Shown here one piece after another: positions 1 through 64,000 of a stretch of 64,000 nt of DNA. The stretch's first letter is position 1; each line of letters starts with the position of its first letter. The position numbers were made by a program, and so were the translations under genes. The notes under the pieces were generated by a model. The model was not told the DNA's origin, did no database searches, and saw only the letters and a program-made list of their open reading frames with translations. The DNA is from a bacterium (GTDB lineage: Bacteria > Vulcanimicrobiota > Vulcanimicrobiia > Eremiobacterales > Eremiobacteraceae): positions 1-64,000 of the forward strand of contig CADDZI010000002.1 in NCBI GenBank assembly GCA_902812405.1. The letters run 5' to 3'.

Positions 1-30
1 GGGGGGGGCCGCGGCGGCGGGCCCGCCCGT

Positions 31-540
31 TTACGTCACCGCGGGTGGGTCAATGCCCAATGCGGTTGCCAGATCGATTTGATGGTCTTGTTCGTTCACC
101 AAGATATCGCGGATCTGTTCGGCCATCGCAAACTCACCCAGCTGCTCGCATTGCCGAACCCGTTCGCGGTAGTTGCGGATCGTCTCGTTTTCATTGGCCA
201 AGTCGAAGCGAAGTAGATCTTTCGGCTTCGACGAGATCTTGACGGACCGCGGGACGGTTGTCGGGACCGCCCCCAAGTAGTCAATCTGACGGGCGATAAT
301 CAGGGCGTGGCCCAACTCTTGTTTGGCGTGCTGCTCCAGCTGGTCTGCGATGTTCATGTATTCGGCGCCCTTGAGCACTTGAGAATACACGACGTAGGTG
401 ATGATGGCCTGATATTCGCGGGCCAGGTCTTCGTTCAAGAGTTCCGCGAGGCGTTGGCGGCTGAGCGGCTGGGGTTGCTTACCAGGGGTGGTCTTAGCGG
501 GCACGAGAGACTCGCTTTCTAGAGACGGGTGGGAGGGCAA
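31..540 (-). CDS. Ferritin-like (bacterioferritin-type) diiron protein
   Basis: A 169-residue four-helix ferritin-like protein, probably oxidising or storing iron in the cytoplasm. Visible diiron ligands fit the ferritin pattern: E42 in the first helix, E75 and H78 as an ExxH pair, a Glu near 119 and a second ExxH at E150/H153. The first 30 residues are a Pro/Ser-rich tail outside the fold. No haem-ligand Met or ferredoxin partner can be identified, so whether it is a true bacterioferritin, a Dps-like protein or another ferritin-like subfamily is open. It stands alone next to the window edge, so its upstream context is only partly visible. Confidence 0.8.
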   Translation of the reverse strand: MPSHPSLESESLVPAKTTPGKQPQPLSRQRLAELLNEDLAREYQAIITYVVYSQVLKGAEYMNIADQLEQHAKQELGHALIIARQIDYLGAVPTTVPRSVKISSKPKDLLRFDLANENETIRNYRERVRQCEQLGEFAMAEQIRDILVNEQDHQIDLATALGIDPPAVT

Positions 541-714
541 TGGCGCCCGGTGCTTGCGGGCGGCAGGCTATTTCCACCTCGACCGGTATTCCTCCGGCTT
601 GACGAAAGCGCCGTGTGGAAGAGGAGAGCGTGGGACGGACCGAGCGTGGACCAAGGCAGCAGGCGCCCAAGCGGGTAGGGCGGAAAAGCCCGAGGAACCC
701 GGCGGCGAGGCATC

Positions 715-789
<75 letters not shown>

Positions 790-957
790 CCGCACACCAC
801 AAGGGCATGGGCTGCCCGGCAGCACGGCGTTCGCGGCACGCGACGAGGCGGGTATGCCCGACTGCATGGATCGCGGCCAGGTTCGACGCGGTGTAGGCAT
901 GCAAAAACATGAGCTCGACGCTGAGGGCCGGCTACCAGGGCGTCGTCTGTCCGGTAC

Positions 958-2196
958 GTGACCGCGCTGGGTGGCCATGCCGCGATCGTTGCTATCATTG
1001 CACTCGCCGTTGTGCTGCTTGTCGGCTTTCGCCCGCGCGGAATCCCCGAGTGGATTTGGGCGGTTGCCGGCGCAATCGCCGTCGTCGTTTTGGGGCTGGA
1101 ACCGCCGCGCGCGGCGGCAGCGGCGTTGGGCGGGCAGTGGAACGTGCTCCTTTTTCTTGCGGGTCTCATGGGGCTGTCCGTGGCTGCCGAAACGAGCGGC
1201 CTGTTCGCGTGGCTGACGGACACGGTTTTGGATCGTGCCGGCGGCTCCCGGCGGCGTTTGTTCATCTACCTGTTCTTGGCAGCCGCGCTCTTCACGGTTG
1301 TCCTTTCCAACGATGCCACTGCCATTGTTCTCACGCCGGTCGTGTACCGCATCGTCGCGCGGCGAGGGATTGACGCCCTGCCCTACCTCTATGCTTGCAG
1401 CTTTGCGGCGGATACGGCCTCCTTTGGACTGCCGTTCTCAAATCCGGCCAACGTGCTCGTCGTGCCGCGACCGCACCTGGGAGCCTTCCTGTTGCATCTT
1501 GGACCGCCTATGCTCGCGGCGGTGGTCATCAATCTCCTCGTCTTCATCGCACTCTTCGGCACCCGCATTCGTGGACGCTACGACAGGGAGCCGGCACCGG
1601 CGATGACGGCCCCCGTGCGACGAACCCTCATCTGTCTGGGAATCGTCGTCGGCGCCTACATCGTCGCCCTTCTCCGAGATGTACCCTTGGGGCCGGTTGC
1701 CACCGCAGGGGCGCTGGTGACCCTTGTGGTTGCGCGGACCGAACTCAAGGACGTGGCGGTGCGCATAGGCTGGACGACGCTCGTCTTGCTCGCGGGGCTG
1801 TTTGTTGTCCTGGATGCTGTCTCGCGTGCCGGCTTTCTGCACACTGCACAGACCGCTCTGACCGATGCGGCCCGTCATGGGCGGCTGGCAGCTCTTGCGA
1901 GCGCCGCATTCGGCTCCGCAGTCGCCGCGAACTTGCTCAACAACCTCCCGGTTGCCGTTCTGTCGGGGGGCATTGTCGCCCACGCCACGGACGCCCGGCT
2001 TGCCTATCCGCTGGTTGCCGGCGTGGATCTGGGACCGAATCTGACGACGGCCGGATCACTCGCAACAATCCTCTGGCTTTCCATCGTTCGGGAGCGCGGA
2101 TACGAAGTGCGCCCGATGGAATACCTGCGCCTCGGCATTGCCGTGGTGCCTGCGATGCTTGCCGTGACGGTGCTGTGGCTATGGCTCGTGCGGTAA
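958..2196 (+). CDS. ArsB/NhaD-superfamily inner-membrane permease
   Basis: A 412-residue polytopic membrane protein with about ten to twelve hydrophobic segments. It carries the marks of the ArsB/NhaD ion transporter superfamily: an early SND-containing re-entrant motif (LSNDATAIVLTP, about residue 116), an SNPAN motif about residue 160 and the late NLLNNLP motif about residue 325. Families with these motifs include arsenite efflux permeases and Na+/H+ antiporters. No arsR, arsA or arsC is nearby, so the substrate cannot be assigned. The GTG start at 958 is the first in-frame start and has no clear ribosome-binding site. A universal stress protein follows 134 nt downstream on the same strand. 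Confidence 0.8.
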   Translation: MTALGGHAAIVAIIALAVVLLVGFRPRGIPEWIWAVAGAIAVVVLGLEPPRAAAAALGGQWNVLLFLAGLMGLSVAAETSGLFAWLTDTVLDRAGGSRRRLFIYLFLAAALFTVVLSNDATAIVLTPVVYRIVARRGIDALPYLYACSFAADTASFGLPFSNPANVLVVPRPHLGAFLLHLGPPMLAAVVINLLVFIALFGTRIRGRYDREPAPAMTAPVRRTLICLGIVVGAYIVALLRDVPLGPVATAGALVTLVVARTELKDVAVRIGWTTLVLLAGLFVVLDAVSRAGFLHTAQTALTDAARHGRLAALASAAFGSAVAANLLNNLPVAVLSGGIVAHATDARLAYPLVAGVDLGPNLTTAGSLATILWLSIVRERGYEVRPMEYLRLGIAVVPAMLAVTVLWLWLVR

Positions 2197-2330
2197 TTGT
2201 CGTGCATCCGTCAGCGGGACGTGCCTGTCTTCGGAGAAGCCGGCGCCGATGCATAGATGCTGCGAAGAAGGCTCAACTCGGACACTGAGATGCGCGAGAA
2301 TGCACCACACCCCCGAACGGAGGGAAACTG

Positions 2331-2792
2331 ATGCGCCTGGCAATATGCGTGGATGGCGTTGACGACGAATCCCTGATCGAACAAGCTATCTGGTGGGCTA
2401 GGTTGTTCGAGGCCGTGGAAGTCTGGTGCGCGTCTACCGGCGAGGCAAAGCGCGAGGTGCGCGAACAGTGGCTGCGTCATGGCCGCCGCCCGCCAGCACC
2501 GCACGGTCACCGCGAGGACGACGATATAGATCGCGAACAAGCCGAGGCGATTGCTGCACGGGCAGTCACCTTCTTGGCGAAGGCCGGCATTCAGGCACAA
2601 CCGCGCACGCTGGCAGGGCGAGATGCCGGACATGCGGTGGCCGCGGCCACGGGGGAAAGGCTCGCGTGTCTTGTGGCCGCCGGTCACCGGGAGGGGTATG
2701 GTCCGCATGCCATCGGGCACGTGGCCCGCTTCATCATCGACCATGCGCGGGGTCCGGTCATCGTCGTTCGCCTGCCTGCGGGCGTGTCATGA
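2331..2792 (+). CDS. Universal stress protein (UspA) family
   Basis: A 153-residue cytoplasmic protein. The C-terminal part has the UspA signature shape: GHVARFIIDHARGPVIVVR resembles the family ending G-S-V-x-R-(x)n-H-A-x-x-P-V-x-V-V-R, where the Gly/Ser stretch binds ATP phosphates. The N-terminal strand MRLAICVDGVDD fits the first beta strand and its acidic turn. The middle (about residues 45-70) is charged and His-rich and may be an insertion. Preceded by a GGAGGG-like ribosome-binding site close to ATG 2331. It lies between the permease and the secreted nuclease on the same strand; no functional link is evident. Confidence 0.7.
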   Translation: MRLAICVDGVDDESLIEQAIWWARLFEAVEVWCASTGEAKREVREQWLRHGRRPPAPHGHREDDDIDREQAEAIAARAVTFLAKAGIQAQPRTLAGRDAGHAVAAATGERLACLVAAGHREGYGPHAIGHVARFIIDHARGPVIVVRLPAGVS

Positions 2793-2829
2793 GAACGCAA
2801 TCCGACGCACCGAATACAAGGAGAGTAGC

Positions 2830-3828
2830 ATGCTTTGCAACCTAATCTGTTCCATCGTGGTCAGCCGCTGTCGTGCACGCTGCAGCGTCGTTGCGCTGGT
2901 GCTCGTGGCGGCGTGGGTACTGTTCGGTCCACCTGCGCCCGCACGAGCCTGGGGATTGGAAGGCCATCGCATCATCGGCATCGTGGCGATGCGATATCTT
3001 CCCACCTCCCTGCCGGCCTTTCTGCGTACTCCCTCGGCACGTGACGAGATCATCTACTTGCAGGCCGAGGAGGATCGCCTGAAGATCGGCGAGGGGCAGG
3101 AAGCCTGGGATCGGGAGTGGACGACGGACCACTACCTGGACGTCGATGACCGAGGCATGATCGGCGGTGCCGTGGCTCTGGACGCATTGCCCGCAACGCG
3201 TGACGAGTACGAGCAAGCTCTGGAACGTGCCGGCGTCGATGCCTACAACGTGGGGTTTCTTCCGTATGCAATTCTGGAAGGTTACGAACAGGTCGTCAGC
3301 GACTTTGCACTGTGGCGGCAGGCGATGGCGGCGGCCGCAGGCAACGGCCAGAATGACGTCGTCGTGCGCTACCGTGAAGCGCTGACCATTCACGACATCG
3401 GTATTGTCTCGCACTTCATCGGCGATGGCAGCCAGCCGTTACACGTCACCGTTCACTACAACGGGTGGGGGCGCTACCCCAATCCGCAGGGCTTTTCGAC
3501 CTCGCGTACGACGCACGCTGAATTTGAGACGGACTGGGTCGAACGGTACATGACACCGGATGGGGTTGACCGATTCTTCACCCCGGCGCAGGTCTTCGAT
3601 CCTATCCCCATGCGATCCATCGAACGCTACTTGGCAACGACAAACGCCCAGGTCGTGCCGTTCTACAAACTCACAGCACGCGGCGGGTTTGAACTCCAAG
3701 GTGCGCCCGCGGACGCCCACGCCCAGGCAATACGTTTCACCGCCGAGCGTCTGGCTGCAGGCGCCTCGATGCTGGATTCCTTGATCCTCACGGCGTGGCG
3801 GGCAAGTGCGGATCTCAGCAGCCGGTGA
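2830..3828 (+). CDS. Secreted S1/P1-type zinc nuclease
   Basis: A 332-residue exported single-strand nuclease of the S1/P1 family, which cleaves single-stranded DNA/RNA with three zinc ions. The start at 2830 follows a good AAGGAGAG site and opens a signal peptide ending in ARA. Cleavage there leaves Trp as the mature N-terminus (WGLEGHRIIG), and in P1 nuclease the N-terminal Trp itself ligates zinc, which supports both the start and the cleavage site. Further family ligands are seen in DHYLDVDD, HFIGDGSQPLHVTVHYNG and the HAEFETDWV helix. It probably scavenges nucleotides or phosphate outside the cytoplasm. Confidence 0.88.
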   Translation: MLCNLICSIVVSRCRARCSVVALVLVAAWVLFGPPAPARAWGLEGHRIIGIVAMRYLPTSLPAFLRTPSARDEIIYLQAEEDRLKIGEGQEAWDREWTTDHYLDVDDRGMIGGAVALDALPATRDEYEQALERAGVDAYNVGFLPYAILEGYEQVVSDFALWRQAMAAAAGNGQNDVVVRYREALTIHDIGIVSHFIGDGSQPLHVTVHYNGWGRYPNPQGFSTSRTTHAEFETDWVERYMTPDGVDRFFTPAQVFDPIPMRSIERYLATTNAQVVPFYKLTARGGFELQGAPADAHAQAIRFTAERLAAGASMLDSLILTAWRASADLSSR

Positions 3829-3865
3829 TGCTTGGAGTCTTCGAATGAACAGAAGGGCGAGGTTC

Positions 3866-3941
3866 TCTCGTCGCGCGAGCGCGACCGCTACGCCACGGGC
3901 AGCTTGAGGCCCCGTAGCGGCCGCGCTTGTCGCGGCCGACG
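3866..3941. repeat. Palindromic repeat cluster (two units)
   Basis: Two hairpin units in the 192-nt gap between the nuclease and the glycoside hydrolase genes, which converge here. Unit 1 (about 3870-3892) contains GTCGCGCGAGCGCGAC followed by CGCTACG. Unit 2 (about 3914-3940) is GTAGCGGCCGCGCTTG followed by TCGCGGCCGAC. A further half-unit (ACCGACCGCTACG) is at about 3988-4000. Same family as the clusters at 13.2, 26.75, 36.06, 50.5 and 57.1 kb. Confidence 0.85.
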
Positions 3942-4020
3942 GAACGTCGCAGCCTGGAAGATTTCTCCCAAGGTGGTGGGCGAAAACCGACCGCTACGTT
4001 ACACGGGTTTGCGGACGGCG

Positions 4021-5949
4021 TCAAGGGCAGGCCGTACACTCGAAAATGCGCACTGCTTTGGGCTCGAGCATGAGCACACTCCCATGCAAGGATTCTCCGG
4101 TCTCGCAATCGCGAAAGCCTTGTACTCCCTGGAGTTCGACCTGCGCCGGTACCCAGCCGTGGTTGACGAGCAGGATGCGCCACAGGCCGGGTTCGCGTGC
4201 ATGGCGCCACAGGAACGGTTGAACGGGTGCGTTTGCCGCGCGCAGCGGTGTCCGGACTCCGGCGGCGAGGGCGAGAGCCCGGTACAGCCGGCGCAGCCCG
4301 TCGTTGTCGTTGGGTTCGTGCCCGTGGAGATAGTAGTACTCCAGCGGCAGCGTACAGAAGATGACGCGCCCGGCGCCGAGCCGGTTCACAAGGAGCACCG
4401 GACTTCCGCTTTCGTTCACGGCGACGACGTCTGCTGTCGTGGGCTCGCAGCGCACGCCTGCTGCACGTCGCGCGTCGCCGCGCACCTCAATGTGCAGTTT
4501 CGTTCCCGCGCGCAGGTCGCCCAGATCGGCCGTCAGGAGGAGACGTGCCTCTTCGGGGGGCTCTTCCGTCAGACCGTAGCGGATGCGCAAGCGTGCGCCG
4601 CAGGCACGTCCGAGATCCGGATACCAGGGCTCACCGCCGTAGGAAAGGTAGACCGTGCCCCCTTCGTACGCGAAACGCTCCAATGCTCGGGCATCGAATG
4701 TCGTCACCTGCTGAAGACAGGGGGCAAAGACCAACTGGGCGGCGCCGTGCTGCAGTGACGGCAGGTCGCTGAAAGCGGCATCCAGGCCGGCTCCCGCCAA
4801 ACTGGCGTAGGTTTGCAGGTAGAGCGCGCGCAATTCCGCAGGCGTCCAGCCCCAGTCAAAGGGGTAGTCGCCCAGGTAGTACGACGTGCGCGCGATCGCA
4901 ATGTCCGGCGCCTGGCGCACCCAGTCATCCCAGTTCTGAGCGTGCGCAAAGCGCGCACAGCGCGCAAATTCCTCCGCCTGTGGCTTGTGCGATCCATCCG
5001 TGCCAATCAGGCCGAAGTGCAATTCGTACGGGTGGTGCGAGTACGGAGGCCGTTCGCGTGTGGTAAAGTCGTGCGAGTTCCAGGCCAACGCACCGCAGGC
5101 GCCGGCCCCCAGTGCCGACCAGAGCACCGTCCGGTAATAGTCCGCTGCCAGCTTGTCATCGGCCTGATCGGACGAGCACCCGAATTCCTCAAGGAGCACA
5201 GGCCTGCCGAGCGCTGCAAGCATGCGCATGGCAAAAGCCGCGACGCACGAGTGGCGCAGTGCATCGCTCTCCTTGGGATAGAAGTGAGGTCCGTAAAAAT
5301 CGATGACGTTGCGCAGCCGGGGAGCGTGCAAGCCGGTGCGCTGTCCGCCAATGACGTCCCACGCTCCGTCACCCAACGAGACCGGGGTTGCCGGGTCCGC
5401 CGCACGCACCACGGCGACAAGCCGTTCGGCCCACGCAACGCCGGCGCTGCCTGCGGCATGACCGGCAAACAGGGGCCATTCATTGGTCAGTAGCCACGCC
5501 GCGATGCGCGGGTCGTTGCAGAACCGGGCCGCGATGGTGCCCGCGAGCAATTCCGCGGCATCGACCGCCAGCGCATCGGTGTACCAGTTGCGGTCCTGGG
5601 CCCATGCCGGAGCCCAGTTCTCCCCGGACATGTGACCGACCAGAAAAGTGGGGATAGACCACAACCCGTGTCGTGCCGCCAGATCGATGAGAGCGGCAAG
5701 GCGCGCAACGGCCGATTCGGCGACGACGTCGGGAGCGGGCATGAAGTCGGGAAGAAAGCAAAAGATCCGTACGACGTTGGCACCCAGGGAGCTCAGGCCG
5801 GCGAGGTCGGACGCGACCGCGCCCTCGTCCCACGCATCGCGGTACATCCACGGCCCGGTGTGGTGCGGCCAAAAATTGGCGCCCATGAAATAGACCGGTG
5901 CCCCGCTCGGGGTACGGAAGAAGCCGTTGTGCAGCGTGAGCTTGTCCAC
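4021..5949 (-). CDS. Glycoside hydrolase, GH5/endo-beta-mannanase-like (COG3934 type)
   Basis: About 642 residues, with a (beta/alpha)8 clan-A glycosidase domain and a C-terminal half resembling the trimerisation and beta-sandwich region of large beta-galactosidase-like enzymes. The likely acid/base Glu is in WLLTNEWPLF (E157) and the likely nucleophile in RPVLLEEFG (E255), both with the usual strand-end context. The substrate is probably a beta-linked hexoside; none can be named from sequence. I chose the GTG at 5949 because the open frame upstream runs into the oppositely transcribed dehydrogenase and is not enzyme-like; the frame is open to 6117. No signal peptide is seen, so it is likely cytoplasmic and acts with the neighbouring sugar dehydrogenase genes. 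Confidence 0.75.
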   Translation of the reverse strand: MDKLTLHNGFFRTPSGAPVYFMGANFWPHHTGPWMYRDAWDEGAVASDLAGLSSLGANVVRIFCFLPDFMPAPDVVAESAVARLAALIDLAARHGLWSIPTFLVGHMSGENWAPAWAQDRNWYTDALAVDAAELLAGTIAARFCNDPRIAAWLLTNEWPLFAGHAAGSAGVAWAERLVAVVRAADPATPVSLGDGAWDVIGGQRTGLHAPRLRNVIDFYGPHFYPKESDALRHSCVAAFAMRMLAALGRPVLLEEFGCSSDQADDKLAADYYRTVLWSALGAGACGALAWNSHDFTTRERPPYSHHPYELHFGLIGTDGSHKPQAEEFARCARFAHAQNWDDWVRQAPDIAIARTSYYLGDYPFDWGWTPAELRALYLQTYASLAGAGLDAAFSDLPSLQHGAAQLVFAPCLQQVTTFDARALERFAYEGGTVYLSYGGEPWYPDLGRACGARLRIRYGLTEEPPEEARLLLTADLGDLRAGTKLHIEVRGDARRAAGVRCEPTTADVVAVNESGSPVLLVNRLGAGRVIFCTLPLEYYYLHGHEPNDNDGLRRLYRALALAAGVRTPLRAANAPVQPFLWRHAREPGLWRILLVNHGWVPAQVELQGVQGFRDCETGESLHGSVLMLEPKAVRIFECTACP

Positions 5950-6089
5950 TGGCGGCTGTTTTGGGCAGCCTGCTGCGCGGACCTTCGACAGGCCGTTTGC
6001 GGGATCCGGACGCGGGGTGTGGGTGCACCATGCCGCATGACGCCGCACCGCGCAGGCGCAGCGGCCGAAGCGTGGGAACCTTTGCGTAT

Positions 6090-7109
6090 ATGAAAGCGGT
6101 TGTTGTGCGCGGACCAAAAAACGTTGCGCTGGCTGAATGGGACGACCCGCAACCGGGTCCGCAGGAAGCGCTGGTGGCGGTCGCTTCGTGCGGCGTGTGC
6201 GGGACCGACCGCCACATTGTTGAAGGTACCTACCCGGCCGCCTATCCCAACGTCTTGGGGCACGAGATCGCGGGCATCGTGACCGCCATCGGGGCGGGCG
6301 TCGACCGGGTGCGGGTGGGCGACCGGGTGGCGGTTGATCCCAACATACCGTGTCACGTCTGCACGCCGTGCCGGCGCGGCGACGTGCACCTTTGCGAGTC
6401 TTTAAGCGCCATCGGCGTTACGCGACCCGGCGGCATGGCGCCGCAGGTCGCAGTGCCGCAAGCCCAGCTCTATCCCGTCCCGGCCCACCTGAGCCTCGAG
6501 GATGCCGCATTTGCCGAGCCCCTGTCCTGTGTCGTACACGCTCTGGAACGGGTCCATCTGCCGCCGGGAGCCTCGGTGGCGGTGTTGGGTGCAGGGCCGG
6601 CCGGCTTGTTGCTTGTGCAAGTCGCCAAGGATCTGGGAGCCTCGTCGGTCGTTGTCTCGGAACCGAACGCCCGGCGGCGCGACCTGGCCGAGTCGCTGGG
6701 AGCGGACGAAGTGTACACGCCGGAGATGATGGACCACGAGAGTCACAGCGAGGCCTATGATCTGGTCTGCGAATGCAGCGGCAATCCGGATGCCGTCGCG
6801 GCGGCAATGCGCTTGGCGCGTCGGGGTGCCGACATTCTGCTGTTCGGAGTCGCTCCCCGCGATGCGCGGGTGACGCTGGCTCCGTATGAGATCTATCGTA
6901 AAGAGTTGCGCCTGGTTGGTTCGAACATCAATCCCTTCACGATGGAGAAAGCCGTGGCGCTTTTGGCCTCGGGGCGCGTGCGGGTCGAAGGCATCGTGAC
7001 GCATCCGGTCGAGCTCCACGACATGCCGGCTCTCCTGCAGCATCCGCCGGGTGCGGCAGAGATCAAGGCCGCCCTGCGTTTTCCTCCGCCTACGGGATCT
7101 GGGGCCTGA
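6090..7109 (+). CDS. Zinc-dependent medium-chain dehydrogenase (polyol/threonine dehydrogenase-like)
   Basis: A 339-residue MDR-superfamily dehydrogenase. The catalytic zinc site is visible (CGVCGTD about residue 36, GHE about residue 59), the structural zinc loop has its four Cys in CHVCTPCRRGDVHLC, and the Rossmann motif VLGAGPAG marks the NAD(P) site about residue 166. It probably oxidises a sugar alcohol or similar secondary alcohol; the subfamily (sorbitol, threonine or galactitol dehydrogenase) cannot be fixed. ATG 6090 gives the canonical MKAVV start. It diverges from the glycoside hydrolase and its 3' end overlaps the convergent Gfo/Idh gene by 20 nt, suggesting a compact sugar-use locus. 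Confidence 0.85.
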   Translation: MKAVVVRGPKNVALAEWDDPQPGPQEALVAVASCGVCGTDRHIVEGTYPAAYPNVLGHEIAGIVTAIGAGVDRVRVGDRVAVDPNIPCHVCTPCRRGDVHLCESLSAIGVTRPGGMAPQVAVPQAQLYPVPAHLSLEDAAFAEPLSCVVHALERVHLPPGASVAVLGAGPAGLLLVQVAKDLGASSVVVSEPNARRRDLAESLGADEVYTPEMMDHESHSEAYDLVCECSGNPDAVAAAMRLARRGADILLFGVAPRDARVTLAPYEIYRKELRLVGSNINPFTMEKAVALLASGRVRVEGIVTHPVELHDMPALLQHPPGAAEIKAALRFPPPTGSGA

Positions 7110-8217
7110 CGGCGACTCCCGTCCGGGCTGCTTCGCGAGCCGCCTCGGCCAAGGCGAGGCTGCGCAGCGCGCGCCGTGCATCGTTGCGAGGGATGTAGCC
7201 CGGTTCGCGCACCGCGCGTACGAAGTCGGCAAACGCGCCGCGGACACCAGCCGCGTACACCTCCTGTTTGCGGCCTGCGTCGAAGATGAAGCCTAATCGC
7301 GGATCGGGCACGCTGCGCACTGATCGGTCGACCATCCGCCGCAGGGCGGTTGTGACGAGAGCGGCGGCCGGGCCCCGTAGCGCCAGGTGTGTGGGAATCC
7401 AGCCCTCGAGCAGAACGTCAACCTCGCGAAAGGAGAGCGTGATGCGCGTTCGCTCCTCGCGGGGCGTGACGGTGAAGGCATGCAGGTAGGTGGAGAAGGA
7501 GCCATCTGCGTGCCTGAGTGCCGCCACGACGCGATCTTCTTTGCCGCGTGCGGTATACGCCAGGGCGACAACCGCATCCGGCGCGCCGAGCAGCTCCTCG
7601 CACCAGTCGAAGAAGTGTACGCCGTGTTCGACGAAGAGGCCGCCGGACTGTGCCGGGTCCCACAGCCAATGATCCGCGTCAAGTCCGGTGCAACTGGCGA
7701 TGTTCTCCACACCAATCCGCAACGGACGCCCCGCCAGACGTGATGTCAGGAGACGCTCCATAACGGCGACAAGGGGTGTGTACGGCATGGGGTAGTCGAC
7801 CGCCACGACGCGGGCCGCGTGCCGGGCGCTGTCCACAACACGCCACCCGTCCGAAAGCGACAAGGCGAGCGGCTTTTCAACAAAGACGTGCTTCCCGGCC
7901 GCCACAGCCTCCCGCACAAGCTCGGCATGGGTCGCCGGCGGCGTTGCAACGATGACGGCATCCAAGGTGGGGTCGGCGAGAAGTGCGTTCCAATTCTCGT
8001 GGACCGCAAGGCCCGGATGATCGGCCGCGACAGCCCTCGTTCGTTCGGGGCTTCGACCCGCGATCGCCGCCACGGCCGCACCAGGTTGCGGCGATCCTGT
8101 CCTTAATAATGTGTCCAGGAGAAACCGCCCGAAGGCTCCGGGACCGTACAGACCGGCCCGAAACGGGCGGTCCACGACGCCGGAAAGACCCTCATGTGAC
8201 AAGACTCGGCCTCCCAT
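7090..8217 (-). CDS. Gfo/Idh/MocA-family NAD(P)-dependent oxidoreductase
   Basis: About 375 residues. An N-terminal Rossmann fold (GLYGPGAFGRFLL), the family motif VEKPLALS whose Lys is the conserved catalytic/cofactor residue, and an alpha/beta C-terminal substrate domain with GGLFVEHGVHFFDW. These enzymes oxidise or reduce sugars and cyclitols. The start is uncertain: ATG 8217 is used here, GTG 8175 would place the Rossmann motif nearer the N-terminus as usual, and the frame is open to 8295. It converges on the zinc dehydrogenase with a 20-nt overlap. Confidence 0.8.
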   Translation of the reverse strand: MGGRVLSHEGLSGVVDRPFRAGLYGPGAFGRFLLDTLLRTGSPQPGAAVAAIAGRSPERTRAVAADHPGLAVHENWNALLADPTLDAVIVATPPATHAELVREAVAAGKHVFVEKPLALSLSDGWRVVDSARHAARVVAVDYPMPYTPLVAVMERLLTSRLAGRPLRIGVENIASCTGLDADHWLWDPAQSGGLFVEHGVHFFDWCEELLGAPDAVVALAYTARGKEDRVVAALRHADGSFSTYLHAFTVTPREERTRITLSFREVDVLLEGWIPTHLALRGPAAALVTTALRRMVDRSVRSVPDPRLGFIFDAGRKQEVYAAGVRGAFADFVRAVREPGYIPRNDARRALRSLALAEAAREAARTGVAVRPQIP

Positions 8218-8315
8218 ATCACGAAGCTGTCCCAAAGATGGCTGCCCCACGGACTTATGGGCCGCGCCCGGGTCAGCACTGTAACAAATTCGCACGAGGT
8301 CCTCTATAACCCGGT

Positions 8316-11300
8316 ATGTGGCTGACCCGCTTTGCCATTAAAAACTCGACCATCGTCACCCTGTTCTTTCTGGGGGTGGCTCTCTTTGGTCTGTTGGGCT
8401 ATCACTTCATGGGCCAAAACATCGAACCCAACGTGCAGTTCCCGATCGTCAGCGTCGAGGCCGATTACCCCGGGGCGAGTCCCGAAGAGATGGAGCGCCT
8501 GGTTGCCAAGCCCATCGAGGACCAGCTGCAAAACGTCTCCCGCGTCACGCACATTGACACAACGATTGAGGACGGCGTGGCCGTCATCATCGTTCAGTTT
8601 ACGCTTGGGACGGATGTCAACTTCGCCGCCAACGATGTACAGCAGGCGGTGGACGCGGCTCGCCTATATTTGCCGGCCGACCTCGACCCGCCGCTTGTCT
8701 CGAAGTTCAACACGGCCGGCCAGCCCGTGCTCATCGAGGCGGTGACGTCCTCCCTTCTCACGCCGGTCCAGCTCTCGACCATCATCAGTAACGAGATCAT
8801 TCCCGATTTGCGCAGCATCCACGGCGTGGGCGGTGCCTCGGCGGGAGGCTTGTTCCAGCGTCAGATAACGATCCAGCCGAACTTGGCCCAACTCAACGGC
8901 ATCGGCGGCACGCTGCTTGACGTCAACAATGCCGTGGCGGCGGGTAACGTGAGCCTGCCCGGCGGCCTGTTGACACAACCCTACCAGGAGTCGACGGTCG
9001 GCGTGCGAGCGGACATCCGCAGCGCACAGCAGATTGCGAGCGTGCCGCTTACGCTGCCCGGCCAGGCGGGCGGCGGCATCAAAGTGGGCGACGTGGCCAC
9101 CGTGGTGGACGGTTTTGCCGATCAGCGCTTCATCTCGAGCGTGAACGGGCGGCCGGGCATGGTGCTGCAGGTCATCCGCGACCCCAACAGTGACACGAAG
9201 TTGACGACCGCCGCCGTCCGCGCCGAGTTCGCCCGCCTTGCCCAGCGCTACCCGCAGCTGCATTTCGCCGAGCTCGAGGCGGACGCGGACTTCATGCACG
9301 ATTCGATCAACGGGGTCTTGCAGAACCTCTTCGAAGGCGTGCTCCTCACCGCCATCGTCTTGTTGCTGTTCCTGCACATTCTGCGCAGCGCCCTGGTGGT
9401 CATGATCGCCATTCCCACGTCGATTTTGGCAACGTTCCTCGTCATGTGGTCTCTCGGCATGACCGTGGACCTGCTCTCGCTCATGGGTCTGTCGCTGACG
9501 GTCGGCATTTTGGTCGACGATTCCATCGTCGTCTTGGAAAACATCACGCGGCATCGCATGATGGGCAAGGGGCCGGAGCAGGCGGCGATCGACGGGCGTA
9601 CCGAGATCGGCAATGCGGCCATCGCCATTACCTTGGTGGACGTCGTCGTGTTCGCCCCGATTGCCTTCATGTCGGGCATCGTCGGGCAGTTTTTGCGCGA
9701 GTTCGCGCTGGTCATCGTCGTTGCGACGCTGTTCTCGCTGCTCGTCTCGTTCACACTGACGCCGCTGCTTGCGGCACACTGGGCGCTGGTCAAGCGGCCG
9801 CGGCCGCTGCACGCGCCCGGCGCATCACGCTGGCTGCGCTTTGTGGGCGCCTTTCAGACGAAGTTTGAAGCTCTTCGCGCGCGCTACCATGACGTGTGGC
9901 TGCCGTGGGCCATGCAGCGTCCCAAGACGGTCATCCTCGGCTGTGCGGGCCTCGTCGTGGTGGCCATCATCGTCTTCGCATCGCAGATCATCCCGTTTGA
10001 ATTCCAGCCGGTCACGGACTGGGGCTTTGCGATCATCGACGTCACGTACCGGCCGGGCACTCCGATTGCCGTCACCGCCGCCGGTATCGTGCGCCTGGAG
10101 AAGGCGCTCATGAAATTGGACGGCGTCAAGGACATCAACGGGACGGCAGGCGAGAAGTCAGGCGTCACGGCGGGCAACGTGGGCGAAATCTTCGTGACAC
10201 TGGATCCCAGCAAGCGGCACAACGAGGATGAGATCATCGCCGCGGCCTCCAAGCTCGGGTATCTTGTCCCGGGAGCCCGTATCGACGCGTCGCATGGGCA
10301 AAACGGCGGGCAGTCGCCGATCCAGTACACGTTGACCGGACAATCCAATGACGCCGTCGAGGCGGCCGCCGAGAAGCTCAAGAACTTCATCGCCTCACTG
10401 CCCGGCGCAACCAACGTGCAGACGAGCACCGAGGTGGCGGGACCGCGTCTGGAAATAGACGTGGACAACGCGCGGGCAGCGCTGCTGGGCGTCTCTCCGC
10501 AGGATGTCGCAACCACCGCGCGGGCGGCCATCGGCGGTGTCATCGCGACACGTGTCCGCATGCCCGAGGGACTCATCAACGCCGTCGTCCAGCTGCCGCC
10601 GGACGCACGCAACGATGTGAACCAGCTGCGCGCGGTGATGGTGCGCTCCGACAACGGAACGTTGGTCCCCTTAAGCGATGTGGCGACCTTCCGCTGGACG
10701 CAGGAGCCGACGCAGCTCAACCGCGAGGATCGCCAGCGCATCGTGACGGTCAGCGCCGACACGAAGAACAGCGCGCCGATCAGCGTCCTGACGAGCAAGA
10801 TTGCCGCCGCGATCAAAGCTCCCAACTTCTTCCCGCCTGGCGTGAGCCTGAAAGAGGGTTTAGGCAGCGATGCGCAGCTGCTCAGCGAGACCGTACAGAA
10901 GATCGGCATCGCGCTCTTGACGTCGTTCGTCCTCATCTACATGCTGCTCGTCGTCCTGTACCGCAGTTACCTGTCGCCGTTCATCATCATGCTCTCTGTG
11001 CCGCTGGCCTTCATCGGCGTGGCCTTCATGCTGGCCGCCATCAACGTCTTGCACGGCCTCTTCCCGCAGGTTCGGTACTTCCAGGGCCAGACGCTGAATC
11101 TGTTCTCGATGCTCGGCATCGTCATGCTGACCGGTCTGGTGGCCAAAAACGGCATCCTGCTGGTCGACTACGCCAACACCCTGCGCAAACGCGGGCTGAG
11201 CATCCGCGAGGCCATGCGGGAATCCGCCTCGGTCCGCTTCCGGCCGATCATCATGACGACCGCCTCGATGATCTTCGGCATGCTTCCGCTGGCGTTGGGC

Positions 11301-11534
11301 ATCACGGAGGGCGCCGAATTCCGCAAGTCCATCGGTACGGTCATCATCGGCGGCCTGTTGAGCTCGCTCTTACTGACCCTGTTCCTCATTCCCGTCATCT
11401 ACGTCGGACTCGTGGGCTGGATGGAGCGGTACCACGAGCGGCGGGTGCAGCGCCTGGTGGCACTGGCCGACGAGGAAGAAGAAGAGGAAGAACCGGCGGC
11501 GCATTTGCCGGAGCGCGTCACCGCGCATCTATAG
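8316..11534 (+). CDS. RND-family multidrug/heavy-metal efflux permease (AcrB/HAE1-like)
   Basis: A 1072-residue inner-membrane proton-driven exporter subunit. It has the duplicated RND layout: a membrane helix near residue 12, a large periplasmic loop (PNVQFPIVSVEADYPGASPEEME at its start), a bundle with the conserved GILVDDSIVVLEN helix about residue 395, then a second loop and a second bundle with GLVAKNGILLVDYAN. The acidic run near the C-terminus (DEEEEEEE) is unusual. No membrane-fusion or TolC-like gene is adjacent, so it probably pairs with partners encoded elsewhere. Confidence 0.92.
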   Translation: MWLTRFAIKNSTIVTLFFLGVALFGLLGYHFMGQNIEPNVQFPIVSVEADYPGASPEEMERLVAKPIEDQLQNVSRVTHIDTTIEDGVAVIIVQFTLGTDVNFAANDVQQAVDAARLYLPADLDPPLVSKFNTAGQPVLIEAVTSSLLTPVQLSTIISNEIIPDLRSIHGVGGASAGGLFQRQITIQPNLAQLNGIGGTLLDVNNAVAAGNVSLPGGLLTQPYQESTVGVRADIRSAQQIASVPLTLPGQAGGGIKVGDVATVVDGFADQRFISSVNGRPGMVLQVIRDPNSDTKLTTAAVRAEFARLAQRYPQLHFAELEADADFMHDSINGVLQNLFEGVLLTAIVLLLFLHILRSALVVMIAIPTSILATFLVMWSLGMTVDLLSLMGLSLTVGILVDDSIVVLENITRHRMMGKGPEQAAIDGRTEIGNAAIAITLVDVVVFAPIAFMSGIVGQFLREFALVIVVATLFSLLVSFTLTPLLAAHWALVKRPRPLHAPGASRWLRFVGAFQTKFEALRARYHDVWLPWAMQRPKTVILGCAGLVVVAIIVFASQIIPFEFQPVTDWGFAIIDVTYRPGTPIAVTAAGIVRLEKALMKLDGVKDINGTAGEKSGVTAGNVGEIFVTLDPSKRHNEDEIIAAASKLGYLVPGARIDASHGQNGGQSPIQYTLTGQSNDAVEAAAEKLKNFIASLPGATNVQTSTEVAGPRLEIDVDNARAALLGVSPQDVATTARAAIGGVIATRVRMPEGLINAVVQLPPDARNDVNQLRAVMVRSDNGTLVPLSDVATFRWTQEPTQLNREDRQRIVTVSADTKNSAPISVLTSKIAAAIKAPNFFPPGVSLKEGLGSDAQLLSETVQKIGIALLTSFVLIYMLLVVLYRSYLSPFIIMLSVPLAFIGVAFMLAAINVLHGLFPQVRYFQGQTLNLFSMLGIVMLTGLVAKNGILLVDYANTLRKRGLSIREAMRESASVRFRPIIMTTASMIFGMLPLALGITEGAEFRKSIGTVIIGGLLSSLLLTLFLIPVIYVGLVGWMERYHERRVQRLVALADEEEEEEEPAAHLPERVTAHL

Positions 11535-11673
11535 AACCAGGCTCAGTTCGCAAGGCGGGGCAGGGCAGGCACGGTAGTCGCACCGGCGTGCCGGCGAGCG
11601 GAAGGCCGAGCTCATGCCGTGTGCGAAGGGTGCGTTCGGGGCGCCTGGTATCCACGAAAGCGGGAAATCACCT

Positions 11674-12222
11674 ATGAAAATCGTGCTCATCGTAGCCATC
11701 GCGGTGCTGGCGGCGGCTGCCGCGTTCATCGGCCTTAATCGTCCGGCGAAGGCTCTGGGCGTCGGCGACACGGCGCCGGACTTCACGGCCGACTCCGCGC
11801 TGGACGGCAAAATCGTCCCCTTTTCCCTACAGGATGCCTTGGCCAAGCACGCGGTCGTCCTGTACTTCTTCCCCAAAGCGTTCACCCAGGGCTGAACCAT
11901 CGAGGCGCAAGCCTACGCCGCCAGGTTGGCGGACTTTCGCAAACTCGGTGCCGAGGTGGTCGGCGTGTCCACGGATGATGCGCACACGCTGTTGAATTTT
12001 CAAACTAAGCTCAACGCCCCGCAGCAGATGGTCAGCGATGTCGAGCACAAGATTGTCAACGCCTACGGCGTGGCTTTCGGGATGGGCAACCTGACCGTCG
12101 CCAAGCGGCAGACGTTCGTCATCGGCAAAGATGGACGCATTCTCTTCACCTATTTCGATTGGAGTCCGTTGACGAACGTCAACAAGACCTACGAGTGGCT
12201 CAAGGCACACCCGCAAAACTGA
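11674..12222 (+). CDS. Exported peroxiredoxin, probable selenoprotein (Sec at codon 74)
   Basis: Reading through the in-frame TGA at 11893-11895 gives a 182-residue AhpC/TSA-type peroxiredoxin. The TGA sits exactly at the peroxidatic cysteine: FFPKAFTQG-U-TIEAQAYA corresponds to the family motif F.P.AFT..C..E. A hydrophobic signal sequence (residues 3-22) precedes the domain (GDTAPDFTAD), so it should act outside the cytoplasm. The conceptual protein contains no cysteine, so there is no resolving Cys and reduction must come from a partner, plausibly the TlpA-like protein whose gene overlaps its 3' end. A hairpin suitable as a bacterial SECIS follows the TGA. The alternative is a nonsense mutation or sequencing error of TGC to TGA, which neither the intact downstream frame nor the hairpin favours. 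Confidence 0.82.
11918..11932 (+). promoter_or_regulatory. Putative bacterial SECIS hairpin
   Basis: CCGCCA-GGT-TGGCGG forms a perfect 6-bp stem with a three-nucleotide loop starting GG. The loop begins 29 nt after the in-frame TGA (11893-11895). Known bacterial SECIS elements have a small apical loop with G among its first two bases, placed about 16-37 nt downstream of the UGA, so position, loop base and stem all fit. The hairpin lies inside the coding sequence, as expected for bacteria. Confidence 0.7.
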
Positions 12223-12719
12223 CGGCGGTCTCGTTCGCGGCAGCGGCCCTGCTCGTCGCCGGTATCGCTCTGGCAGCCGCGCCGCCGCGCGTGGGCTCGC
12301 CAGCGCCGGCTTTTTCCCTGCCGCTCGTTGCCAACGGCCAGGGGGCCATCTCGCTTGCCTCTCTGCACGGGCATGCGGTCTACCTGAACTTCTTTGCCTC
12401 GTGGTGCCAGCCGTGCGAGACCGAAGTGCCGTACATCAGCCGGCTGGCGCGGGAATATGCCAAGCGCAATGTCGTCGTCATCGGCATTGACGAGCTCGAG
12501 CCTGCCGCCCGCGCGCAAGCTTTTGCCCGCGCGTATCACCTCTCGTATCCCATCGCGCTCGACAATTCGGGGACGGTCGGCGGCGACTACGGCCTCGTGG
12601 GGTTGCCGCTGCACGTCTTCATAGCAGCCAACGGTAGGGTTGCGCAGTACCGTCCGGGGGAGTTATCGGAGGATCAGGTCCGAACCGCTCTCAACGCCAT
12701 AGCCGGCCCGGCACGCTAG
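12195..12719 (+). CDS. TlpA/ResA-like exported thioredoxin
   Basis: A 174-residue thiol-disulfide oxidoreductase. It has a hydrophobic N-terminal export signal (AVSFAAAALLVAGIALAAA), then a thioredoxin fold with the active site FFASWCQPCETEVPY (C71, C74) and the cis-Pro region GLVGLPLHVF. It should work outside the cytoplasm as a reductant. GTG 12195 places the signal at the N-terminus and overlaps the peroxiredoxin gene by 28 nt; ATG 12159 is a longer alternative. Coupling to the selenoperoxiredoxin, which lacks its own resolving thiol, suggests this protein regenerates it (inference). Its TAG stop shares the palindrome CTAG with the stop of the convergent DUF202 gene. Confidence 0.85.
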   Translation: MAQGTPAKLTAVSFAAAALLVAGIALAAAPPRVGSPAPAFSLPLVANGQGAISLASLHGHAVYLNFFASWCQPCETEVPYISRLAREYAKRNVVVIGIDELEPAARAQAFARAYHLSYPIALDNSGTVGGDYGLVGLPLHVFIAANGRVAQYRPGELSEDQVRTALNAIAGPAR

Positions 12720-13093
12720 AGCAACCGGAGCAAACTGACCACAACGGCAATACCAAGCAGCACCGTTGCCAGCCCAACGACGACATTGCCATTCGGTTGG
12801 GCTGCAAAACAATCCGCCCTAAGCGCTCGAACCGCGTGCACGAAGCGCCACAGTCCGAATACGGCCAGCAGACATCCAAAGACGGCAAAGGCCAGGCCCA
12901 AATATTCGCTGGCCCCGGTCGCCGGCACCCGGGTGCCGGCTGCGCCCGGTACGAGCCGCAGGAAGAGGCTGAACTTGGAGATGACAAAGCCAAAAGCCAT
13001 GACGCTCAAGGACGTGCGGATGTAGGCCAAAAACGTGCGTTCGTTGGCCAGGTAATCGGTGGGCTTGGGCCCCCCGGCCGGTGAGCTGCTCAT
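12716..13093 (-). CDS. YidH-family DUF202 membrane protein
   Basis: A 125-residue small inner-membrane protein of the DUF202/YidH family, function unknown. The family signature is at the N-terminus (DYLANERTFLAYIRTSLSVMAFGFVISKF), followed by two more hydrophobic segments (about residues 65-88 and 102-123). ATG 13093 is preceded by an AAAAGG ribosome-binding site. It converges with the TlpA gene, overlapping by 4 nt at the stop codons. Confidence 0.85.
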   Translation of the reverse strand: MSSSPAGGPKPTDYLANERTFLAYIRTSLSVMAFGFVISKFSLFLRLVPGAAGTRVPATGASEYLGLAFAVFGCLLAVFGLWRFVHAVRALRADCFAAQPNGNVVVGLATVLLGIAVVVSLLRLL

Positions 13094-13168
13094 GGGTTGA
13101 CCTTTTCTACTCCGGGTGCACCCCCCTGGGATCTGTCGCGGTCTGCCTTGCGCCACCAATGCCGGGTC

Positions 13169-13287
13169 ACGCCTGGTTGCCCTGCTTGAACTCCCACAGG
13201 TAGCGGTCGCTTGGGTGACCGATTCAGGTTACGCCTGGTTGCCCTGCTTGCACTCCCACAGGTAGCGGTCGCGCTTGCGCGACCGAT
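13169..13287. repeat. 62-bp tandem duplication carrying palindromic repeats
   Basis: Two direct copies, 13169-13223 and 13231-13287 (period 62), share ACGCCTGGTTGCCCTGCTTG, then ACTCCCACAGGTAGCGGTCG. Each ends in a palindromic unit of the dispersed family: the second is perfect (GGTCGCGCTTGCGCGACC), the first is decayed (GGTCGCTTGGGTGACC). The array lies between the DUF202 and YncE-fusion genes, which are transcribed divergently from it. Confidence 0.88.
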
Positions 13288-13375
13288 GGCAGGGTTCACC
13301 ACGCAGCCCTATCCGCGCAACGGGCTGCCCCCACGGCCACCAGGGAGCACTGCGGGCGACGGTCAAGCTAGGGCC

Positions 13376-15748
13376 ATGTTGCACGATAACTCGCGGGCCG
13401 GAACGGGTACCCCACGACACGTACGCCGGGAGGCAGTCTTTGCCATCTGCCTGACCGCTCTCGCGATCGGACTTGCAATACGTTTCACGAGCCTGCGAGC
13501 GGACGAATCCGTCATGCTACCCAACGGCTGGCGGGTAACGCCCGCGGGCTCGATCACGCCGCTGGGCACGCTGCCGCTCCACATGGCAACAGATCCTGGC
13601 GGCCGCTGGCTCGCCGTGACGACGGGGGGCTTCGGAACACCCGAAATCGACATCCTGGATATGCAAACGGGTGCCGTCGTCGCCCGGCAGACGCTCCGCG
13701 GAGCGTTCTACGGTCTGGCGTTTGGCGGTCAGACGCTCTACGCGTCGGAAGCACAAGGTGGCGCCGTCGTGCGTTTCCACGTCTCACCGGAGAGCGGCGC
13801 GCTGACGCCGCTTGGGTCGCTCCAGCTCGCCGGTGATAACCTGTGGGTGGCGGGTTTGGCGTCGGCGCCCAACGGGACGCTCTATGTTGCCGAGATGGAC
13901 GCGGATAGCGTCGCGGCTGTCGACGGAGCAACGGGTGCCGTTCGCTGGATCGCCAAGGTCGGCAGAGCGCCGTATGCCGTCGTGCTGTCGGCGGACGGCA
14001 GCCGGATCTTCGTGACCAATTGGGCCGGCGGTGACGTCTCCGTGCTGGATGCGGCAACCGGCCGGGTCGTTGCCACGATTTCAACGGATGCGCATCCCAA
14101 TGCCGCGATGCTGTCGCGCGACGGACGCACCCTTTTCGTCGCGTGTGCCAACGCCGACACCGTCACGATGGTGGATACGGCGCGTCTTGCGGTGACACGC
14201 CGGATCGCGACGGCACTGTATCCCAACTCGCTACCCGGAGCGTTGCCCAACGGCTTGGCGCAATCGCCGGACGGGCGCATGCTCTTTGTCGCAGATGCAG
14301 GAGACAACGCCGTAGTTGCGGTTGACGTCACCGCTGCATCCCCAGACGTCGTCGGCGCCATACCTGTTGGCTGGTACCCAACCGATGTTGCCGTCTCGCC
14401 GGATGGTTCCAAGATTTTCGTCCTTGACGGCAAGGGAACGTCGGGGCACGCCAATCCTCGGTTTCCCCACATCGACGTCCTGCGCGGACGAGCCGGTCCG
14501 TTGGCTCGTTTCTACGACGCCGCAGCCGCCACCGGCGACGTCGAGATGCTACCCATGCCCGAACGCCAGACCCTCCTCGCCGGCCTTGCGACGGCGCGAG
14601 CCGACGCGGCATATGCCGGCCGGGTGCCGGAGGCAGCGCAGTTGCCTCCGATCCGGCACGTCATCTATATCATTAAGGAAAACCGCACCTATGACGAGGT
14701 CTTGGGAGACGATCCGCGCGGCAACGGCGATGCACGCCTCACCATTTTCGGTGCACGCATCACGCCCAACATCCACAGCCTGGCCGACAGCTTTGTGCTG
14801 CTGGATAACTTCGACACGGATGCGACGGTGAGTGCAGACGGGCATAACTGGAGTACGGCAGCCTATGCCAGTGATTGGGTGGACAAGTTATGGCCCCCCG
14901 AGTATGCGGGTCGCCGGCGCACGTATGATTTTGAAGAACGCGGTCCCGCGTCGCCCGCCGCCGGCTACCTGTGGAACGATGCCCTTGCACATGGCGTCAA
15001 CCTGCGCGATTACGGCGAGTTCATCCGCCTGGACGGCCATCCGCCTTTTGAGCCGTCCGACCCGACGTTGAACGGACACGTCGATGAAAGGTACCGCGGC
15101 TTCGATCTGCGACACAGCGACCAAGAGCGCATTGACGAGTGGCTGCGCGAGTTCGCCGCGTATGTCCGCAACGGCAACCTGCCGCCGCTTGAAATCGTCC
15201 GCCTTCCCGACGACCATACGGCGGCAGTGCGGCCCGGGTACAAGACACCGTACGCCATGGTTGCGGATAACGACTATGCTCTCGGCCGCCTCGTTGATGC
15301 GGTGAGTCACAGCCCATACTGGTCAAACACGGTCATTCTGTCGGTCGAAGACGACGCGCAGGCCGGGCCCGATCACGTCAGCGACCACCGCGCCGAAGCG
15401 CTGATCGCCGGGGCGTGGGTAAAACGCGGGTTTGTCGATCATACGCACTACACCACGTGCAGCGTGTTGCGGACGATCGAACTCCTCCTCGGGCTGCCTC
15501 CCATGAGTCAATTTGATGCCGCGGCGACGCCGCTTGTGGCCGATTTTGCAGCCAAACCCGATGCACGGCCGTGGTCCGCGCTGCCGCCCCGGATCGACGT
15601 GAACGCCGTCAACCCAGCCGGGACCGCCGATGCACGGCTCTCCTCCGCGCTTCCCCTTGCGGATGCAGACGAAGCGGATCCGGGTGTTTTCACCGCGTTG
15701 TTGTACCGGTTTGCGGCGACCCACCGGCCGCGCGTCGTTTCTCATTGA
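13376..15748 (+). CDS. Bifunctional YncE-like beta-propeller/alkaline phosphatase-superfamily protein
   Basis: About 790 residues with an N-terminal membrane anchor or signal (AVFAICLTALAIGLAI, about residues 20-35). Residues about 60-380 are a seven-bladed propeller with repeated blades of the VTNWAGGDVSVLDAATGRVV and FVADAGDNAVVAVD type. The rest is an alkaline phosphatase-superfamily phosphoesterase opening with IRHVIYIIKENRTYDEV, with metal-site motifs in DHVSDHRAEALIAG and SVEDDAQAGPDHV. This fusion is known in several environmental phyla; substrate unknown. ATG 13376 is chosen because the longer frame (to 13211) is encoded by the repeat array. Confidence 0.82.
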   Translation: MLHDNSRAGTGTPRHVRREAVFAICLTALAIGLAIRFTSLRADESVMLPNGWRVTPAGSITPLGTLPLHMATDPGGRWLAVTTGGFGTPEIDILDMQTGAVVARQTLRGAFYGLAFGGQTLYASEAQGGAVVRFHVSPESGALTPLGSLQLAGDNLWVAGLASAPNGTLYVAEMDADSVAAVDGATGAVRWIAKVGRAPYAVVLSADGSRIFVTNWAGGDVSVLDAATGRVVATISTDAHPNAAMLSRDGRTLFVACANADTVTMVDTARLAVTRRIATALYPNSLPGALPNGLAQSPDGRMLFVADAGDNAVVAVDVTAASPDVVGAIPVGWYPTDVAVSPDGSKIFVLDGKGTSGHANPRFPHIDVLRGRAGPLARFYDAAAATGDVEMLPMPERQTLLAGLATARADAAYAGRVPEAAQLPPIRHVIYIIKENRTYDEVLGDDPRGNGDARLTIFGARITPNIHSLADSFVLLDNFDTDATVSADGHNWSTAAYASDWVDKLWPPEYAGRRRTYDFEERGPASPAAGYLWNDALAHGVNLRDYGEFIRLDGHPPFEPSDPTLNGHVDERYRGFDLRHSDQERIDEWLREFAAYVRNGNLPPLEIVRLPDDHTAAVRPGYKTPYAMVADNDYALGRLVDAVSHSPYWSNTVILSVEDDAQAGPDHVSDHRAEALIAGAWVKRGFVDHTHYTTCSVLRTIELLLGLPPMSQFDAAATPLVADFAAKPDARPWSALPPRIDVNAVNPAGTADARLSSALPLADADEADPGVFTALLYRFAATHRPRVVSH

Positions 15749-15907
15749 TTTTTTAATCATCGTCACACCCCGGCACGCGACAGGCTGGTCGACTTTCCGG
15801 TGCCTCGTTGTGCGTGATTGTTCTCACACGATTTTCACGCAGTGCCGGCTGTTTCGGACTACCATACATCGTAGCGGGGACCGATAGAAGTTGACGAGGA
15901 TGCCACC

Positions 15908-17680
15908 ATGATCGCAAACACGCCTGCAAAGATGTTCCACACGATGACACGCATCAGCCTGGGCCTCGCGTTGTGCACGTGCGTGGCCGGCGCCATGGGG
16001 ATCGCAGCGGCCCGCGCCGACGATCAGCCTGCCGCGGTGGCGCGTATCAGCGTCCTGCGCGGCGACGTGTCCTTGCAACGCGCGGATTCCGGAGATACGG
16101 TCGCAGCGACCGTCAACGCCCCAGTCAACGTTGGCGACTACCTGGCAACGGGAAGCGGCGGCTCGCGCACCGAGGTGCAGCTCGACGCCTATGATGTCGT
16201 GCGCCTCGCCGGCAACACGCAGGTTCGCTTCGCCCATCTCGCGGCGTCCGGCGACACCGTCCAGATTGCGGCGGGAACGATGGAGTTACGGGTCTTCAAG
16301 ATGGCAGGTCATCCTCAGGTCGAGACACCGTCTATCACCCTGCGCCCGCAGACCACAGGCCGGTACCGCATTTCGGTGGACGATGAGAGCAACACGATCG
16401 TCAGCGTGCGCGCTGGCAGCCTGGCGCTCGCGGCGCCGCAGCGAACTCAGGTCCTCGATGCCGGCCTCTCCGTCGAGATCAGCGGGCCGGCGTCCAATCC
16501 GGTCATCCGGCCCATTGCCGCAATCGCCTACGACAACTTCGATGCCTGGAACGCACAGCGTGACTCCTACGACGAGCAGGCCTTCGACGATCCGCACATC
16601 AATGCAGCCATCGTTGGTGCCGGCGACTTAAGCGCCTACGGGCATTGGGTCTTCGTCGCATCGTACGGCTACGTGTGGGTTCCGTGGGGCGTTGCCGTGG
16701 GATGGGCGCCGTATCACGACGGCCACTGGGTGTGGGAACCATACTATGGCTGGACGTGGGTGGAGGATGAGCCGTGGGGCTGGGCGCCCTTCCACTACGG
16801 CCGGTGGTTCTGGGCTCCGGGGTACGGTTGGGCGTGGTATCCCGGACCGGTCTACGTGCGTCCTGTGTACAGCCCGGCGCTCGTCGCCTTCTTCGGCTTT
16901 GGCGGCGGCGGCTTTGGATTCAGCCTCGCATTCGGTAACGTCGGTTGGGTTCCGCTGGCACCCTTTGAGCCCTTCCATCCGTGGTGGGGTCCGACGATCA
17001 TCAATCGCACGGTCGTGTACAACGTTACCAACGTCAACATCGTGAATGTCTACCGCAACGCAAGCGTTCCCAACGCCGTCGCGTTGGTCAGCCGAGCGAA
17101 CTTTACGGCCGGAGGCACCTACCACTACCTGAGCGTGCGGAGCGCAGACTTGCGCGCTGTGGCGGTGGCCAGAGGCCCGCTGCCTATTGTCCCGACGCGG
17201 GCGAATTTGAGCGCAGCACGAATCCAACCCGGTTCGGTGCGGCCGCTCGCCCTCTCCGGTAATTTCCGGCGCCTGACGCCGCCCGCCCACTTGCCTCCGT
17301 CGTTTGATGCTCAGCGAACCGCGGTACAAACGGCAGTGCGCCACATGCCCTCCACAGAGCAGTTCCACCCGATTGGCGCAGGTACGCAGCATGGGTCGAG
17401 CGGTGCCGCCGGAGCGTCTGGAACAGCGTGGGATCGTTTCAATGCCAATCGGCACAGTGCCGATCCAAGAGGTGGAGCGGCCGGTTTTGGCGCCGGCCAC
17501 GGGGCAGCCAACGGTGTTTCGAGCTCGAGCAGCCCATGGGACAAGTTCTCGCCAGGCAACAATATCTACACTCGCGACGACGTCAATCCGGCACATGGTG
17601 CAAAGCGGACCGGTTCACGGCACACTGGTGCACAAGCGAAGCCGCACCACCCGCCAAAGAACGGGGGGCAAGGTCAGTGA
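15908..17680 (+). CDS. Secreted FecR-domain protein with aromatic-rich DUF6600 region
   Basis: A 590-residue exported protein, signal peptide ending AAARA. Residues about 45-190 are a FecR-type beta domain (VARISVLRGDVSLQRA, GDYLATGSGGSRTEVQL). Residues about 235-325 are extraordinarily rich in Trp, Tyr and Gly, with repeats such as GYVWVPWGVAVGWAPYHDG and HWVWEPYYGWTWVEDEPWG, matching DUF6600. A glycine patch (FGFGGGGFGF) follows and the last 150 residues are low-complexity Ala/Gly/Ser/His. There is no cytoplasmic FecI sigma factor nearby, so it is not a classical FecR signal transducer. It probably sits at the cell surface. A GAGG site precedes ATG 15908. Confidence 0.8.
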   Translation: MIANTPAKMFHTMTRISLGLALCTCVAGAMGIAAARADDQPAAVARISVLRGDVSLQRADSGDTVAATVNAPVNVGDYLATGSGGSRTEVQLDAYDVVRLAGNTQVRFAHLAASGDTVQIAAGTMELRVFKMAGHPQVETPSITLRPQTTGRYRISVDDESNTIVSVRAGSLALAAPQRTQVLDAGLSVEISGPASNPVIRPIAAIAYDNFDAWNAQRDSYDEQAFDDPHINAAIVGAGDLSAYGHWVFVASYGYVWVPWGVAVGWAPYHDGHWVWEPYYGWTWVEDEPWGWAPFHYGRWFWAPGYGWAWYPGPVYVRPVYSPALVAFFGFGGGGFGFSLAFGNVGWVPLAPFEPFHPWWGPTIINRTVVYNVTNVNIVNVYRNASVPNAVALVSRANFTAGGTYHYLSVRSADLRAVAVARGPLPIVPTRANLSAARIQPGSVRPLALSGNFRRLTPPAHLPPSFDAQRTAVQTAVRHMPSTEQFHPIGAGTQHGSSGAAGASGTAWDRFNANRHSADPRGGAAGFGAGHGAANGVSSSSSPWDKFSPGNNIYTRDDVNPAHGAKRTGSRHTGAQAKPHHPPKNGGQGQ

Positions 17681-17838
17681 TGCGTTCTCAAGCCATCTGC
17701 GGCGCGGCCTCGGGCAATCGGGCTTGCCCCCGCCGGACTCCCGCAGGGCGACTTTTGTCGTCGAGTCGTCGAATCAAAAGGTGCCGACTCAGACAGTTCT
17801 CAAGCCGTGTGCGTAGACTTATAGGAGAGGTGACGATT

Positions 17839-18261
17839 ATGAGACACAACACTGCAGCCGGCCTGGCAGCGCTGACCGCAACGGCCATGCTGCTGGCAAG
17901 CGCATCGGCCGCGTGGGCAGCCGAGGCACAGACGCCACAGGTAACGTTCACCACGGCTTTGCGGGCCACGACGCCGGGCCAGCTTCCGGGTTATTACCCC
18001 GGTACGCTGAAGCTGTACGTGGCGGAAAACGGGATCGTCCAAGGCTGGTACTATCCCTATGCGACGGGCGGCCCTGTGCCCGTTTCGGGCTCGGAGCACA
18101 ACGGCTCGTACTGGCTGCTGTTTGGCAACGGCGACTTTCAAGTGAATGCCGTGCAACAGCCGGACGGTAAGCTGGTCGGATCGGCCGTCAACACCCGCCT
18201 CGGGCCCGCGGCCTATCCTCAGACCTTCAGCTTCGTCGCCACGCCGTCGGCAGCATCATAG
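17839..18261 (+). CDS. Small secreted protein, function unknown
   Basis: A 140-residue protein with a clear signal peptide (MRHNTAAGLAALTATAMLL, cleavage after AWA) behind a strong AGGAGAGG site at 17823-17830. The mature part is short beta-strand-like sequence with G/Y-rich turns (LPGYYPGTLKLYVAENGIVQGWYYPYA, quoted in part: GWYYPYATGGPVPVSGSEHN). No catalytic motif is recognised. It follows the DUF6600 protein on the same strand after 158 nt and may be co-expressed. Confidence 0.7.
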   Translation: MRHNTAAGLAALTATAMLLASASAAWAAEAQTPQVTFTTALRATTPGQLPGYYPGTLKLYVAENGIVQGWYYPYATGGPVPVSGSEHNGSYWLLFGNGDFQVNAVQQPDGKLVGSAVNTRLGPAAYPQTFSFVATPSAAS

Positions 18262-18311
18262 ACCGCAAGGTCGACACGCCTTCAGACACGGACGCGACGG
18301 TTGCCCGATGC

Positions 18312-18329
18312 ACCGGCGCGCCGGTTTTA
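18312..18329 (+). terminator. Short GC hairpin with T-run, possible terminator
   Basis: ACCGGCGCGCCGGT is self-complementary and is followed by TTTT, lying between the small secreted protein gene and the convergent desaturase gene. The stem is short (5-7 bp), so the call is weak. Confidence 0.35.
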
Positions 18330-19181
18330 GCGGGCCTTCGCCGCCCGGGCCGTGCGCGCCGCGCGAGCCAGCATTTGCGCCGATGGAAGTTTCACCTGGC
18401 GCACCAAGCCCAGCGCCTGAAGCAGCCGTATCTGCAACCAGGTTGGATCGAATTCAAACCACCGCAGGCCATGACGAGCGGATGATGGGAAAGCGTGGTG
18501 GTTGTTGTGCCAGCCTTCTCCCCAGGTTAAAAGCGCCACCCACCAACAATTGGTCGAGAGGTCGTCCGTCGCGTACGTGCGGTAACCCCAGCGGTGCGCG
18601 GCGCTGTTGACAAGCCAGGTGATGTGGTAGACAAACACGAGACGGACAAAGATGCCCCACATGACCCACGGCCAGCCGCCGGCTGCCAGGAGGAGAAGAC
18701 CGAGCAGCACTTGGGCGGCGACCTGGCGGCCGTGCAAAAGACGGTAGAACGGCTGCGACCACAAGTCCGGGGCATAGCGGATCTGTTCTTGGGGGCTCGG
18801 ACGGTTGTCGTTGGGCAGGTACAGCCAATCAATGTGTGTCCACAGCAGCCCGCGATGGGCATCGTGAGGATCGTCCTCCTTATCCGCATGTGCGTGGTGG
18901 AGCCGGTGCGTCGCCACCCACTCCACGGGGTCGCCCTGTAAGGCCAGGGTGCCGCACAGCGCGGCCAGGTACTCGAACGCCTTGGGGACGGCGATGCTGC
19001 GATGCGTGAGCAAGCGGTGGAAGCATAGAGCAATGCCGAACGCGCCCGTGAGCCACCACAGGCCAAGGGCGACACCGACCGCGCCCCAAGAAAAGAAGCG
19101 TGGGAAGAACGCCGCAAGGGCGAGGACGTGGACGGCAAGCAGCCCCAGGCTGACCGGCCAACTGAATCTCTTTCGCTGCAT
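18327..19181 (-). CDS. Acyl-lipid/acyl-CoA delta-9-type fatty acid desaturase
   Basis: A 284-residue integral membrane diiron desaturase. All three histidine boxes are present: HRLLTH (55-60), HRLHH (92-96) and HNNHH (225-229), separated by membrane-spanning pairs. Such enzymes introduce a cis double bond into fatty acyl chains using oxygen and an electron donor, which implies aerobic growth and adjustable membrane fluidity. The C-terminal 20 residues are Ala/Arg-rich. ATG 19181 is the first start of the frame. It stands alone; no dedicated ferredoxin or rubredoxin is adjacent. Confidence 0.92.
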   Translation of the reverse strand: MQRKRFSWPVSLGLLAVHVLALAAFFPRFFSWGAVGVALGLWWLTGAFGIALCFHRLLTHRSIAVPKAFEYLAALCGTLALQGDPVEWVATHRLHHAHADKEDDPHDAHRGLLWTHIDWLYLPNDNRPSPQEQIRYAPDLWSQPFYRLLHGRQVAAQVLLGLLLLAAGGWPWVMWGIFVRLVFVYHITWLVNSAAHRWGYRTYATDDLSTNCWWVALLTWGEGWHNNHHAFPSSARHGLRWFEFDPTWLQIRLLQALGLVRQVKLPSAQMLARAARTARAAKAR

Positions 19182-19344
19182 AATCGTGACGAGTTCGCCC
19201 TGGCCGGACTCTTGACCCCCCGCGGTGACGCAGATGATCGGGAAAGCCGCGTCAGTCCGCAGCTTCGTGGCGCCGATTCCCGCGTCGACTGTGCTTTTCC
19301 GGGAGGGTTGCCGGGCGCAGGGTAGTGAACACGTAGGGCGACGT

Positions 19345-19421
19345 GGCGCTGTAGCTCAGCTGGTTAGAGCGCCTGCCTGTCACGCAGGAGGTCGTGGGTT
19401 CAAGTCCCATCAGCGTCGCCA
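19345..19421 (+). tRNA. tRNA-Asp (GTC)
   Basis: Cloverleaf: acceptor GGCGCTG with CAGCGTC (one G-U), D-stem GCTC/GAGC, anticodon stem CCTGC/GCAGG with loop CTGTCAC (anticodon GTC), T-stem GTGGG/CCCAT, discriminator G, encoded CCA at 19419-19421. Confidence 0.97.
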
Positions 19422-19425
19422 GTGA

Positions 19426-19467
19426 CAGCCCGTAACGGACGCTTTGTTTGCGCGCCGTTACGGGCTG
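19426..19467 (+). terminator. Hairpin downstream of tRNA-Asp
   Basis: CAGCCCGTAACGG (19426-19438) and CCGTTACGGGCTG (19455-19467) form a perfect 13-bp stem with a 16-nt loop, starting four bases after the tRNA. It is not followed by a strong T-run, so it may be a terminator or a processing/stability hairpin. Confidence 0.6.
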
Positions 19468-19593
19468 CATGCTCTTTCAGGATAGGTATCAGCGCCGGCC
19501 TGGGATGCATGGCCTCGCTGTCAAGGCCCCGGCCCCCCACGGAAGGAGCATGACACCCGAAGGCTCAGGACGCAGGCACTCTGTCGGCCACCA

Positions 19594-20166
19594 TCATCGG
19601 GAGGAGGGTGCTTTAGCCGTGCGGTCCGCGGCGCGAGGTTTCTCCCCCGTGCGGCCTTCCGGCGCAGCCCCAACCGTATCCGAAGCCGCCTCACGGTTGA
19701 CAGTCTGAGCCAGCTCGTTCAAACCCGCATCCGCAGCCTTCTCCTCCCCCAAGGTTTCCTCCAGCAAGGAGGCGACGACGGGAAACCCCAGCACGACGGC
19801 GTGCGCGTGCGCGGCCCGATACGCTGCGATCTCGTCATGTTCGACTTTCTGACAAGCGGCAATGATGCCCGCATCCAGAACAGGCCCCTCCCAACCCGAC
19901 TCGAGCACCTCTTTGCCTTCCTCCAGAATGGCTTGCATGCCCACGCAGGTCTTGCCTTTGGCGGCGACGTCCAATTCTTCGAAGGCCTCTTCGAGGCGCC
20001 GTACGTGTTCATGAGTTTGTTCGAGGTGGTCGGCGAGAGCAGACTGGAGATCGGGTGAAGCAGCGGCACGGGCGACCTGCGGTAAGGCTCTTACGAGCTG
20101 CCGTTCCATGTGGTACATATCGCGAAGTTGCTCGACGAGCAGGCTGTGCAAGGTTGCGTCTTTCAC
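19594..20166 (-). CDS. YciE/YciF-family ferritin-like protein (DUF892)
   Basis: A 190-residue protein of the DUF892 ferritin-like family, linked in other bacteria to stress and iron handling. The helical bundle shows the expected carboxylate/His pairs: EQLRDMYHMERQL in helix 1, ADHLEQTHEHVRRLEE in helix 2, ACQKVEHDEIAAY in helix 3 and LLEETLGEEKAAD in helix 4. The C-terminal 30 residues are a charged tail not conserved in the family. A GGAAAGGAAAG site precedes the GTG start at 20166. Confidence 0.88.
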   Translation of the reverse strand: MKDATLHSLLVEQLRDMYHMERQLVRALPQVARAAASPDLQSALADHLEQTHEHVRRLEEAFEELDVAAKGKTCVGMQAILEEGKEVLESGWEGPVLDAGIIAACQKVEHDEIAAYRAAHAHAVVLGFPVVASLLEETLGEEKAADAGLNELAQTVNREAASDTVGAAPEGRTGEKPRAADRTAKAPSSR

Positions 20167-20555
20167 AATCTTTCCTTTCCATAACGAGGGAGCCGGAGGG
20201 CGGCGAGTCGGGCTTCACCTCCGGCGAGGGATGGCCGTTGCGGTTTACCCGGCGCGGGCGACTCTTAAACGGGGGAGAAGACCTTGCGCCAAGCAGGCAC
20301 AACCCGGCGCGCGCGAGGACGGACATCAAGGGCGGTCGACACGAGATTGGGGCGGGAATGGTGCGCGCATGCGGGTTTAGGCGTCGCAGACAGACGACAT
20401 GCGTTCGCCTGTTTCAGGTCGGCTGGCTTTGCGAGGGGCCTTCGACGTCTACGCCGGCATCCGCGAGGTTGTGGCATGCTCGGCCCGGGGAGCTTGGCTG
20501 CAGCCGCTCTCGAGCTCTTCTCTGGAGATCTTCTACCGGACCGGAGGCCTGCCGC
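20167..20555. other. Gene-free stretch, 389 nt
   Basis: Lies between the YciF-like gene start and the SGNH lipoprotein stop, both on the minus strand. No frame in it has a credible start, composition or family resemblance. It must hold the promoter of the YciF-like gene, but no convincing sigma-70 boxes can be picked out in this GC-rich sequence. Confidence 0.6.
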
Positions 20556-22055
20556 CTAGCGCCGATTTGCCGTGCGAAAGCGGGCGGTGAGAAGTCGCGC
20601 AAAGCCTCCCGGCGGGGCGTACGGGTCGGTCTGCGAGATCGCCAGAAGCTGCGCGGACGTCAGCTGCGGAACGTTAGTCCCAAAGGCGGCATCGATTGTC
20701 TGAATGAACGCGTTGGCGATGATCGCATATCCGGTGTTGGAGGGATGCAAGCCGTCCAGACTCAGCAGCCCTCCGCCGAACCGCAAGCTGCAGCAGTAGG
20801 GTGGGTTGATCGGAATACCGCCGGCGCTGGCAATCGCGGCGAAGAGTCCGTGAATGTCGACCAACGGCGTGTCCGTCGCGCGTGCGGCGGTGCCGATGGC
20901 GGCATTGTAGGCGTCGTTGAGGGCTTCTACCTGGGCGGCGAAAGCATCCGTTAGGAAATCCCCCGGGGCGCTCAACACCGGGGTGACGCTCCCGCCCTGG
21001 AGGGCCGCCACGACTTTGAAGAAGCCGGTCTCCGTGAGGTAACCGTTGGGCCCCACACCGTAGGTCGTTTGCAAGTAACCGGCCACCGCGCTTGCGGCCG
21101 CGGCCGGCACGTTGAAGGGAGCCGCCTCAAGCGTCGCGATGAGGGTTGAGCCGCCTTGGAAGAATTGTGGCGTCTGCAAGACGTTGGGGAGATTGGCCAC
21201 CACGACGCGAGCGCCGGCCGCATGCAGGTCGCGAAGGATAGCGCTGATGTCGGCCTGCATCTGCGCCGGGGTGTCGGAGGGCGCGCGCCCGCCGCTGAAG
21301 ATGTACTTGAGGAGATCGTTGGCACCCAGCCACACCGTGACGAGGCTAGGGTGCAAAGACACCGCCGCACCAACCTGGGTGAGCGGCTCCACGTTTCGTG
21401 CCAGCGTTCCCAGGATGGGATAGAACGCCTCGCTCTCACCTGAGACGACCGGCTGCAGGGCGGTGGACGGGTCGGCGGGGCTGAGCGGATAGGAACAACC
21501 GGGTCCGGTTGGGGGCCCGGTGAGCGGCGCGACCATGAACAGTGCTTCGTGCACCGTCGCACCGGGAACCCCAAGATCGAGCGGGAGAGTCGAAGGATTG
21601 AGGCGCACCGTCGTCGGCGAGGACGAGGCAAAGGCGGCGTTATTGAACGCATCGCACGGGGAATGCGTGGCGGCGAAACTGCCGGTGCTCGTGAGCACGA
21701 GCTGCGCAAAGAGCCCCGGGCCGGCAATCAACGGCAGGGGCGAGGTGGCGGGGTTGTACATGGCGGCGGCAGGCGTGCCGGTAGCCTGTTGGTAGAGAAG
21801 CGACCAGAATCCGTTTTCCTGTCCGGGAGGGACGATGTTGTTGGGGAAACCGGACACCGGGCTTGTCACGCCGGTTGCGCCGAGCAGCCCGCCCGACTGC
21901 TCACCGGCCGTGAGGCTGTCACCGATCCCGACGATGGACCGAAAGAGCGCCTTGCCGGTAGGGAGCGCGGGCCGCGCTGTCGTGCTCGACGACGAGCACG
22001 CGGACAGCACACACAGTGAGAGCGCGGTGGCAAAAAGGATGATCCGCTGACGCAT
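20556..22055 (-). CDS. SGNH/GDSL-family lipoprotein esterase
   Basis: A 499-residue lipoprotein: the lipobox VLSAC places the lipidated Cys at residue 20. The SGNH hydrolase blocks are in order: block I SIVGIGDSLTAGEQSGG (nucleophile S47), the oxyanion Asn in VWLGANDLL, and block V DGLHPSNTGYAIIANAF with the catalytic Asp and His. It probably hydrolyses acyl esters in lipids or glycans at the cell envelope. The gene ends 11 nt before... its start lies just downstream of the stop of the barrel-like gene (22067), so both are probably co-transcribed with the DUF885 gene. Confidence 0.87.
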   Translation of the reverse strand: MRQRIILFATALSLCVLSACSSSSTTARPALPTGKALFRSIVGIGDSLTAGEQSGGLLGATGVTSPVSGFPNNIVPPGQENGFWSLLYQQATGTPAAAMYNPATSPLPLIAGPGLFAQLVLTSTGSFAATHSPCDAFNNAAFASSSPTTVRLNPSTLPLDLGVPGATVHEALFMVAPLTGPPTGPGCSYPLSPADPSTALQPVVSGESEAFYPILGTLARNVEPLTQVGAAVSLHPSLVTVWLGANDLLKYIFSGGRAPSDTPAQMQADISAILRDLHAAGARVVVANLPNVLQTPQFFQGGSTLIATLEAAPFNVPAAAASAVAGYLQTTYGVGPNGYLTETGFFKVVAALQGGSVTPVLSAPGDFLTDAFAAQVEALNDAYNAAIGTAARATDTPLVDIHGLFAAIASAGGIPINPPYCCSLRFGGGLLSLDGLHPSNTGYAIIANAFIQTIDAAFGTNVPQLTSAQLLAISQTDPYAPPGGFARLLTARFRTANRR

Positions 22056-22066
22056 AGCCGCTTACC

Positions 22067-23242
22067 TCAGAAGGGAAGGACGCTCGGCGTTCCCACGCCG
22101 ATCTGCAGTTGCACCTGGGTCGCCTTGAGACCGCCGATGCTCAGCACCGCCGGATGCTGCGAGCAGGGCAGCCCCTGGCAGGTCAGTGCGACGGCGCCAT
22201 AGGGTGCGTAATTGGTTGGACCGCCGCTGTTGAGGGTCAGCTGGACGAAGGACCAGCTGGTGATTTTGCGCGAGACGCCCAGAAAGTAGGCGAAAACATG
22301 CTGTGCGTACGGGTCCGGCGGCAGGTAGTCTCGCGAGCTCTGGGGCTGGAAGAAGAGCTTGGTCATGTCGTCCACCTTGTATTCGAGGTACAGCACCTGG
22401 TACCACTGCATGTGGTTTTCTTGGTTGACGCCGTTGAGGTGCGCCAGCCACGTCGGCGCCGCGGTGAATGTGCCGAACATGCGCGGCGTGGAGAGGAAGG
22501 GGAAGGTGAAGGCCACGGTGTCGTACTGGGCGGTGCGGACGTGGACACCCGTCACGGGCAGACCCTTGTACTCGAACGGTACGATGTCGTTCCCATTACC
22601 GCCAATGGTCGCCCAGCGGGCCGAGTATACGGGTGAAATGACGATCGGCAGCGGGCCGATGCGAAACAACTTGGAGAGCGTGACGAAGAAGAACCGGTCC
22701 TTGGTCGTCAGGTCGATATGGGTCGTGGACAGATCGACTGTGCCTAGCGGCGGTGCCAGGCCTTGAATGTAGAGCGGAACGCTTCCGCTGTTGAATCCCT
22801 GCGGGTAGTGCTGCAGTTCATAGTAGCTCAGCGACGCCCGCAAGCTGGGATCGAAACCGTAGCCGGCAACGGCGTCCACCCCGCCCGGAAGCCAGCGCGT
22901 GGCGCTGCCAATGTTCCCGTACGGTTTGGCCATCGAAACGTCAAGCGTGTAGCCGAAGCCCGTCGGCAGTCCTTGCGGTGTCGTCGCTGGAACCGTTGAT
23001 GTTCCACCGTTGCCGGATGCCGGCGCCTGGGCCAGGGCATGCTGGCGGTGCAGGCCCGTGCCGTGCATTGCCGCCTGCAGTTGCAGCGCGGCTTGACGGG
23101 CAACCTGTCCGACCGGATTGGTCAGATCGGCTGACGCCGGCCCGATGTGGCTTAGGAGTGCCACCGTGACGGCGACCGCGGCCGCCACGACGCGGGCTCT
23201 CCGGTCCGCCATGCTTTGAAAACGTGCGTGCTGTCGTTTCAT
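22067..23242 (-). CDS. Secreted, probably outer-membrane barrel-like protein
   Basis: A 391-residue exported protein of unrecognised family. The signal peptide (AAAVAVTVALLSHIGPASA) follows ATG 23242, preceded by a GGAAGGA site. After a low-complexity linker the mature part alternates polar and aromatic residues in strand-like runs (TLDVSMAKPYGN, SLSYYELQHYPQ, FFFVTLSKLFRIG, WYQVLYLEYKV, SFVQLTLNSGG), and the chain ends in Phe, as many outer-membrane barrels do. It may be a porin-like or lipid-handling protein. It lies between the SGNH lipoprotein (12 nt) and the DUF885 gene (about 107 nt), all minus strand. Confidence 0.6.
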   Translation of the reverse strand: MKRQHARFQSMADRRARVVAAAVAVTVALLSHIGPASADLTNPVGQVARQAALQLQAAMHGTGLHRQHALAQAPASGNGGTSTVPATTPQGLPTGFGYTLDVSMAKPYGNIGSATRWLPGGVDAVAGYGFDPSLRASLSYYELQHYPQGFNSGSVPLYIQGLAPPLGTVDLSTTHIDLTTKDRFFFVTLSKLFRIGPLPIVISPVYSARWATIGGNGNDIVPFEYKGLPVTGVHVRTAQYDTVAFTFPFLSTPRMFGTFTAAPTWLAHLNGVNQENHMQWYQVLYLEYKVDDMTKLFFQPQSSRDYLPPDPYAQHVFAYFLGVSRKITSWSFVQLTLNSGGPTNYAPYGAVALTCQGLPCSQHPAVLSIGGLKATQVQLQIGVGTPSVLPF

Positions 23243-23348
23243 GAGCAGTCCTTCCGGTATGTGATAGGCTGAAGGGAGGAGGTACGAAGGCAGGCTACCG
23301 GCAAGGCCGACATTCCCGCCATGTTTGTTGCGGCGCTCCTCGGACGGT

Positions 23349-25124
23349 TCATGGCATCTGTATCGGTGCAATAGGGTTCATGGCCCGGTCGATCCAGCGC
23401 CGGTCACCGAACCACTCCCAAGCGATCGTTGACAGCGGGACCGTGCCGAACGAGAGCAAGCGGTCATGGAAGCTTCGTAAGCTGAAGCGGGCACCCTCGC
23501 GATCTTGCGCCTGGGCCAAGAGCGTTTCAATTTGCATCTTGCCGGTCAGGTAGTCGATCGCCTGGCCGGGCCCCATGGCGAAGCGCGTTGCTTCGCCGTA
23601 TGCCGTGGCCCGGTCGATGCCCGCATTGCGGGCGAAGAAGGAGATGGCTTCCGGCAGCGTCATCCGGCCGGTCGCAAGACCGATGTCCACGAGCACCCGC
23701 GTGGCGCGGTGGCGCATCAAGTGGAGGACCGCCGCCCGTCCCGCCGGATCGTCGTCGTAGAGCCCGGTCCGCATGAGCATCTCCTCGCCGTAGAAGGCCC
23801 AGCCTTCCGCAAAGACGCTGTCACTGTGCACCCGCCGAATGAAATCCGGATTCTTGTAGGCGATCGAGAATTGCAGGAAGTGACCCGGGATGCCCTCGTG
23901 ACCGAGCACGGGCAGAACGGCCTGCCGGGCTTGTGCGGCAAAGAAGCTTGTGTTGCTCGGGTTGTAGTTGGGCACGAAGTAGAAGCCCGTCTGGTCGCGG
24001 TCGAACGTGCCTGGGGGATTCATGAATCCCCCAGGATAAATCGGCGCCAAAGCGGCTGGCAGGGGCACGATTTTGAAAGCGCCGATGTATGGCGGAATCG
24101 TGAGTAGGTGATGGCTTTTGATGAAGGCGACGAGACGGGCCGTTTGATCTTGGTAGTAGCGCAAAAAAGCCGCGGTGCTGGTGAACGCGGGCTGGTGGCG
24201 GATGGGGCCGGCGGTATATGCCTCGTGGTCGTGCTCCCATGCGGCGAGAGCGCGATCGCGCGCCAGCTCCAACCGTGCCATGTATGCCAGTTGGTCGGAG
24301 TTCCACGGCAGCAGCAGCACGCGGCGCAGCATCCAGTCGTACTGCTCTTTGCCGACCGCAAAACCGCCGGCGTGCCAGCGTGGCAGATGCCGGTCCACCC
24401 ACGCCTTATACGCGTGCAGGGCGCGTAGGGCTGAGTCGCGCGCGCCGTACAGGTTGGCGCGCTGGGCGGGGGTCAGACCCGGCGTCAGGCTCTCAAGACT
24501 GGTCGTAAAGAGAGGATCGGCCCCGGCAATCTCTTGGGAAGCGACGACGCCAAACTCACGCACAGGATCGGTGAGATTGCGTTCACCCTGCTCCAAAACG
24601 CGCGCGCATTGCCGCATGCGCGCGGCGGCGTCTCGGGCTCGAACCGCGTTGGGCGCAAATTGCTTGGGGAGCAGACTGAAGAGGCCGTTGGTACATTCTT
24701 CTTCGTAGATTGCGGGGTTGCGCCGGCGGGCTTGCAAGTAGGTGCGCTGCCACCAATCGCCCTCGATGTCGGCGCGCAGGAGAAGGTAGTCGATCTGGTC
24801 GTGCACCGTCGTGCCGCCGGGAGCCAGAGCGGCCAGCTCGTTGCGGAACGCGCGGAGCCGGTTGCCGTAGGCGCGATCGGCGGCATCCGAAAAATCCGTC
24901 AGCCGGTCATCTTCGGTGTGCAGACCGTTCTCGGTAGTTGCAATGGGAGAAGCCTGCCACGTAAACGCGTAGTACCGGCGCGCCAGGGCTTGAACGGCTG
25001 CCGCTTGCGGATCGCCGGAGCCCGCCGCTGGCGCAGCGGCAGACGACACCGCAAGGCACAGCAAAGAACCCAACCCGAGGACCACAAAGAGGGCAGGTGA
25101 ACGCCGGCTACAGACGCGCGCCAC
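23349..25124 (-). CDS. DUF885-family exported metallopeptidase-like protein
   Basis: A 591-residue protein with a signal peptide (LFVVLGLGSLLCLAVSSAAA). The DUF885 zinc motif is present as GHEGIPGHFLQF with the downstream FAEGWAFYGEE glutamate, giving an HExxxH-type metal site. DUF885 proteins are gluzincin-like and presumed peptidases; no substrate is known. Start at GTG 25124 behind AAAGG. Likely the first gene of a minus-strand group with the barrel-like protein and the SGNH lipoprotein. Confidence 0.85.
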   Translation of the reverse strand: MARVCSRRSPALFVVLGLGSLLCLAVSSAAAPAAGSGDPQAAAVQALARRYYAFTWQASPIATTENGLHTEDDRLTDFSDAADRAYGNRLRAFRNELAALAPGGTTVHDQIDYLLLRADIEGDWWQRTYLQARRRNPAIYEEECTNGLFSLLPKQFAPNAVRARDAAARMRQCARVLEQGERNLTDPVREFGVVASQEIAGADPLFTTSLESLTPGLTPAQRANLYGARDSALRALHAYKAWVDRHLPRWHAGGFAVGKEQYDWMLRRVLLLPWNSDQLAYMARLELARDRALAAWEHDHEAYTAGPIRHQPAFTSTAAFLRYYQDQTARLVAFIKSHHLLTIPPYIGAFKIVPLPAALAPIYPGGFMNPPGTFDRDQTGFYFVPNYNPSNTSFFAAQARQAVLPVLGHEGIPGHFLQFSIAYKNPDFIRRVHSDSVFAEGWAFYGEEMLMRTGLYDDDPAGRAAVLHLMRHRATRVLVDIGLATGRMTLPEAISFFARNAGIDRATAYGEATRFAMGPGQAIDYLTGKMQIETLLAQAQDREGARFSLRSFHDRLLSFGTVPLSTIAWEWFGDRRWIDRAMNPIAPIQMP

Positions 25125-25253
25125 GCCCGCCCTTTCTGTATGGCGGGGGGCTGAGTCCTTGAAGCGAACCGTGTGGGACTGTGGACAAAATGTGCGCAGC
25201 GGAGGCCTCGCAATGGAGGGCAGCGCGCCGAAGAGCCCGTAAAATCAGGCTTG

Positions 25254-25326
25254 GCCGAGATAGCTCAGTTGGTAGAGCACAGGTCTGAAAAACCTGGTGT
25301 CGTCGGTTCGATTCCGACTCTCGGCA
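25254..25326 (+). tRNA. tRNA-Phe (GAA)
   Basis: Acceptor GCCGAGA with TCTCGGC, D-stem GCTC/GAGC, anticodon stem CAGGT/ACCTG with loop CTGAAAA (anticodon GAA), T-stem GTCGG/CCGAC, discriminator A. The CCA end is not encoded (TGT follows), so it must be added by tRNA nucleotidyltransferase. Confidence 0.97.
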
Positions 25327-25332
25327 TGTGTT

Positions 25333-25368
25333 CGTAGAGGTCGCCGCCTACCTGCGGGGACCTCTACG
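25333..25368 (+). terminator. Hairpin downstream of tRNA-Phe
   Basis: CGTAGAGGTC (25333-25342) pairs perfectly with GACCTCTACG (25359-25368), giving a 10-bp stem with a 16-nt loop seven bases after the tRNA. No T-run follows. The layout copies that downstream of tRNA-Asp. Confidence 0.5.
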
Positions 25369-25407
25369 TCTGCAGCATGCAGGGGGCGTGCACAGGATTG
25401 CACCCCA

Positions 25408-25563
25408 CGGATACCATGTGGTGTGGTCAAACGATTGTAGGGCTTTGCCAAAGTCCGCTATCGCGGGATCGTCAAGAACCTCAATCGCGCATTTGTCGCC
25501 TTCGCGCTGGCGAACATCTATGTGACTCGCAACAAGCTCATGCTCGAGGCGTTTCAAAATTGA
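25408..25563 (+). pseudogene. Remnant of an IS5-type transposase C-terminus
   Basis: Translated in one frame, 25423-25563 reads VVKRL-stop-GFAKVRYRGIVKNLNRAF and on to a terminal TGA. This matches the conserved end of IS5-superfamily DDE transposases (KVRYRGLAKN, then a hydrophobic FALANLY-type helix, here FVAFALANIYVTRNKLM). An in-frame TAG at 25438-25440 and the absence of any N-terminal or catalytic DDE part show decay. It is wedged between two convergent tRNA genes. Confidence 0.7.
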
Positions 25564-25594
25564 CCGCCTACTTCAGAGCTTCCCTAGCGTTTGT

Positions 25595-25670
25595 TGGAGC
25601 GGGAGGCGGGGCTCGAACCCGTGACCCTCAGCTTGGGAAGCTGATGCTCTACCAACTGAGCTACTCCCGC
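25595..25670 (-). tRNA. tRNA-Gly (CCC)
   Basis: On the minus strand: acceptor GCGGGAG with CTCCCGC, D-stem GCTC/GAGC, anticodon stem TCAGC/GCTGA with loop TTCCCAA (anticodon CCC), T-arm ACGGG TTCGAGC CCCGC (one mismatch at its base), discriminator T, CCA encoded at 25595-25597. Confidence 0.96.
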
Positions 25671-25718
25671 TCGCCAGGTGCCGATTCGTCATCCGGGGCT
25701 TGGGCCCCCGCCAAACTA

Positions 25719-26606
25719 CTAGGGCCGGCCGTCCCGTGAGGCTGCCGGGGCCACAACAGGCGCCCCGAGTGCCCCCAGATCCATCTCGCCGAACCCGTCT
25801 GCTATCAAGGACTGCATTTTGTCCGCCACGGCACGGAGGGCCGGCACCGCGTCCCGGTCACCCGCAGCCTCCAGCATCAGGCGGACGTCCTTGTATCCCA
25901 TCGCGAGCGTGAAGGTTGGTTCATAATTGCCGGCGGCCATTCTGGGACCGCGCCGACCGATGGTGCCGCACGGGTCAAAGCGCTCGAAGAGCTGCATTGC
26001 ACGCGCGGGTTCGATGCCGGCGGCCTTGGCGATGGCTAGGTATTCGGCCAGACCCTCCACGATGGCCACCAGCATGGAATTGGCCATTAACTTAAACGCC
26101 GCAGCTTCGTGCGGTTGTTCACCAACGACAAAGTGCCGGGAGAGGATGGCCTCGAGAATGGGGCGAGCGGAGGCGTAGGTATCCGCCGCGGCACCGACAA
26201 TCATAAGGCCTTCACCGCGCCCAATCTGGGGCGGCCCCGCAAGTACCGGGCCGTGCACGTAGCGCCACCCGGACTGCGCAAGGCGGCGCGCCCGTTCACG
26301 CGTTCCCGCCACCGACACAGTGCTGTGATCCACGACCGTTGCACCAGCGGGCAAGGTTCGCGTTGCGCCTTGCGGACCAAAAAGAACATCCTCAACGGCA
26401 GCATCGTCCGCAAGCATCAGGTGGAGTTGGTGCGCGCCGCGGGCGGCTTCGGCGGGCGAATTGCAGGCGGTGCCTCCCTCGCGGGCCCAGGCTTCGGCCT
26501 TGCGGGCTGTCCGGTTCCACACACGCAGGTCGTGACCGGCAGCCCGCAGGCGCCCGGCCATCTGGGCTCCCATCATACCAAGTCCACAAAATGCGATCGT
26601 TGCCAT
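25719..26606 (-). CDS. 3-hydroxyisobutyrate dehydrogenase-family oxidoreductase
   Basis: A 295-residue NAD(P)-dependent beta-hydroxyacid dehydrogenase. The N-terminal dinucleotide motif is FCGLGMMGAQMAGRL, a substrate loop with Ser lies in VVDHSTVSVAGT, the glycine-rich GPVLAGPPQIGRGEGLMIVGA follows, and the catalytic Lys is in AAAFKLMANSMLV. Substrates in this family include 3-hydroxyisobutyrate, tartronate semialdehyde and glyoxylate-derived acids; none can be chosen here. ATG 26606 follows a GAAGGG site, and the longer open frame to 26741 has no family resemblance. Confidence 0.88.
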   Translation of the reverse strand: MATIAFCGLGMMGAQMAGRLRAAGHDLRVWNRTARKAEAWAREGGTACNSPAEAARGAHQLHLMLADDAAVEDVLFGPQGATRTLPAGATVVDHSTVSVAGTRERARRLAQSGWRYVHGPVLAGPPQIGRGEGLMIVGAAADTYASARPILEAILSRHFVVGEQPHEAAAFKLMANSMLVAIVEGLAEYLAIAKAAGIEPARAMQLFERFDPCGTIGRRGPRMAAGNYEPTFTLAMGYKDVRLMLEAAGDRDAVPALRAVADKMQSLIADGFGEMDLGALGAPVVAPAASRDGRP

Positions 26607-26728
26607 GTCCGGGCCCTTCGTTTCCACATGCGGCGTTTCCTCAGGGGCGGTGATGGCTACGGTGTGCGCGGAGTCGGGGCGCAAACGTCGGGTGGCACCC
26701 TTCTCGTGGCGGCGATCGCCTACGCCGC

Positions 26729-26798
26729 GTCGGTCGCGCAAGCGCGACCACCGCTACGCACCCCCCAAATCTGCGGTCGCGCAAGCGCGACCGCTACG
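26729..26798. repeat. Palindromic repeat pair
   Basis: Two perfect copies of GGTCGCGCAAGCGCGACC at 26732-26749 and 26775-26792, each followed by CGCTACG (with an ACC insertion after the first). They sit in the 396-nt gap 26607-27002 between the dehydrogenase start and the moaA stop. Apart from these repeats and a 30-codon hydrophobic frame at 26794-26886, no gene is seen in this gap. Confidence 0.9.
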
Positions 26799-27002
26799 AA
26801 TCGCCCTGCCGGGAGTCACCGCGGAAACGTTTGGTGCGGCGCACCAGCAGCCAGCCCGCGCCGCCGAGGACAGCCGTCACCGTCATGACGGCCGCCACGG
26901 TGCGCAGAACGCGGACCGTTGCAGGAGTGCGCGCACGGCGTTGTCGCGAGACTCGTGCCTCGGGCGACGTGGACGCGCTCGAACCATCCGCGGCGCGCAG
27001 GG

Positions 27003-28022
27003 TCAGCCCCCGATGTGCGACATCTCGACCTTGGGTTTGACGGCGACCGACGTTTGCAGAGTGCGCAGCTCGGAGTACCGATCTGTCCGGCGCCGCCATA
27101 GGTCCGCGATCAGGGTCGCGATGTCGCGGTCGGACGCGCCACCGCGCAGGGCCGCACGTAGGTCGTACCCGTTTGTCCCAAAGAGGCATGTATACAGGCG
27201 GCCTTCCGCGGTCAGGCGCAGCCTCGTGCAGTCGCGGCAGAAGGGCTGAGTTACGGAGGCGATGACGCCGATTTCGCCCTGACCATCACGGTATCGATAG
27301 CGCCGCGCGACCTCCCCGGCGTAATTTGCTGCAAGCGGTTCCAGCGGGTAGCGCGCGTCAATTAGTGAGACGATCTCGGCTGCCGGCACGACGTCGTCCA
27401 TGCGCCACCCGTTGGTGTTACCGACGTCCATGTACTCGATGAAGCGCAGGATGCAGCCCGTCCCACGGAAGCGCTCCGCCAGGTCCAGGATGGTGTGATC
27501 GTTGACGCCCCGCTTGACGACAGCGTTGATCTTCACCGGGTTCAAGCCTGCCGCTTGCGCGGCATCAATGGCTTCCAAAATACGATTGACGGGGAAGTCG
27601 ACGCCGTTCATTGCCCGAAAGACGGCATCGTCGGTGGAATCCAAGCTGACGGTGACCCGGCGCAACCCAGCGGCTTTCAGCGCCTGCGCCTTGTGCGCCA
27701 ACAGCGCGCCGTTGGTCGTCAGCGTGACGTCTTCGATACCCGGAATGGCAGCCAGCATCGCGATGAGGTTCTCGACATCGCGCCGGATGAGCGGCTCGCC
27801 GCCGGTCAGGCGCACTTTGCGAACTCCGAGCGAAGCACAGATCCGGGCGACCCGCTCGATCTCCTCGAAGCGCAGGACTTGGTCGGGCGGCAAAAAGTGA
27901 AAGTCGCGGCCAAACACCTCGCGCGGCATACAGTAGGTGCAGCGAAAGTTGCAGCGGTCGGTCACGGAGATCCGCAGATCCCGCAGGAGACGGCCCAGGG
28001 TGTCGGACGGAACGGTAGCCAC
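27003..28022 (-). CDS. moaA: GTP 3',8-cyclase MoaA
   Basis: A 339-residue radical SAM enzyme for the first step of molybdenum cofactor synthesis. It turns GTP into 3',8-cyclo-dihydro-GTP. Both iron-sulfur clusters are visible: N-terminal CNFRCTYC (C24, C28, C31) and C-terminal [21 protein letters not shown]. The essential C-terminal Gly-Gly is present (SHIGG). The start is uncertain: GTG 28022 fits the domain start ([18 protein letters not shown]) but has no ribosome-binding site. No other moa/moe gene is adjacent. It follows the glycan operon on the same strand after 193 nt. Confidence 0.92.
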
Positions 28023-28047
28023 GACGCAGTACGTCTTGCGGGCCGCA

Positions 28048-28137
28048 CGGCGTCCTCCCTGCACGTGGGTGTGGCTTGTACGGTGGCGCGCTTCCGATCG
28101 ATCTGCCGCGGCGTCCTCCCTGCACGTGGGTGTGGCT
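28048..28137. repeat. 29-bp direct repeat pair in the moaA leader
   Basis: Identical 29-nt copies at 28048-28076 and 28109-28137, period 61. On the minus strand each reads AGCCACACCCACGTGCAGGG followed by AGGACGCCG, so each carries the palindrome CACGTG and a Shine-Dalgarno-like AGGGAGGA. They occupy the 193-nt gap between the deacetylase stop and the moaA start. Confidence 0.88.
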
Positions 28138-28215
28138 GCGCGCCCGCCGTTGCAACACGCTCGGGAGACGCCGTGGGCCTGGACTGCGGACCCCAGACGG
28201 CGCAGGCGAGGTCGG

Positions 28216-29181
28216 TCAGGACCGGGCAGGCAACAGGGGCAGTTTGCGCAAGTGACGGGAGACCAGGCTGGCGTGACTGCCAATCGTCACGACCTCGAAA
28301 TCGTCCATGAGCGCGTCAGTCACGGCTGCGACCAGGTCCATCTTGCGCCGGAGCGTCAAGTGCATCCCCGGGAAAAACGACAGGCTGGTCACGTCCTCGC
28401 AGCCCAGAAAATCCAACGGATGCAAGAGCAGCGATGGGTTCGTTCCCGACAGCCGGCACGCGGCCAATGCCGAGCGAAAGTACGCCACGGCCAAACGGTG
28501 GGACCACCCGGCCAGGTACAGCAGATAGCTGACGTGGATGGGGAGACGCAGACCGGGCATCGTCGTCACCGGAATCTCAACGATGCTGTCCGTACCACAG
28601 CGCCACAGGTAGGGCTTATTGGGGCGCAGCCCGTCGGCCAGCGTCCCAAACAGCCGCCGCCGCCGGTGAAGTTCTTTGCCCCGCAGTCCGCTGCGGAGAA
28701 AGTAATACGCCCTCGCCATCGGCCCGATGAAGGTAGGAAAGGTTGACGCGTCTACCTGGTATCCCCGGCGGCTGAGAATGCTCAACAGCGCCGGCGAGAA
28801 ACTGAAACCCGGCCCGCGAAAGGCGCTGGGTCGAACGCCGGTCGCGCCGGCAATCGCGTCTTCAGCGAGCGCGACTTCCCGTTCCAGAGCCGGATCCGAG
28901 TACAGATGCAACCACGGTTCGTGGTGGAAGGAGTGATTGCCAATCTCGTGGCCCGCGGACGAAATGGCCCGCAGTGCCCGGGCGTTGCTCTCCAATGCCG
29001 CGTCTTGACCAACAATGAAGAACGTAATCCTCAGGTCCCGCCGCTCCAAGAACTCCAGCACCCGCGGCACGACGATATCCAAGTAGGACGGGTACGAGGA
29101 CCAGGCGGGATCGCCGCGCGTCTTGAGGTACGACCACTCATTATCAAGATCCAGGGACAAACTGGCCAGCGGTCTGTTCAT
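28216..29181 (-). CDS. Polysaccharide deacetylase (NodB/CE4 fold)
   Basis: A 321-residue deacetylase-family protein. Motif 1 is SLDLDNEW, motif 2 the metal-binding NHSFHHEPW (His pair), motif 3 [11 protein letters not shown], and a late Leu-His motif is in [12 protein letters not shown]4 enzymes remove N- or O-acetyl groups from glycans using a bound metal. No signal peptide is seen, so it may act on a cytoplasmic lipid- or nucleotide-linked intermediate. It overlaps the upstream FAD oxidoreductase gene by 4 nt and is last of the tightly coupled glycan genes. Confidence 0.87.
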
Positions 29182-30527
29182 GCGACGGGTGCTCCCAGAA
29201 ACGGATCCACCCCGGCTTGCGCGGCGAGAGCGGCGGCCGCCGCGTTGGCGAGTTCGACGGTTTGGTTGACGTTGAGGGTCCCGTTGACGATCTGGGCTGC
29301 ATTGACGACGTACAGGCCGGGCTGCGAGGTGACGCGGGGCGGCATGCGCCGCGAGTAGCCCAGCTGAGGCAGCGGGAGGACGTAGCGAGCCCGCGCGATG
29401 CGCAGGCAGCGTACGCTGCGGCGAGAAAACGCCGGATACATCCTTTCCAGGCCCGCCATAAACGCCGTCTCAATCTGTTCATCCGGAAGTGCAAACGCGG
29501 GATCGTCGGTCGGCAGGTACTTGGGCAAGTAGACGAGAGTCCGTCCGCCAAACTCGGCACGATTCACGAGTGCCGTCATCTCGATGACGGCCGTGAAGGG
29601 CAGGCCGTCGTCCGTAATGTTGGTGATGTAGTATCCGGCTAGCGGCCGATCCAGCACGACGGATGCGCAGATGACACCCAGGTAGGTGACGTTACGAAGG
29701 CAGGCTCTTTCGGGCTCCTCCAATTCCGTGCACATCGCGGCAGCCACGGGAGCCGGGGCCGTGATGACGGCGCGATCGAATTCGTCCGCCCGGCCGTCCT
29801 GCCAGGTCATGCGAACGCGCCGCTGGGCGCCCCGCCCCACCGATGCGACCGGGCATCCGCAGACGATGTGCACGCCTTGCTCGCGCAGATGTTCCTCGAA
29901 CCGGCCGAGGATGTGGGCGTAGCCGCCGGGGACGTATCCGAACATTTCCGTCTTGAGGCCGGAACGTCGCGCCGCATACATGCGTGCTATGACCGCCCAG
30001 ATGAAGGCTGCGGACGTGTCGCGGTAGAGTTCTCCAAGTTTGGCGCATAAGAGCGGGCGCCAGATCTTGGCAAACGTGCGCTCGCCGGAGAGCCGCACGA
30101 GCCAGTCCGCAACCGTCACGTCTTCCAGACGGCGCCAATCGCGCAGGTGGACTGTCCGCAGGATGGTTGCCGCGAGACGCAGCTTGTCCCATGCCCCCAG
30201 CGGGGCAAAACGCGCGAACTCGATCACGTTGGACATCGAGTGAAGGCGTCCGTCGGTGTAGAAACCGGTCTTCGCCCTGACCCATCGCACGTCGTGTTCT
30301 AGGCCCAGCTCCGCAAGCAACGAGCGCAGGGCAACGTCGGACTGCAGGATGACGTGATAGAAACGGTCCCAGGTCAGACCGTCCAGCTGCCAGGCGCCGG
30401 CCAATCCTCCCAGAGACGGCCCGGCTTCGATCAGGGTCACGTCGGCTCGGGCCGTCGCCAGGCGATGGGCTAGGGTCATGCCCAATATGCCTCCGCCGAC
30501 AACGGCAACACGGTCGCGATATGACAT
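29178..30527 (-). CDS. FAD-dependent amine oxidase/UDP-galactopyranose mutase-like oxidoreductase
   Basis: A 449-residue flavoprotein. The N-terminal FAD motif is VAVVGGGILGMTLAHRL, with the ribose-binding Glu in TLIEAGPSLGGLAGAW, and the C-terminal FAD strand GLYVVNAAQIVNGTLNVNQTVELAN. It belongs to the protoporphyrinogen oxidase/amine oxidase fold that includes sugar-nucleotide mutases. The operon suggests a sugar or lipid-linked sugar substrate rather than haem. ATG 30527 overlaps the acyltransferase stop by one base (TGATG), so the two are translationally coupled. Confidence 0.82.
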   Translation of the reverse strand: MSYRDRVAVVGGGILGMTLAHRLATARADVTLIEAGPSLGGLAGAWQLDGLTWDRFYHVILQSDVALRSLLAELGLEHDVRWVRAKTGFYTDGRLHSMSNVIEFARFAPLGAWDKLRLAATILRTVHLRDWRRLEDVTVADWLVRLSGERTFAKIWRPLLCAKLGELYRDTSAAFIWAVIARMYAARRSGLKTEMFGYVPGGYAHILGRFEEHLREQGVHIVCGCPVASVGRGAQRRVRMTWQDGRADEFDRAVITAPAPVAAAMCTELEEPERACLRNVTYLGVICASVVLDRPLAGYYITNITDDGLPFTAVIEMTALVNRAEFGGRTLVYLPKYLPTDDPAFALPDEQIETAFMAGLERMYPAFSRRSVRCLRIARARYVLPLPQLGYSRRMPPRVTSQPGLYVVNAAQIVNGTLNVNQTVELANAAAAALAAQAGVDPFLGAPVA

Positions 30528-31174
30528 CAGCGCGTCCCGCCGGCGGCACGCAGGTGCGAGGGACCGAGCTCCCTCACGGCCCCCAGGTCGACGTGAAAGG
30601 CACGCCCGCAGGATGCGCAGGTCGCTTCGCGCGGATCGATCGTGCCGCGGCTGGCGCGCACCAAGACCGTGCCGCAGCGACAGACAAATCCCGCGAACAC
30701 CGCGGGGTTGCCCATCACGAGGTGAAAGTCCGGAACGGAACGTGTGACGACCGATCCCATGCCTACCATGGCGAAGCGCCCGATGACGAGGTCGCACCCG
30801 ATGACGCATCCGGCACCGATCGTCGCGCCGACGCACACGCGAGTCGGTTTGGTATTCTCATCCGGTTCGGACGGCCGCAGGCTGGTCAGATCGGGGGTTG
30901 CAGCGCGCGGCGTCCGGTCATTGGTAAAGATTGTCCCGGCGCTGACCATGACGCCGTCCTCGATGGTAACGAGAGGACACACGAAGACAAACGAGTTGAT
31001 CTTGACCAGGTTGCCGATCCGGACGTCGTAGCCGATGTGGGTCTTGCCGCCGATGATGCAGTCGCCTCCGATCTGGGCGCCGTGGCGTATGTGGACATGG
31101 TCCCACACCGCCGTACGATCGCCGATCGTCACACCATCTTCAACGATGGCTGTGGGGTGAATACGGGCAGGCAT
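30527..31174 (-). CDS. Left-handed beta-helix sugar N-acyltransferase with C-terminal zinc ribbon
   Basis: A 215-residue WbpD/WlbB-like acyltransferase. Hexapeptide repeats run through residues about 6-75 and 112-140 (IHPTAIVEDGVTIGD, IGAGCVIGCDLVIG). Family members N-acetylate UDP-3-amino sugars using acetyl-CoA. The C-terminus adds something unusual: CRCGTVL and CASCGRAF form two Cys pairs like a zinc ribbon (about residues 163-190). The gene sits 7 nt after the Gfo/Idh dehydrogenase, the order expected for oxidise, aminate, acetylate chemistry with the DegT enzyme. Confidence 0.87.
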   Translation of the reverse strand: MPARIHPTAIVEDGVTIGDRTAVWDHVHIRHGAQIGGDCIIGGKTHIGYDVRIGNLVKINSFVFVCPLVTIEDGVMVSAGTIFTNDRTPRAATPDLTSLRPSEPDENTKPTRVCVGATIGAGCVIGCDLVIGRFAMVGMGSVVTRSVPDFHLVMGNPAVFAGFVCRCGTVLVRASRGTIDPREATCASCGRAFHVDLGAVRELGPSHLRAAGGTR

Positions 31175-31181
31175 GGCGGCT

Positions 31182-32216
31182 CTAGCCTGCAGCGACGACC
31201 GGGGTGACGGCCGCGACCGCAGGAGCTTCGGATTCGCTCACCCGCACCCAGCCGTTGCAGGTCAGGGAACGGTAGGCGGCGCTGATGACCTCGACCGAGG
31301 CCAGGGCGTCTGTCGGAGTGATGAGGAGTTGTTCCTCGCCCCGGAGTGCGCCTGCGAAATTATCGATCTCAGCTCCCAGTGCCGCCAGTTTGTCGTACCC
31401 GCTGCCGAAGCTGACCCAGCCTTGTTGGGAGCTGCGGCGGTAGCGGGAACGCCGCCAACCCAGCGCGACAGCCCCCGCGGTTCCGTAAATGCGGACGTAC
31501 GTATCGCCGGCGGGCTGGCAACTCCACGACAGGTCGATGCTGGCCAGGACGCCGCGGGAGGTGCGAGCGATGAGGTGGGCGGTGTCCTCGACCGGAAGCT
31601 CCTGACGGCGCGGACCTTCATAGGCTGCGATTGCCGTAATGGGGCCGCACAGGTAGCGAACGACGTCGACCGAGTGGGTGCCGTTATCGATGATGACGCC
31701 GCCGCCGGAGCGGGCGGGATCGGCATGCCAACGCCCCGCCATGGCGACGCTTGAGGCGAACACGTTTTCCAGCGCGATAGGCTCTCCCAGGGCGCCGCCC
31801 TCGATGAACGCCTTGGCTTGCACAATGTCCTCGACGTACCGAAATTTCGAGGCCATCGTGAGCAGGACGCCCGCCGTCTGGGCCGCATGCAACATGCGCC
31901 GTGCGGACGCAACATCAATCGCGAGCGGCTTTTCGCAGAGGACCGCAAGACCCGCGTGCACGCAGTCGAGGGCTATTGGTGCGTGCAGGGTAGGGGGTGT
32001 GCAGACAACGACCGCTTCCGCGCCGCCCCAGCGGATCAGGGACGTGTGGGAATCAAAGACACGGCACCCGGCGCTCCCCGCCAAGGCGATGGCTGCGTCG
32101 AGGTTAACGTCGGCGACCGCGACGAGCTCGGCCGTCTCGCTCGTTGCCAGCACCTGCGCATAGGACCGCGCGATGGCCCCGGCGCCGGCGAGCGCAAAAC
32201 GAACTTTATGACGCAC
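31182..32216 (-). CDS. Gfo/Idh/MocA-family sugar-nucleotide dehydrogenase (WbpB/WlbA-like)
   Basis: A 344-residue NAD(P)-dependent enzyme. Rossmann motif FALAGAGAIARSYAQ, family catalytic lysine motif LCEKPLAID, and the C-terminal GGGVIIDNGTHSVDVV with the conserved Asp/His. With the adjacent aminotransferase and acyltransferase it fits the WbpB-WbpE-WbpD route, which oxidises C3 of a UDP-sugar acid, aminates and acetylates it. That pathway role is inference from context. The GTG start at 32216 overlaps the DegT stop by 11 nt. Confidence 0.85.
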   Translation of the reverse strand: MRHKVRFALAGAGAIARSYAQVLATSETAELVAVADVNLDAAIALAGSAGCRVFDSHTSLIRWGGAEAVVVCTPPTLHAPIALDCVHAGLAVLCEKPLAIDVASARRMLHAAQTAGVLLTMASKFRYVEDIVQAKAFIEGGALGEPIALENVFASSVAMAGRWHADPARSGGGVIIDNGTHSVDVVRYLCGPITAIAAYEGPRRQELPVEDTAHLIARTSRGVLASIDLSWSCQPAGDTYVRIYGTAGAVALGWRRSRYRRSSQQGWVSFGSGYDKLAALGAEIDNFAGALRGEEQLLITPTDALASVEVISAAYRSLTCNGWVRVSESEAPAVAAVTPVVAAG

Positions 32217-33447
32217 TGTAAACAGGCTCCCTGGCATTCGCGACGGCATCCGTGATGGCGCGGGCGATGCCGGCAACATGGCGCTCGGTATAGCGTTCGT
32301 TCCAGGGAATGACGATGGTGCGTTCCAGCGCCAAGGTGGTGCCCGGAAAATGCTGCGGCGAGTAGTCGAGCGCTTCGGGCCGCGCCAGCGTAAAGGGATA
32401 GCGGCTGCGGCCGAAGGTGCGCTGCTCCGAGAAGACGGCGCATGCAAAGGCAGGTTTTTGAATGTACCGGGGCACGGCAGCGATTCCGGCTTCGCGCAGG
32501 GTTGCGGCGAGCGGGCCGACGCCGCCGGCAACGATTCCCGGATCGACGCGCAGGCAGTACTTCCAAAACACGTGGCGGGCGTTGAGACGTTCGGCCGGAA
32601 CATCAACGCCGGCCAGGCCTCTCAACGCATGGGACAGAGCATGCGCGGCGATGACACGCCGCTTGACGACCTCATCCAGTTTGGGGAGTTGGGCGAGCCC
32701 GACCGCCCCCGCCAGTTCGCTCATGCGATAATTGAGCGCCAAGAAGTAGTGGTCGGGATTGGCGTCCCCGTAGCCCCAGGCTTTATTGATGAACAGCTCG
32801 ATGCGGCGGGCCAGTGCGGCATCGTTGGTTACGACCAGACCCCCCTCGCCCGTCGTGATGTGCTTACCCTGTTGCAGGCTAAAGCAGCCAATCGTGCCCA
32901 TCGTTCCCACAAGGCGGCCTCGGTCTTCCGCCAAGAACGCCTGTGCACAGTCCTCGATCACGGCAAGCTGATGCCGCTTGGCCACGTCCAGGATGGGATC
33001 CATATCGGCCGGGTATCCGAAGAGGTGCGTGACGACGACGGCCCGGGTTTTCGGGCTCAAGCGTTCGCGGATCGTGTCTGCAGTGACGGTGTACGTGGCC
33101 GGATCGACGTCGGCGAACACCGGGATGAGCCCCTGGTAGAGCAAGGGAGCAAGGGCGCCCATGTCCGTGATTGGTGACGTAATCACTTCATCGCCGGGCT
33201 CGAGATCAAGCGCCACCACGGCACAGTGGATGGCAGCCGTGCCCGACGAACAGGCAAAAGCGTGGCGCACGCCAAGGCGGGCGGCAAAACGATCCTGGAA
33301 CTGCCTCACGAACGTACCCTTGGTGCTGATCAGGGTGCCACGCCGGATGACCTCGCGCAGGCTGGAGAGCTCCTCCTCGCCGAGCGTGCGCCCCGTGGCG
33401 TCTTGATCCGAAGGGAGGTTGAGGCGGTTGGGATGGGGGTCAGGCAT
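32206..33447 (-). CDS. DegT/DnrJ/EryC1-family PLP aminotransferase
   Basis: A 413-residue sugar aminotransferase. The PLP-binding lysine is K195 in CFSLQQGKHITTGEGG, with the cofactor-stacking and phosphate motifs CSSGTAAIHCAV (about 67-78) and the aspartate in AVIEDCAQAF. It transfers an amino group to a keto-sugar nucleotide, most likely the product of the neighbouring Gfo/Idh dehydrogenase. It overlaps the glycosyltransferase gene by 8 nt at its start and the dehydrogenase by 11 nt at its end, showing one transcript. Confidence 0.92.
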   Translation of the reverse strand: MPDPHPNRLNLPSDQDATGRTLGEEELSSLREVIRRGTLISTKGTFVRQFQDRFAARLGVRHAFACSSGTAAIHCAVVALDLEPGDEVITSPITDMGALAPLLYQGLIPVFADVDPATYTVTADTIRERLSPKTRAVVVTHLFGYPADMDPILDVAKRHQLAVIEDCAQAFLAEDRGRLVGTMGTIGCFSLQQGKHITTGEGGLVVTNDAALARRIELFINKAWGYGDANPDHYFLALNYRMSELAGAVGLAQLPKLDEVVKRRVIAAHALSHALRGLAGVDVPAERLNARHVFWKYCLRVDPGIVAGGVGPLAATLREAGIAAVPRYIQKPAFACAVFSEQRTFGRSRYPFTLARPEALDYSPQHFPGTTLALERTIVIPWNERYTERHVAGIARAITDAVANAREPVYSAS

Positions 33448-34489
33448 GATGACGGCTTTCTAAGGGCGCCCGCGGCCACGCCGAGGGTCGCAGACTGCGC
33501 CGCACGTAACGGCCCGTGATGAGGGCGAGAAATCCCAGGCTGGCGAGTTGAACCCCGACCACGGCGGCCGCGACTGTGGCGGCCTCACCGTGCGGGATGT
33601 GGAGAGCCAGCAGCAGCGCTGCCGCAAGAGGTAAGACGCCGGGTGCAAGACCGGGTATCGCCAGTAGGAGCGAGGGTCGGAATGCGAGACCATCCGCGAC
33701 AACGCGCAGACAGTGATTGAGGACGCGCATGCTCGAACGCCGCGACGCCGTTGCGCGCCGCAGTACCTTCCAGTCAAGACACGCCGGTACCTCGACGATC
33801 TGCAAACCGGTTCGTAGGGCGGCGAAGAGGAGGCGGTGGTTGAACTCCATTCCGTCGCCGCGCACGTCGAGGCTGCGCACCGCCGCCGTTCTATAGGCCC
33901 GCACCATGCCAGTCAGCGTTCGTAGCTCACCGCCGGTTGCAATGGAGAGGTACCGGTTTGCCCACGAGGAGAGCATGCGGCGCATCCACGGGACTCCGCA
34001 CACGGCGCCGCCCCGGAGGTACGGGGAGGCCACAGCAATCGCCGCCTGGGTGTCTTCGAGAGAATCGGTCAGCAAATCGATGTGATACGGGGCGTACGTC
34101 AGGTCGGCATCCAAAACGACGCTGACCTCGGCTCGTGCGGATGACAAGCCGGTGCGTATGGCGGCTCCAAGCCCGCGATTGATTGGGTGGTGAATCACCC
34201 GGATCGACGGGCGGCCTCGGGCCATGTCATCTGCCAGGGCGCCGCCTCCGTCGGTGCTCCCGTCGTCGACCAACACGAGTTCGAAGGGCGTTGGCCGCCG
34301 GCGGAGAGAGGACTCTATCTCGGTGACGCCGGCCGTCAAAATGCCCGCCTCGTTAAAAAAGGGCACGATGACCGAGATGGTCGGCTGCCGATCCTTGTCG
34401 CTGTCGCTCAATGTCCCATACACCAACCACACCGAGGCCAGGAATGCACGGTCCAGTCTACAGCGAGCGGCCTTTCGGCGGGAGAGCAA
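33440..34489 (-). CDS. Family 2 glycosyltransferase (DPM1/polyprenyl-phosphate type)
   Basis: A GT-A fold glycosyltransferase of about 325-349 residues. The nucleotide-sugar site is in TISVIVPFFNEAGIL and ELVLVDDGSTDGG, the metal-binding Asp triad in VVLDADLTYAPY, and two C-terminal hydrophobic segments (about residues 275-325) anchor it in the membrane. Such enzymes load a sugar onto undecaprenyl phosphate or start glycan export. The start is uncertain: ATG 34489 is the longest, TTG 34411 immediately precedes the domain. First gene of the minus-strand glycan operon. Confidence 0.85.
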   Translation of the reverse strand: MLSRRKAARCRLDRAFLASVWLVYGTLSDSDKDRQPTISVIVPFFNEAGILTAGVTEIESSLRRRPTPFELVLVDDGSTDGGGALADDMARGRPSIRVIHHPINRGLGAAIRTGLSSARAEVSVVLDADLTYAPYHIDLLTDSLEDTQAAIAVASPYLRGGAVCGVPWMRRMLSSWANRYLSIATGGELRTLTGMVRAYRTAAVRSLDVRGDGMEFNHRLLFAALRTGLQIVEVPACLDWKVLRRATASRRSSMRVLNHCLRVVADGLAFRPSLLLAIPGLAPGVLPLAAALLLALHIPHGEAATVAAAVVGVQLASLGFLALITGRYVRRSLRPSAWPRAPLESRHHA

Positions 34490-34612
34490 AAAGAATACCG
34501 GTCGGCGGTCTCGGGACTCAATAATAGAGGCGGCCTAGTAGGACCAAAGGACCGTAGCGCGTGTCCCGCGGCCGGCGCAGGCGGTCTTGACGATGGAAAC
34601 CGATAAGTCTTG

Positions 34613-34634
34613 GTAGCCCCCCTTCTTGGGGTAC
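34613..34634 (+). promoter_or_regulatory. Leader hairpin upstream of ku
   Basis: GTAGCCCC and GGGGTAC pair around a 7-nt loop (one bulged G), ending 19 nt before the ku start codon. It could influence translation initiation. No T-run follows, so it is not a terminator. Confidence 0.3.
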
Positions 34635-34652
34635 GGAAACGGAGCAGCAGGA

Positions 34653-35489
34653 ATGCCACACGCGCTTTGGACGGGTTCCATCAACTTCGGCTTGGTCAAC
34701 ATCCCGGTCAAGCTCTTCACGGCTGTCCGGGGGAACGACCTGTCTTTCCACTACCTGCACAAGAAAGATAAGGGACGCATCAACAACGTCCGCACCTGCA
34801 GCGTGTGCCATCGTAAGGTAGCTTGGAACGACATCGTCCGCGGCTACGAAGTGGAGAAGGGAGAGTACGTGCTCCTCAGCGATGAGGATTTCAAGCGGGT
34901 CAATCCCGAGGCCACGCAGTCAGTGGATATCGTGCAGTTTGTCAACCAGAAAGAGATCGACCCCATGCTGTACGATACCCCGTACTACCTGGAGCCCGAC
35001 AAACGAGGGCGTCACGCCTACGCGCTGTTGCGCGAAGCGCTCAAGAAATCAGGCAAAGTGGGCATTGCACGCGTCGTCATCCGCACCCGTGAGCACCTGG
35101 CGGCGCTGCGTCCCCAGGGGAACGCCCTCGTGCTGGAGACCATGCGGTACGCAAGCGAATTGGCGGCTGCGGACGAATTCGATCTGCCGCCGGTCAAGGA
35201 AAAGGTGCCGGCGCCCGAGATGAAGGCCGCCCTGATGCTCATCGATACGATGACTGAGCGCTTTGAGCCGGAGCGATTCCGCGACGAGTATCGTGAGCAG
35301 CTGCTGACCATGATCCGGGCGCGCGCCCGCGGCAAAACGCTGCCCAAGGTGCGCGCGAAGGCGCCGCAGCCCACCAACGTCGTCAACATCATGGACGTCC
35401 TGCAGCGCAGCCTGGCATCCGGCCGGAGCCGTTACCGGCCTGTCGCTCGCAAGAACCGAGCCTCAAAAGAACTGGTCGCCGCAGGCTGA
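34653..35489 (+). CDS. ku: Non-homologous end-joining protein Ku
   Basis: A 278-residue bacterial Ku homologue, close to the usual 270-300. It begins with the canonical MPHALWTGSINFGLVNIPVKL and has the Cys pair CSVCHRKV, with a basic C-terminal extension (VARKNRASKELVAAG) typical of Ku tails that contact DNA or LigD. Ku homodimers ring broken DNA ends and recruit LigD. The start at 34653 follows GGAGCAGCAGG. Ligase and phosphoesterase partners are encoded convergently about 0.6-1.6 kb away. Confidence 0.96.
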   Translation: MPHALWTGSINFGLVNIPVKLFTAVRGNDLSFHYLHKKDKGRINNVRTCSVCHRKVAWNDIVRGYEVEKGEYVLLSDEDFKRVNPEATQSVDIVQFVNQKEIDPMLYDTPYYLEPDKRGRHAYALLREALKKSGKVGIARVVIRTREHLAALRPQGNALVLETMRYASELAAADEFDLPPVKEKVPAPEMKAALMLIDTMTERFEPERFRDEYREQLLTMIRARARGKTLPKVRAKAPQPTNVVNIMDVLQRSLASGRSRYRPVARKNRASKELVAAG

Positions 35490-35629
35490 GAGCGCTACCT
35501 GAACATCGTCCGGCCGTGGTGAGGGCCACAGCGCGCCTTCGCACGTGCGTTCGAAAAAAACGTCCCGCTTAGCAGGCGGGCAGACATCCCTGGTCGAACA
35601 CGCGTTCGACAGGGAGGCACGCCATCGCA

Positions 35630-35986
35630 ATGCCGTCATTTCAACTTTGGAAAGAGCGGGATGCCGCACTGAAGTGGCACTTGTCGACTTCCATCGCGGA
35701 GTCAAAAGTTTTGAGCCGGATGGAGCGTCGCGTTCTCTTGTTCCTCTTTGCCTACTACGATCGGGCGCGCGGGAGAATCGAGTACCCTGGACATGAGATC
35801 TTTGCCGCCCGCCACCACATACCGCCGGAGCAGTTGCAGGCGGCGCTGGTTGCGCTTGAACGCGCAGGCCTGGTCATGCCGCAACCGCTGCCCTCCAATC
35901 TACTGGCGTACCTTCCGAACGCCTTGCTGCTGCAGGAAGCGTACGAGAGGGCCCGGCAGGCGCATCCTGAGTTGTTTGCATCCTAG
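35630..35986 (+). CDS. Small winged-helix-like protein, function unknown
   Basis: A 118-residue protein not recognised as a known family. Residues about 32-80 look like a winged helix-turn-helix: SRMERRVLLFLFAYYD, then HEIFAARHHIPPEQLQAALVALERAGLV, as in regulators where the second helix pair is followed by a hydrophobic wing. A GGGAGG site lies upstream of ATG 35630 at a longish distance. It sits between ku and the ligD modules and might regulate or assist them, but that is inference from position. Confidence 0.55.
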   Translation: MPSFQLWKERDAALKWHLSTSIAESKVLSRMERRVLLFLFAYYDRARGRIEYPGHEIFAARHHIPPEQLQAALVALERAGLVMPQPLPSNLLAYLPNALLLQEAYERARQAHPELFAS

Positions 35987-36057
35987 GGTTTGCGTAGCGG
36001 TTGCACTGGCCCGACTGACCCGCACGGCGTTGGCGACCGGCAGCCCTTGAAAATCCT

Positions 36058-36081
36058 AGCGGTCGCGCTGGCGCGACAGAC
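36058..36081. repeat. Single palindromic repeat unit
   Basis: TAGCGGTCGCGCTGGC followed by GCGACAGA, a slightly decayed copy of the dispersed repeat, in the gap between the winged-helix gene and the convergent ligase gene. Confidence 0.75.
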
Positions 36082-36102
36082 GCGGCGCAGCCTGGGCCGA
36101 GA

Positions 36103-37059
36103 TCATTCCCGCACGACGTCGCGAGGGTCCTTATCGTGGCGCAAACCGACAAAGACCGGTTGCCGCATGAGGCCGTCCGCCGTCCATTCACCGAACTTCA
36201 CCTCGGCGACGAGCCGCGGTCGAACCCAGTGCGCCAGGGCGGGCGACGGAGGCGGCACGGCGAATGGGCAGCGTGATGTGTGCAAGCCTCGCAGACGCCG
36301 CACAATATCGCGGATTCCAGCCTGATCGAATCCCGTGCCCACGTGGCCGACGTACACAAGTTTTCCCTTCTCGTAGACGCCCATCATGAGGGCGCCAAAC
36401 CCCTTGCGGGAACCGCGAGGCTCGGTCCACCCGGCGATGACAACTTCCTGTTCGTGATGCGTCTTGATCTTCAGCCACAGACGGGAGCGGCCTTCGACGT
36501 AGGGTGAATCGCGGCGTTTGGCGACAATGCCCTCGAGATGACGTCGTTTGGCCAATGCAAAGAGCCGCTTGCCGTGGACGTCAATGTGCTTGGCCAGCAT
36601 GAGGTGGGGGATATCGCCTGCGAGCAGACGGGTCAGCCTCTCCCGGCGTTCCTCCAGGGGCCTGTCCCGGAGGTCTTTGCGGCCCTCAAACAGCAGGTCG
36701 AAGACAACGTACGTGGCGGGGATGCGCCGCTCGAGCTGCGGGTCACTCGTGCGCCGATTCAGCCGCGGCTGCAGGCGTTGGAAGGATGAGCGGCCGTAGC
36801 GATCGAGCGAGACGATCTCACCATCGAGAATGACGGGCGCCACCGGCAGGCTGCGCTGCAGGTCGGCGAATTCCGGAAACTGGGCGAGGAGGTCTCGCCC
36901 GTTTCGCGACGTCATCCGCGGCCGGGTCGAACGCGTCACGGTCGTCACGGCGCGTACGCCGTCCCACTTGATCTCGAACGACCACTCGTCACCATCGAAA
37001 GGATGATCGACCAACGTTGCCAGCATCGGCGTGCGAATGACGGGCAGTCGAGAACTCAC
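36103..37059 (-). CDS. ATP-dependent DNA ligase (LigD ligase module)
   Basis: A 318-residue stand-alone ligase matching the LigD ligase domain. The adenylated lysine is K31 in FEIKWDGVRA (KxDGxR). Further nucleotidyltransferase motifs are LDGEIVSLD, LEGIVAKR and WLKIK, and an OB-fold C-terminus ends VFVGLRHDKDPRDV. It seals breaks held by Ku. The GTG start at 37059 overlaps the phosphoesterase gene stop (GTGA, 4 nt), so the two modules, fused in classical LigD, are made from one message here. The polymerase module is absent. Confidence 0.92.
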   Translation of the reverse strand: MSSRLPVIRTPMLATLVDHPFDGDEWSFEIKWDGVRAVTTVTRSTRPRMTSRNGRDLLAQFPEFADLQRSLPVAPVILDGEIVSLDRYGRSSFQRLQPRLNRRTSDPQLERRIPATYVVFDLLFEGRKDLRDRPLEERRERLTRLLAGDIPHLMLAKHIDVHGKRLFALAKRRHLEGIVAKRRDSPYVEGRSRLWLKIKTHHEQEVVIAGWTEPRGSRKGFGALMMGVYEKGKLVYVGHVGTGFDQAGIRDIVRRLRGLHTSRCPFAVPPPSPALAHWVRPRLVAEVKFGEWTADGLMRQPVFVGLRHDKDPRDVVRE

Positions 37060-37673
37060 GCGCGCGCCTTTCGCCTGCGCGCAGCGCGGCCGCGCGCCAG
37101 CTCGTCCAGGCTTCGCCCGCTTTTCACCGACACATCGTGCGCCTCGGGCCGCCAGCGTGCGTCGGCCCATCGGTCCTTATCTTTGATGAGGAGCCAGGAG
37201 TTCTGCGAGCCATCGCGGGGCCTCATACGGACCAAGGTGAAGAGACCTTTCAGCTTCTTGCCGTGGAGAACGAACTTGATGCGACCTTTGGCAATCTCGC
37301 GGACTGGATTCGTCCCCTCCGCCAAGCTGTATGTGCCGCGGTCCCAGAGGATGACCTCACCCGCTCCGTAGTTGGGGGCCGGAATGACGCCTTCGAAGTT
37401 GCGATACGCCAGGGGGTGATCTTCAACGTGCATTGCCAGCCGCCGTTGCGAAGGGTCCAGGGTCGGTCCCTTCGGCACGGCCCAGGATTTCAAGACGCCG
37501 CCGGCCTCGAGCCGAAAATCGTAATGCAGGTGTGACGCACTGTGCTTGTGCACGACAAAGCGAAGCCGAGGCGGCCTCGTGCGGTGGGAACGCTCGGGCG
37601 GCGGTTCGGGGCTGGCCGCAAAATTTCGCCTGCGGCGGTAGGCGTCCAGTGGATCACGACGTCGTCCGGACAC
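37056..37673 (-). CDS. LigD 3'-phosphoesterase module
   Basis: A protein of about 205 residues matching the N-terminal phosphoesterase domain of LigD, which trims 3' phosphates and ribonucleotides at breaks. It shows the entry helix LDAYRRRRNFAASPEPPPE and the catalytic His/Asp motif FVVHKHSASHLHYDFRLE (His about 42-50, D52), then LKSWAVPKGPTLDP and the second His in HVEDHPLAY. The GTG at 37673 is the nearest in-frame start ahead of the domain; the frame is open to 38144. Stop overlaps the ligase start. Confidence 0.88.
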   Translation of the reverse strand: MSGRRRDPLDAYRRRRNFAASPEPPPERSHRTRPPRLRFVVHKHSASHLHYDFRLEAGGVLKSWAVPKGPTLDPSQRRLAMHVEDHPLAYRNFEGVIPAPNYGAGEVILWDRGTYSLAEGTNPVREIAKGRIKFVLHGKKLKGLFTLVRMRPRDGSQNSWLLIKDKDRWADARWRPEAHDVSVKSGRSLDELARGRAARRRKARA

Positions 37674-37792
37674 ATGCGTTGCTTGAGCCGCATCGGTCCG
37701 GAAACCCTGTCCGGGTCTGTGTCCAGGGCGTCGTGCGCGGCGGGGTAGTGGCCGAGGCGGTAAACGCCCACATCGACAACAGGACCGCCGAC

Positions 37793-38053
37793 ATGAACGT
37801 CCTTCTCGCACTCTCGGCATGGTCGCCGCGCTTGCCGATCTGCTCGTTGCCCCCACCCCCGGCGGGGTGGGCTCGAGCTGTTGCGGCCCTCGTGTTCTTT
37901 GCCGTCGCCGGCCTCTTGATGGCACGGCCGGTAGTGTGCCCGAAATGCGGCCAACCCCTGACCGACCGAGCGGCGGCATACGAATGCGATGCGGAGGCGC
38001 ACCTGCGGGCGCATCTGCCTCCCTTGCCACGCCTGCCGAAGACGCGAACGTAG
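37793..38053 (+). CDS. Possible small membrane protein with zinc-knuckle tail
   Basis: An 86-residue frame preceded by AGGA eight bases before ATG 37793. It has one hydrophobic segment (WARAVAALVFFAVAGLLM) followed by a short tail with CPKCGQPL and YECDAEAHLRAH, which could bind zinc. No family is recognised. It fills most of the otherwise gene-free stretch 37674-38108. An alternative is the 44-codon version from ATG 37919, or no gene at all. Confidence 0.35.
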   Translation: MNVLLALSAWSPRLPICSLPPPPAGWARAVAALVFFAVAGLLMARPVVCPKCGQPLTDRAAAYECDAEAHLRAHLPPLPRLPKTRT

Positions 38054-38108
38054 GCTGGCAAGAGGCTGGAGGGTGCCGGGCAAAGGGGTCCGTAGTATAA
38101 CGCCCTCG

Positions 38109-38179
<71 letters not shown>

Positions 38180-38198
38180 TTTTTTGCTTTTGCTGCGT

Positions 38199-38924
38199 TC
38201 AGCCGCTCCTGCGGTAGTGGTAGTTGACAACGGTTGAGACTCCGCCGGAGATGCGGCTAGCGTCTCGGCGTAAGAAACCATGACTGCGTGCAGCCGCCTG
38301 CGTCAGCATTGCGGAGAGCGCCGGGGGAGTCGGGAAGGCGTACGTCAGGCGCTCGGTCGAGCAGGTTGGCGGTAGCAGAATGCCAACCGTGACGGTTGCA
38401 CCATGGATGCTTTCGAACCAAAAGTGGTCGAAGATGCCGGGCGGAACGGCTGAGCAGAAACGGCCGACCCGCGTGCGCAGCGGGCCGAGCTGGGAGGAAG
38501 GGAAGTAATCGCCAAGGCCAACCTGGATGCCGGGCCGGCGAAGATCGACCACGCGCAGCACCTGGCGGGAGACATCCGAACCGTCCGCGCAGCGCAGCGT
38601 ATCGTGCTCGAGAATCGACAGGATGGGGCCGACAACGGATTGGATCTCTGCCGAGCGCGCCATGTCGCAGTCGGCTGCCCGCGCAGCTGCGTAGCGGTGG
38701 AAGTCTTCAATGGTGGCTCCCACCTCGGAGAAGATCGGGGAAGATGGGGCCGCAACGCGGTTGGCCTGTATCTCGGCGGTGGTCCAGAGAATATGGAGGC
38801 CTGCGCTTTGCCCGCTCCATATGGCCTGCGGCGCCCCGGGTCGAGGAGCGGCGCCGGGGACCGACACCTTGGCACAGGAAACCAAGAACACCGCAGTCAG
38901 CAATACCCACACCGCCTGTCTCAT
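38199..38924 (-). CDS. Lipoprotein of unknown function
   Basis: A 241-residue predicted lipoprotein: hydrophobic N-terminus MRQAVWVLLTAVFLVSC with lipobox LVSC (Cys 17). The mature part contains four further Cys (in AADCDMAR, TLRCADG, RFCSAVP, PPTCSTE), enough for two disulfides, and a stretch ESIHGATVTVGILLPP. No family is recognised. It lies alone, divergent from recG. Confidence 0.65.
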   Translation of the reverse strand: MRQAVWVLLTAVFLVSCAKVSVPGAAPRPGAPQAIWSGQSAGLHILWTTAEIQANRVAAPSSPIFSEVGATIEDFHRYAAARAADCDMARSAEIQSVVGPILSILEHDTLRCADGSDVSRQVLRVVDLRRPGIQVGLGDYFPSSQLGPLRTRVGRFCSAVPPGIFDHFWFESIHGATVTVGILLPPTCSTERLTYAFPTPPALSAMLTQAAARSHGFLRRDASRISGGVSTVVNYHYRRSG

Positions 38925-39015
38925 GGCGCCGAAACCTCCCTGGGCAGGATGACGCAGCTTGCCCGGCTACGCCGGCGAGGCCTTCCCACGCCCGAGCGTT
39001 AAGAACCTGCCGGCC

Positions 39016-41202
39016 ATGAAGAGGACCGTTCGTCAAGCGGCACCCACGACACCGCGCCGAGTCCGCCCAGCGGCAACCGCGGCAGCGGCGGCGGGCACAC
39101 CTCCTTCTCCGATACTTACCCAGTCCGTCGCCGAGGTACTCGGTCTGCGCCCTCGCGTCTGCGCTCTGCTGGAGCGCCTGGGCATCATCACCGTGCATGA
39201 CTTGCTGCGTCACTTTCCCCACCGGTACGAGGACCTTCGCGGAGCCATTCCCATCGCGCAGCTGCGCTCGGCACCACACGGCGAGGAGGTCAACGTCATG
39301 GGCGAAATTGTTCGCTGCGAGCACCTTCGTTTGCGGGGACCCGTGCGCGCCAAAACAACGGCTGTGCTGCGCGACGGCAGCGGCGAGATGCAGGCGGTCT
39401 GGTTTGGCCGGCCATATGTTGCCTCCCACGTGCACCCCGGGCTTCAGGTCTTCGTCAGAGGCCGGCTGAATTTCACGCTCGCCGGGGCCTCAATGAACGT
39501 TACCCGCTACCGGATTGTGAAGCCGGGCGAGTCGTACCGCGGCGACTTGCTGCCGGTCTATCCCCAGACGGCCGGCTTGACGAGCTACGACCTGGGTCGC
39601 CTGATCCGTACCGCGCTGCGCTACGTGGCCCAGGCGCCCGACCGTGCGAGCCTCGAACTGCTGCCTGCGCCCCTCCGCCGGCAAGAAGGCTTCATCGAAG
39701 CCTGGCAGGCACTGCAGTGGATCCATCATCCGGCCACCCCGGAGCAGGCTTCCCGGGCGCGCCGGCGATTGGTATTCGAGGAATTCTTTCTTTTGGCCAT
39801 CGAGGCGTCGCGCCGCCGGGCGCGGCGCAGCCGGCAAGCTGCCCCCGACTTCTCCATCTTGAGGACGCCCCAGGTGGCCCAAGCTTGTGAGGAGACGCTC
39901 AAACGGGCCTTGCCATTTGTTCTGACCCGTGCCCAACAGCGCGTCATTGAGGAGATTCGCGAGGATCTGTGCCGGCCGTCCCCGATGAACCGCCTCCTGC
40001 AGGGTGACGTCGGATCGGGCAAGACGGCCGTCGCGGCGGCGGCAATCGTCATGGCCGCCGCCGCGGGGTACCAGAGCGCCTTCATGGCGCCGACCGAAGT
40101 CTTGGCGGCGCAACAATGCGCCCGCTTGTTGGGGATGCTCGGCCCGGCCGGACTGCGCGGCGCGTTGCTGGTCGGGTCGCTGCGTCGCAGTACGCGGGAT
40201 GCGATTCTGCGCCAGCTGCGGGCGGGTGACCTCGACCTCGTGGTGGGCACACATGCGATCCTCACGGAGGACGTGGGCTTTGCGCGCCTAGGTCTGGCCG
40301 TCATCGACGAGCAGCATCGATTCGGGGTCATGCAGCGGGCCGCGCTGCGCATGAAGTCCGGTCCGACGATGCCGCACACGCTCATCATGACGGCCACGCC
40401 CATCCCACGGACGCTAGCGCAGACGATCTACGCCGACCTCGACGTCTCCCTCATCGACGAATTGCCCCCCGGCCGCCGGCCGGTGAAAACCTACGTGCGC
40501 GACGAAACTGCGAAACCCAAGGTCTTGGCCTTCGTTCGCCAGCATGCCGAGCAGGGGCATCAAGCCTTTGTGATCTGTCCGGCCATCGATGAATCCGAGC
40601 GCGCGCTGCACTCCGCCGTCGAACAAGCGCGCGTCTTGCGGGAAACGGCTTTTGCCGGCCTTCCCGTCGGACTGCTGCACGGGCGCATGACGGGCCGTCA
40701 GAAGGACGAGGTGATGAAACTCTTCGCCGCCGGCTACACGAAGATCCTCATCGCAACGACGGTCGTCGAGGTGGGTGTGGATGTTCCCAACGCCTCGATC
40801 ATGCTGGTGCTGGACGCCCACAGGTTTGGGCTGGCTCAGTTGCATCAGCTGCGAGGCCGGGTCGGCCGCAGCACGCAGCAATCGTACTGCATCCTCATCG
40901 CACCGGGCGGCGATGAGGTGGAGCGCTTGCGGGTCATGGCTCGCACCAACGACGGCTTCGTCATCGCCGAGGAGGACCTGCGCCTGCGAGGAAGCGGGGA
41001 CCTGGCCGGCACCCGTCAGCATGGGGGTCCCCAATTCCGCCTGGCACACCTGGTAAGGGATTTTCCGGTGTTCGTTCGGGCCAAACGCGTTGCCGAACAG
41101 GTCATCGCTCGAGATCCGGACTTACGGTTGCCCGAGCACGAAACGCTGGCAAGGTACCTGGCGGCCCGCGATCCGGCGGCCGCATTCGTCATCAGCTCGT
41201 GA
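39016..41202 (+). CDS. recG: ATP-dependent DNA helicase RecG
   Basis: A 728-residue superfamily 2 helicase that regresses stalled replication forks and branch-migrates junctions. The N-terminal helical/wedge part shows the OB-fold (about residues 85-165). Walker A is LLQGDVGSGKTAV (about 330), the DExH-type box VIDEQHRFG (about 430), and helicase motifs follow in TATPIPRTLAQTIYADLD and VVEVGVDVPNASIM, then QLRGRVGR. ATG 39016 is chosen; an upstream TTG at 38959 is possible. The N-terminal 35 residues are low-complexity. Confidence 0.96.
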   Translation: MKRTVRQAAPTTPRRVRPAATAAAAAGTPPSPILTQSVAEVLGLRPRVCALLERLGIITVHDLLRHFPHRYEDLRGAIPIAQLRSAPHGEEVNVMGEIVRCEHLRLRGPVRAKTTAVLRDGSGEMQAVWFGRPYVASHVHPGLQVFVRGRLNFTLAGASMNVTRYRIVKPGESYRGDLLPVYPQTAGLTSYDLGRLIRTALRYVAQAPDRASLELLPAPLRRQEGFIEAWQALQWIHHPATPEQASRARRRLVFEEFFLLAIEASRRRARRSRQAAPDFSILRTPQVAQACEETLKRALPFVLTRAQQRVIEEIREDLCRPSPMNRLLQGDVGSGKTAVAAAAIVMAAAAGYQSAFMAPTEVLAAQQCARLLGMLGPAGLRGALLVGSLRRSTRDAILRQLRAGDLDLVVGTHAILTEDVGFARLGLAVIDEQHRFGVMQRAALRMKSGPTMPHTLIMTATPIPRTLAQTIYADLDVSLIDELPPGRRPVKTYVRDETAKPKVLAFVRQHAEQGHQAFVICPAIDESERALHSAVEQARVLRETAFAGLPVGLLHGRMTGRQKDEVMKLFAAGYTKILIATTVVEVGVDVPNASIMLVLDAHRFGLAQLHQLRGRVGRSTQQSYCILIAPGGDEVERLRVMARTNDGFVIAEEDLRLRGSGDLAGTRQHGGPQFRLAHLVRDFPVFVRAKRVAEQVIARDPDLRLPEHETLARYLAARDPAAAFVISS

Positions 41203-41251
41203 ATCACAGGCAACGCAGGGCGCTCGCCGGAGCGCAGTGTAAGTACCGCGC

Positions 41252-41890
41252 ATGAGGCTCTCCGGCGGACGCCAGAGTGGCTGGCGTGTCGTCGCCCCCA
41301 AGGGGCACCGAACACGACCGACGGGCGGCAAGGTTCGTGAGGCCGTTTTCGCCATCCTCGGCAGGCGTGTGCAGGGCGCGCGGGTGCTGGACCTGTTCGC
41401 GGGCTCGGGTGCACTTGGGTTTGAGGCAATGTCGCGCGGTGCGGGATCGGTCGTGTTCGTCGACAACGATGCGGCGGCCGTCATGGCGATCCGGCGCAAT
41501 GCAGTCCGCCTTTTGGAAGACCCCGGCCGCTGGCGCATCATGCCGATGAGCGCGGCCCGGGCGCTGCGAACGCTCCGCGGCGTCTTCGATATTGTCTTTG
41601 CCGACCCGCCCTACGCGCGCGGCGCGGCGGAGGAGATCACATTGCTGATGCAGCGTGGTCTTCTGGCTCCCGGGGGCATCGTTGTCTACGAGCATCCACG
41701 GGATGCCGGGCCGGCCTTACCCGCCTCCTTGCAGGTGGTGAAGAGAAGCGCCTACGGTGACACCGCACTGACCTTTGCGGTCCCCGCCACCGATCGTTCG
41801 TCGCACAAAGCGACGCCTGAAAATGACAAACCCGAGACGGTCCGTGTCAAGACGGCGCGGCGGCGGCCGGGCGGGGTTGTGCAATCGTGA
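41252..41890 (+). CDS. rsmD: 16S rRNA (guanine(966)-N2)-methyltransferase RsmD
   Basis: A 212-residue methyltransferase that modifies 16S rRNA using SAM. SAM motif I is VLDLFAGSGALGFEAMSRGA and the catalytic motif IV is FADPPYARG. The N-terminal GHRTRPTGGKVREAVFAIL is diagnostic of RsmD. The last 40 residues are a charged extension. It overlaps the first possible coaD start by 4 nt, the classic rsmD-coaD pairing. Confidence 0.94.
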   Translation: MRLSGGRQSGWRVVAPKGHRTRPTGGKVREAVFAILGRRVQGARVLDLFAGSGALGFEAMSRGAGSVVFVDNDAAAVMAIRRNAVRLLEDPGRWRIMPMSAARALRTLRGVFDIVFADPPYARGAAEEITLLMQRGLLAPGGIVVYEHPRDAGPALPASLQVVKRSAYGDTALTFAVPATDRSSHKATPENDKPETVRVKTARRRPGGVVQS

Positions 41891-41940
41891 CCCCGCGCGT
41901 GCGGATACCGAAAGCGCACTCGGACGGCTCGGCGCCGGGC

Positions 41941-42474
41941 ATGATATCTGCGCCGGCGGCGGTGTATCCGGGCAGTTTTGACCCTGTCACGAACGGTCAC
42001 ATGGACATCATCCGGCGCGCCGCTCGCCTGTACCCGCGCCTCATCGTGGCGGCTGTGGTCAACCCCAACAAGCGGCCCTGGCTTACCCTGGACGAGCGAG
42101 TGCATCTGCTTCGCCTGGCATGTGCCGGCATACCGGGCATCGAGGTGGATTCCTTTGATGGTCTGCTCGTCGACTACGTGCACCGTCGCGGCGCTGCGCT
42201 GATCATCAAAGGACTACGCATCGTCTCGGACTTCGAGTACGAGTTTTCCATGGCGCTGCTCAACCGCCGCCTGCGGGGCGGCGTCGACACGATGTTTTTA
42301 CCGGCCAGTCTCGAATACGCCTACATCTCCTCGTCGTTCGTACGGGAAGTTTTCGCCCTGGGAGGCGATATCTCGGAGTTTGTTCCGGCACCGGTTCTGC
42401 AAGCGCTCAAGAAGATTCCGGCTTCTTCGCGCGCTTGGCCCGCCCGGCGTCCGGTGGAAGGAAAGACACGATGA
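41941..42474 (+). CDS. coaD: Phosphopantetheine adenylyltransferase CoaD
   Basis: A 177-residue enzyme of coenzyme A synthesis, joining ATP and 4'-phosphopantetheine. Nucleotidyltransferase motifs AVYPGSFDPVTNGHMD (N-terminal, TxGH-like) and YISSSFVREV (ISSTxxR-like) are clear, with KGLRIVSDFEYEF between them. ATG 41941 gives the standard N-terminus; GTG 41887, which overlaps the rsmD stop as GTGA, would add 18 residues and may be the coupled start. Its stop overlaps the next start by 4 nt (ATGA). Confidence 0.94.
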   Translation: MISAPAAVYPGSFDPVTNGHMDIIRRAARLYPRLIVAAVVNPNKRPWLTLDERVHLLRLACAGIPGIEVDSFDGLLVDYVHRRGAALIIKGLRIVSDFEYEFSMALLNRRLRGGVDTMFLPASLEYAYISSSFVREVFALGGDISEFVPAPVLQALKKIPASSRAWPARRPVEGKTR

Positions 42475-42932
42475 GCACATTCCGCGTGGTCGACAGATTG
42501 GAAACGGTGGTCCGCGAAGGGATTTGGCTGCCTTTTGGCTGGCGCGCCGTGCCTGCCGACCGCATTTTGGACTTGATCGAGAAGTTGCGATCCTCGCTGC
42601 CGGCCGAAGGAGCGGGCGCTACCCGAGGTGCGGAGGCCTCTCCCCGGCGCGTCCCGCGTGAAGGCGAAGCGCCCGCAGACAGCGCCCGCATGGCCTCCGC
42701 GGACGAGATTCTTGCGCGCGCTCAGGCTCGTGCCGACGAGATCATCGCGCAGGCGCAGAATGCAGCTCGCGACATCCGCCGCGGCGCCGACGAGTACGCC
42801 GACCAGGTCCTCGCGTCGCTCGATGCCAGCCTTGCGAAAGCCCTGGCAGCCGTTCAAAAGGGCCGCCAGACGCTTGCGCTCTCAACGGCTTCAGGCAACG
42901 GCAAGCCGGCAAAGGAAGGTTCGGCGATCTGA
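42471..42932 (+). CDS. Coiled-coil protein of unknown function
   Basis: A 153-residue protein with two parts. The first 45 residues (STFRVVDRLETVVREGIWLP, then RILDLIEKLRSSLP) form a short conserved-looking start. Residues about 78-140 are an Ala/Glu/Arg helix (ADEILARAQARADEIIAQAQ and onward) resembling V-type ATPase stalk or DivIVA-like coiled coils. It is coupled by overlap to coaD and lies before the ylbL-type protease, suggesting an envelope or division role. Function unknown. Confidence 0.7.
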   Translation: MSTFRVVDRLETVVREGIWLPFGWRAVPADRILDLIEKLRSSLPAEGAGATRGAEASPRRVPREGEAPADSARMASADEILARAQARADEIIAQAQNAARDIRRGADEYADQVLASLDASLAKALAAVQKGRQTLALSTASGNGKPAKEGSAI

Positions 42933-42956
42933 CGCGGGCGGCGCGCCGACGCACCT

Positions 42957-43976
42957 ATGCCTGACGACCACCGCCCGGGGCTCTTCGCCCGCCTGGCGTG
43001 GTCGGCTGCCGCCGGCGCCCTGTTGGCCGCGGTCCTATTTTTGATTCCGCTGCCGTACATCATCTTAGGTCCGGGCGCAGCGATCGACCTGTCTCGCGCA
43101 ATCACCGTCCAAGGACGTGCGACGCCTCCGACCCCGGTCTACCTTACCGATGTCTCGCTGCTGCCGGGGCGGCCTGCGTATTACCTTGTCGCCAGGATCC
43201 TGCCGGGCTTCGAGGTCCTGCGCCGTCAAGCCGTGGTGCCGCGCGGGATGAGCGACCGCCAGCTGGAGGCTGAACTGGGCGATGCCATGCGCGAGAGCCA
43301 AATTAACGCCCAAATCGTCGCGGAACGTGCGGCGGGCCTCGCGGTGAAGACGCTAGGTGAGTTTATCGTGACGCGTGTTTTGCCGAACTCGCCTGCGACG
43401 CGTTGCCTCAAAGTTGCAGACGTTGTGCGGGCTGTCAATGGACGGCCGCTTGCCCGTCCCGACACCTTGATTCACGCCGCGCAAAGCCGCCCGCCGGGTG
43501 CCACCTTTGTCCTCGACATCATGCGCCACGAGCACCCGCATCGCGTGACGTGCCTCACGTACCGATATCGCGGCGCCGCTCGGTTTGGGATCGTCGGCAC
43601 GTTCCGCATGCGCCCTGTCCAGCTGCCCGTGCACGTCACCTTTCATCTGCCCGATGTCAACGGCTCTAGCGCGGGTCTCATGTTTGCCCTGCAGATCTAC
43701 CGCGTCCTCACCGGTACCGACGTGACGGCGGCCGGCGCGCTTGCCGGCACGGGGGTACTGGCGCCGGATGGAACAGTCCATGCGGTGGAAGGTGCTCGCG
43801 AGAAGATTCGGGCAGCCGTGCGTGCCGGTGCAGCCGTCTTCTTGGTGCCGGCGGAAAACTACCCTGAGGTCGCGAAGACTCCCGGCATCCGCATCATCCC
43901 GGTCCGTACGTTCGCCCAAGCCCTTGCCGCACTGGCACCGCACGCGACCGGCGCCGCCCACGCAGGTTCCTCATGA
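42957..43976 (+). CDS. YlbL/SepM-like PDZ-Lon (S16) membrane protease
   Basis: A 339-residue protease with one N-terminal membrane helix (about residues 13-35), a PDZ domain about 130-205 (FIVTRVLPNSPATRCLKVADVV) and a C-terminal Lon-type proteolytic domain. The catalytic dyad is S238 in DVNGSSAGLMFAL and K283 in VEGAREKIRAAVRAGA. Such proteins cleave exported or membrane proteins outside the cytoplasm. The rsmD-coaD-ylbL order is the one seen in Firmicutes and related groups. Confidence 0.9.
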   Translation: MPDDHRPGLFARLAWSAAAGALLAAVLFLIPLPYIILGPGAAIDLSRAITVQGRATPPTPVYLTDVSLLPGRPAYYLVARILPGFEVLRRQAVVPRGMSDRQLEAELGDAMRESQINAQIVAERAAGLAVKTLGEFIVTRVLPNSPATRCLKVADVVRAVNGRPLARPDTLIHAAQSRPPGATFVLDIMRHEHPHRVTCLTYRYRGAARFGIVGTFRMRPVQLPVHVTFHLPDVNGSSAGLMFALQIYRVLTGTDVTAAGALAGTGVLAPDGTVHAVEGAREKIRAAVRAGAAVFLVPAENYPEVAKTPGIRIIPVRTFAQALAALAPHATGAAHAGSS

Positions 43977-44473
43977 AGATTTCCGTCAGCAGCCTGTTTC
44001 ACTCGGACATCGAGGTCCTCGAGATCGATTACGACGTGCCGCTCACGGCAGCCCTCGCCGAGCGCTATCCGCAGGGAGCCCGCCTTCAGGGTCGCATCTC
44101 GCGCATTCGGCGCGGCGTTCACCTCCAGGGCATCCTGGCCGGGATCGAGAGCGAAACGTGCGTGCGGTGCCTGGAGACCTTCAGCCGCCCCGTCCGCATC
44201 GCCGTCGAAGAAACCTTCAGCGAAGAAGTGGCGGCCGAGGATGACCTTTTTGCCAGTGTTGCGCCGCTCGTGGGGCGGGAGATTGACCTGACAGACCTGG
44301 TGTCGCAACTCTTGGAAGTCGACGAACCGATGGCGCCGTTGTGTTCGGAGGATTGCCGGGGCATCTGTCCGCTGTGCGGCGCCAATCGGAACCTCGTGCC
44401 GTGTGCGTGCAAACCCGCTGCGGCCGACGCGCGGCTGGCAGGCCTGGCTCGTTTGCGGGACGAACTGGCCTGA
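43973..44473 (+). CDS. yceD: YceD/DUF177-family protein
   Basis: A 166-residue protein that in most bacteria is encoded directly before rpmF, as here, and is implicated in rRNA precursor handling. It has the family segment ETCVRCLETFSRPV and the C-terminal motif PLCSEDCRGICPLCGANRN, two Cys clusters. It overlaps the protease gene by 4 nt (ATGA). Confidence 0.88.
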   Translation: MKISVSSLFHSDIEVLEIDYDVPLTAALAERYPQGARLQGRISRIRRGVHLQGILAGIESETCVRCLETFSRPVRIAVEETFSEEVAAEDDLFASVAPLVGREIDLTDLVSQLLEVDEPMAPLCSEDCRGICPLCGANRNLVPCACKPAAADARLAGLARLRDELA

Positions 44474-44532
44474 CAGAGACCCGAGCACCACGGTCGGCCT
44501 TAGCCGGCCGTCGGCCGTTCGTGAGAGGACAG

Positions 44533-44739
44533 ATGGCAAACCCAAAACAGAAGCGGAGCCGGTCCCACATCAGGGTTCGCCGCCGGCTGTGGAAGCTCCG
44601 ACCGGTGCCCTTAAGCGCGTGCCCGCACTGCAAACATCCCCGGAAACCCCACTACGCCTGTCCGCAGTGCGGCTACTACAACGGAAGGCCGGCGGTCATC
44701 CACAAGGACGAGGCCACGGCGGGCGAGACAAAGGGCTGA
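44533..44739 (+). CDS. rpmF: 50S ribosomal protein L32
   Basis: A 68-residue ribosomal protein. It begins ANPKQKRSRSHIRVRR and has the zinc-type Cys arrangement CPHC...CPQCG, the four-Cys form of L32. ATG 44533 follows GAGAGGACAG. In many genomes plsX follows rpmF; here the next gene is fabH after 4 nt. Confidence 0.96.
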   Translation: MANPKQKRSRSHIRVRRRLWKLRPVPLSACPHCKHPRKPHYACPQCGYYNGRPAVIHKDEATAGETKG

Positions 44740-44743
44740 TGGC

Positions 44744-45793
44744 GTGAACACCCACGGCGCCACGATCACCGGCGTCGGATTCTGCGTGCCCACGGGCGTC
44801 CTCACGAACGAAGATTTGGAAAAGCTCGTCGACACGAGCGACGAGTGGATCGTCCAGCGCACGGGTATGAAGCGCCGCCACATCGTGGGGCCCGACGGTG
44901 TGACGTCCGACCTGGCGATCCCGGCGGCTCGCGCGGCCCTGGAGGCAGCGGGCAAGAAGCCCCAGGATGTGGATTGCATCATTTGTGCCTCCGCCACGCC
45001 GGACTATCTCTTCCCGGCGTTGGCGTGCCTGGTTGCCGCGCGTCTTGGCGTGCCGGGCAAACCGGCGTTTGATATTTCCATTGCGTGTTCAGGTTTCGTG
45101 TACGCGTTGACGACGGCGGCATCGCTCATTCGAGCCGGCGTGTACCGTTCGGTGCTGGTCGTCGGCGCCGAGACGCTGTCCAAGATCACCGACTATACCG
45201 ACCGGACGACCTGCGTCTTGTTTGGCGACGGCGCCGGTGCCGTGCTCGTCGAACGTTGCGCGGAAGATTGCTTTTTGGGCAGCGACTTAGGTTCGGACGG
45301 TTCGGACCCGAGCGTGCTGTACTTGCCGGGCGGCGGCTCGCGTTTTCCGTACAGCCGCAACGGGGAGCTCTCCGCACAGCGGCTGGGCTACATCAAAATG
45401 CAGGGCCAGAGCGTCTTCAAATTCGCGGTCAATCAAATGGCAGCCTCGGCGCGCGCCGCGCTGGCGCAGGCCGGTCTGACGACCGCGGAGATCGATTTCG
45501 TAGTACCGCATCAAGCCAACCTGCGCATCGTGGATGCGACCCTGAAGATGCTGGGCGTTCCCAGCCATAAGTGCATCGTCAACATCGCGGAGTACGGCAA
45601 TACCTCGGCTGCATCCATTCCGCTGGCGCTGGCGGAGGCGCTCGAGAAGGGGATGATTGCGCCGCGCAGCGTCATCGTGATGGTTGCCTTCGGCGGCGGG
45701 TTGTCATGGGGTTCGGTTGTCTGGCGGTGGCAAGCCGCCCCGGTCAAAAAAGCGCAGCCGCTGGAGCCTTCGCCGGGAGCAGCCCCGGCATGA
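44744..45793 (+). CDS. fabH: Beta-ketoacyl-ACP synthase III
   Basis: A 349-residue condensing enzyme that starts fatty acid synthesis from acetyl-CoA and malonyl-ACP. The catalytic triad is visible: C115 in FDISIACSGFVYAL, His in FVVPHQANLRIVD and Asn in NIAEYGNTSAASIP. GTG start 44744, 4 nt after rpmF. The stop overlaps the fabD start (ATGA). A short Pro/Ala tail extends past the usual C-terminus. Confidence 0.96.
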   Translation: MNTHGATITGVGFCVPTGVLTNEDLEKLVDTSDEWIVQRTGMKRRHIVGPDGVTSDLAIPAARAALEAAGKKPQDVDCIICASATPDYLFPALACLVAARLGVPGKPAFDISIACSGFVYALTTAASLIRAGVYRSVLVVGAETLSKITDYTDRTTCVLFGDGAGAVLVERCAEDCFLGSDLGSDGSDPSVLYLPGGGSRFPYSRNGELSAQRLGYIKMQGQSVFKFAVNQMAASARAALAQAGLTTAEIDFVVPHQANLRIVDATLKMLGVPSHKCIVNIAEYGNTSAASIPLALAEALEKGMIAPRSVIVMVAFGGGLSWGSVVWRWQAAPVKKAQPLEPSPGAAPA

Positions 45794-46749
45794 CGAACCG
45801 CGTGGCGGTCATCTTTCCCGGACAAGGCTCGCAGTGCCCGGGGATGGCGGTCGATGTGGCGGCCTCTTCGCCACCCGCACGAGAGTGCTTCGAGCGGGCC
45901 TCGGCGGTCTTGGGGTACGATCTTCTGACGCGCGTTGCGAATGCCGGCGAGAATGAGCTGCGGGACACGAGGCTCAGCCAACCCGCGATTTTTACGGCAA
46001 ACGTCGCGCTCTACCGGGCGGCGGAAAGTTTGGGTCTTGTACCCGTCGTCAGTGCCGGGCATTCGTTCGGCGAGTACTGCTCGCTGACAATCGCCGGAGC
46101 GCTGGGGTTTGAGGATGCCGTCCGGCTCGTCAACGAAAGAGCCATGGCAATGGGCGAAGCGGCGGACGAGGCCCCGGGGTCGATGGCGGCTGTCATCGGT
46201 CTGGAAGAAGAGGCGGTCGATCGCTTATGCCGCCAGGTCCGTGAGCAGACCGGGCTGAGGGTTGATATCGGCAACTTGAATACCCCGACGCAGATCGTCG
46301 TGTCCGGTGACAGCCTGGCGGTGCATGCGGTCTACGAAGCAGCCAAGGAGGCGGGGGCAAAGCGCGTCCGGGTGCTCAACGTCTCCGGCGCCTGGCATAG
46401 CCCGCTCATGGCTTCTGCCACAGAACGCTTTGCGGCCGCAGTTGCGCGCACGGAGCTGCAGCTGCCGGCATGGACGGTGATCAGCAATGTGACGGGCCGG
46501 CCGTACAGGTCCACTGCCGAAATTCGCAAGTGCCTGGTCGCCAGTCTGTGTGCTCGTGTCCGCTGGCACGAAGCCGCGGTCGCGCTGGTGGGCTACGATG
46601 TCGATCTCATTGTGGAGTGCGGCGCCAGCGAGGTCTTAACGCCGATGATGAAGCGCCTGCCGCAGGCTGCCGGACGACGTGTCGCGCACGTCGGCGATGC
46701 AGAGGACCTGGCGCGGCTGCAGGCGACCTTGACGAGGGAGTCGGTGTGA
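45790..46749 (+). CDS. fabD: Malonyl-CoA:ACP transacylase
   Basis: A 319-residue acyltransferase that loads malonyl units onto acyl carrier protein. N-terminal FPGQGSQCPGM, nucleophile S92 in AGHSFGEYCSL, the substrate-carboxylate Arg region NERAMAMGEA, and the catalytic His in VSGAWHSPLM. Overlaps fabH by 4 nt and fabG by 4 nt, so the fab genes form a coupled operon. Confidence 0.96.
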   Translation: MTNRVAVIFPGQGSQCPGMAVDVAASSPPARECFERASAVLGYDLLTRVANAGENELRDTRLSQPAIFTANVALYRAAESLGLVPVVSAGHSFGEYCSLTIAGALGFEDAVRLVNERAMAMGEAADEAPGSMAAVIGLEEEAVDRLCRQVREQTGLRVDIGNLNTPTQIVVSGDSLAVHAVYEAAKEAGAKRVRVLNVSGAWHSPLMASATERFAAAVARTELQLPAWTVISNVTGRPYRSTAEIRKCLVASLCARVRWHEAAVALVGYDVDLIVECGASEVLTPMMKRLPQAAGRRVAHVGDAEDLARLQATLTRESV

Positions 46750-47486
46750 ACCTAGCGGGCAAGGCGGCGCTCGTGACCGGCGGCGGAACCGGGATCGGCC
46801 GGGCCATCGCATTGGAACTCGCTCGTCAGGGTGCCGCCGTGTGCATTGCCGGGCGGCGCAGAGAACCGCTGGAGACGGTACGGCAGGAGGTTGTCGCGCT
46901 CGGAGGAACCGCGCTCGTGCACACCGCGGACGTCGCTCGGGAAGAGGAAGCCACGGGTCTCGTGACGGCGGCGGCGGAGGGCATGGGCCGGCTCGACATT
47001 CTTGTCAACAATGCCGGCCGCACGTTTAACGGCCTCCTCTTCCGGTTACAGTGGGATGCCCTGGATGAAAGCCTCGCAATCAACCTCAAGAGCATGTTTT
47101 ATCTCAGCGCCGCGGCGGGAAAGTTGATGTTGTCGCAGAAAGGCGGGTCGATCGTCAACGTGACGTCGGTCGTCGCCCTAACGGGAAATGCCGGCCAGAG
47201 CGCGTACGTGGCAGCCAAGGCCGGCGTCATCGGGCTCACGAAGTCGCTGGCACAGGAATTGGGCTCGCGGCACATACGGGTCAATGCGGTGGCGCCGGGC
47301 TTCATTGAAACCGGTATGACCGAGACGCTGCCGGACAACGTCAAGCGCTCCTACCTGGCTCGTATCCCCCTGCGACGTTTTGGCAGTCCGGACGATGTTG
47401 CCAAAGTGGCGGCATTTTTGGCAAGCGACGCCGCAGGCTACATCACCGGGCACGTGATTCCCGTTGACGGCGGCCTGGCGATGTGA
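46746..47486 (+). CDS. fabG: 3-oxoacyl-ACP reductase
   Basis: A 246-residue short-chain dehydrogenase reducing 3-ketoacyl-ACP with NADPH. Cofactor motif [22 protein letters not shown] motif [12 protein letters not shown], and the Ser-Tyr-Lys triad in [10 protein letters not shown] and [15 protein letters not shown] start 46746 overlaps the fabD stop. The C-terminal [20 protein letters not shown] is standard. Confidence 0.96.
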
Positions 47487-47547
47487 GACGTCGTGGGAAG
47501 CAGTTGGCAGACACCATGTTTCGGCCTACGGAGGTAGCGACAGCCTA

Positions 47548-47787
47548 ATGTCAGTCTTCGATAAAGTGAAAAAAGTGATCGTCGAGCAGCTGGGTGTGGA
47601 TGAGGGCGAAGTGACGCCCGAAGCATCTATCACGGACGATCTCGGCGCCGACTCCCTCGATCAGGTCGAGCTCGTGATGGCGCTGGAGACGGAGTTCAAC
47701 ATTGACATTCCCGACGAAGATGCGGAGAAGATCAAGACGGTCGGGGACGCCGTGCGCTACATCGAGGAAGTGACCGAAAAGACGTAG
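47548..47787 (+). CDS. acpP: Acyl carrier protein
   Basis: A 79-residue acidic carrier of growing acyl chains. The phosphopantetheine attachment Ser is S36 in [20 protein letters not shown] site lies at 47530-47534, about 13 nt before ATG 47548. Follows fabG by 61 nt in the fatty acid synthesis operon. Confidence 0.97.
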
Positions 47788-47817
47788 CGGCGGCGACACC
47801 ACACCCGCATCTCTTCA

Positions 47818-47833
47818 GGCCGGAGGTCCGGCC
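47818..47833 (+). promoter_or_regulatory. Hairpin enclosing a Shine-Dalgarno-like sequence before ffh
   Basis: GGCCGG-AGGT-CCGGCC folds into a 6-bp stem with the AGGT of a GGAGGT sequence in its loop, 8 nt before the ffh start codon (47842). It might modulate ffh translation or mark the acpP-ffh boundary. The alternative ribosome-binding site GGATAGG is just after it. Confidence 0.35.
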
Positions 47834-47841
47834 GGATAGGC

Positions 47842-49131
47842 ATGCTCGAAGAACTCTCCGATCGCCTGGGTGCGATCTTCCAACGTCTGCGTTCCCGCGG
47901 TAAGCTGACCGAGGCCGAGGTCGGTCAGGTACTGCGCGAGGTCCGCGTTGCGCTTTTGGAGGCCGACGTCAACCTGGCGGTCGTGAAGGATTTCATCGCA
48001 CGCCTCCGCGAGAGGGCCGTCGGCGCGGAGGTCCTAGACTCCCTGACGCCGGCCCAGGCGGTCCTGGGCATTGTCCACGAGGCGCTCGTCGAGCTCTTGG
48101 GAACGCAGGCCGCGCCACTGCGCTTTGCGCCGTCCGGTCCGACCGTCATGATGCTGGCCGGCCTTCAGGGCAGTGGAAAGACAACCCAGAGTGCCAAGCT
48201 TGCCGTGCGGCTGAAGGAGGAGGGTCGGCGTCCGCTCCTTGTTGCCTGTGACGTGTACCGGCCTGCGGCTGTGGAACAACTCCAGAAGTTGGGTGAGCAC
48301 ATCGGGGTTCCGGTTTTCACGGGCAGCCGGCCCGAGCCACTGGCCATCGCACAGGCGGCTCTCGAGCAGGCACGCCAGACGGGTTATGGTGCCGTGGTGG
48401 TTGACACCGCGGGCCGGTTGCACGTCGACGAGAGTATGATGGACGAGCTGGCGGCGCTGTCCCGGGTGCTCATGCCGTTGGAAACCCTGCTGGTGGTGGA
48501 TGCGATGACCGGTCAAGAGGCCGTCAAGGTGGCGCAGGCTTTTTGCGCGCGGCTCACCGTGACCGGCGTGATCCTGACGAAGCTGGACGGCGATGCACGC
48601 GGCGGTGCCGCCCTGTCCATCCGTGCGGTGACCCAGACGCCGATTAAGTTCATCGGAACGGGGGAGAAAGTAAGCGCGCTCGAACCGTTCCATCCCGACC
48701 GTCTGGCGTCGCGCATCCTGGGCATGGGCGACGTCGCGACGCTCCTCGAGAAGACGCGCCGCCTGTATGACGAACGTCAGGCCAAGGAGTTATCCTCCAA
48801 GATCCGGCGCCAAAGCTTGACGTTGGAGGATTTTCTCGAGCAACTGCGTCAGGTACGGCGCATGGGCCCGCTGGGTGATGTCGTCAAGATGCTGCCCGGA
48901 TGGGACAAACGGTTTGCGATGCAGGACGTTGACGAGCGTGAACTGGCGCGGGTGGAAGCCATCATCTGCTCGATGACGCCGCGCGAGCGCCGCGATCCCG
49001 GCATCCTCAATGCCAGCCGCAGACGGCGTATCGCAGCCGGCAGCGGGACCCAGGTGGCCGACGTCAACCGGCTGGTCAAGCAGTTTGAGGCCTCCCGGCG
49101 CATGCTCAAACGGCTGGCACAAAGGATGTAG
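47842..49131 (+). CDS. ffh: Signal recognition particle protein Ffh
   Basis: A 429-residue SRP54-type GTPase that delivers nascent membrane proteins with the 4.5S RNA and FtsY. N-domain four-helix bundle (residues 1-90), G domain with P-loop GLQGSGKTT (107-115), DTAGRLHVDE and TKLDGDARGG, then the M domain from about 300 with SRRRRIAAGSGT, the RNA-binding segment. No SRP RNA gene is seen in the window. Confidence 0.96.
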   Translation: MLEELSDRLGAIFQRLRSRGKLTEAEVGQVLREVRVALLEADVNLAVVKDFIARLRERAVGAEVLDSLTPAQAVLGIVHEALVELLGTQAAPLRFAPSGPTVMMLAGLQGSGKTTQSAKLAVRLKEEGRRPLLVACDVYRPAAVEQLQKLGEHIGVPVFTGSRPEPLAIAQAALEQARQTGYGAVVVDTAGRLHVDESMMDELAALSRVLMPLETLLVVDAMTGQEAVKVAQAFCARLTVTGVILTKLDGDARGGAALSIRAVTQTPIKFIGTGEKVSALEPFHPDRLASRILGMGDVATLLEKTRRLYDERQAKELSSKIRRQSLTLEDFLEQLRQVRRMGPLGDVVKMLPGWDKRFAMQDVDERELARVEAIICSMTPRERRDPGILNASRRRRIAAGSGTQVADVNRLVKQFEASRRMLKRLAQRM

Positions 49132-49181
49132 CGCCTGCCCGCGCGCCGGGGGATGACGAAGACAGCCAGAAAGGATAGTGT

Positions 49182-49481
49182 GTGAGCGTTCGAATTCGAT
49201 TGCGCCGGACGGGCGCCAAGAAACAGCCGTCCTACCGCCTCGTCGTGGCGGATAGCCGGGCCCCGCGCGACGGCCGATTCTTGGCCATTGTCGGGCACTA
49301 CAACCCGCGGCGCAACCCCGTGGAGCTGGTCGTCCAGGAAGAGGCGATTCGCGGCTGGCTCCGCAGGGGGGCACAGCCGTCCGTCCCGGTGGCGCGCCTG
49401 TTGGCCTCGGCCGGTTTGTACGATCCCTCCAAGGTCCGCCTGCGCAAGCCGCGCGAACGCCGCAAAAAGAGCGCGTCATGA
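49182..49481 (+). CDS. rpsP: 30S ribosomal protein S16
   Basis: A 99-residue ribosomal protein: SVRIRLRRTGAKKQPSYRLV at the start and IGHYNP-like VGHYNPRRNPVEL in the middle are diagnostic. GTG start 49182 behind AAAGGA. Overlaps khpA by 4 nt (ATGA). Confidence 0.97.
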   Translation: MSVRIRLRRTGAKKQPSYRLVVADSRAPRDGRFLAIVGHYNPRRNPVELVVQEEAIRGWLRRGAQPSVPVARLLASAGLYDPSKVRLRKPRERRKKSAS

Positions 49482-49846
49482 GCGAGCGGCCGCCGGAATT
49501 CGTGGACCTTGATGACGACGAGGCACCGGCCGGCGACGACGCCGGTGACCGGGCGGACGAGCGGGCGGAAGACGGTGCGGAAAACGGTTCGGGAGATGAT
49601 GACGTCATTACACGTGCCGCCGCAGTGCTCAAGTACATTGTCGAGCACATCGTGGATGAGCCGAATGACATTCGGATTGCGGCATCCAGCGACGAGCGAG
49701 GTCCGCTGCTGTTGCTGGCCGTCAGCGACCGGGATCGGGGCAAAGTCATCGGCCGCCAAGGGCGGATCGTGCAGGCGATTCGGACCATCGTGAAGGCGGC
49801 CACGGTAGGCACGGGCGAGCGGGTCAACGTCGAAATCCTGGATTGA
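49478..49846 (+). CDS. khpA: KH-domain RNA-binding protein KhpA
   Basis: A 122-residue protein. Residues about 45-122 are a KH domain with the GxxG loop in KVIGRQGRIVQAIRTI. The first 42 residues are a strongly acidic Asp/Glu/Ala/Gly extension absent from typical 75-residue KhpA proteins. KhpA binds RNA and often works with KhpB. Coupled to rpsP by a 4-nt overlap and close to rimM. Confidence 0.9.
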   Translation: MSERPPEFVDLDDDEAPAGDDAGDRADERAEDGAENGSGDDDVITRAAAVLKYIVEHIVDEPNDIRIAASSDERGPLLLLAVSDRDRGKVIGRQGRIVQAIRTIVKAATVGTGERVNVEILD

Positions 49847-49890
49847 GACCCTTGCTGCCGGAAGCGCGGGAGCCAGAAGGTGCGGCGGCA

Positions 49891-50433
49891 ATGCCAGCGC
49901 AGCGGGGGGCGGCCGAAGGGTCGCTGGGGGAGGACGGCTGGGTGAGCGTTGGCAGCGTCACCCGCGTATTCGGCGTTCGCGGCGCGGTCAAAGTACGGGG
50001 TGTGGACCCGGAGATGTTTGTTCCCGGCCGGGACGTCATCGCTGTGGCCGCAGATGGCACGCGGCGCCCGCTCCACGTGTCCGCCGTCCGCAAGGCGGCC
50101 CGTCACCTGGTGGTGGAGTTTGCCGGCATCAACGATCCGGAGGTCGCGAGGCAACTGCGGGGCGCTAGCCTCATGGTCCAACGTTCGGATCTGCCCCAGC
50201 TGCCGGCAGGTGTCTTCCGGGCGGCCGACTTGGTCGGTCTGACCGTCTGCGATAACCGGCTGGGGGAGTTGGGCACCGTGAGACGCATCGTCCACTACCC
50301 GGCGGCGGACATGCTGTGCGTGGGCGACCGCGGCGTTCTCATTCCCTTCATGCGCGCCTACCGCGTCCGCGTCGATCTCCCCGCACGGCGCATCGAGGTG
50401 GAGCTGCCGCCCGGATTCGAAGACCTGCTTTGA
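49891..50433 (+). CDS. rimM: Ribosome maturation factor RimM
   Basis: A 180-residue 16S processing factor that binds S19. The RimM N-domain is GWVSVGSVTRVFGVRGAVKV and the PRC-barrel C-domain has ADLVGLTVCDN and VLIPFMRAYRVRVDLPARRI. ATG 49891 has an AAGG ten bases upstream; a TTG at 49843 overlapping the khpA stop would add 16 residues. The usual followers trmD and rplS are absent; palindromic repeats come next. Confidence 0.92.
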   Translation: MPAQRGAAEGSLGEDGWVSVGSVTRVFGVRGAVKVRGVDPEMFVPGRDVIAVAADGTRRPLHVSAVRKAARHLVVEFAGINDPEVARQLRGASLMVQRSDLPQLPAGVFRAADLVGLTVCDNRLGELGTVRRIVHYPAADMLCVGDRGVLIPFMRAYRVRVDLPARRIEVELPPGFEDLL

Positions 50434-50445
50434 GGGTATGTTTTC

Positions 50446-50550
50446 TCGGTCGCGCGAGCGCGAGGGTCGGCTACCGCCGACCGCTACCCGCGGTCGCGCA
50501 AGCGCGACCGCTACACGTTCGTTTCTGTAGCGGCTGCGCTCGCGCAGCCA
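50446..50550. repeat. Palindromic repeat cluster (four units)
   Basis: Four hairpins in a row after rimM: a decayed GGTCGCGCGAGCGCGA, then GTCGGCTACCGCCGAC, then a perfect GGTCGCGCAAGCGCGACC with CGCTAC (50491-50508 core), and GTAGCGGCTGCGCTCG followed by CGCAGCC, whose stem changes are compensated on both arms. This fills most of the 164-nt gap to the convergent hydrolase gene. Confidence 0.88.
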
Positions 50551-50597
50551 GCGCCGCGTCACGGCGTGATGACGCGCCTGCGCCGAGACTGCCTAGG

Positions 50598-51299
50598 CTA
50601 ACGCGCCTCCGGCAGACGTGCCAAGAATGAGCTCAGCGCGGCATTGACCTGATCAGGCTTTTCCGCCATCACCATGTGACCGGCATCCTCGATCACGGCC
50701 AACTGGGAGCCTGCAATCTGCTCGTGGAGGTACCGGGCGTACTTGGGCGGGGTCATGCGGTCGTCGGTACCCACGACGACGAGGGTCGGAATCGCAAGTC
50801 CGGTCAGCTCATGCATGACGTCGAACGCATCGCAGGCGCGGTAGTCGCGTAATGTTGAGATGCGGCCAACGAGCGCATGCTGAGCCTCCAAATCCTCACG
50901 TAACCCGGCGGGCGGACTGGGGCCGAGCAGGCTGCCGACCATGTCGGGAATGCAGTCCGGCCAGCGCTTCTCGATCATCTCAAGGTACGAGGGTGCGACG
51001 CGTAACTTGGCTCCGGTGGCAATGAGAACTAAGCCCGCCACGCGCTGAGGGAAGTCCAGAGCCCAGCGCAGGGCTATCGCACCCCCGAGAGAGTGGCCTA
51101 CAACGACGATGGGCTCGGCCCGCCGCCACCGGACGTAACGGTCCAACCAAGCCGCATATTCCGCCACGGATTCACACGCGATGCCATGGGGATGACCGGG
51201 CAGCGAGACTGCATCGGACTCGGGAAAGGCGCTGACCTGCCCCGCAAAGGTCTTTTCCGTAAGGCCGGAGCCATGAACCCACACAAGGCGAGCGCTCAT
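50598..51299 (-). CDS. Alpha/beta hydrolase
   Basis: A 233-residue alpha/beta-fold hydrolase without signal peptide. The nucleophile elbow is VVVGHSLGGAIAL, the acid is in VVVGTDDRMTPP and the His in IEDAGHMVMAEKPDQV; LVWVHGSGLTEKTF forms the oxyanion loop. Substrate unknown (esterase or C-C hydrolase). ATG 51299 is preferred; the frame is open to 51398 and would then face the exonuclease gene head-on. Confidence 0.87.
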   Translation of the reverse strand: MSARLVWVHGSGLTEKTFAGQVSAFPESDAVSLPGHPHGIACESVAEYAAWLDRYVRWRRAEPIVVVGHSLGGAIALRWALDFPQRVAGLVLIATGAKLRVAPSYLEMIEKRWPDCIPDMVGSLLGPSPPAGLREDLEAQHALVGRISTLRDYRACDAFDVMHELTGLAIPTLVVVGTDDRMTPPKYARYLHEQIAGSQLAVIEDAGHMVMAEKPDQVNAALSSFLARLPEAR

Positions 51300-51398
51300 G
51301 GCGGGGCGGTTTCTTGCGGGCAGAAGACATTTCCGTGCCGGTCGGACACCGGGGGTGGTGCCGGCAGGCTTCGCACTGCCCGGTAGGATATCGCACAT

Positions 51399-53219
51399 GT
51401 GTTCGGCAAACGTACGTTCGATATGGCCGGTCTATCCTCGGAGCTCGGACCAGTCCGGCCCGCAGCGTCACACGCGGATGTCGTCGCCCATCTGCGAGAC
51501 ATGCGGCTATCTGCTCTCGCCGCCTGCGACCTGTGGGATCTGCCCTTCGTTGTCGTCGACGTCGAGACCACCGGTTCGGTAGCCGGTCGGGATGCGATAA
51601 CGGAAATCGCGCTGGTCTCACTGCAATCCGGACGGATCACAGACACCTGGCGGACGTTGGTCAACCCGCTCGTTCCCATTCCCGAGTTCATCACCCGCCT
51701 CACGGGCATCACGGACGATATGGTGGCCAACGCCCCCGTCATCGCCGATCTCGTCCCCGCTATCGCCGCGAGAATCAAAGATGCCGTCGTCGTTGGCCAC
51801 AACGTTCGGTTTGACGTTCAGTTCATCAACCAGGCTCTCGTCCGCCACGGCTGGGCCCCGCTGTCCAACGTCCTGATCGACACGCTGACCTTGGCCCGGC
51901 ACACGATCATCGAAGTTCCGAATTACAAGCTGGGCACCCTAACCCGGGAGCTCGGTATCGACGTCGAGCGTCACCACCGGGCGCATGCCGACGCCGTGGC
52001 GACGGCCAGCCTGCTCTGGCACTGTCTGAGGCGTCTGGAGGACGAAGGCGTCTACACGCTGGGTCAGCTGGTCCGCTATCTGCGGGAGACCCCGTCGCCC
52101 CAAGCTCGGCCGAGGCCGCGACTGATTGCGGATGCCGCGCAGCTTCCCGTGTGGACCTCGGTGCTTCAGAGCGAGCTGCGCGCGGTCCCTGCGGCGCCCG
52201 GTGCCTACACGCTGCAGGATGCGTCGGACCGCGTTCTCTACGTCGGCAAGTCGCGCAACCTGCGTCAACGCCTGCGTGCCTACGTCTCGGGAAAACCGGC
52301 GGGCGTGAAGATACGTGCTCTGCGCGCAGCTCTGGCCTCCTTTTCTTACTCGGTGACGGGCTCGGAATTCGAGGCGCTGCTCTTGGAAGCCGAACTTGTG
52401 GGCCGGCACGACCCTCCGTTCAACGAGCGGCTGCGCCACGTGGGGCGTTTCGGTTTCATTAAGATTCGGCCTGGGCCGGATGGCACGGTGCAGACCACGA
52501 CCCGGCTGGTACCGGACGGCAGCCGGTACTACGGGCCGTATCGTAACCTCCGAGCGGCGCGTGCCGCCGTCATGGCGCTGCGGGAGGTGAGCGGTTTGGA
52601 GTGGGAGCCGGATGCGGAGACCGGGCCCCAGGACAAAGCCGAGGACCGCAGTCGTATGCTGGAGCGCGTGCTCCAGTTCATGGAGGGAGAGGATGAGGAT
52701 GTCCTCCTCTGGCTGGCACGGCGCCGGGACGAAGCTGCCGCCCGGGCCGAGCGCAGCCGGACGCAACGACTGGCGGAGATGATCGAGCGCTTACGGGGCT
52801 TGCGTGATCGGCATGCGCGTCTGCTTGAGGCGACCTCGTTGAACCTGGCCATTTTCGCGCCGGCCGTTCAGGCGTCGCATGAAGTGTGCTTTGTTGTCTG
52901 CCGTGGCCGCGTGGTGGCGCGGGTCGCTCTGCCGCGCCGCTTGCCCGAACGGCCCCGCGCCCAAGGGATGCTGGCCGGGGCGCTTGTCGCCCACTACAGG
53001 CCTGGCAGCCTGCCGCGGTGCTTCGGCCGTCAAGATGAGATCGATCACATTGCGATCGTCGCCGGCTGGTGCACCGCCCGACGCGAAGGGCTGATCTACG
53101 CGCCGTTACCGGACCGTGCTCCCGAACCCGAGGAGTCCGGGGTCTGGGCAATGCGCTTACTGGACGGCGAGCCCGTCGAGGAGAACGTACCGGCGCCGGC
53201 GGCGCTCGCAGGGTCCTAG
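51399..53219 (+). CDS. DnaQ-like exonuclease fused to a GIY-YIG (UvrC-type) nuclease
   Basis: A 606-residue two-nuclease protein. Residues about 48-210 are a DEDDh 3'-5' exonuclease: VVVDVETTGS, GHNVRFDVQFIN and HHRAHADAVATA. Residues about 256-340 are a GIY-YIG domain, GAYTLQDASDRVLYVGKSRN with Arg/Glu in LRQRLRAYVSG and EFEALLLEAELV, as in UvrC/Cho. The C-terminal 240 residues contain a coiled-coil and no recognised domain. Such fusions are known in Actinobacteria and others and are presumed to act in DNA repair. GTG start 51399; ATG 51423 is an alternative. Confidence 0.9.
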   Translation: MFGKRTFDMAGLSSELGPVRPAASHADVVAHLRDMRLSALAACDLWDLPFVVVDVETTGSVAGRDAITEIALVSLQSGRITDTWRTLVNPLVPIPEFITRLTGITDDMVANAPVIADLVPAIAARIKDAVVVGHNVRFDVQFINQALVRHGWAPLSNVLIDTLTLARHTIIEVPNYKLGTLTRELGIDVERHHRAHADAVATASLLWHCLRRLEDEGVYTLGQLVRYLRETPSPQARPRPRLIADAAQLPVWTSVLQSELRAVPAAPGAYTLQDASDRVLYVGKSRNLRQRLRAYVSGKPAGVKIRALRAALASFSYSVTGSEFEALLLEAELVGRHDPPFNERLRHVGRFGFIKIRPGPDGTVQTTTRLVPDGSRYYGPYRNLRAARAAVMALREVSGLEWEPDAETGPQDKAEDRSRMLERVLQFMEGEDEDVLLWLARRRDEAAARAERSRTQRLAEMIERLRGLRDRHARLLEATSLNLAIFAPAVQASHEVCFVVCRGRVVARVALPRRLPERPRAQGMLAGALVAHYRPGSLPRCFGRQDEIDHIAIVAGWCTARREGLIYAPLPDRAPEPEESGVWAMRLLDGEPVEENVPAPAALAGS

Positions 53220-53267
53220 AGCGCGCCGCGGCGAAGCCAAGGCCGACCCCCGTCGGGGAGGTTTGTC

Positions 53268-53849
53268 ATGATGCGGAGAGTGCAAAAGGTTTGCGGCGTG
53301 CTCGTGCTGGCGGCGGTCGTCGGCCTGCTGCTTGGTGGACGCGCTCTCGCGATTGAACATGCCACGACGCCTGAGAACGACGAGACACGCAATTCATTGA
53401 TTGCGCAGGGTACGCTCCTGCGCGTCGCGCTGCTGCAGACGATTACGACCGCCCACTGCCCGGCCCCGCCTGCCACGTTTCAGTTCAAGGTGCTCGACAA
53501 CGTGATGGCCGGCTCCCGCGTGGCCATTCCCGCCGGCACGCTCGGGACGGGCAAAGTGACGATGTGCTCGCCGGCTCACGGCGGCCGTAAGGACGGCCGG
53601 CTGCACCTTGAGTTTGATCCCATCGTACTGCCCGACGGTACGCAAGTCGGCGTCGGCATCACGCATGAAAGCCTGGTGGCGGATGCCAACCAGAAGAACG
53701 GCACCGGTCCGGCTCTGGAAGACATCGCGAACATGACCATTCCCGGCTTCTTCATCTTGGACTATTTGCGCAAAGGTGATGATGTGACGATCCAAGCCAA
53801 CACGCCGTTCCACCTGGCCGTCACCGAGGACGCCTTCCTGGCAGATTAA
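53268..53849 (+). CDS. Secreted protein of unknown function, VirB10/TrbI-like strands
   Basis: A 193-residue exported protein, signal peptide VCGVLVLAAVVGLLLGGRALA, with GGGAGG upstream of ATG 53268. The mature part (GTLLRVALLQTITT, AGSRVAIPAGTLGTGKVT, LPDGTQVGVG) resembles the strand pattern of VirB10/TrbI C-terminal domains. No secretion genes are nearby, so it is not part of a type IV system here. Its TAA stop shares the palindrome TTAA with the convergent gene. Confidence 0.6.
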   Translation: MMRRVQKVCGVLVLAAVVGLLLGGRALAIEHATTPENDETRNSLIAQGTLLRVALLQTITTAHCPAPPATFQFKVLDNVMAGSRVAIPAGTLGTGKVTMCSPAHGGRKDGRLHLEFDPIVLPDGTQVGVGITHESLVADANQKNGTGPALEDIANMTIPGFFILDYLRKGDDVTIQANTPFHLAVTEDAFLAD

Positions 53850-54589
53850 CTGGCCGGCGCAACGATGCGGTTGCGCAGGATACCGATCGGGTCGATCACC
53901 ACCTCAACGACGTCCTGAGGCTGCAAGGGTCCCACACCGGCCGGCGTGCCGGTCGAGATGACGTCGCCCGGCTCGAGCGTGAAGGCGGCGCTGATGTACT
54001 CGACCAGCTGGGGAACGGAATAGGTGAGGTCCGCAACCGATGCGTCCTGGCGCTTGCGGCCGTTGACGAACGTTTGGAGGCGCAGGCGGCGCGGATCGAG
54101 ACCCGCGACGATGCATGGTCCCAGCGGTGCAAAACCGTCAAAGCCTTTGGCCCGCGCCCATTGCCCGTCGGAACGCTGGAGATCGCGGGCGGTGAGATCG
54201 TTACAGATCGTGTAGCCGGCGATGACCTCCTCGGCCTCGTCCGCACGCACGGCCTTGCAGCGCACGCCGATGACCACCGCCAGTTCTCCCTCGAAATCAA
54301 CGCGGCGTGTTTGACGCGGGTAGACGACATCCGCATCGGGATCGGTTACTGCCGAGGGCGGTTTGAAGAAGAGCAACGGCTCGGGTGGGGGCGCGGTGCC
54401 GAATTCGGCCGCGTGCTCGGCGTAATTGCGGCCCACACCGATGATTTTGGTGGGGCGGCACGGCGCGACCAGCCGGACTTGGTCCAACGAATGGCGGATG
54501 TCGCCGGCGACGAACGCATCCTCCTCCAAGAATCCCTCGACGACCTTGCCGGCCACGAGGGCCCGGGCATATCTGTGCACGACGCTCAC
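53846..54589 (-). CDS. Fumarylacetoacetate hydrolase-family protein
   Basis: A protein of about 247 residues with the FAH fold: GVGRNYAEHAAEFG, FFKPPSAVTDPDA, metal ligands in VDFEGELAVVIG and GYTICNDLTARDLQ, and the ending DVISTGTPAGVGPLQPQDVV. Members act as metal-dependent hydrolases, decarboxylases or isomerases of beta-diketo acids. The start is uncertain (GTG 54589 used; frame open to 54676, which would overlap the divergent flavoprotein gene). Confidence 0.87.
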   Translation of the reverse strand: MSVVHRYARALVAGKVVEGFLEEDAFVAGDIRHSLDQVRLVAPCRPTKIIGVGRNYAEHAAEFGTAPPPEPLLFFKPPSAVTDPDADVVYPRQTRRVDFEGELAVVIGVRCKAVRADEAEEVIAGYTICNDLTARDLQRSDGQWARAKGFDGFAPLGPCIVAGLDPRRLRLQTFVNGRKRQDASVADLTYSVPQLVEYISAAFTLEPGDVISTGTPAGVGPLQPQDVVEVVIDPIGILRNRIVAPAS

Positions 54590-54674
54590 AGCCGGGCGTT
54601 TGGTTCGTGCTTTGGCACACCCTGCCGGATTCGCGTGCCAGGCGCCTGCGTCGGACATGCGCAATACCCGGTGC

Positions 54675-56075
54675 ATGGGCAGCTACGATTTCGATCTGTG
54701 CGTCGTCGGCGCCGGGAGCGCGGGCTATGCCGCCGCGACGACCGCCCGCGGATTGGGCAAATCCGTCGCGTTGGCGGACGGCGAAGGCCCCCTGGCCGGC
54801 TTGTGTATCCTGCGCGGGTGCATGCCGAGCAAGACCCTCCTGCGTTCGGCTGAAATCGCGCACCTCGTGCGCACGGCGCCCGAGCTGGGCGTGCGCGTCG
54901 GCGAGGTCCGCTACGACGTGCCGCACATCGTCCGCCGCAAGCGCCGCATCATCGCCGACTTTGCGGCCGACCGTGTCGACGGTATCCGCAGTTTTCCCCT
55001 CTTTCAAGGCCGTGTTCGCTTCACGGGCCGTGACACGCTGGCGGTCGGCGAGCACGAGATTCGCGCCCGCCGGTTTGTCATCGCGACCGGGTCGGTCATC
55101 AATATCCCGCCGATTCCCGGATTGGCCGAGGCGGGGTACATCACAAGCGATGATGTGCTGGACATGGAAGAGCTGCCGTCCAGCATCGTCGTACTGGGCG
55201 GGGGTGCGGTGGCAGCGGAGCTGGCGCAGTATCTGGCACGCCTGGGATGCCGCACCACCATCCTACAACGCAGCGCGACGCTGCTCTCGGGAGAAGACCC
55301 TGATGTCGGGACTGCCCTCCGCGAGGCTTTGACGCAGGACGGCATCAGGGTGGTAACGGAGACCGCATTGCTTGGTGTGACGCGCGATGCAAAAGGCAAG
55401 TGCGTCCGTTTCCGACACGCCGGCCGGGAAGAAGAGGTCTGCGCCGACGAAATCTTCGTCGCCTTGGGACGCCGCCCCAACGTTGATGGGTTTGGCTTTG
55501 AGGCGGCGGGCATTGCCTACGACGCGGGGGGCGTGCGCGTTGATCCGTACCTGCGGACCACAAACCCCGTCATCTACGCCGCGGGTGACGTGACCGGCGT
55601 GGTGGAGCTTGTTCACGTTGCGGTGTACGGCGGCGCGCAGGCCGCCCGCAACGCGTTCTCGGAGAACCCGCAGCCACTGAACTATGATCTGTTCGGCGCT
55701 CGCGCCGTCTTTACCGATCCCCAGGTCGGCGTCGCCGGGCTCAGTGAGAAACAGTGCCGGGAGCGCGGGATCGCGTACGTCAGCGCGCGCTATCCCTTCG
55801 CGGAGTTGGGCAAGGCGATTACCGCCGGACTTACCCAGGGTTTTGTCAAGATGCTGGCCGCCCCAGATGCGCGGATCTTGGGTGTCACGATCGTGGGGGC
55901 CGAGGCCGCCGACCTCATCCATGAGGCGATTGCGCTGCTGTATTTTAAGGCCCGCACGCACGATGTCATGGAGATGCCCCATTTGCATCCGACGCTCGCC
56001 GAGATCATGACGTATCCGGCCGAAGAACTCTGCGAGCGCTTAGAACACGAAGCGCATGCGGTCGTCACACCGTAG
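54675..56075 (+). CDS. Dihydrolipoyl dehydrogenase-like flavoprotein disulfide reductase
   Basis: A 466-residue pyridine nucleotide-disulfide oxidoreductase. FAD motif CVVGAGSAGYAAATTA, the redox pair C44/C49 in GLCILRGCMPSKTLL (the family usually has GGTCLNxGCxPSK), NAD motif VVLGGGAVAAELAQYL, and the C-terminal active-site HLHPTLAEIM with His/Glu. It could be lipoamide dehydrogenase or a related reductase (mercuric, mycothione); no 2-oxoacid dehydrogenase genes are adjacent, so E3 function is not assured. Confidence 0.87.
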   Translation: MGSYDFDLCVVGAGSAGYAAATTARGLGKSVALADGEGPLAGLCILRGCMPSKTLLRSAEIAHLVRTAPELGVRVGEVRYDVPHIVRRKRRIIADFAADRVDGIRSFPLFQGRVRFTGRDTLAVGEHEIRARRFVIATGSVINIPPIPGLAEAGYITSDDVLDMEELPSSIVVLGGGAVAAELAQYLARLGCRTTILQRSATLLSGEDPDVGTALREALTQDGIRVVTETALLGVTRDAKGKCVRFRHAGREEEVCADEIFVALGRRPNVDGFGFEAAGIAYDAGGVRVDPYLRTTNPVIYAAGDVTGVVELVHVAVYGGAQAARNAFSENPQPLNYDLFGARAVFTDPQVGVAGLSEKQCRERGIAYVSARYPFAELGKAITAGLTQGFVKMLAAPDARILGVTIVGAEAADLIHEAIALLYFKARTHDVMEMPHLHPTLAEIMTYPAEELCERLEHEAHAVVTP

Positions 56076-56985
56076 AGGCGCCGCCGCGAAGCACAACGGC
56101 GCCGCCGCGAGGAGGCCTGCGGGAGCGGCCGCCGGGCGCCGTCATCACGGCGTGGCGCGGGAAAGAAGTGACTCTTCGGAGCTCTACCGCGCACCGCGCC
56201 TCTACGACATCGCCTTCGGCTTCCGCGACATCGAGGCCGAGTGCCGGGGCCTGCTGCGGCTGGCTGCACGGCATGGCGTGCCCCGCGTTCGCTCGGTCCT
56301 CGAGCTGGCGTGCGGTCCTGCGCACCACCTGCGAACGTTCGCTGCGCGCGGCATCCGCTGCCATGGCATCGACCTGAGCGCCGATATGCTCGCATACGCA
56401 CGGCGTCTCTGCCGCCGCGACCGCGTCGCGGTCACCTTTCAACGGGCCGACATGCGGCATTTTTCGACCCGACGGCGATGTGATCTGGCCATATGCCTCT
56501 TCGACTCATATGCCCACTGTGTGACGGATGAGGATGCCGTGGCGGCTCTGCGCTGCGCTGGTCGGACGCTGAGACCCGGCGGTCTGATGGTCGTTGAGTT
56601 TACGCACCCGGCGGAGTACTTCCGGCGCGGATCGGCCCGTACGGTGGAGCGCTGGACGCAACGCGACGCCCGGCTTGCCGTTCGCGCAACATTCCGCCTC
56701 ACACGCCCAGATCCGATTGATGAGACCATCCTAGCCAGCCTAACTCTACGGCCGATGATTGCGGGACGCAACGGCGCTGCGCCCCGGCCGCTGAAGATGC
56801 GCTGGCGCCAACGCATGTGGCTGCGCGGCAGCTTTGCCAACGTGGTTGCGGCCAGCGGGTGCTTTGAGATTGTCGGCTGGTACGGCGACCTCGACCGGCT
56901 GGTGCCGCTCGACATGCGTGCACAGGCGTGGCGCATGTTGGCTGTGCTGCGCAAGCTCCCACGAGGCGCCGGCAAGGGACGATGA
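56056..56985 (+). CDS. Class I SAM-dependent methyltransferase
   Basis: A 309-residue methyltransferase. SAM motif I is VLELACGPAHHLRTFAARG, with the acidic ribose residue in CHGIDLSADML and motif II in ADMRHF. Residues 1-40 are Ala/Arg-rich and may not be translated; GTG 56152 is an alternative start that removes them. ATG 56056 overlaps the flavoprotein stop by 20 nt. Substrate unknown. Confidence 0.8.
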   Translation: MRSSHRRGAAAKHNGAAARRPAGAAAGRRHHGVARERSDSSELYRAPRLYDIAFGFRDIEAECRGLLRLAARHGVPRVRSVLELACGPAHHLRTFAARGIRCHGIDLSADMLAYARRLCRRDRVAVTFQRADMRHFSTRRRCDLAICLFDSYAHCVTDEDAVAALRCAGRTLRPGGLMVVEFTHPAEYFRRGSARTVERWTQRDARLAVRATFRLTRPDPIDETILASLTLRPMIAGRNGAAPRPLKMRWRQRMWLRGSFANVVAASGCFEIVGWYGDLDRLVPLDMRAQAWRMLAVLRKLPRGAGKGR

Positions 56986-57000
56986 GGTACCGCCTCGTCT

Positions 57001-57200
57001 GCAGTGGCTGCGGCCGGGCTTGCGCGGCCGCGAGAAGGAGCACCACGTCCCCGTAGCGGCCGCGCTTGCGCGGCCGACAGAAGTTTACGCCTCGTAGGTT
57101 GCACCCAAGGCGTTACGTTCTCTCGGTCGCGCAAGCGCGACCGCTACCTAACGCCGTGGCGCCCCGTCGTCTGCAGCGGCTGGGCTTGCGCGGCCGCTAC
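57001..57200. repeat. Palindromic repeat cluster (four units)
   Basis: Hairpin units at about 57005-57033, 57053-57079 (GTAGCGGCCGCGCTTG then CGCGGCCGAC), 57122-57147 (GGTCGCGCAAGCGCGACC then GCTAC) and 57173-57200 (GCAGCGGCTGGGCTTG then CGCGGCCGCTAC). The last unit and part of the third lie inside the 3' end of the uracil-DNA glycosylase gene. Confidence 0.88.
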
Positions 57201-58028
57201 GGCACCCTGCACGCGGCGCACGGTGAGATCCGCGTACCGGGCGGCACGCAGGAAGATGCGATCCAACATTGCTTGCGTGAGCTTTCCGGTATTCGTGTTC
57301 TGGCGGCTCGGGTGGTAACTGGCAATGAGGGTTAGCGTCGTTCCATGGGGAGCGGCGAGTTCATAGCAGGCGCCGTGCTGAAAAACAGGACGAGACCGGG
57401 TGCTGTACCCGCGTTCGCGCATGCGCGCCAGGATGACGTCAAACGCTATCCTGCCCAGGGCAACGATGACTCGCAAGTCGGCAAGCACGTCAAGCTCCGC
57501 GCGCATGTGATCGGCGCAGCGTGCAATATGGCGCGGGGTCGGCTTGTTTTTGGGTGGGGCGCAGCGGAGGGCCGCAGTCATGAAGGCGCAGCGGAGCGCG
57601 AAACCGTCGCCGCGATACTCCGAGGTCGGCTGGGTGGCTAAGCCGGCTCGGTACAGGGAACGTGCCAAAAAGCGCGCAGAACCGTCCCCGGTGAACATTC
57701 GTCCGGTTCGGTTGCCTCCATGAGCGGCTGGTGCGAGGCCAACAATCAAGATACGCGCATCCGCCTCGCCGATACTCGGTACAGGTTTGCCCCAGTAGCG
57801 GTCTGTGGCAAACTCAGGTTTGCGCTCGCGTGCGACCCGGGCACAGTAGGCCCGCAAATCAGGGCAACGCCGGCAGGCGACAATGCGTCGGCGAATCGCG
57901 GCCAGCGCATCACGGGCATGATGTGCGTCCCGCCGTTCGCGAGCGGGTGGACCGCCGTGGGTGTTCGTCGACAGCCCAACGCCTGCAGGGACGCTTCTCC
58001 TTGTGCGAGGCGGCGTCGCCGGCGTCAT
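57144..58028 (-). CDS. Uracil-DNA glycosylase, family 5 (UdgB type)
   Basis: A 294-residue iron-sulfur uracil-DNA glycosylase. The family 5 motif GLAPAAHGGNRTGRMFTGDGS (quoted in two parts: GLAPAAHGGNRTG, RMFTGDGS) is explicit, with SYHPSRQNTNTGKLT as the second motif. Cluster Cys include CRRC (C52, C55) and CAFMTAALRC...C. It excises uracil and other damaged bases. The last 18 residues (AAAQAQPLQTTGRHGVR) are encoded by an inserted palindromic repeat. ATG 58028 overlaps the channel gene stop by one base. Confidence 0.9.
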   Translation of the reverse strand: MTPATPPRTRRSVPAGVGLSTNTHGGPPARERRDAHHARDALAAIRRRIVACRRCPDLRAYCARVARERKPEFATDRYWGKPVPSIGEADARILIVGLAPAAHGGNRTGRMFTGDGSARFLARSLYRAGLATQPTSEYRGDGFALRCAFMTAALRCAPPKNKPTPRHIARCADHMRAELDVLADLRVIVALGRIAFDVILARMRERGYSTRSRPVFQHGACYELAAPHGTTLTLIASYHPSRQNTNTGKLTQAMLDRIFLRAARYADLTVRRVQGAVAAAQAQPLQTTGRHGVR

Positions 58029-59095
58029 CAGTCCGGACGGCCAGCCAAGGGCGAACGATCGCCGATCCACTGAGCCGGAGCGATAGCCCAGTAATCGGCC
58101 ATGCGATTGAGAGAAGCCGCATACTCGGCGCGCAAACGGCAAAAGCGGGGCCAAGCATCGTCCTCAGCGTCGAGCCGAAAACCGGCGGCCGCAAGGCGGG
58201 CGCGAGCAGCCTGAAACTCGGCCCGGTCGACGGCCGGAGCGCCGGCCTGCATCAGGTGGAAGTGCTTGGCGACATCGTAGACGACGTGAGATCCGACGCT
58301 GTGCGCCAGCTGTGCCTCGCCGTGCGGCACGTCGCGCAGCGTCGAGAGTACCAGCGTCGCCGCATCCAAAACCGCCCCCAGCGCGGCGACCCAGGACGCC
58401 CCGACGTGGGACGACCGGAAATAGCACAGCACGGGGTATGCCAGGTGCGTATCAAGGACGTGGGCGCACCAGTTTTGGGCGGCATTGAAGAAACCCGGCA
58501 GGTCGCCGACCAGACCCAGCTGCGCATGGATCTCGAGCAACGCCACTCCGGACGGGGGTGCTCCGGCTCGGGCGTCCAGCGTGATGAGGAACAACTCCCG
58601 CTGACGGTACGAGCTGACGACGGAAAACAAAAATGCCAAAACGATTGCGACCGTTCCGAGCCCTGTGGCGCCCGCGATCAGCGCCACCGCTCGGGCGCCG
58701 CCTGCGACCGGCACGATATCCCCGTAGCCAATCGTCAGCAGGGTTGTTCCGGCAAAGTACATCGTTTGCCCGAGGCCACCAGACGGTGGCCGCAGCTGCG
58801 AGGCCAAACCGTTGAACATGCAGCCGAAACCAAAGATGAGAGCTCCGAGCCAGATCGCGAGAACGGTGAGGATAAAGAGCGGGGCAAAGAAGGAGAGAAT
58901 CATCTCGCGGCGCACGGCGGGCTGGACCGCCAGGAAAGCGCCGCGCCAGCCACGCCACATCGCCGAGCGCACGTACGAACTGAGCAAGAGCGTGCCCGGC
59001 ACCGGCCTCGGGACGATGACGGTCGCAAAGACGTCAAACAGTACGATGGCAATGATCGCCGCTCCGGCGGCCACCCACAGGGCCTCGCGCAACAT
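58028..59095 (-). CDS. Two-helix potassium channel protein
   Basis: A 355-residue membrane protein with a K+ channel pore: helix about 70-98, pore loop with selectivity filter TLLTIGYGDIVP (T121-D126) and a second helix about 133-160. An extra N-terminal helix (about 8-28) precedes it. The 190-residue C-terminal cytoplasmic part (VSSYRQRELFLITLDARAG onward) is helical and lacks an RCK/TrkA-N motif. ATG 59095 is used, without a clear ribosome-binding site. Confidence 0.88.
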   Translation of the reverse strand: MLREALWVAAGAAIIAIVLFDVFATVIVPRPVPGTLLLSSYVRSAMWRGWRGAFLAVQPAVRREMILSFFAPLFILTVLAIWLGALIFGFGCMFNGLASQLRPPSGGLGQTMYFAGTTLLTIGYGDIVPVAGGARAVALIAGATGLGTVAIVLAFLFSVVSSYRQRELFLITLDARAGAPPSGVALLEIHAQLGLVGDLPGFFNAAQNWCAHVLDTHLAYPVLCYFRSSHVGASWVAALGAVLDAATLVLSTLRDVPHGEAQLAHSVGSHVVYDVAKHFHLMQAGAPAVDRAEFQAARARLAAAGFRLDAEDDAWPRFCRLRAEYAASLNRMADYWAIAPAQWIGDRSPLAGRPD

Positions 59096-59387
59096 CACGG
59101 GCGTTCGCTTCGCCACAGGCTGGGCCTTTGCCGCCCGGCTCCAAAGGCCCAACCTGCACCCCAGGCAGCCGGCCGTCGCCCGGGCGCACGCGCGGCGCAC
59201 GGACGAATCAGGCGTGGACACGGCACACGTCTTTGTCCGGCGTATCCGGCAACCGAGGGCGGCCGAGGGGCTGTCACGGCCGACCATATCGCAGCAACAA
59301 AAGGGCGTGTCCACAGCCTGTTTGGGATGCTGCGCTGCCGGGAATACCTCCACCCGATACAGCGAAAGGTGGTGACGTTTTCAACTC

Positions 59388-59651
59388 ATGGACCTTCTTG
59401 CATGGGTTGTCGTGGGAATCATCGCGGGCTTTCTCGCCAAGCTTGTGGTGCCGGGTGAGGGCCCGGGCGGCGTGCTGGGCGATCTTGTCGTCGGCGTCAT
59501 CGGTGCCATCATCGGCGGCTGGCTCTTCAACGCTTTCGGCCGGCCGGGTCTAAGCGGCCTCAGCGTGTGGAGTATCCTCGTCGCGTTCGTCGGCGGGGTT
59601 GTCCTGCTTCTCATTTTGCGTCTGCTGGCGGGGTCGCGGGCTGTCACGTAG
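59388..59651 (+). CDS. GlsB/YeaQ/YmgE-family membrane protein
   Basis: An 87-residue three-helix inner-membrane protein of the family annotated as transglycosylase-associated or stress-membrane protein. Family features: MDLLAWVVVGIIAGFLAKL, GGVLGDLVVGVIGAIIGGWLF and a C-terminal helix VAFVGGVVLLLILRLL. Function is unknown; relatives are stress-induced. It diverges from the channel gene. Confidence 0.88.
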   Translation: MDLLAWVVVGIIAGFLAKLVVPGEGPGGVLGDLVVGVIGAIIGGWLFNAFGRPGLSGLSVWSILVAFVGGVVLLLILRLLAGSRAVT

Positions 59652-59734
59652 GACCCGGGGCTTCGACGACTCGGTCTGTGCGGTAAAGCCGGCAGCTCGA
59701 AGAAGGCGAACGCTACGGCTCGAAGGCTGGGTGC

Positions 59735-60751
59735 ATGAAGGCCATGGTCCTTGCCCGCCCGGCACCCATCGAAACGCGTCCGTTGCGCCCGCTGGAACGC
59801 GAGATGGAGCCCCTCGCCTCAGGCTGGGTGCGCATTCAGGTGGAAGCGTGCGGGGTATGCCGAACGGACCTGCACATCGCCGAAGGCGAGCTGCCGCCGC
59901 ATCGCAGTCCCATAATCCTCGGCCACCAAATTGCAGGCCGCATCATCGAGAGCACGGATGCGGCGCGGCCGGTCGGGATGAGCGTCGGCGTCTCGTGGCT
60001 GGGGGCTACGGACGGCTCATGCCCATACTGCGCCCAGGAGCGGGAAAATCTCTGCGACCGGCCGGTCTTCACCGGCTATGACGTTGATGGCGGCTACGCG
60101 GAGTGCACCGACGCGCGGGCCGATTTTACGCTGCCCTTGCCGCGCGGCATGACGGCGCTGCAGGCGGCTCCGCTGCTGTGCGCCGGTATCATCGGGTTTC
60201 GGGCCTTGCGGGTCGCCGGCGTCGAACGTGGCGAGCGGGTGGGGTTGTTCGGATTCGGGGCTTCGGCCCACCTGGCGATGCAAGTTCTCCGCCACTGGGA
60301 GTGCGAGGTCTTTGTCGCCACGCGCGGCGCACGCCACAAGATACTAGCCGCATCGCTGGGTGCAAGCTGGGTCGGGGACGCAATGGATACCCCCCCGGAA
60401 CGGCTGGATCGGGCCGTGACGTTTGCGCCGGCCGGCGACGTCGTCGTCGCGGCGCTTGCATCGCTGCGCAAGGGCGGAGTTGTCGCCATCAACGCGATCC
60501 ACTTGGATCGGATGCCGTCTTTCGACTACGATCGTCTTCTGTGGGGAGAGCGCCAAATCCGCAGCGTGGCAAACATGACGCGTGCCGATGCGCGCGACTT
60601 CCTGGACTTGGCCGCTCAGATTCCGATCCGGGCCAGCGTAGAAACCTTCCGGCTGGAGGAAGCCAATGAGGCGCTCCGAGCGCTCAAAAACGACGCGATC
60701 GAAGGTTCCGCGGTCTTGGTGCTGTCCGAGGCGCTCGGGCGAAACCGCTGA
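59735..60751 (+). CDS. Zinc-binding alcohol dehydrogenase family protein
   Basis: A 338-residue MDR dehydrogenase. It has CGVCRTD and LGHQIAG at the catalytic zinc site (Gln in place of the usual Glu) and a structural loop CPYCAQERENLC with three of four Cys; both fit the adh_fam_2-like branch, which reads WLG-T-DG-C-x-x-C. FDVDGGYAE-like YDVDGGYAECTDA and the cofactor motif LFGFGASAHLAMQVL follow. Substrate unknown. Confidence 0.85.
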   Translation: MKAMVLARPAPIETRPLRPLEREMEPLASGWVRIQVEACGVCRTDLHIAEGELPPHRSPIILGHQIAGRIIESTDAARPVGMSVGVSWLGATDGSCPYCAQERENLCDRPVFTGYDVDGGYAECTDARADFTLPLPRGMTALQAAPLLCAGIIGFRALRVAGVERGERVGLFGFGASAHLAMQVLRHWECEVFVATRGARHKILAASLGASWVGDAMDTPPERLDRAVTFAPAGDVVVAALASLRKGGVVAINAIHLDRMPSFDYDRLLWGERQIRSVANMTRADARDFLDLAAQIPIRASVETFRLEEANEALRALKNDAIEGSAVLVLSEALGRNR

Positions 60752-60806
60752 TGGTGCAGCCCGAACGCATGACGCCGCAGACGCCTTCGGGCCGGACCCG
60801 GGCGAG

Positions 60807-60831
60807 CCGGCCCGGCCGTAAGCCGGGCCGG
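60807..60831. terminator. Bidirectional terminator-like hairpin
   Basis: CCGGCCCGGC (60807-60816) pairs with GCCGGGCCGG (60822-60831) around a 5-nt loop, a perfect 10-bp GC stem midway between the convergent dehydrogenase and nrdJ genes. No T-run is present on either side. Confidence 0.55.
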
Positions 60832-60847
60832 GTGCGTGTCGCGTGTG

Positions 60848-63800
60848 CTACGAACAGCCCATGCTGCGCCCGCAGCTGTCGCAGACGTAGCACGCGCCGT
60901 TGCGCCGCGTAATTGCACCGCACACATCGCAGAGCGGAGCGTCGCCCATCAAGGAGGCCATCTGCGCCTCCCGCGAGCGCAGAGCGGACAGCTGCACCGC
61001 CTGCGCAAGACCGGCTGCCGGCTGATAGTAGGGTCCGCTCGACGGGGGCCCGGCTGACGGAGCGCGCGAGGTGCTCGTGCGCGGCGACGCCGGTTCGTCG
61101 GCTGCCTGCTGGGCGGTCACCCGCGCCTCGAACTCGGACTGCGCGTGATCGTCGTGGTTGGCGTCGTCGACGTCCTTATCTTCGGGCTTGATTTGCACGA
61201 AGTCGGTCCGCCCCAGATACTCCATGCCGAGGACGCGGAAGATGTAGTCCACGACGCTCGTGCAGTGTTTGATATTCGGATGGTCTACGAAGCCGTTGGG
61301 CTCGAAACGCGTGAAGACGAACTTATCGACGAATTCCTCGAGCGGCACGCCGTACTGCAAGCCGATGGAGACGGCAATCGCGAAGCAGTTCATGAGGCTG
61401 CGGAACGACGCCCCCTCCTTGTGCATGTCGACGAAGATCTCGCCCAAGGTACCATCGGCGTATTCGCCCGTGCGCAAGAACACGGTATGTCCCGCGATCT
61501 TGGCCTTCTGGGTCCAGCCGCGGCGTTTGGCGGGCAGGCGGTTGCGTTCCAGAGCCTGCGCGACCTTACGCTTGAAGTCGGTCGTCGTCGCGTTGGCGAG
61601 AATGCGCTGTGCGGCGGCGAGGATCTCGTCGGGCCGCAACTCCTCGGCCCGCTGACGCCGCGCCGCCTCGAGTTGTTTGGCAAACTCCTCGGAGAGCGCG
61701 AGTTGCCGGTCGGCCTCGCCGGCTGTTTTGTCGGTGCCCTTGTTGGACAGCGGCTGAGACAGCTTGCTGCCGTCGCGGTACAGGGCGATGGCCTTGATCC
61801 CGAGGTCCCACGAGCGCATGTACGTTTCCTTGATGTCGTCGACGGTGGCCTCGTGGGGGAGGTTGACGGTCTTGGAGATGGCACCGCTGATGAAGGGTTG
61901 CGCGGCCGCCATCATGCGGACGTGCCCCATGTGGTGAATGAAGCGCTTGCCGAGCTTGCCGCACTTGTTGGCGCAGTCGAAGACGGCATAGTGCTCTTCC
62001 TTGAGGTGCGGCGCCCCCTCGACGGTCATCGTGCCGCAAATGTAGTTGTTGGCGGCCTGGATCTCTTCGCGGCTGAAACCCAAGGCGCGCAGCAAGTCGA
62101 AGTCGGAGGCGCGATACTGTTCGGGCGTGAAGCCCAACCGCTGCAGCGTCGCTTCGCCCAGCGTCCACTGATTGAAGGCGAAGCCCAGCTCGAAGACGCC
62201 GGGGAGGGCGCGTTCGACGGCCGCCAGGTCGTCGTCTGTGAAGCCGCGGGCACGCAAAGTTTGGGCATTGATATACGGCGCACCGTACAGCGAGCCGCTG
62301 CCCTTGGCGTAGCGCACGATGTCGGCAATCTGCTCCTGGCTGTAGCCGAGGGTGCGCAGGGCGAGGGGCAGAGACTGATTGATGATCTTGAAGTACCCTC
62401 CGCCGGCCAGCTTCTTGAACTTGACGAGCGCGAAGTCGGGCTCGATGCCGGTCGTGTCGCAGTCCATGAGCAGGCCGATGGTGCCGGTGGGCGCGATGCA
62501 AGTGGCCTGCGCGTTGCGGTAGCCGTGGCGTTGGCCGAGCTCCAGGGCGCGGTCCCAGCACTCGCGGGCCGCGGAGAGCAGGTAGGGCGGGCAGAGAGAG
62601 GCGTCGATGCCCATCGGAATGACGGACAGCCCTTCATACTCGGCCGCCGGGGCGTTGTACGCCGCACGGCGATGGTTGCGGATGACGCGCAGCATGGCGT
62701 CGGCGTTTTCCGGATAGCGCGGGAAGGGGCCCAGCTCGCGTGCCATTTCCGCCGACGTCGCGTACGCCTCACCGGTCAGGATCGCAGACACGGCGCCCGC
62801 AACCGCCAGCGCGCGGGGCGAATCGTACGGAATGCCCGATACCATGAGGAGCGTCCCCAAGTTGGCATAGCCCAAGCCCAGGGTGCGGTACTCGTAGGAC
62901 TTGCGGGCGATCGCTGGGCTCGGGAAGTGAGCCATGAGCACCGAGATCTCGAGCAGGATCGTCCACAGCCGGATGGCATGCCGGTATGCCTCGACGTCGA
63001 GCTGCCCGCGCTCGGCGTCGTAGAACTTCATGAGGTTGAGACTGGCCAGATTGCATGCCGTATCGTCGAGGAACATGTACTCGGAGCACGGGTTGGAGGC
63101 CCGGATGCGGCCTCCGGCCGGACAGGTGTGCCAGGCATTGATGGTATCGTCGAACTGGACGCCGGGATCGGCGCACGACCAGGCGGCCTTTGCGATCTGG
63201 TCCCACAGGTCGCGCGCGCGAACGCTGCGTGCAACGGTGTTATCGACGCGCCAGCGCAGGTCCCACGGCCAATCGTTGCGGACCGCGTCGATGAACGCAT
63301 CGGGTACCCGGACCGAATTGTTGGAGTTTTGGCCGGAAACGGTTTGGTAGGCCTCACCCTCGTACGAGGCATCGTAGCCGGCGGCGATGAGGGCGGCGAC
63401 CTTCTTTTCCTCTTCGACCTTCCAGTTGATGAACTTCTCGATGTCGGGGTGGTCCATATCGAGGATGACCATCTTCGCGGCGCGACGGGTCGTGCCGCCG
63501 CTCTTGATGGCCCCCGCCGCACGGTCGCCCACCCGCAGGAAAGACATGACGCCGCTCGAGGTGCCGCCGCCGGCCAGACGCTCGCCCTCGGCGCGCAGAT
63601 TGGAGAAGTTGGTGCCGGTGCCCGATCCCTGCTTGAAGAGCCGCGCCTCGCGCACCCACAGGTCCATGATCCCGTTCTCGTTGACGAGATCGTCGTCGAC
63701 GGATTGGATGAAGCATGCATGGGCCTGAACGCGCGTATAGGCGTCGGCGGAACGGACCAACTCCTTGGTGTCCGGGTCAACGTAGTAGTGGCCTTGCGCC

Positions 63801-64000
63801 GGACCCGTGATGCCGTATGCGTAGGCCAGACCGGTGTTGAACCACTGGGGCGAATTGGGAGCCGCCATCTGGTGAACCAACATGTAGCTGACTTCGGCTT
63901 CAAAGGCGGCCGCGTCGGCGTCGGAGTCGAAATATTTGTAGCGCCGGCCCCAATCCGTCCAACAACCGGCCAGGCGCCGTACGACCTGACGCGCCGATGT
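60848..64000 (-). CDS. nrdJ: Vitamin B12-dependent ribonucleotide reductase, C-terminal 1050 residues
   Basis: The visible part of a class II ribonucleotide reductase, which makes deoxyribonucleotides with adenosylcobalamin and needs no oxygen. The frame is open through the window edge, so the N-terminus lies beyond 64000. The catalytic NxCxE motif is SNPCSEYMFLDD, with the disulfide Cys in HACFIQSVDDD and ACNLASLNL regions, and phosphate-binding SGTGTNFSNLR and APTGTIG. The C-terminal DUF3362-like extension ends in Cys pairs CDVCGAI, CYVCDSCGRSMGC. This gives DNA synthesis under low oxygen and implies a cobalamin supply. Confidence 0.96.
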   Translation of the reverse strand, partial: TSARQVVRRLAGCWTDWGRRYKYFDSDADAAAFEAEVSYMLVHQMAAPNSPQWFNTGLAYAYGITGPAQGHYYVDPDTKELVRSADAYTRVQAHACFIQSVDDDLVNENGIMDLWVREARLFKQGSGTGTNFSNLRAEGERLAGGGTSSGVMSFLRVGDRAAGAIKSGGTTRRAAKMVILDMDHPDIEKFINWKVEEEKKVAALIAAGYDASYEGEAYQTVSGQNSNNSVRVPDAFIDAVRNDWPWDLRWRVDNTVARSVRARDLWDQIAKAAWSCADPGVQFDDTINAWHTCPAGGRIRASNPCSEYMFLDDTACNLASLNLMKFYDAERGQLDVEAYRHAIRLWTILLEISVLMAHFPSPAIARKSYEYRTLGLGYANLGTLLMVSGIPYDSPRALAVAGAVSAILTGEAYATSAEMARELGPFPRYPENADAMLRVIRNHRRAAYNAPAAEYEGLSVIPMGIDASLCPPYLLSAARECWDRALELGQRHGYRNAQATCIAPTGTIGLLMDCDTTGIEPDFALVKFKKLAGGGYFKIINQSLPLALRTLGYSQEQIADIVRYAKGSGSLYGAPYINAQTLRARGFTDDDLAAVERALPGVFELGFAFNQWTLGEATLQRLGFTPEQYRASDFDLLRALGFSREEIQAANNYICGTMTVEGAPHLKEEHYAVFDCANKCGKLGKRFIHHMGHVRMMAAAQPFISGAISKTVNLPHEATVDDIKETYMRSWDLGIKAIALYRDGSKLSQPLSNKGTDKTAGEADRQLALSEEFAKQLEAARRQRAEELRPDEILAAAQRILANATTTDFKRKVAQALERNRLPAKRRGWTQKAKIAGHTVFLRTGEYADGTLGEIFVDMHKEGASFRSLMNCFAIAVSIGLQYGVPLEEFVDKFVFTRFEPNGFVDHPNIKHCTSVVDYIFRVLGMEYLGRTDFVQIKPEDKDVDDANHDDHAQSEFEARVTAQQAADEPASPRTSTSRAPSAGPPSSGPYYQPAAGLAQAVQLSALRSREAQMASLMGDAPLCDVCGAITRRNGACYVCDSCGRSMGCS

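Follow-up and report, generated by a model that had tools for sequence, protein, structure and literature searches.

A cysteine-free, probably exported selenocysteine peroxiredoxin linked to a TlpA-like gene in Candidatus Eremiobacterota

A 64,000-nt stretch of DNA (the window) from a Candidatus Eremiobacterota metagenome-assembled genome (MAG; 2.32 Mb, 96.65% complete) was found to carry a peroxiredoxin gene in which a UGA codon, almost certainly decoded as selenocysteine (Sec), stands in place of the peroxidatic cysteine (CP). The product is probably an exported 1-Sec peroxiredoxin, PrxQ/AhpE-like and not PrxU, whose oxidized Sec would be reduced by a TlpA-like protein instead of by an internal resolving Cys. 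Coordinates of the features are given in Table 1.

Table 1. Features of the Sec peroxiredoxin locus (window positions)
Feature	Position	Strand	Description	Evidence
Peroxiredoxin gene, Sec-containing, product probably exported	11674..12222	+	182 aa; ATG start; TGA stop 12220-12222	Pfam, homologues, AlphaFold2
Putative N-terminal export signal	11674..11757	+	approximately residues 1-28	hydrophobic helix and A-x-A by eye
Sec codon	11893..11895	+	TGA; peroxidatic position U74; motif PKAFTQGU	12 genomes with Sec versus 96 homologues with Cys
Bacterial SECIS hairpin	11918..11932	+	CCGCCA-GGT-TGGCGG; 6-bp stem, GGU loop	comparison; bSECIS limits (PMC13188914)
Codon 114	12013..12015	+	Asn; site of the second (presumed resolving) Cys in Cys homologues	homologue comparison
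TlpA/ResA-like thiol-disulfide oxidoreductase gene, product probably exported	12195..12719	+	CQPC	Pfam AhpC-TSA/Redoxin/Thioredoxin; conserved linkage

Reading frame and predicted protein

The in-frame TGA is the sole interruption of the peroxiredoxin frame, and read-through gives a protein with U74 and zero Cys. Pfam models AhpC-TSA (105.3 bits, cut-off 26) and Redoxin (71 bits) matched both sides of the TGA, and the combination of a PF00578 domain with FTQGU, a TxxU motif, is that of Sec peroxiredoxins. An earlier sequence-only reading had placed the TGA exactly at the peroxidatic Cys, followed by 108 codons (residues 75-182) in a protein without any Cys, and these points were borne out. In the AlphaFold2 model, which is that of a peroxiredoxin (pLDDT 91.9), residue 74 starts helix 72-83. 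Nearest solved folds included BCP/PrxQ proteins, among them Sulfolobus Bcp1 (3drn, TM 0.75/0.90) and Bcp4.

The hydrophobic N-terminal stretch ending in A-x-A suggests export; homologues carry similar leaders, and helix 4-18 of the model was of low confidence. It is possible that the stretch serves as an uncleaved anchor. Directly upstream of the peroxiredoxin lies a gene for an RND-type efflux pump (AcrB family, 735 bits; window 8316-11534).

Sec machinery of the source genome

The source genome (G000) encodes a tRNA-Sec (C55:10041-10131, 75.7 bits; ARAGORN tRNA-SeC, anticodon TCA), selA (C43:6997-8094, 459 bits), selB immediately 3′ of selA (C43:8214-10127, 332 bits over the frame) and a Sec-type selD (C16:30484-31434). 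The sequence-only reading had been made to hinge on selA, selB, selC and selD in the same genome; all four, the set that marks a bacterial selenoprotein producer, are present. SelA was present in 86 of 101 related genomes. Among genomes carrying the Sec gene, neither selA nor tRNA-Sec was found in G001, a fragmented MAG, while G010 and G077 yielded selA and no tRNA-Sec over the cut-off.

SelD of the source genome is itself a Sec protein (active site SSCAGUASK; L018:1501-2454, G000:C16), with a hairpin GCGAG-CGTG-CTCGC 3′ of its TGA. A second selenoprotein candidate, thioredoxin-like, adjoins the tRNA-Sec (L001:2454-3032, G000:C55; ...LVSPTUPLCLRG..., TGA 2640-2642), with an arsR-like regulator and a merT-like gene on its 5′ side. 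When the source genome was scanned with a SECIS-like pattern, three matches came up, against two for the reversed control pattern, and no other selenoproteins were identified. An Rfam search of the window at gathering cut-offs returned tRNAs only.

Sec and Cys in homologues

TGA was found at the same codon in 11 further Eremiobacterota genomes (12 with the source) of two families (L051-L053 are the records of three of the 11): nine in the family of the source genome, f1 (G001, G002, G004-G007, G010-G012), and two in family f3 (G039 and G077, the G077 gene lacking its 5′ end at a contig start). Cys was present at the Sec74 position in 96 fetched homologous loci from class members and Proteobacteria. 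Alignment of homologues thus gave the Cys/Sec alternation at codon 74 that had been anticipated, with TGA-bearing homologues in other genomes and Cys opposite the TGA. TGA matches in G022 and G059 were rejected as members, being other Prx-like proteins and not of this type. L168 (G022:C74), from a family f3 genome, carries UGAC (VVLYFYEGAGUGACQTQ) and is a candidate selenoprotein of another Prx-like kind.

A variant code, in which TGA is read as Trp or another residue, would explain the open frame and nothing more. It is refuted by the stop codon of the same gene, itself TGA, by the presence of tRNA-Sec, SelA and SelB, and by homologues, in which the aligned residue is Cys and not Trp; its probability is negligible.

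In the tree, the f1 Sec genes formed one strongly supported group (100/99) with a single Cys gene inside. This gene, L028 of G009, groups with its Sec congeners L026 and L027 (100/98) and is a Sec-to-Cys reversion. It has lost the SECIS stem and has neither a second Cys nor a TlpA gene; selA and tRNA-Sec are retained in G009. Sec genes of f1 and f3 did not come out as a single clade (AU p 0.003), but since the branch of L049 is very long, one and two origins of Sec are both possible.

SECIS hairpin

Counted from the TGA, the hairpin covers nt 23-37; its folding energy is -9.9 kcal/mol (z -2.4), and its apical loop lies 28 nt from the UGA. Published bSECIS limits are an upper stem of 4-16 bp, a loop of 3-9 nt with G in the first two loop positions, and 16-37 nt between UGA and loop (PMC13188914). 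The 6-bp hairpin with GGT loop reported in the sequence-only reading, starting 23 nt after the TGA, was therefore confirmed as lying within these limits, as do all ten f1 Sec genes (6-bp stem, 3-nt loop with G in first place, distance of 28 nt). L049 has bSECIS geometry with an 8-bp stem and a 5-nt loop.

Taken alone, the hairpin is unremarkable and weak evidence, because stems of at least 6 bp with SECIS geometry follow approximately 22% of ordinary codons in this GC-rich window and the 48-nt fold has a z of only -1.1. It was accordingly rejected as proof of a SECIS by itself. Comparison across genomes changes this. The hairpin begins at nt 23 after the TGA in 10/10 f1 Sec genes with an invariant stem, CCGCCA/TGGCGG, while the loop varies (GGT, GGC, GTC or GTT). 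Synonymous codons are fixed within it: Ala82 GCC, Ala83 GCC and Ala86 GCG in 10/10 genes each, and residue 84 as AGG in all eight genes with Arg (Ser AGT in the other two). AGG is rare (of the 287 Arg codons in genes of the window, 10 are AGG), and CGN codons are used freely for Arg118 and Arg145 of the same genes. Synonymous-codon identity above expectation was 0.45 at the hairpin versus 0.07 elsewhere, the ten genes being related and not independent draws; their other columns do vary. The two f3 genes keep the lower stem with one C-G pair changed to U-A, a compensatory change; their stem is extended and the loop reads CGUGC. As this covariation concerns one pair only, codon freezing is the stronger argument for a SECIS. 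The recurrence of TGA and hairpin at the same place in ten family genomes with near-frozen synonymous codons, together with the compensatory change in f3, raises the hairpin far above chance and makes it convincing.

In one genome without context, a pseudogene, a sequencing error or a premature stop with a short product would look the same. The cross-genome comparison refutes this explanation, to which we give practically no weight: the same TGA recurs in 12 genomes, frames are intact on both sides, the SECIS is conserved and the Sec machinery is present.

Loss of the second cysteine

In Cys-type relatives, CP lies in the motif GCTxEAH and ECRSKF holds a second Cys (CP+40), at a site located just after helix 103-113 of the AlphaFold2 model. 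This second Cys was present in 95 of 96 Cys-type sequences and in none of 11 full-length Sec-type sequences, the single Cys type without it being the revertant L028. This distribution suggests that the Cys types are intramolecular 2-Cys enzymes and that the Sec types are 1-Sec enzymes. The window protein, having no Cys, lacks the resolving Cys of a 2-Cys peroxiredoxin.

The TlpA-like partner

The TlpA-like gene in the window starts either at the canonical GTG 12195 or at a non-canonical CTG 12219 within a CTGA stop-start overlap; its product scored 103 bits with the ResA model, under the cut-off of 170. A TlpA/ResA-like gene with CxxC and a leader lies directly 3′ of the Sec gene in seven of the 12 Sec genomes (G000, G001, G005, G006, G007, G010 and G011), and in six of these unfused operons the stop and start codons overlap as NTGA (ATGA or GTGA in homologues). 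In G004 (L030), a single MAG, TlpA is fused in frame to the Sec peroxiredoxin, and the TlpA portion lacks a separate leader. Within f1, a close TlpA orthologue occurs in exactly the eight genomes in which the Sec gene is linked or fused; both genes are missing from G003, G008 and the incomplete G013. TlpA followed none of the 96 Cys-type loci within the 1.5-3 kb downstream examined (some loci being shorter). Of the earlier description as exported, Cys-free and TlpA-coupled, the last two parts thus stood, the TlpA link proving stronger than first read (linkage conserved, genes fused once), while export is suggested by the leader sequence.

In the downstream stretch examined, TlpA was absent from four of the 12 Sec genomes, two belonging to genus g3 and two to family f3 (G077 not scored), and reductants other than TlpA are therefore possible. 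In genus g3 the peroxiredoxin occurs without a close TlpA orthologue, and TlpA orthologues of family f3 are present and unlinked. Low-molecular-weight thiols, or else a thioredoxin serving the envelope generally, might accordingly reduce the Sec peroxidase, with the TlpA linkage reflecting shared regulation or other TlpA targets; besides g3 and f3, this would suit the source genome, which has at least one other TlpA paralogue. We consider it unlikely given the exact co-occurrence within f1, the translational overlap and the in-frame fusion.

Electrons might also flow in reverse, the Sec protein using peroxide to oxidize TlpA and thereby to form disulfides in exported proteins, as GPx7 and Prx4 do with PDI. 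The architecture is the same, a 1-Sec peroxidase paired with a dedicated thioredoxin-fold protein, and the partner bears a leader sequence. TlpA/ResA-type proteins are, however, generally reductants, fed by CcdA, which makes reverse flow very improbable.

Proposed mechanism

Reduction of the Sec protein by TlpA being preferred, the following scheme is proposed. SelA, SelB and tRNA-Sec of the cell almost certainly decode UGA 11893 as Sec, guided by the SECIS hairpin just downstream. By family knowledge, Sec74 would reduce peroxides in the cell envelope and be converted to selenenic acid. Where an internal Cys 40 residues on would resolve oxidized CP in Cys-type relatives, the Sec form has lost that Cys; linkage and fusion suggest that the CxxC of the TlpA-like protein attacks the oxidized Sec, giving a selenenylsulfide, and then resolves it to regenerate Sec. 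DsbD_TM/CcdA-type proteins are present, and by such a membrane protein TlpA may be recharged.

On balance, we favour a dedicated envelope two-protein peroxidase unit in which Sec replaced CP, the resolving Cys was discarded, and TlpA, coupled in translation and in one case fused, took over its role. The family would then record how Sec was gained and, in one instance, how it reverted to a 1-Cys form without these compensations.

Relation to known systems

Sec peroxiredoxins (TxxU, COG1225/PF00578) are an established selenoprotein family (PMC1088965, PMC1794560, PMC9312934, PMC13188914), numerous already in the Sargasso Sea data (PMC1088965). The sequence-only reading was right that they are established, yet its "few anaerobes" was too narrow (PMC1088965), and the window protein is not a PrxU. 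It shares with known members the TxxU active site, the PF00578 fold and a UGA with bacterial SECIS, and differs in its export leader, zero Cys and translational coupling or fusion to a TlpA-like protein.

PrxU of Eubacterium acidaminophilum is likewise a thioredoxin-fold peroxidase whose peroxidatic residue is Sec; this assignment was rejected at 59.8 bits against a cut-off of 270 (NF040737), with a model length of 233 versus 182 aa. The PrxQ/BCP equivalog NF006960 scored 75.7 against a cut-off of 140, although the fold is close to Bcp proteins. PKAFTQGU fits the active-site motifs of both PrxQ, (D/A)xTxGC, and AhpE, PxAF(T/S)xxC (PMC5302317). Unlike PrxQ/BCP and AhpE, the window protein has Sec for CP and a leader, and it lacks a resolving Cys at +5 or any other site. 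For animal glutathione peroxidases, loss of the resolving Cys after CP changed to Sec, with later Sec-to-Cys reversion, has been proposed (PMC8614756). The present family resembles these Sec-type enzymes in both respects, but is a different family with a bacterial SECIS and a dedicated linked partner.

A search of the openly available literature found no paper on selenocysteine in Eremiobacterota. Cys-free exported Sec peroxiredoxins may occur elsewhere, as the outside comparison covered the best 80 of 272 relatives.

Significance

Sec peroxiredoxins as such being known, what is new, real and well supported here is the Cys-free, leader-bearing, TlpA-coupled form. It adds a probable envelope selenoprotein to the phylum Candidatus Eremiobacterota. 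A Sec-to-Cys change in peroxiredoxins is visible here, against zero counted in a 2006 survey (PMC1794560). One protein family offers a natural series of 2-Cys, 1-Sec with TlpA, TlpA fusion and 1-Cys revertant, by which it becomes directly testable what Sec buys and which residues it makes dispensable.
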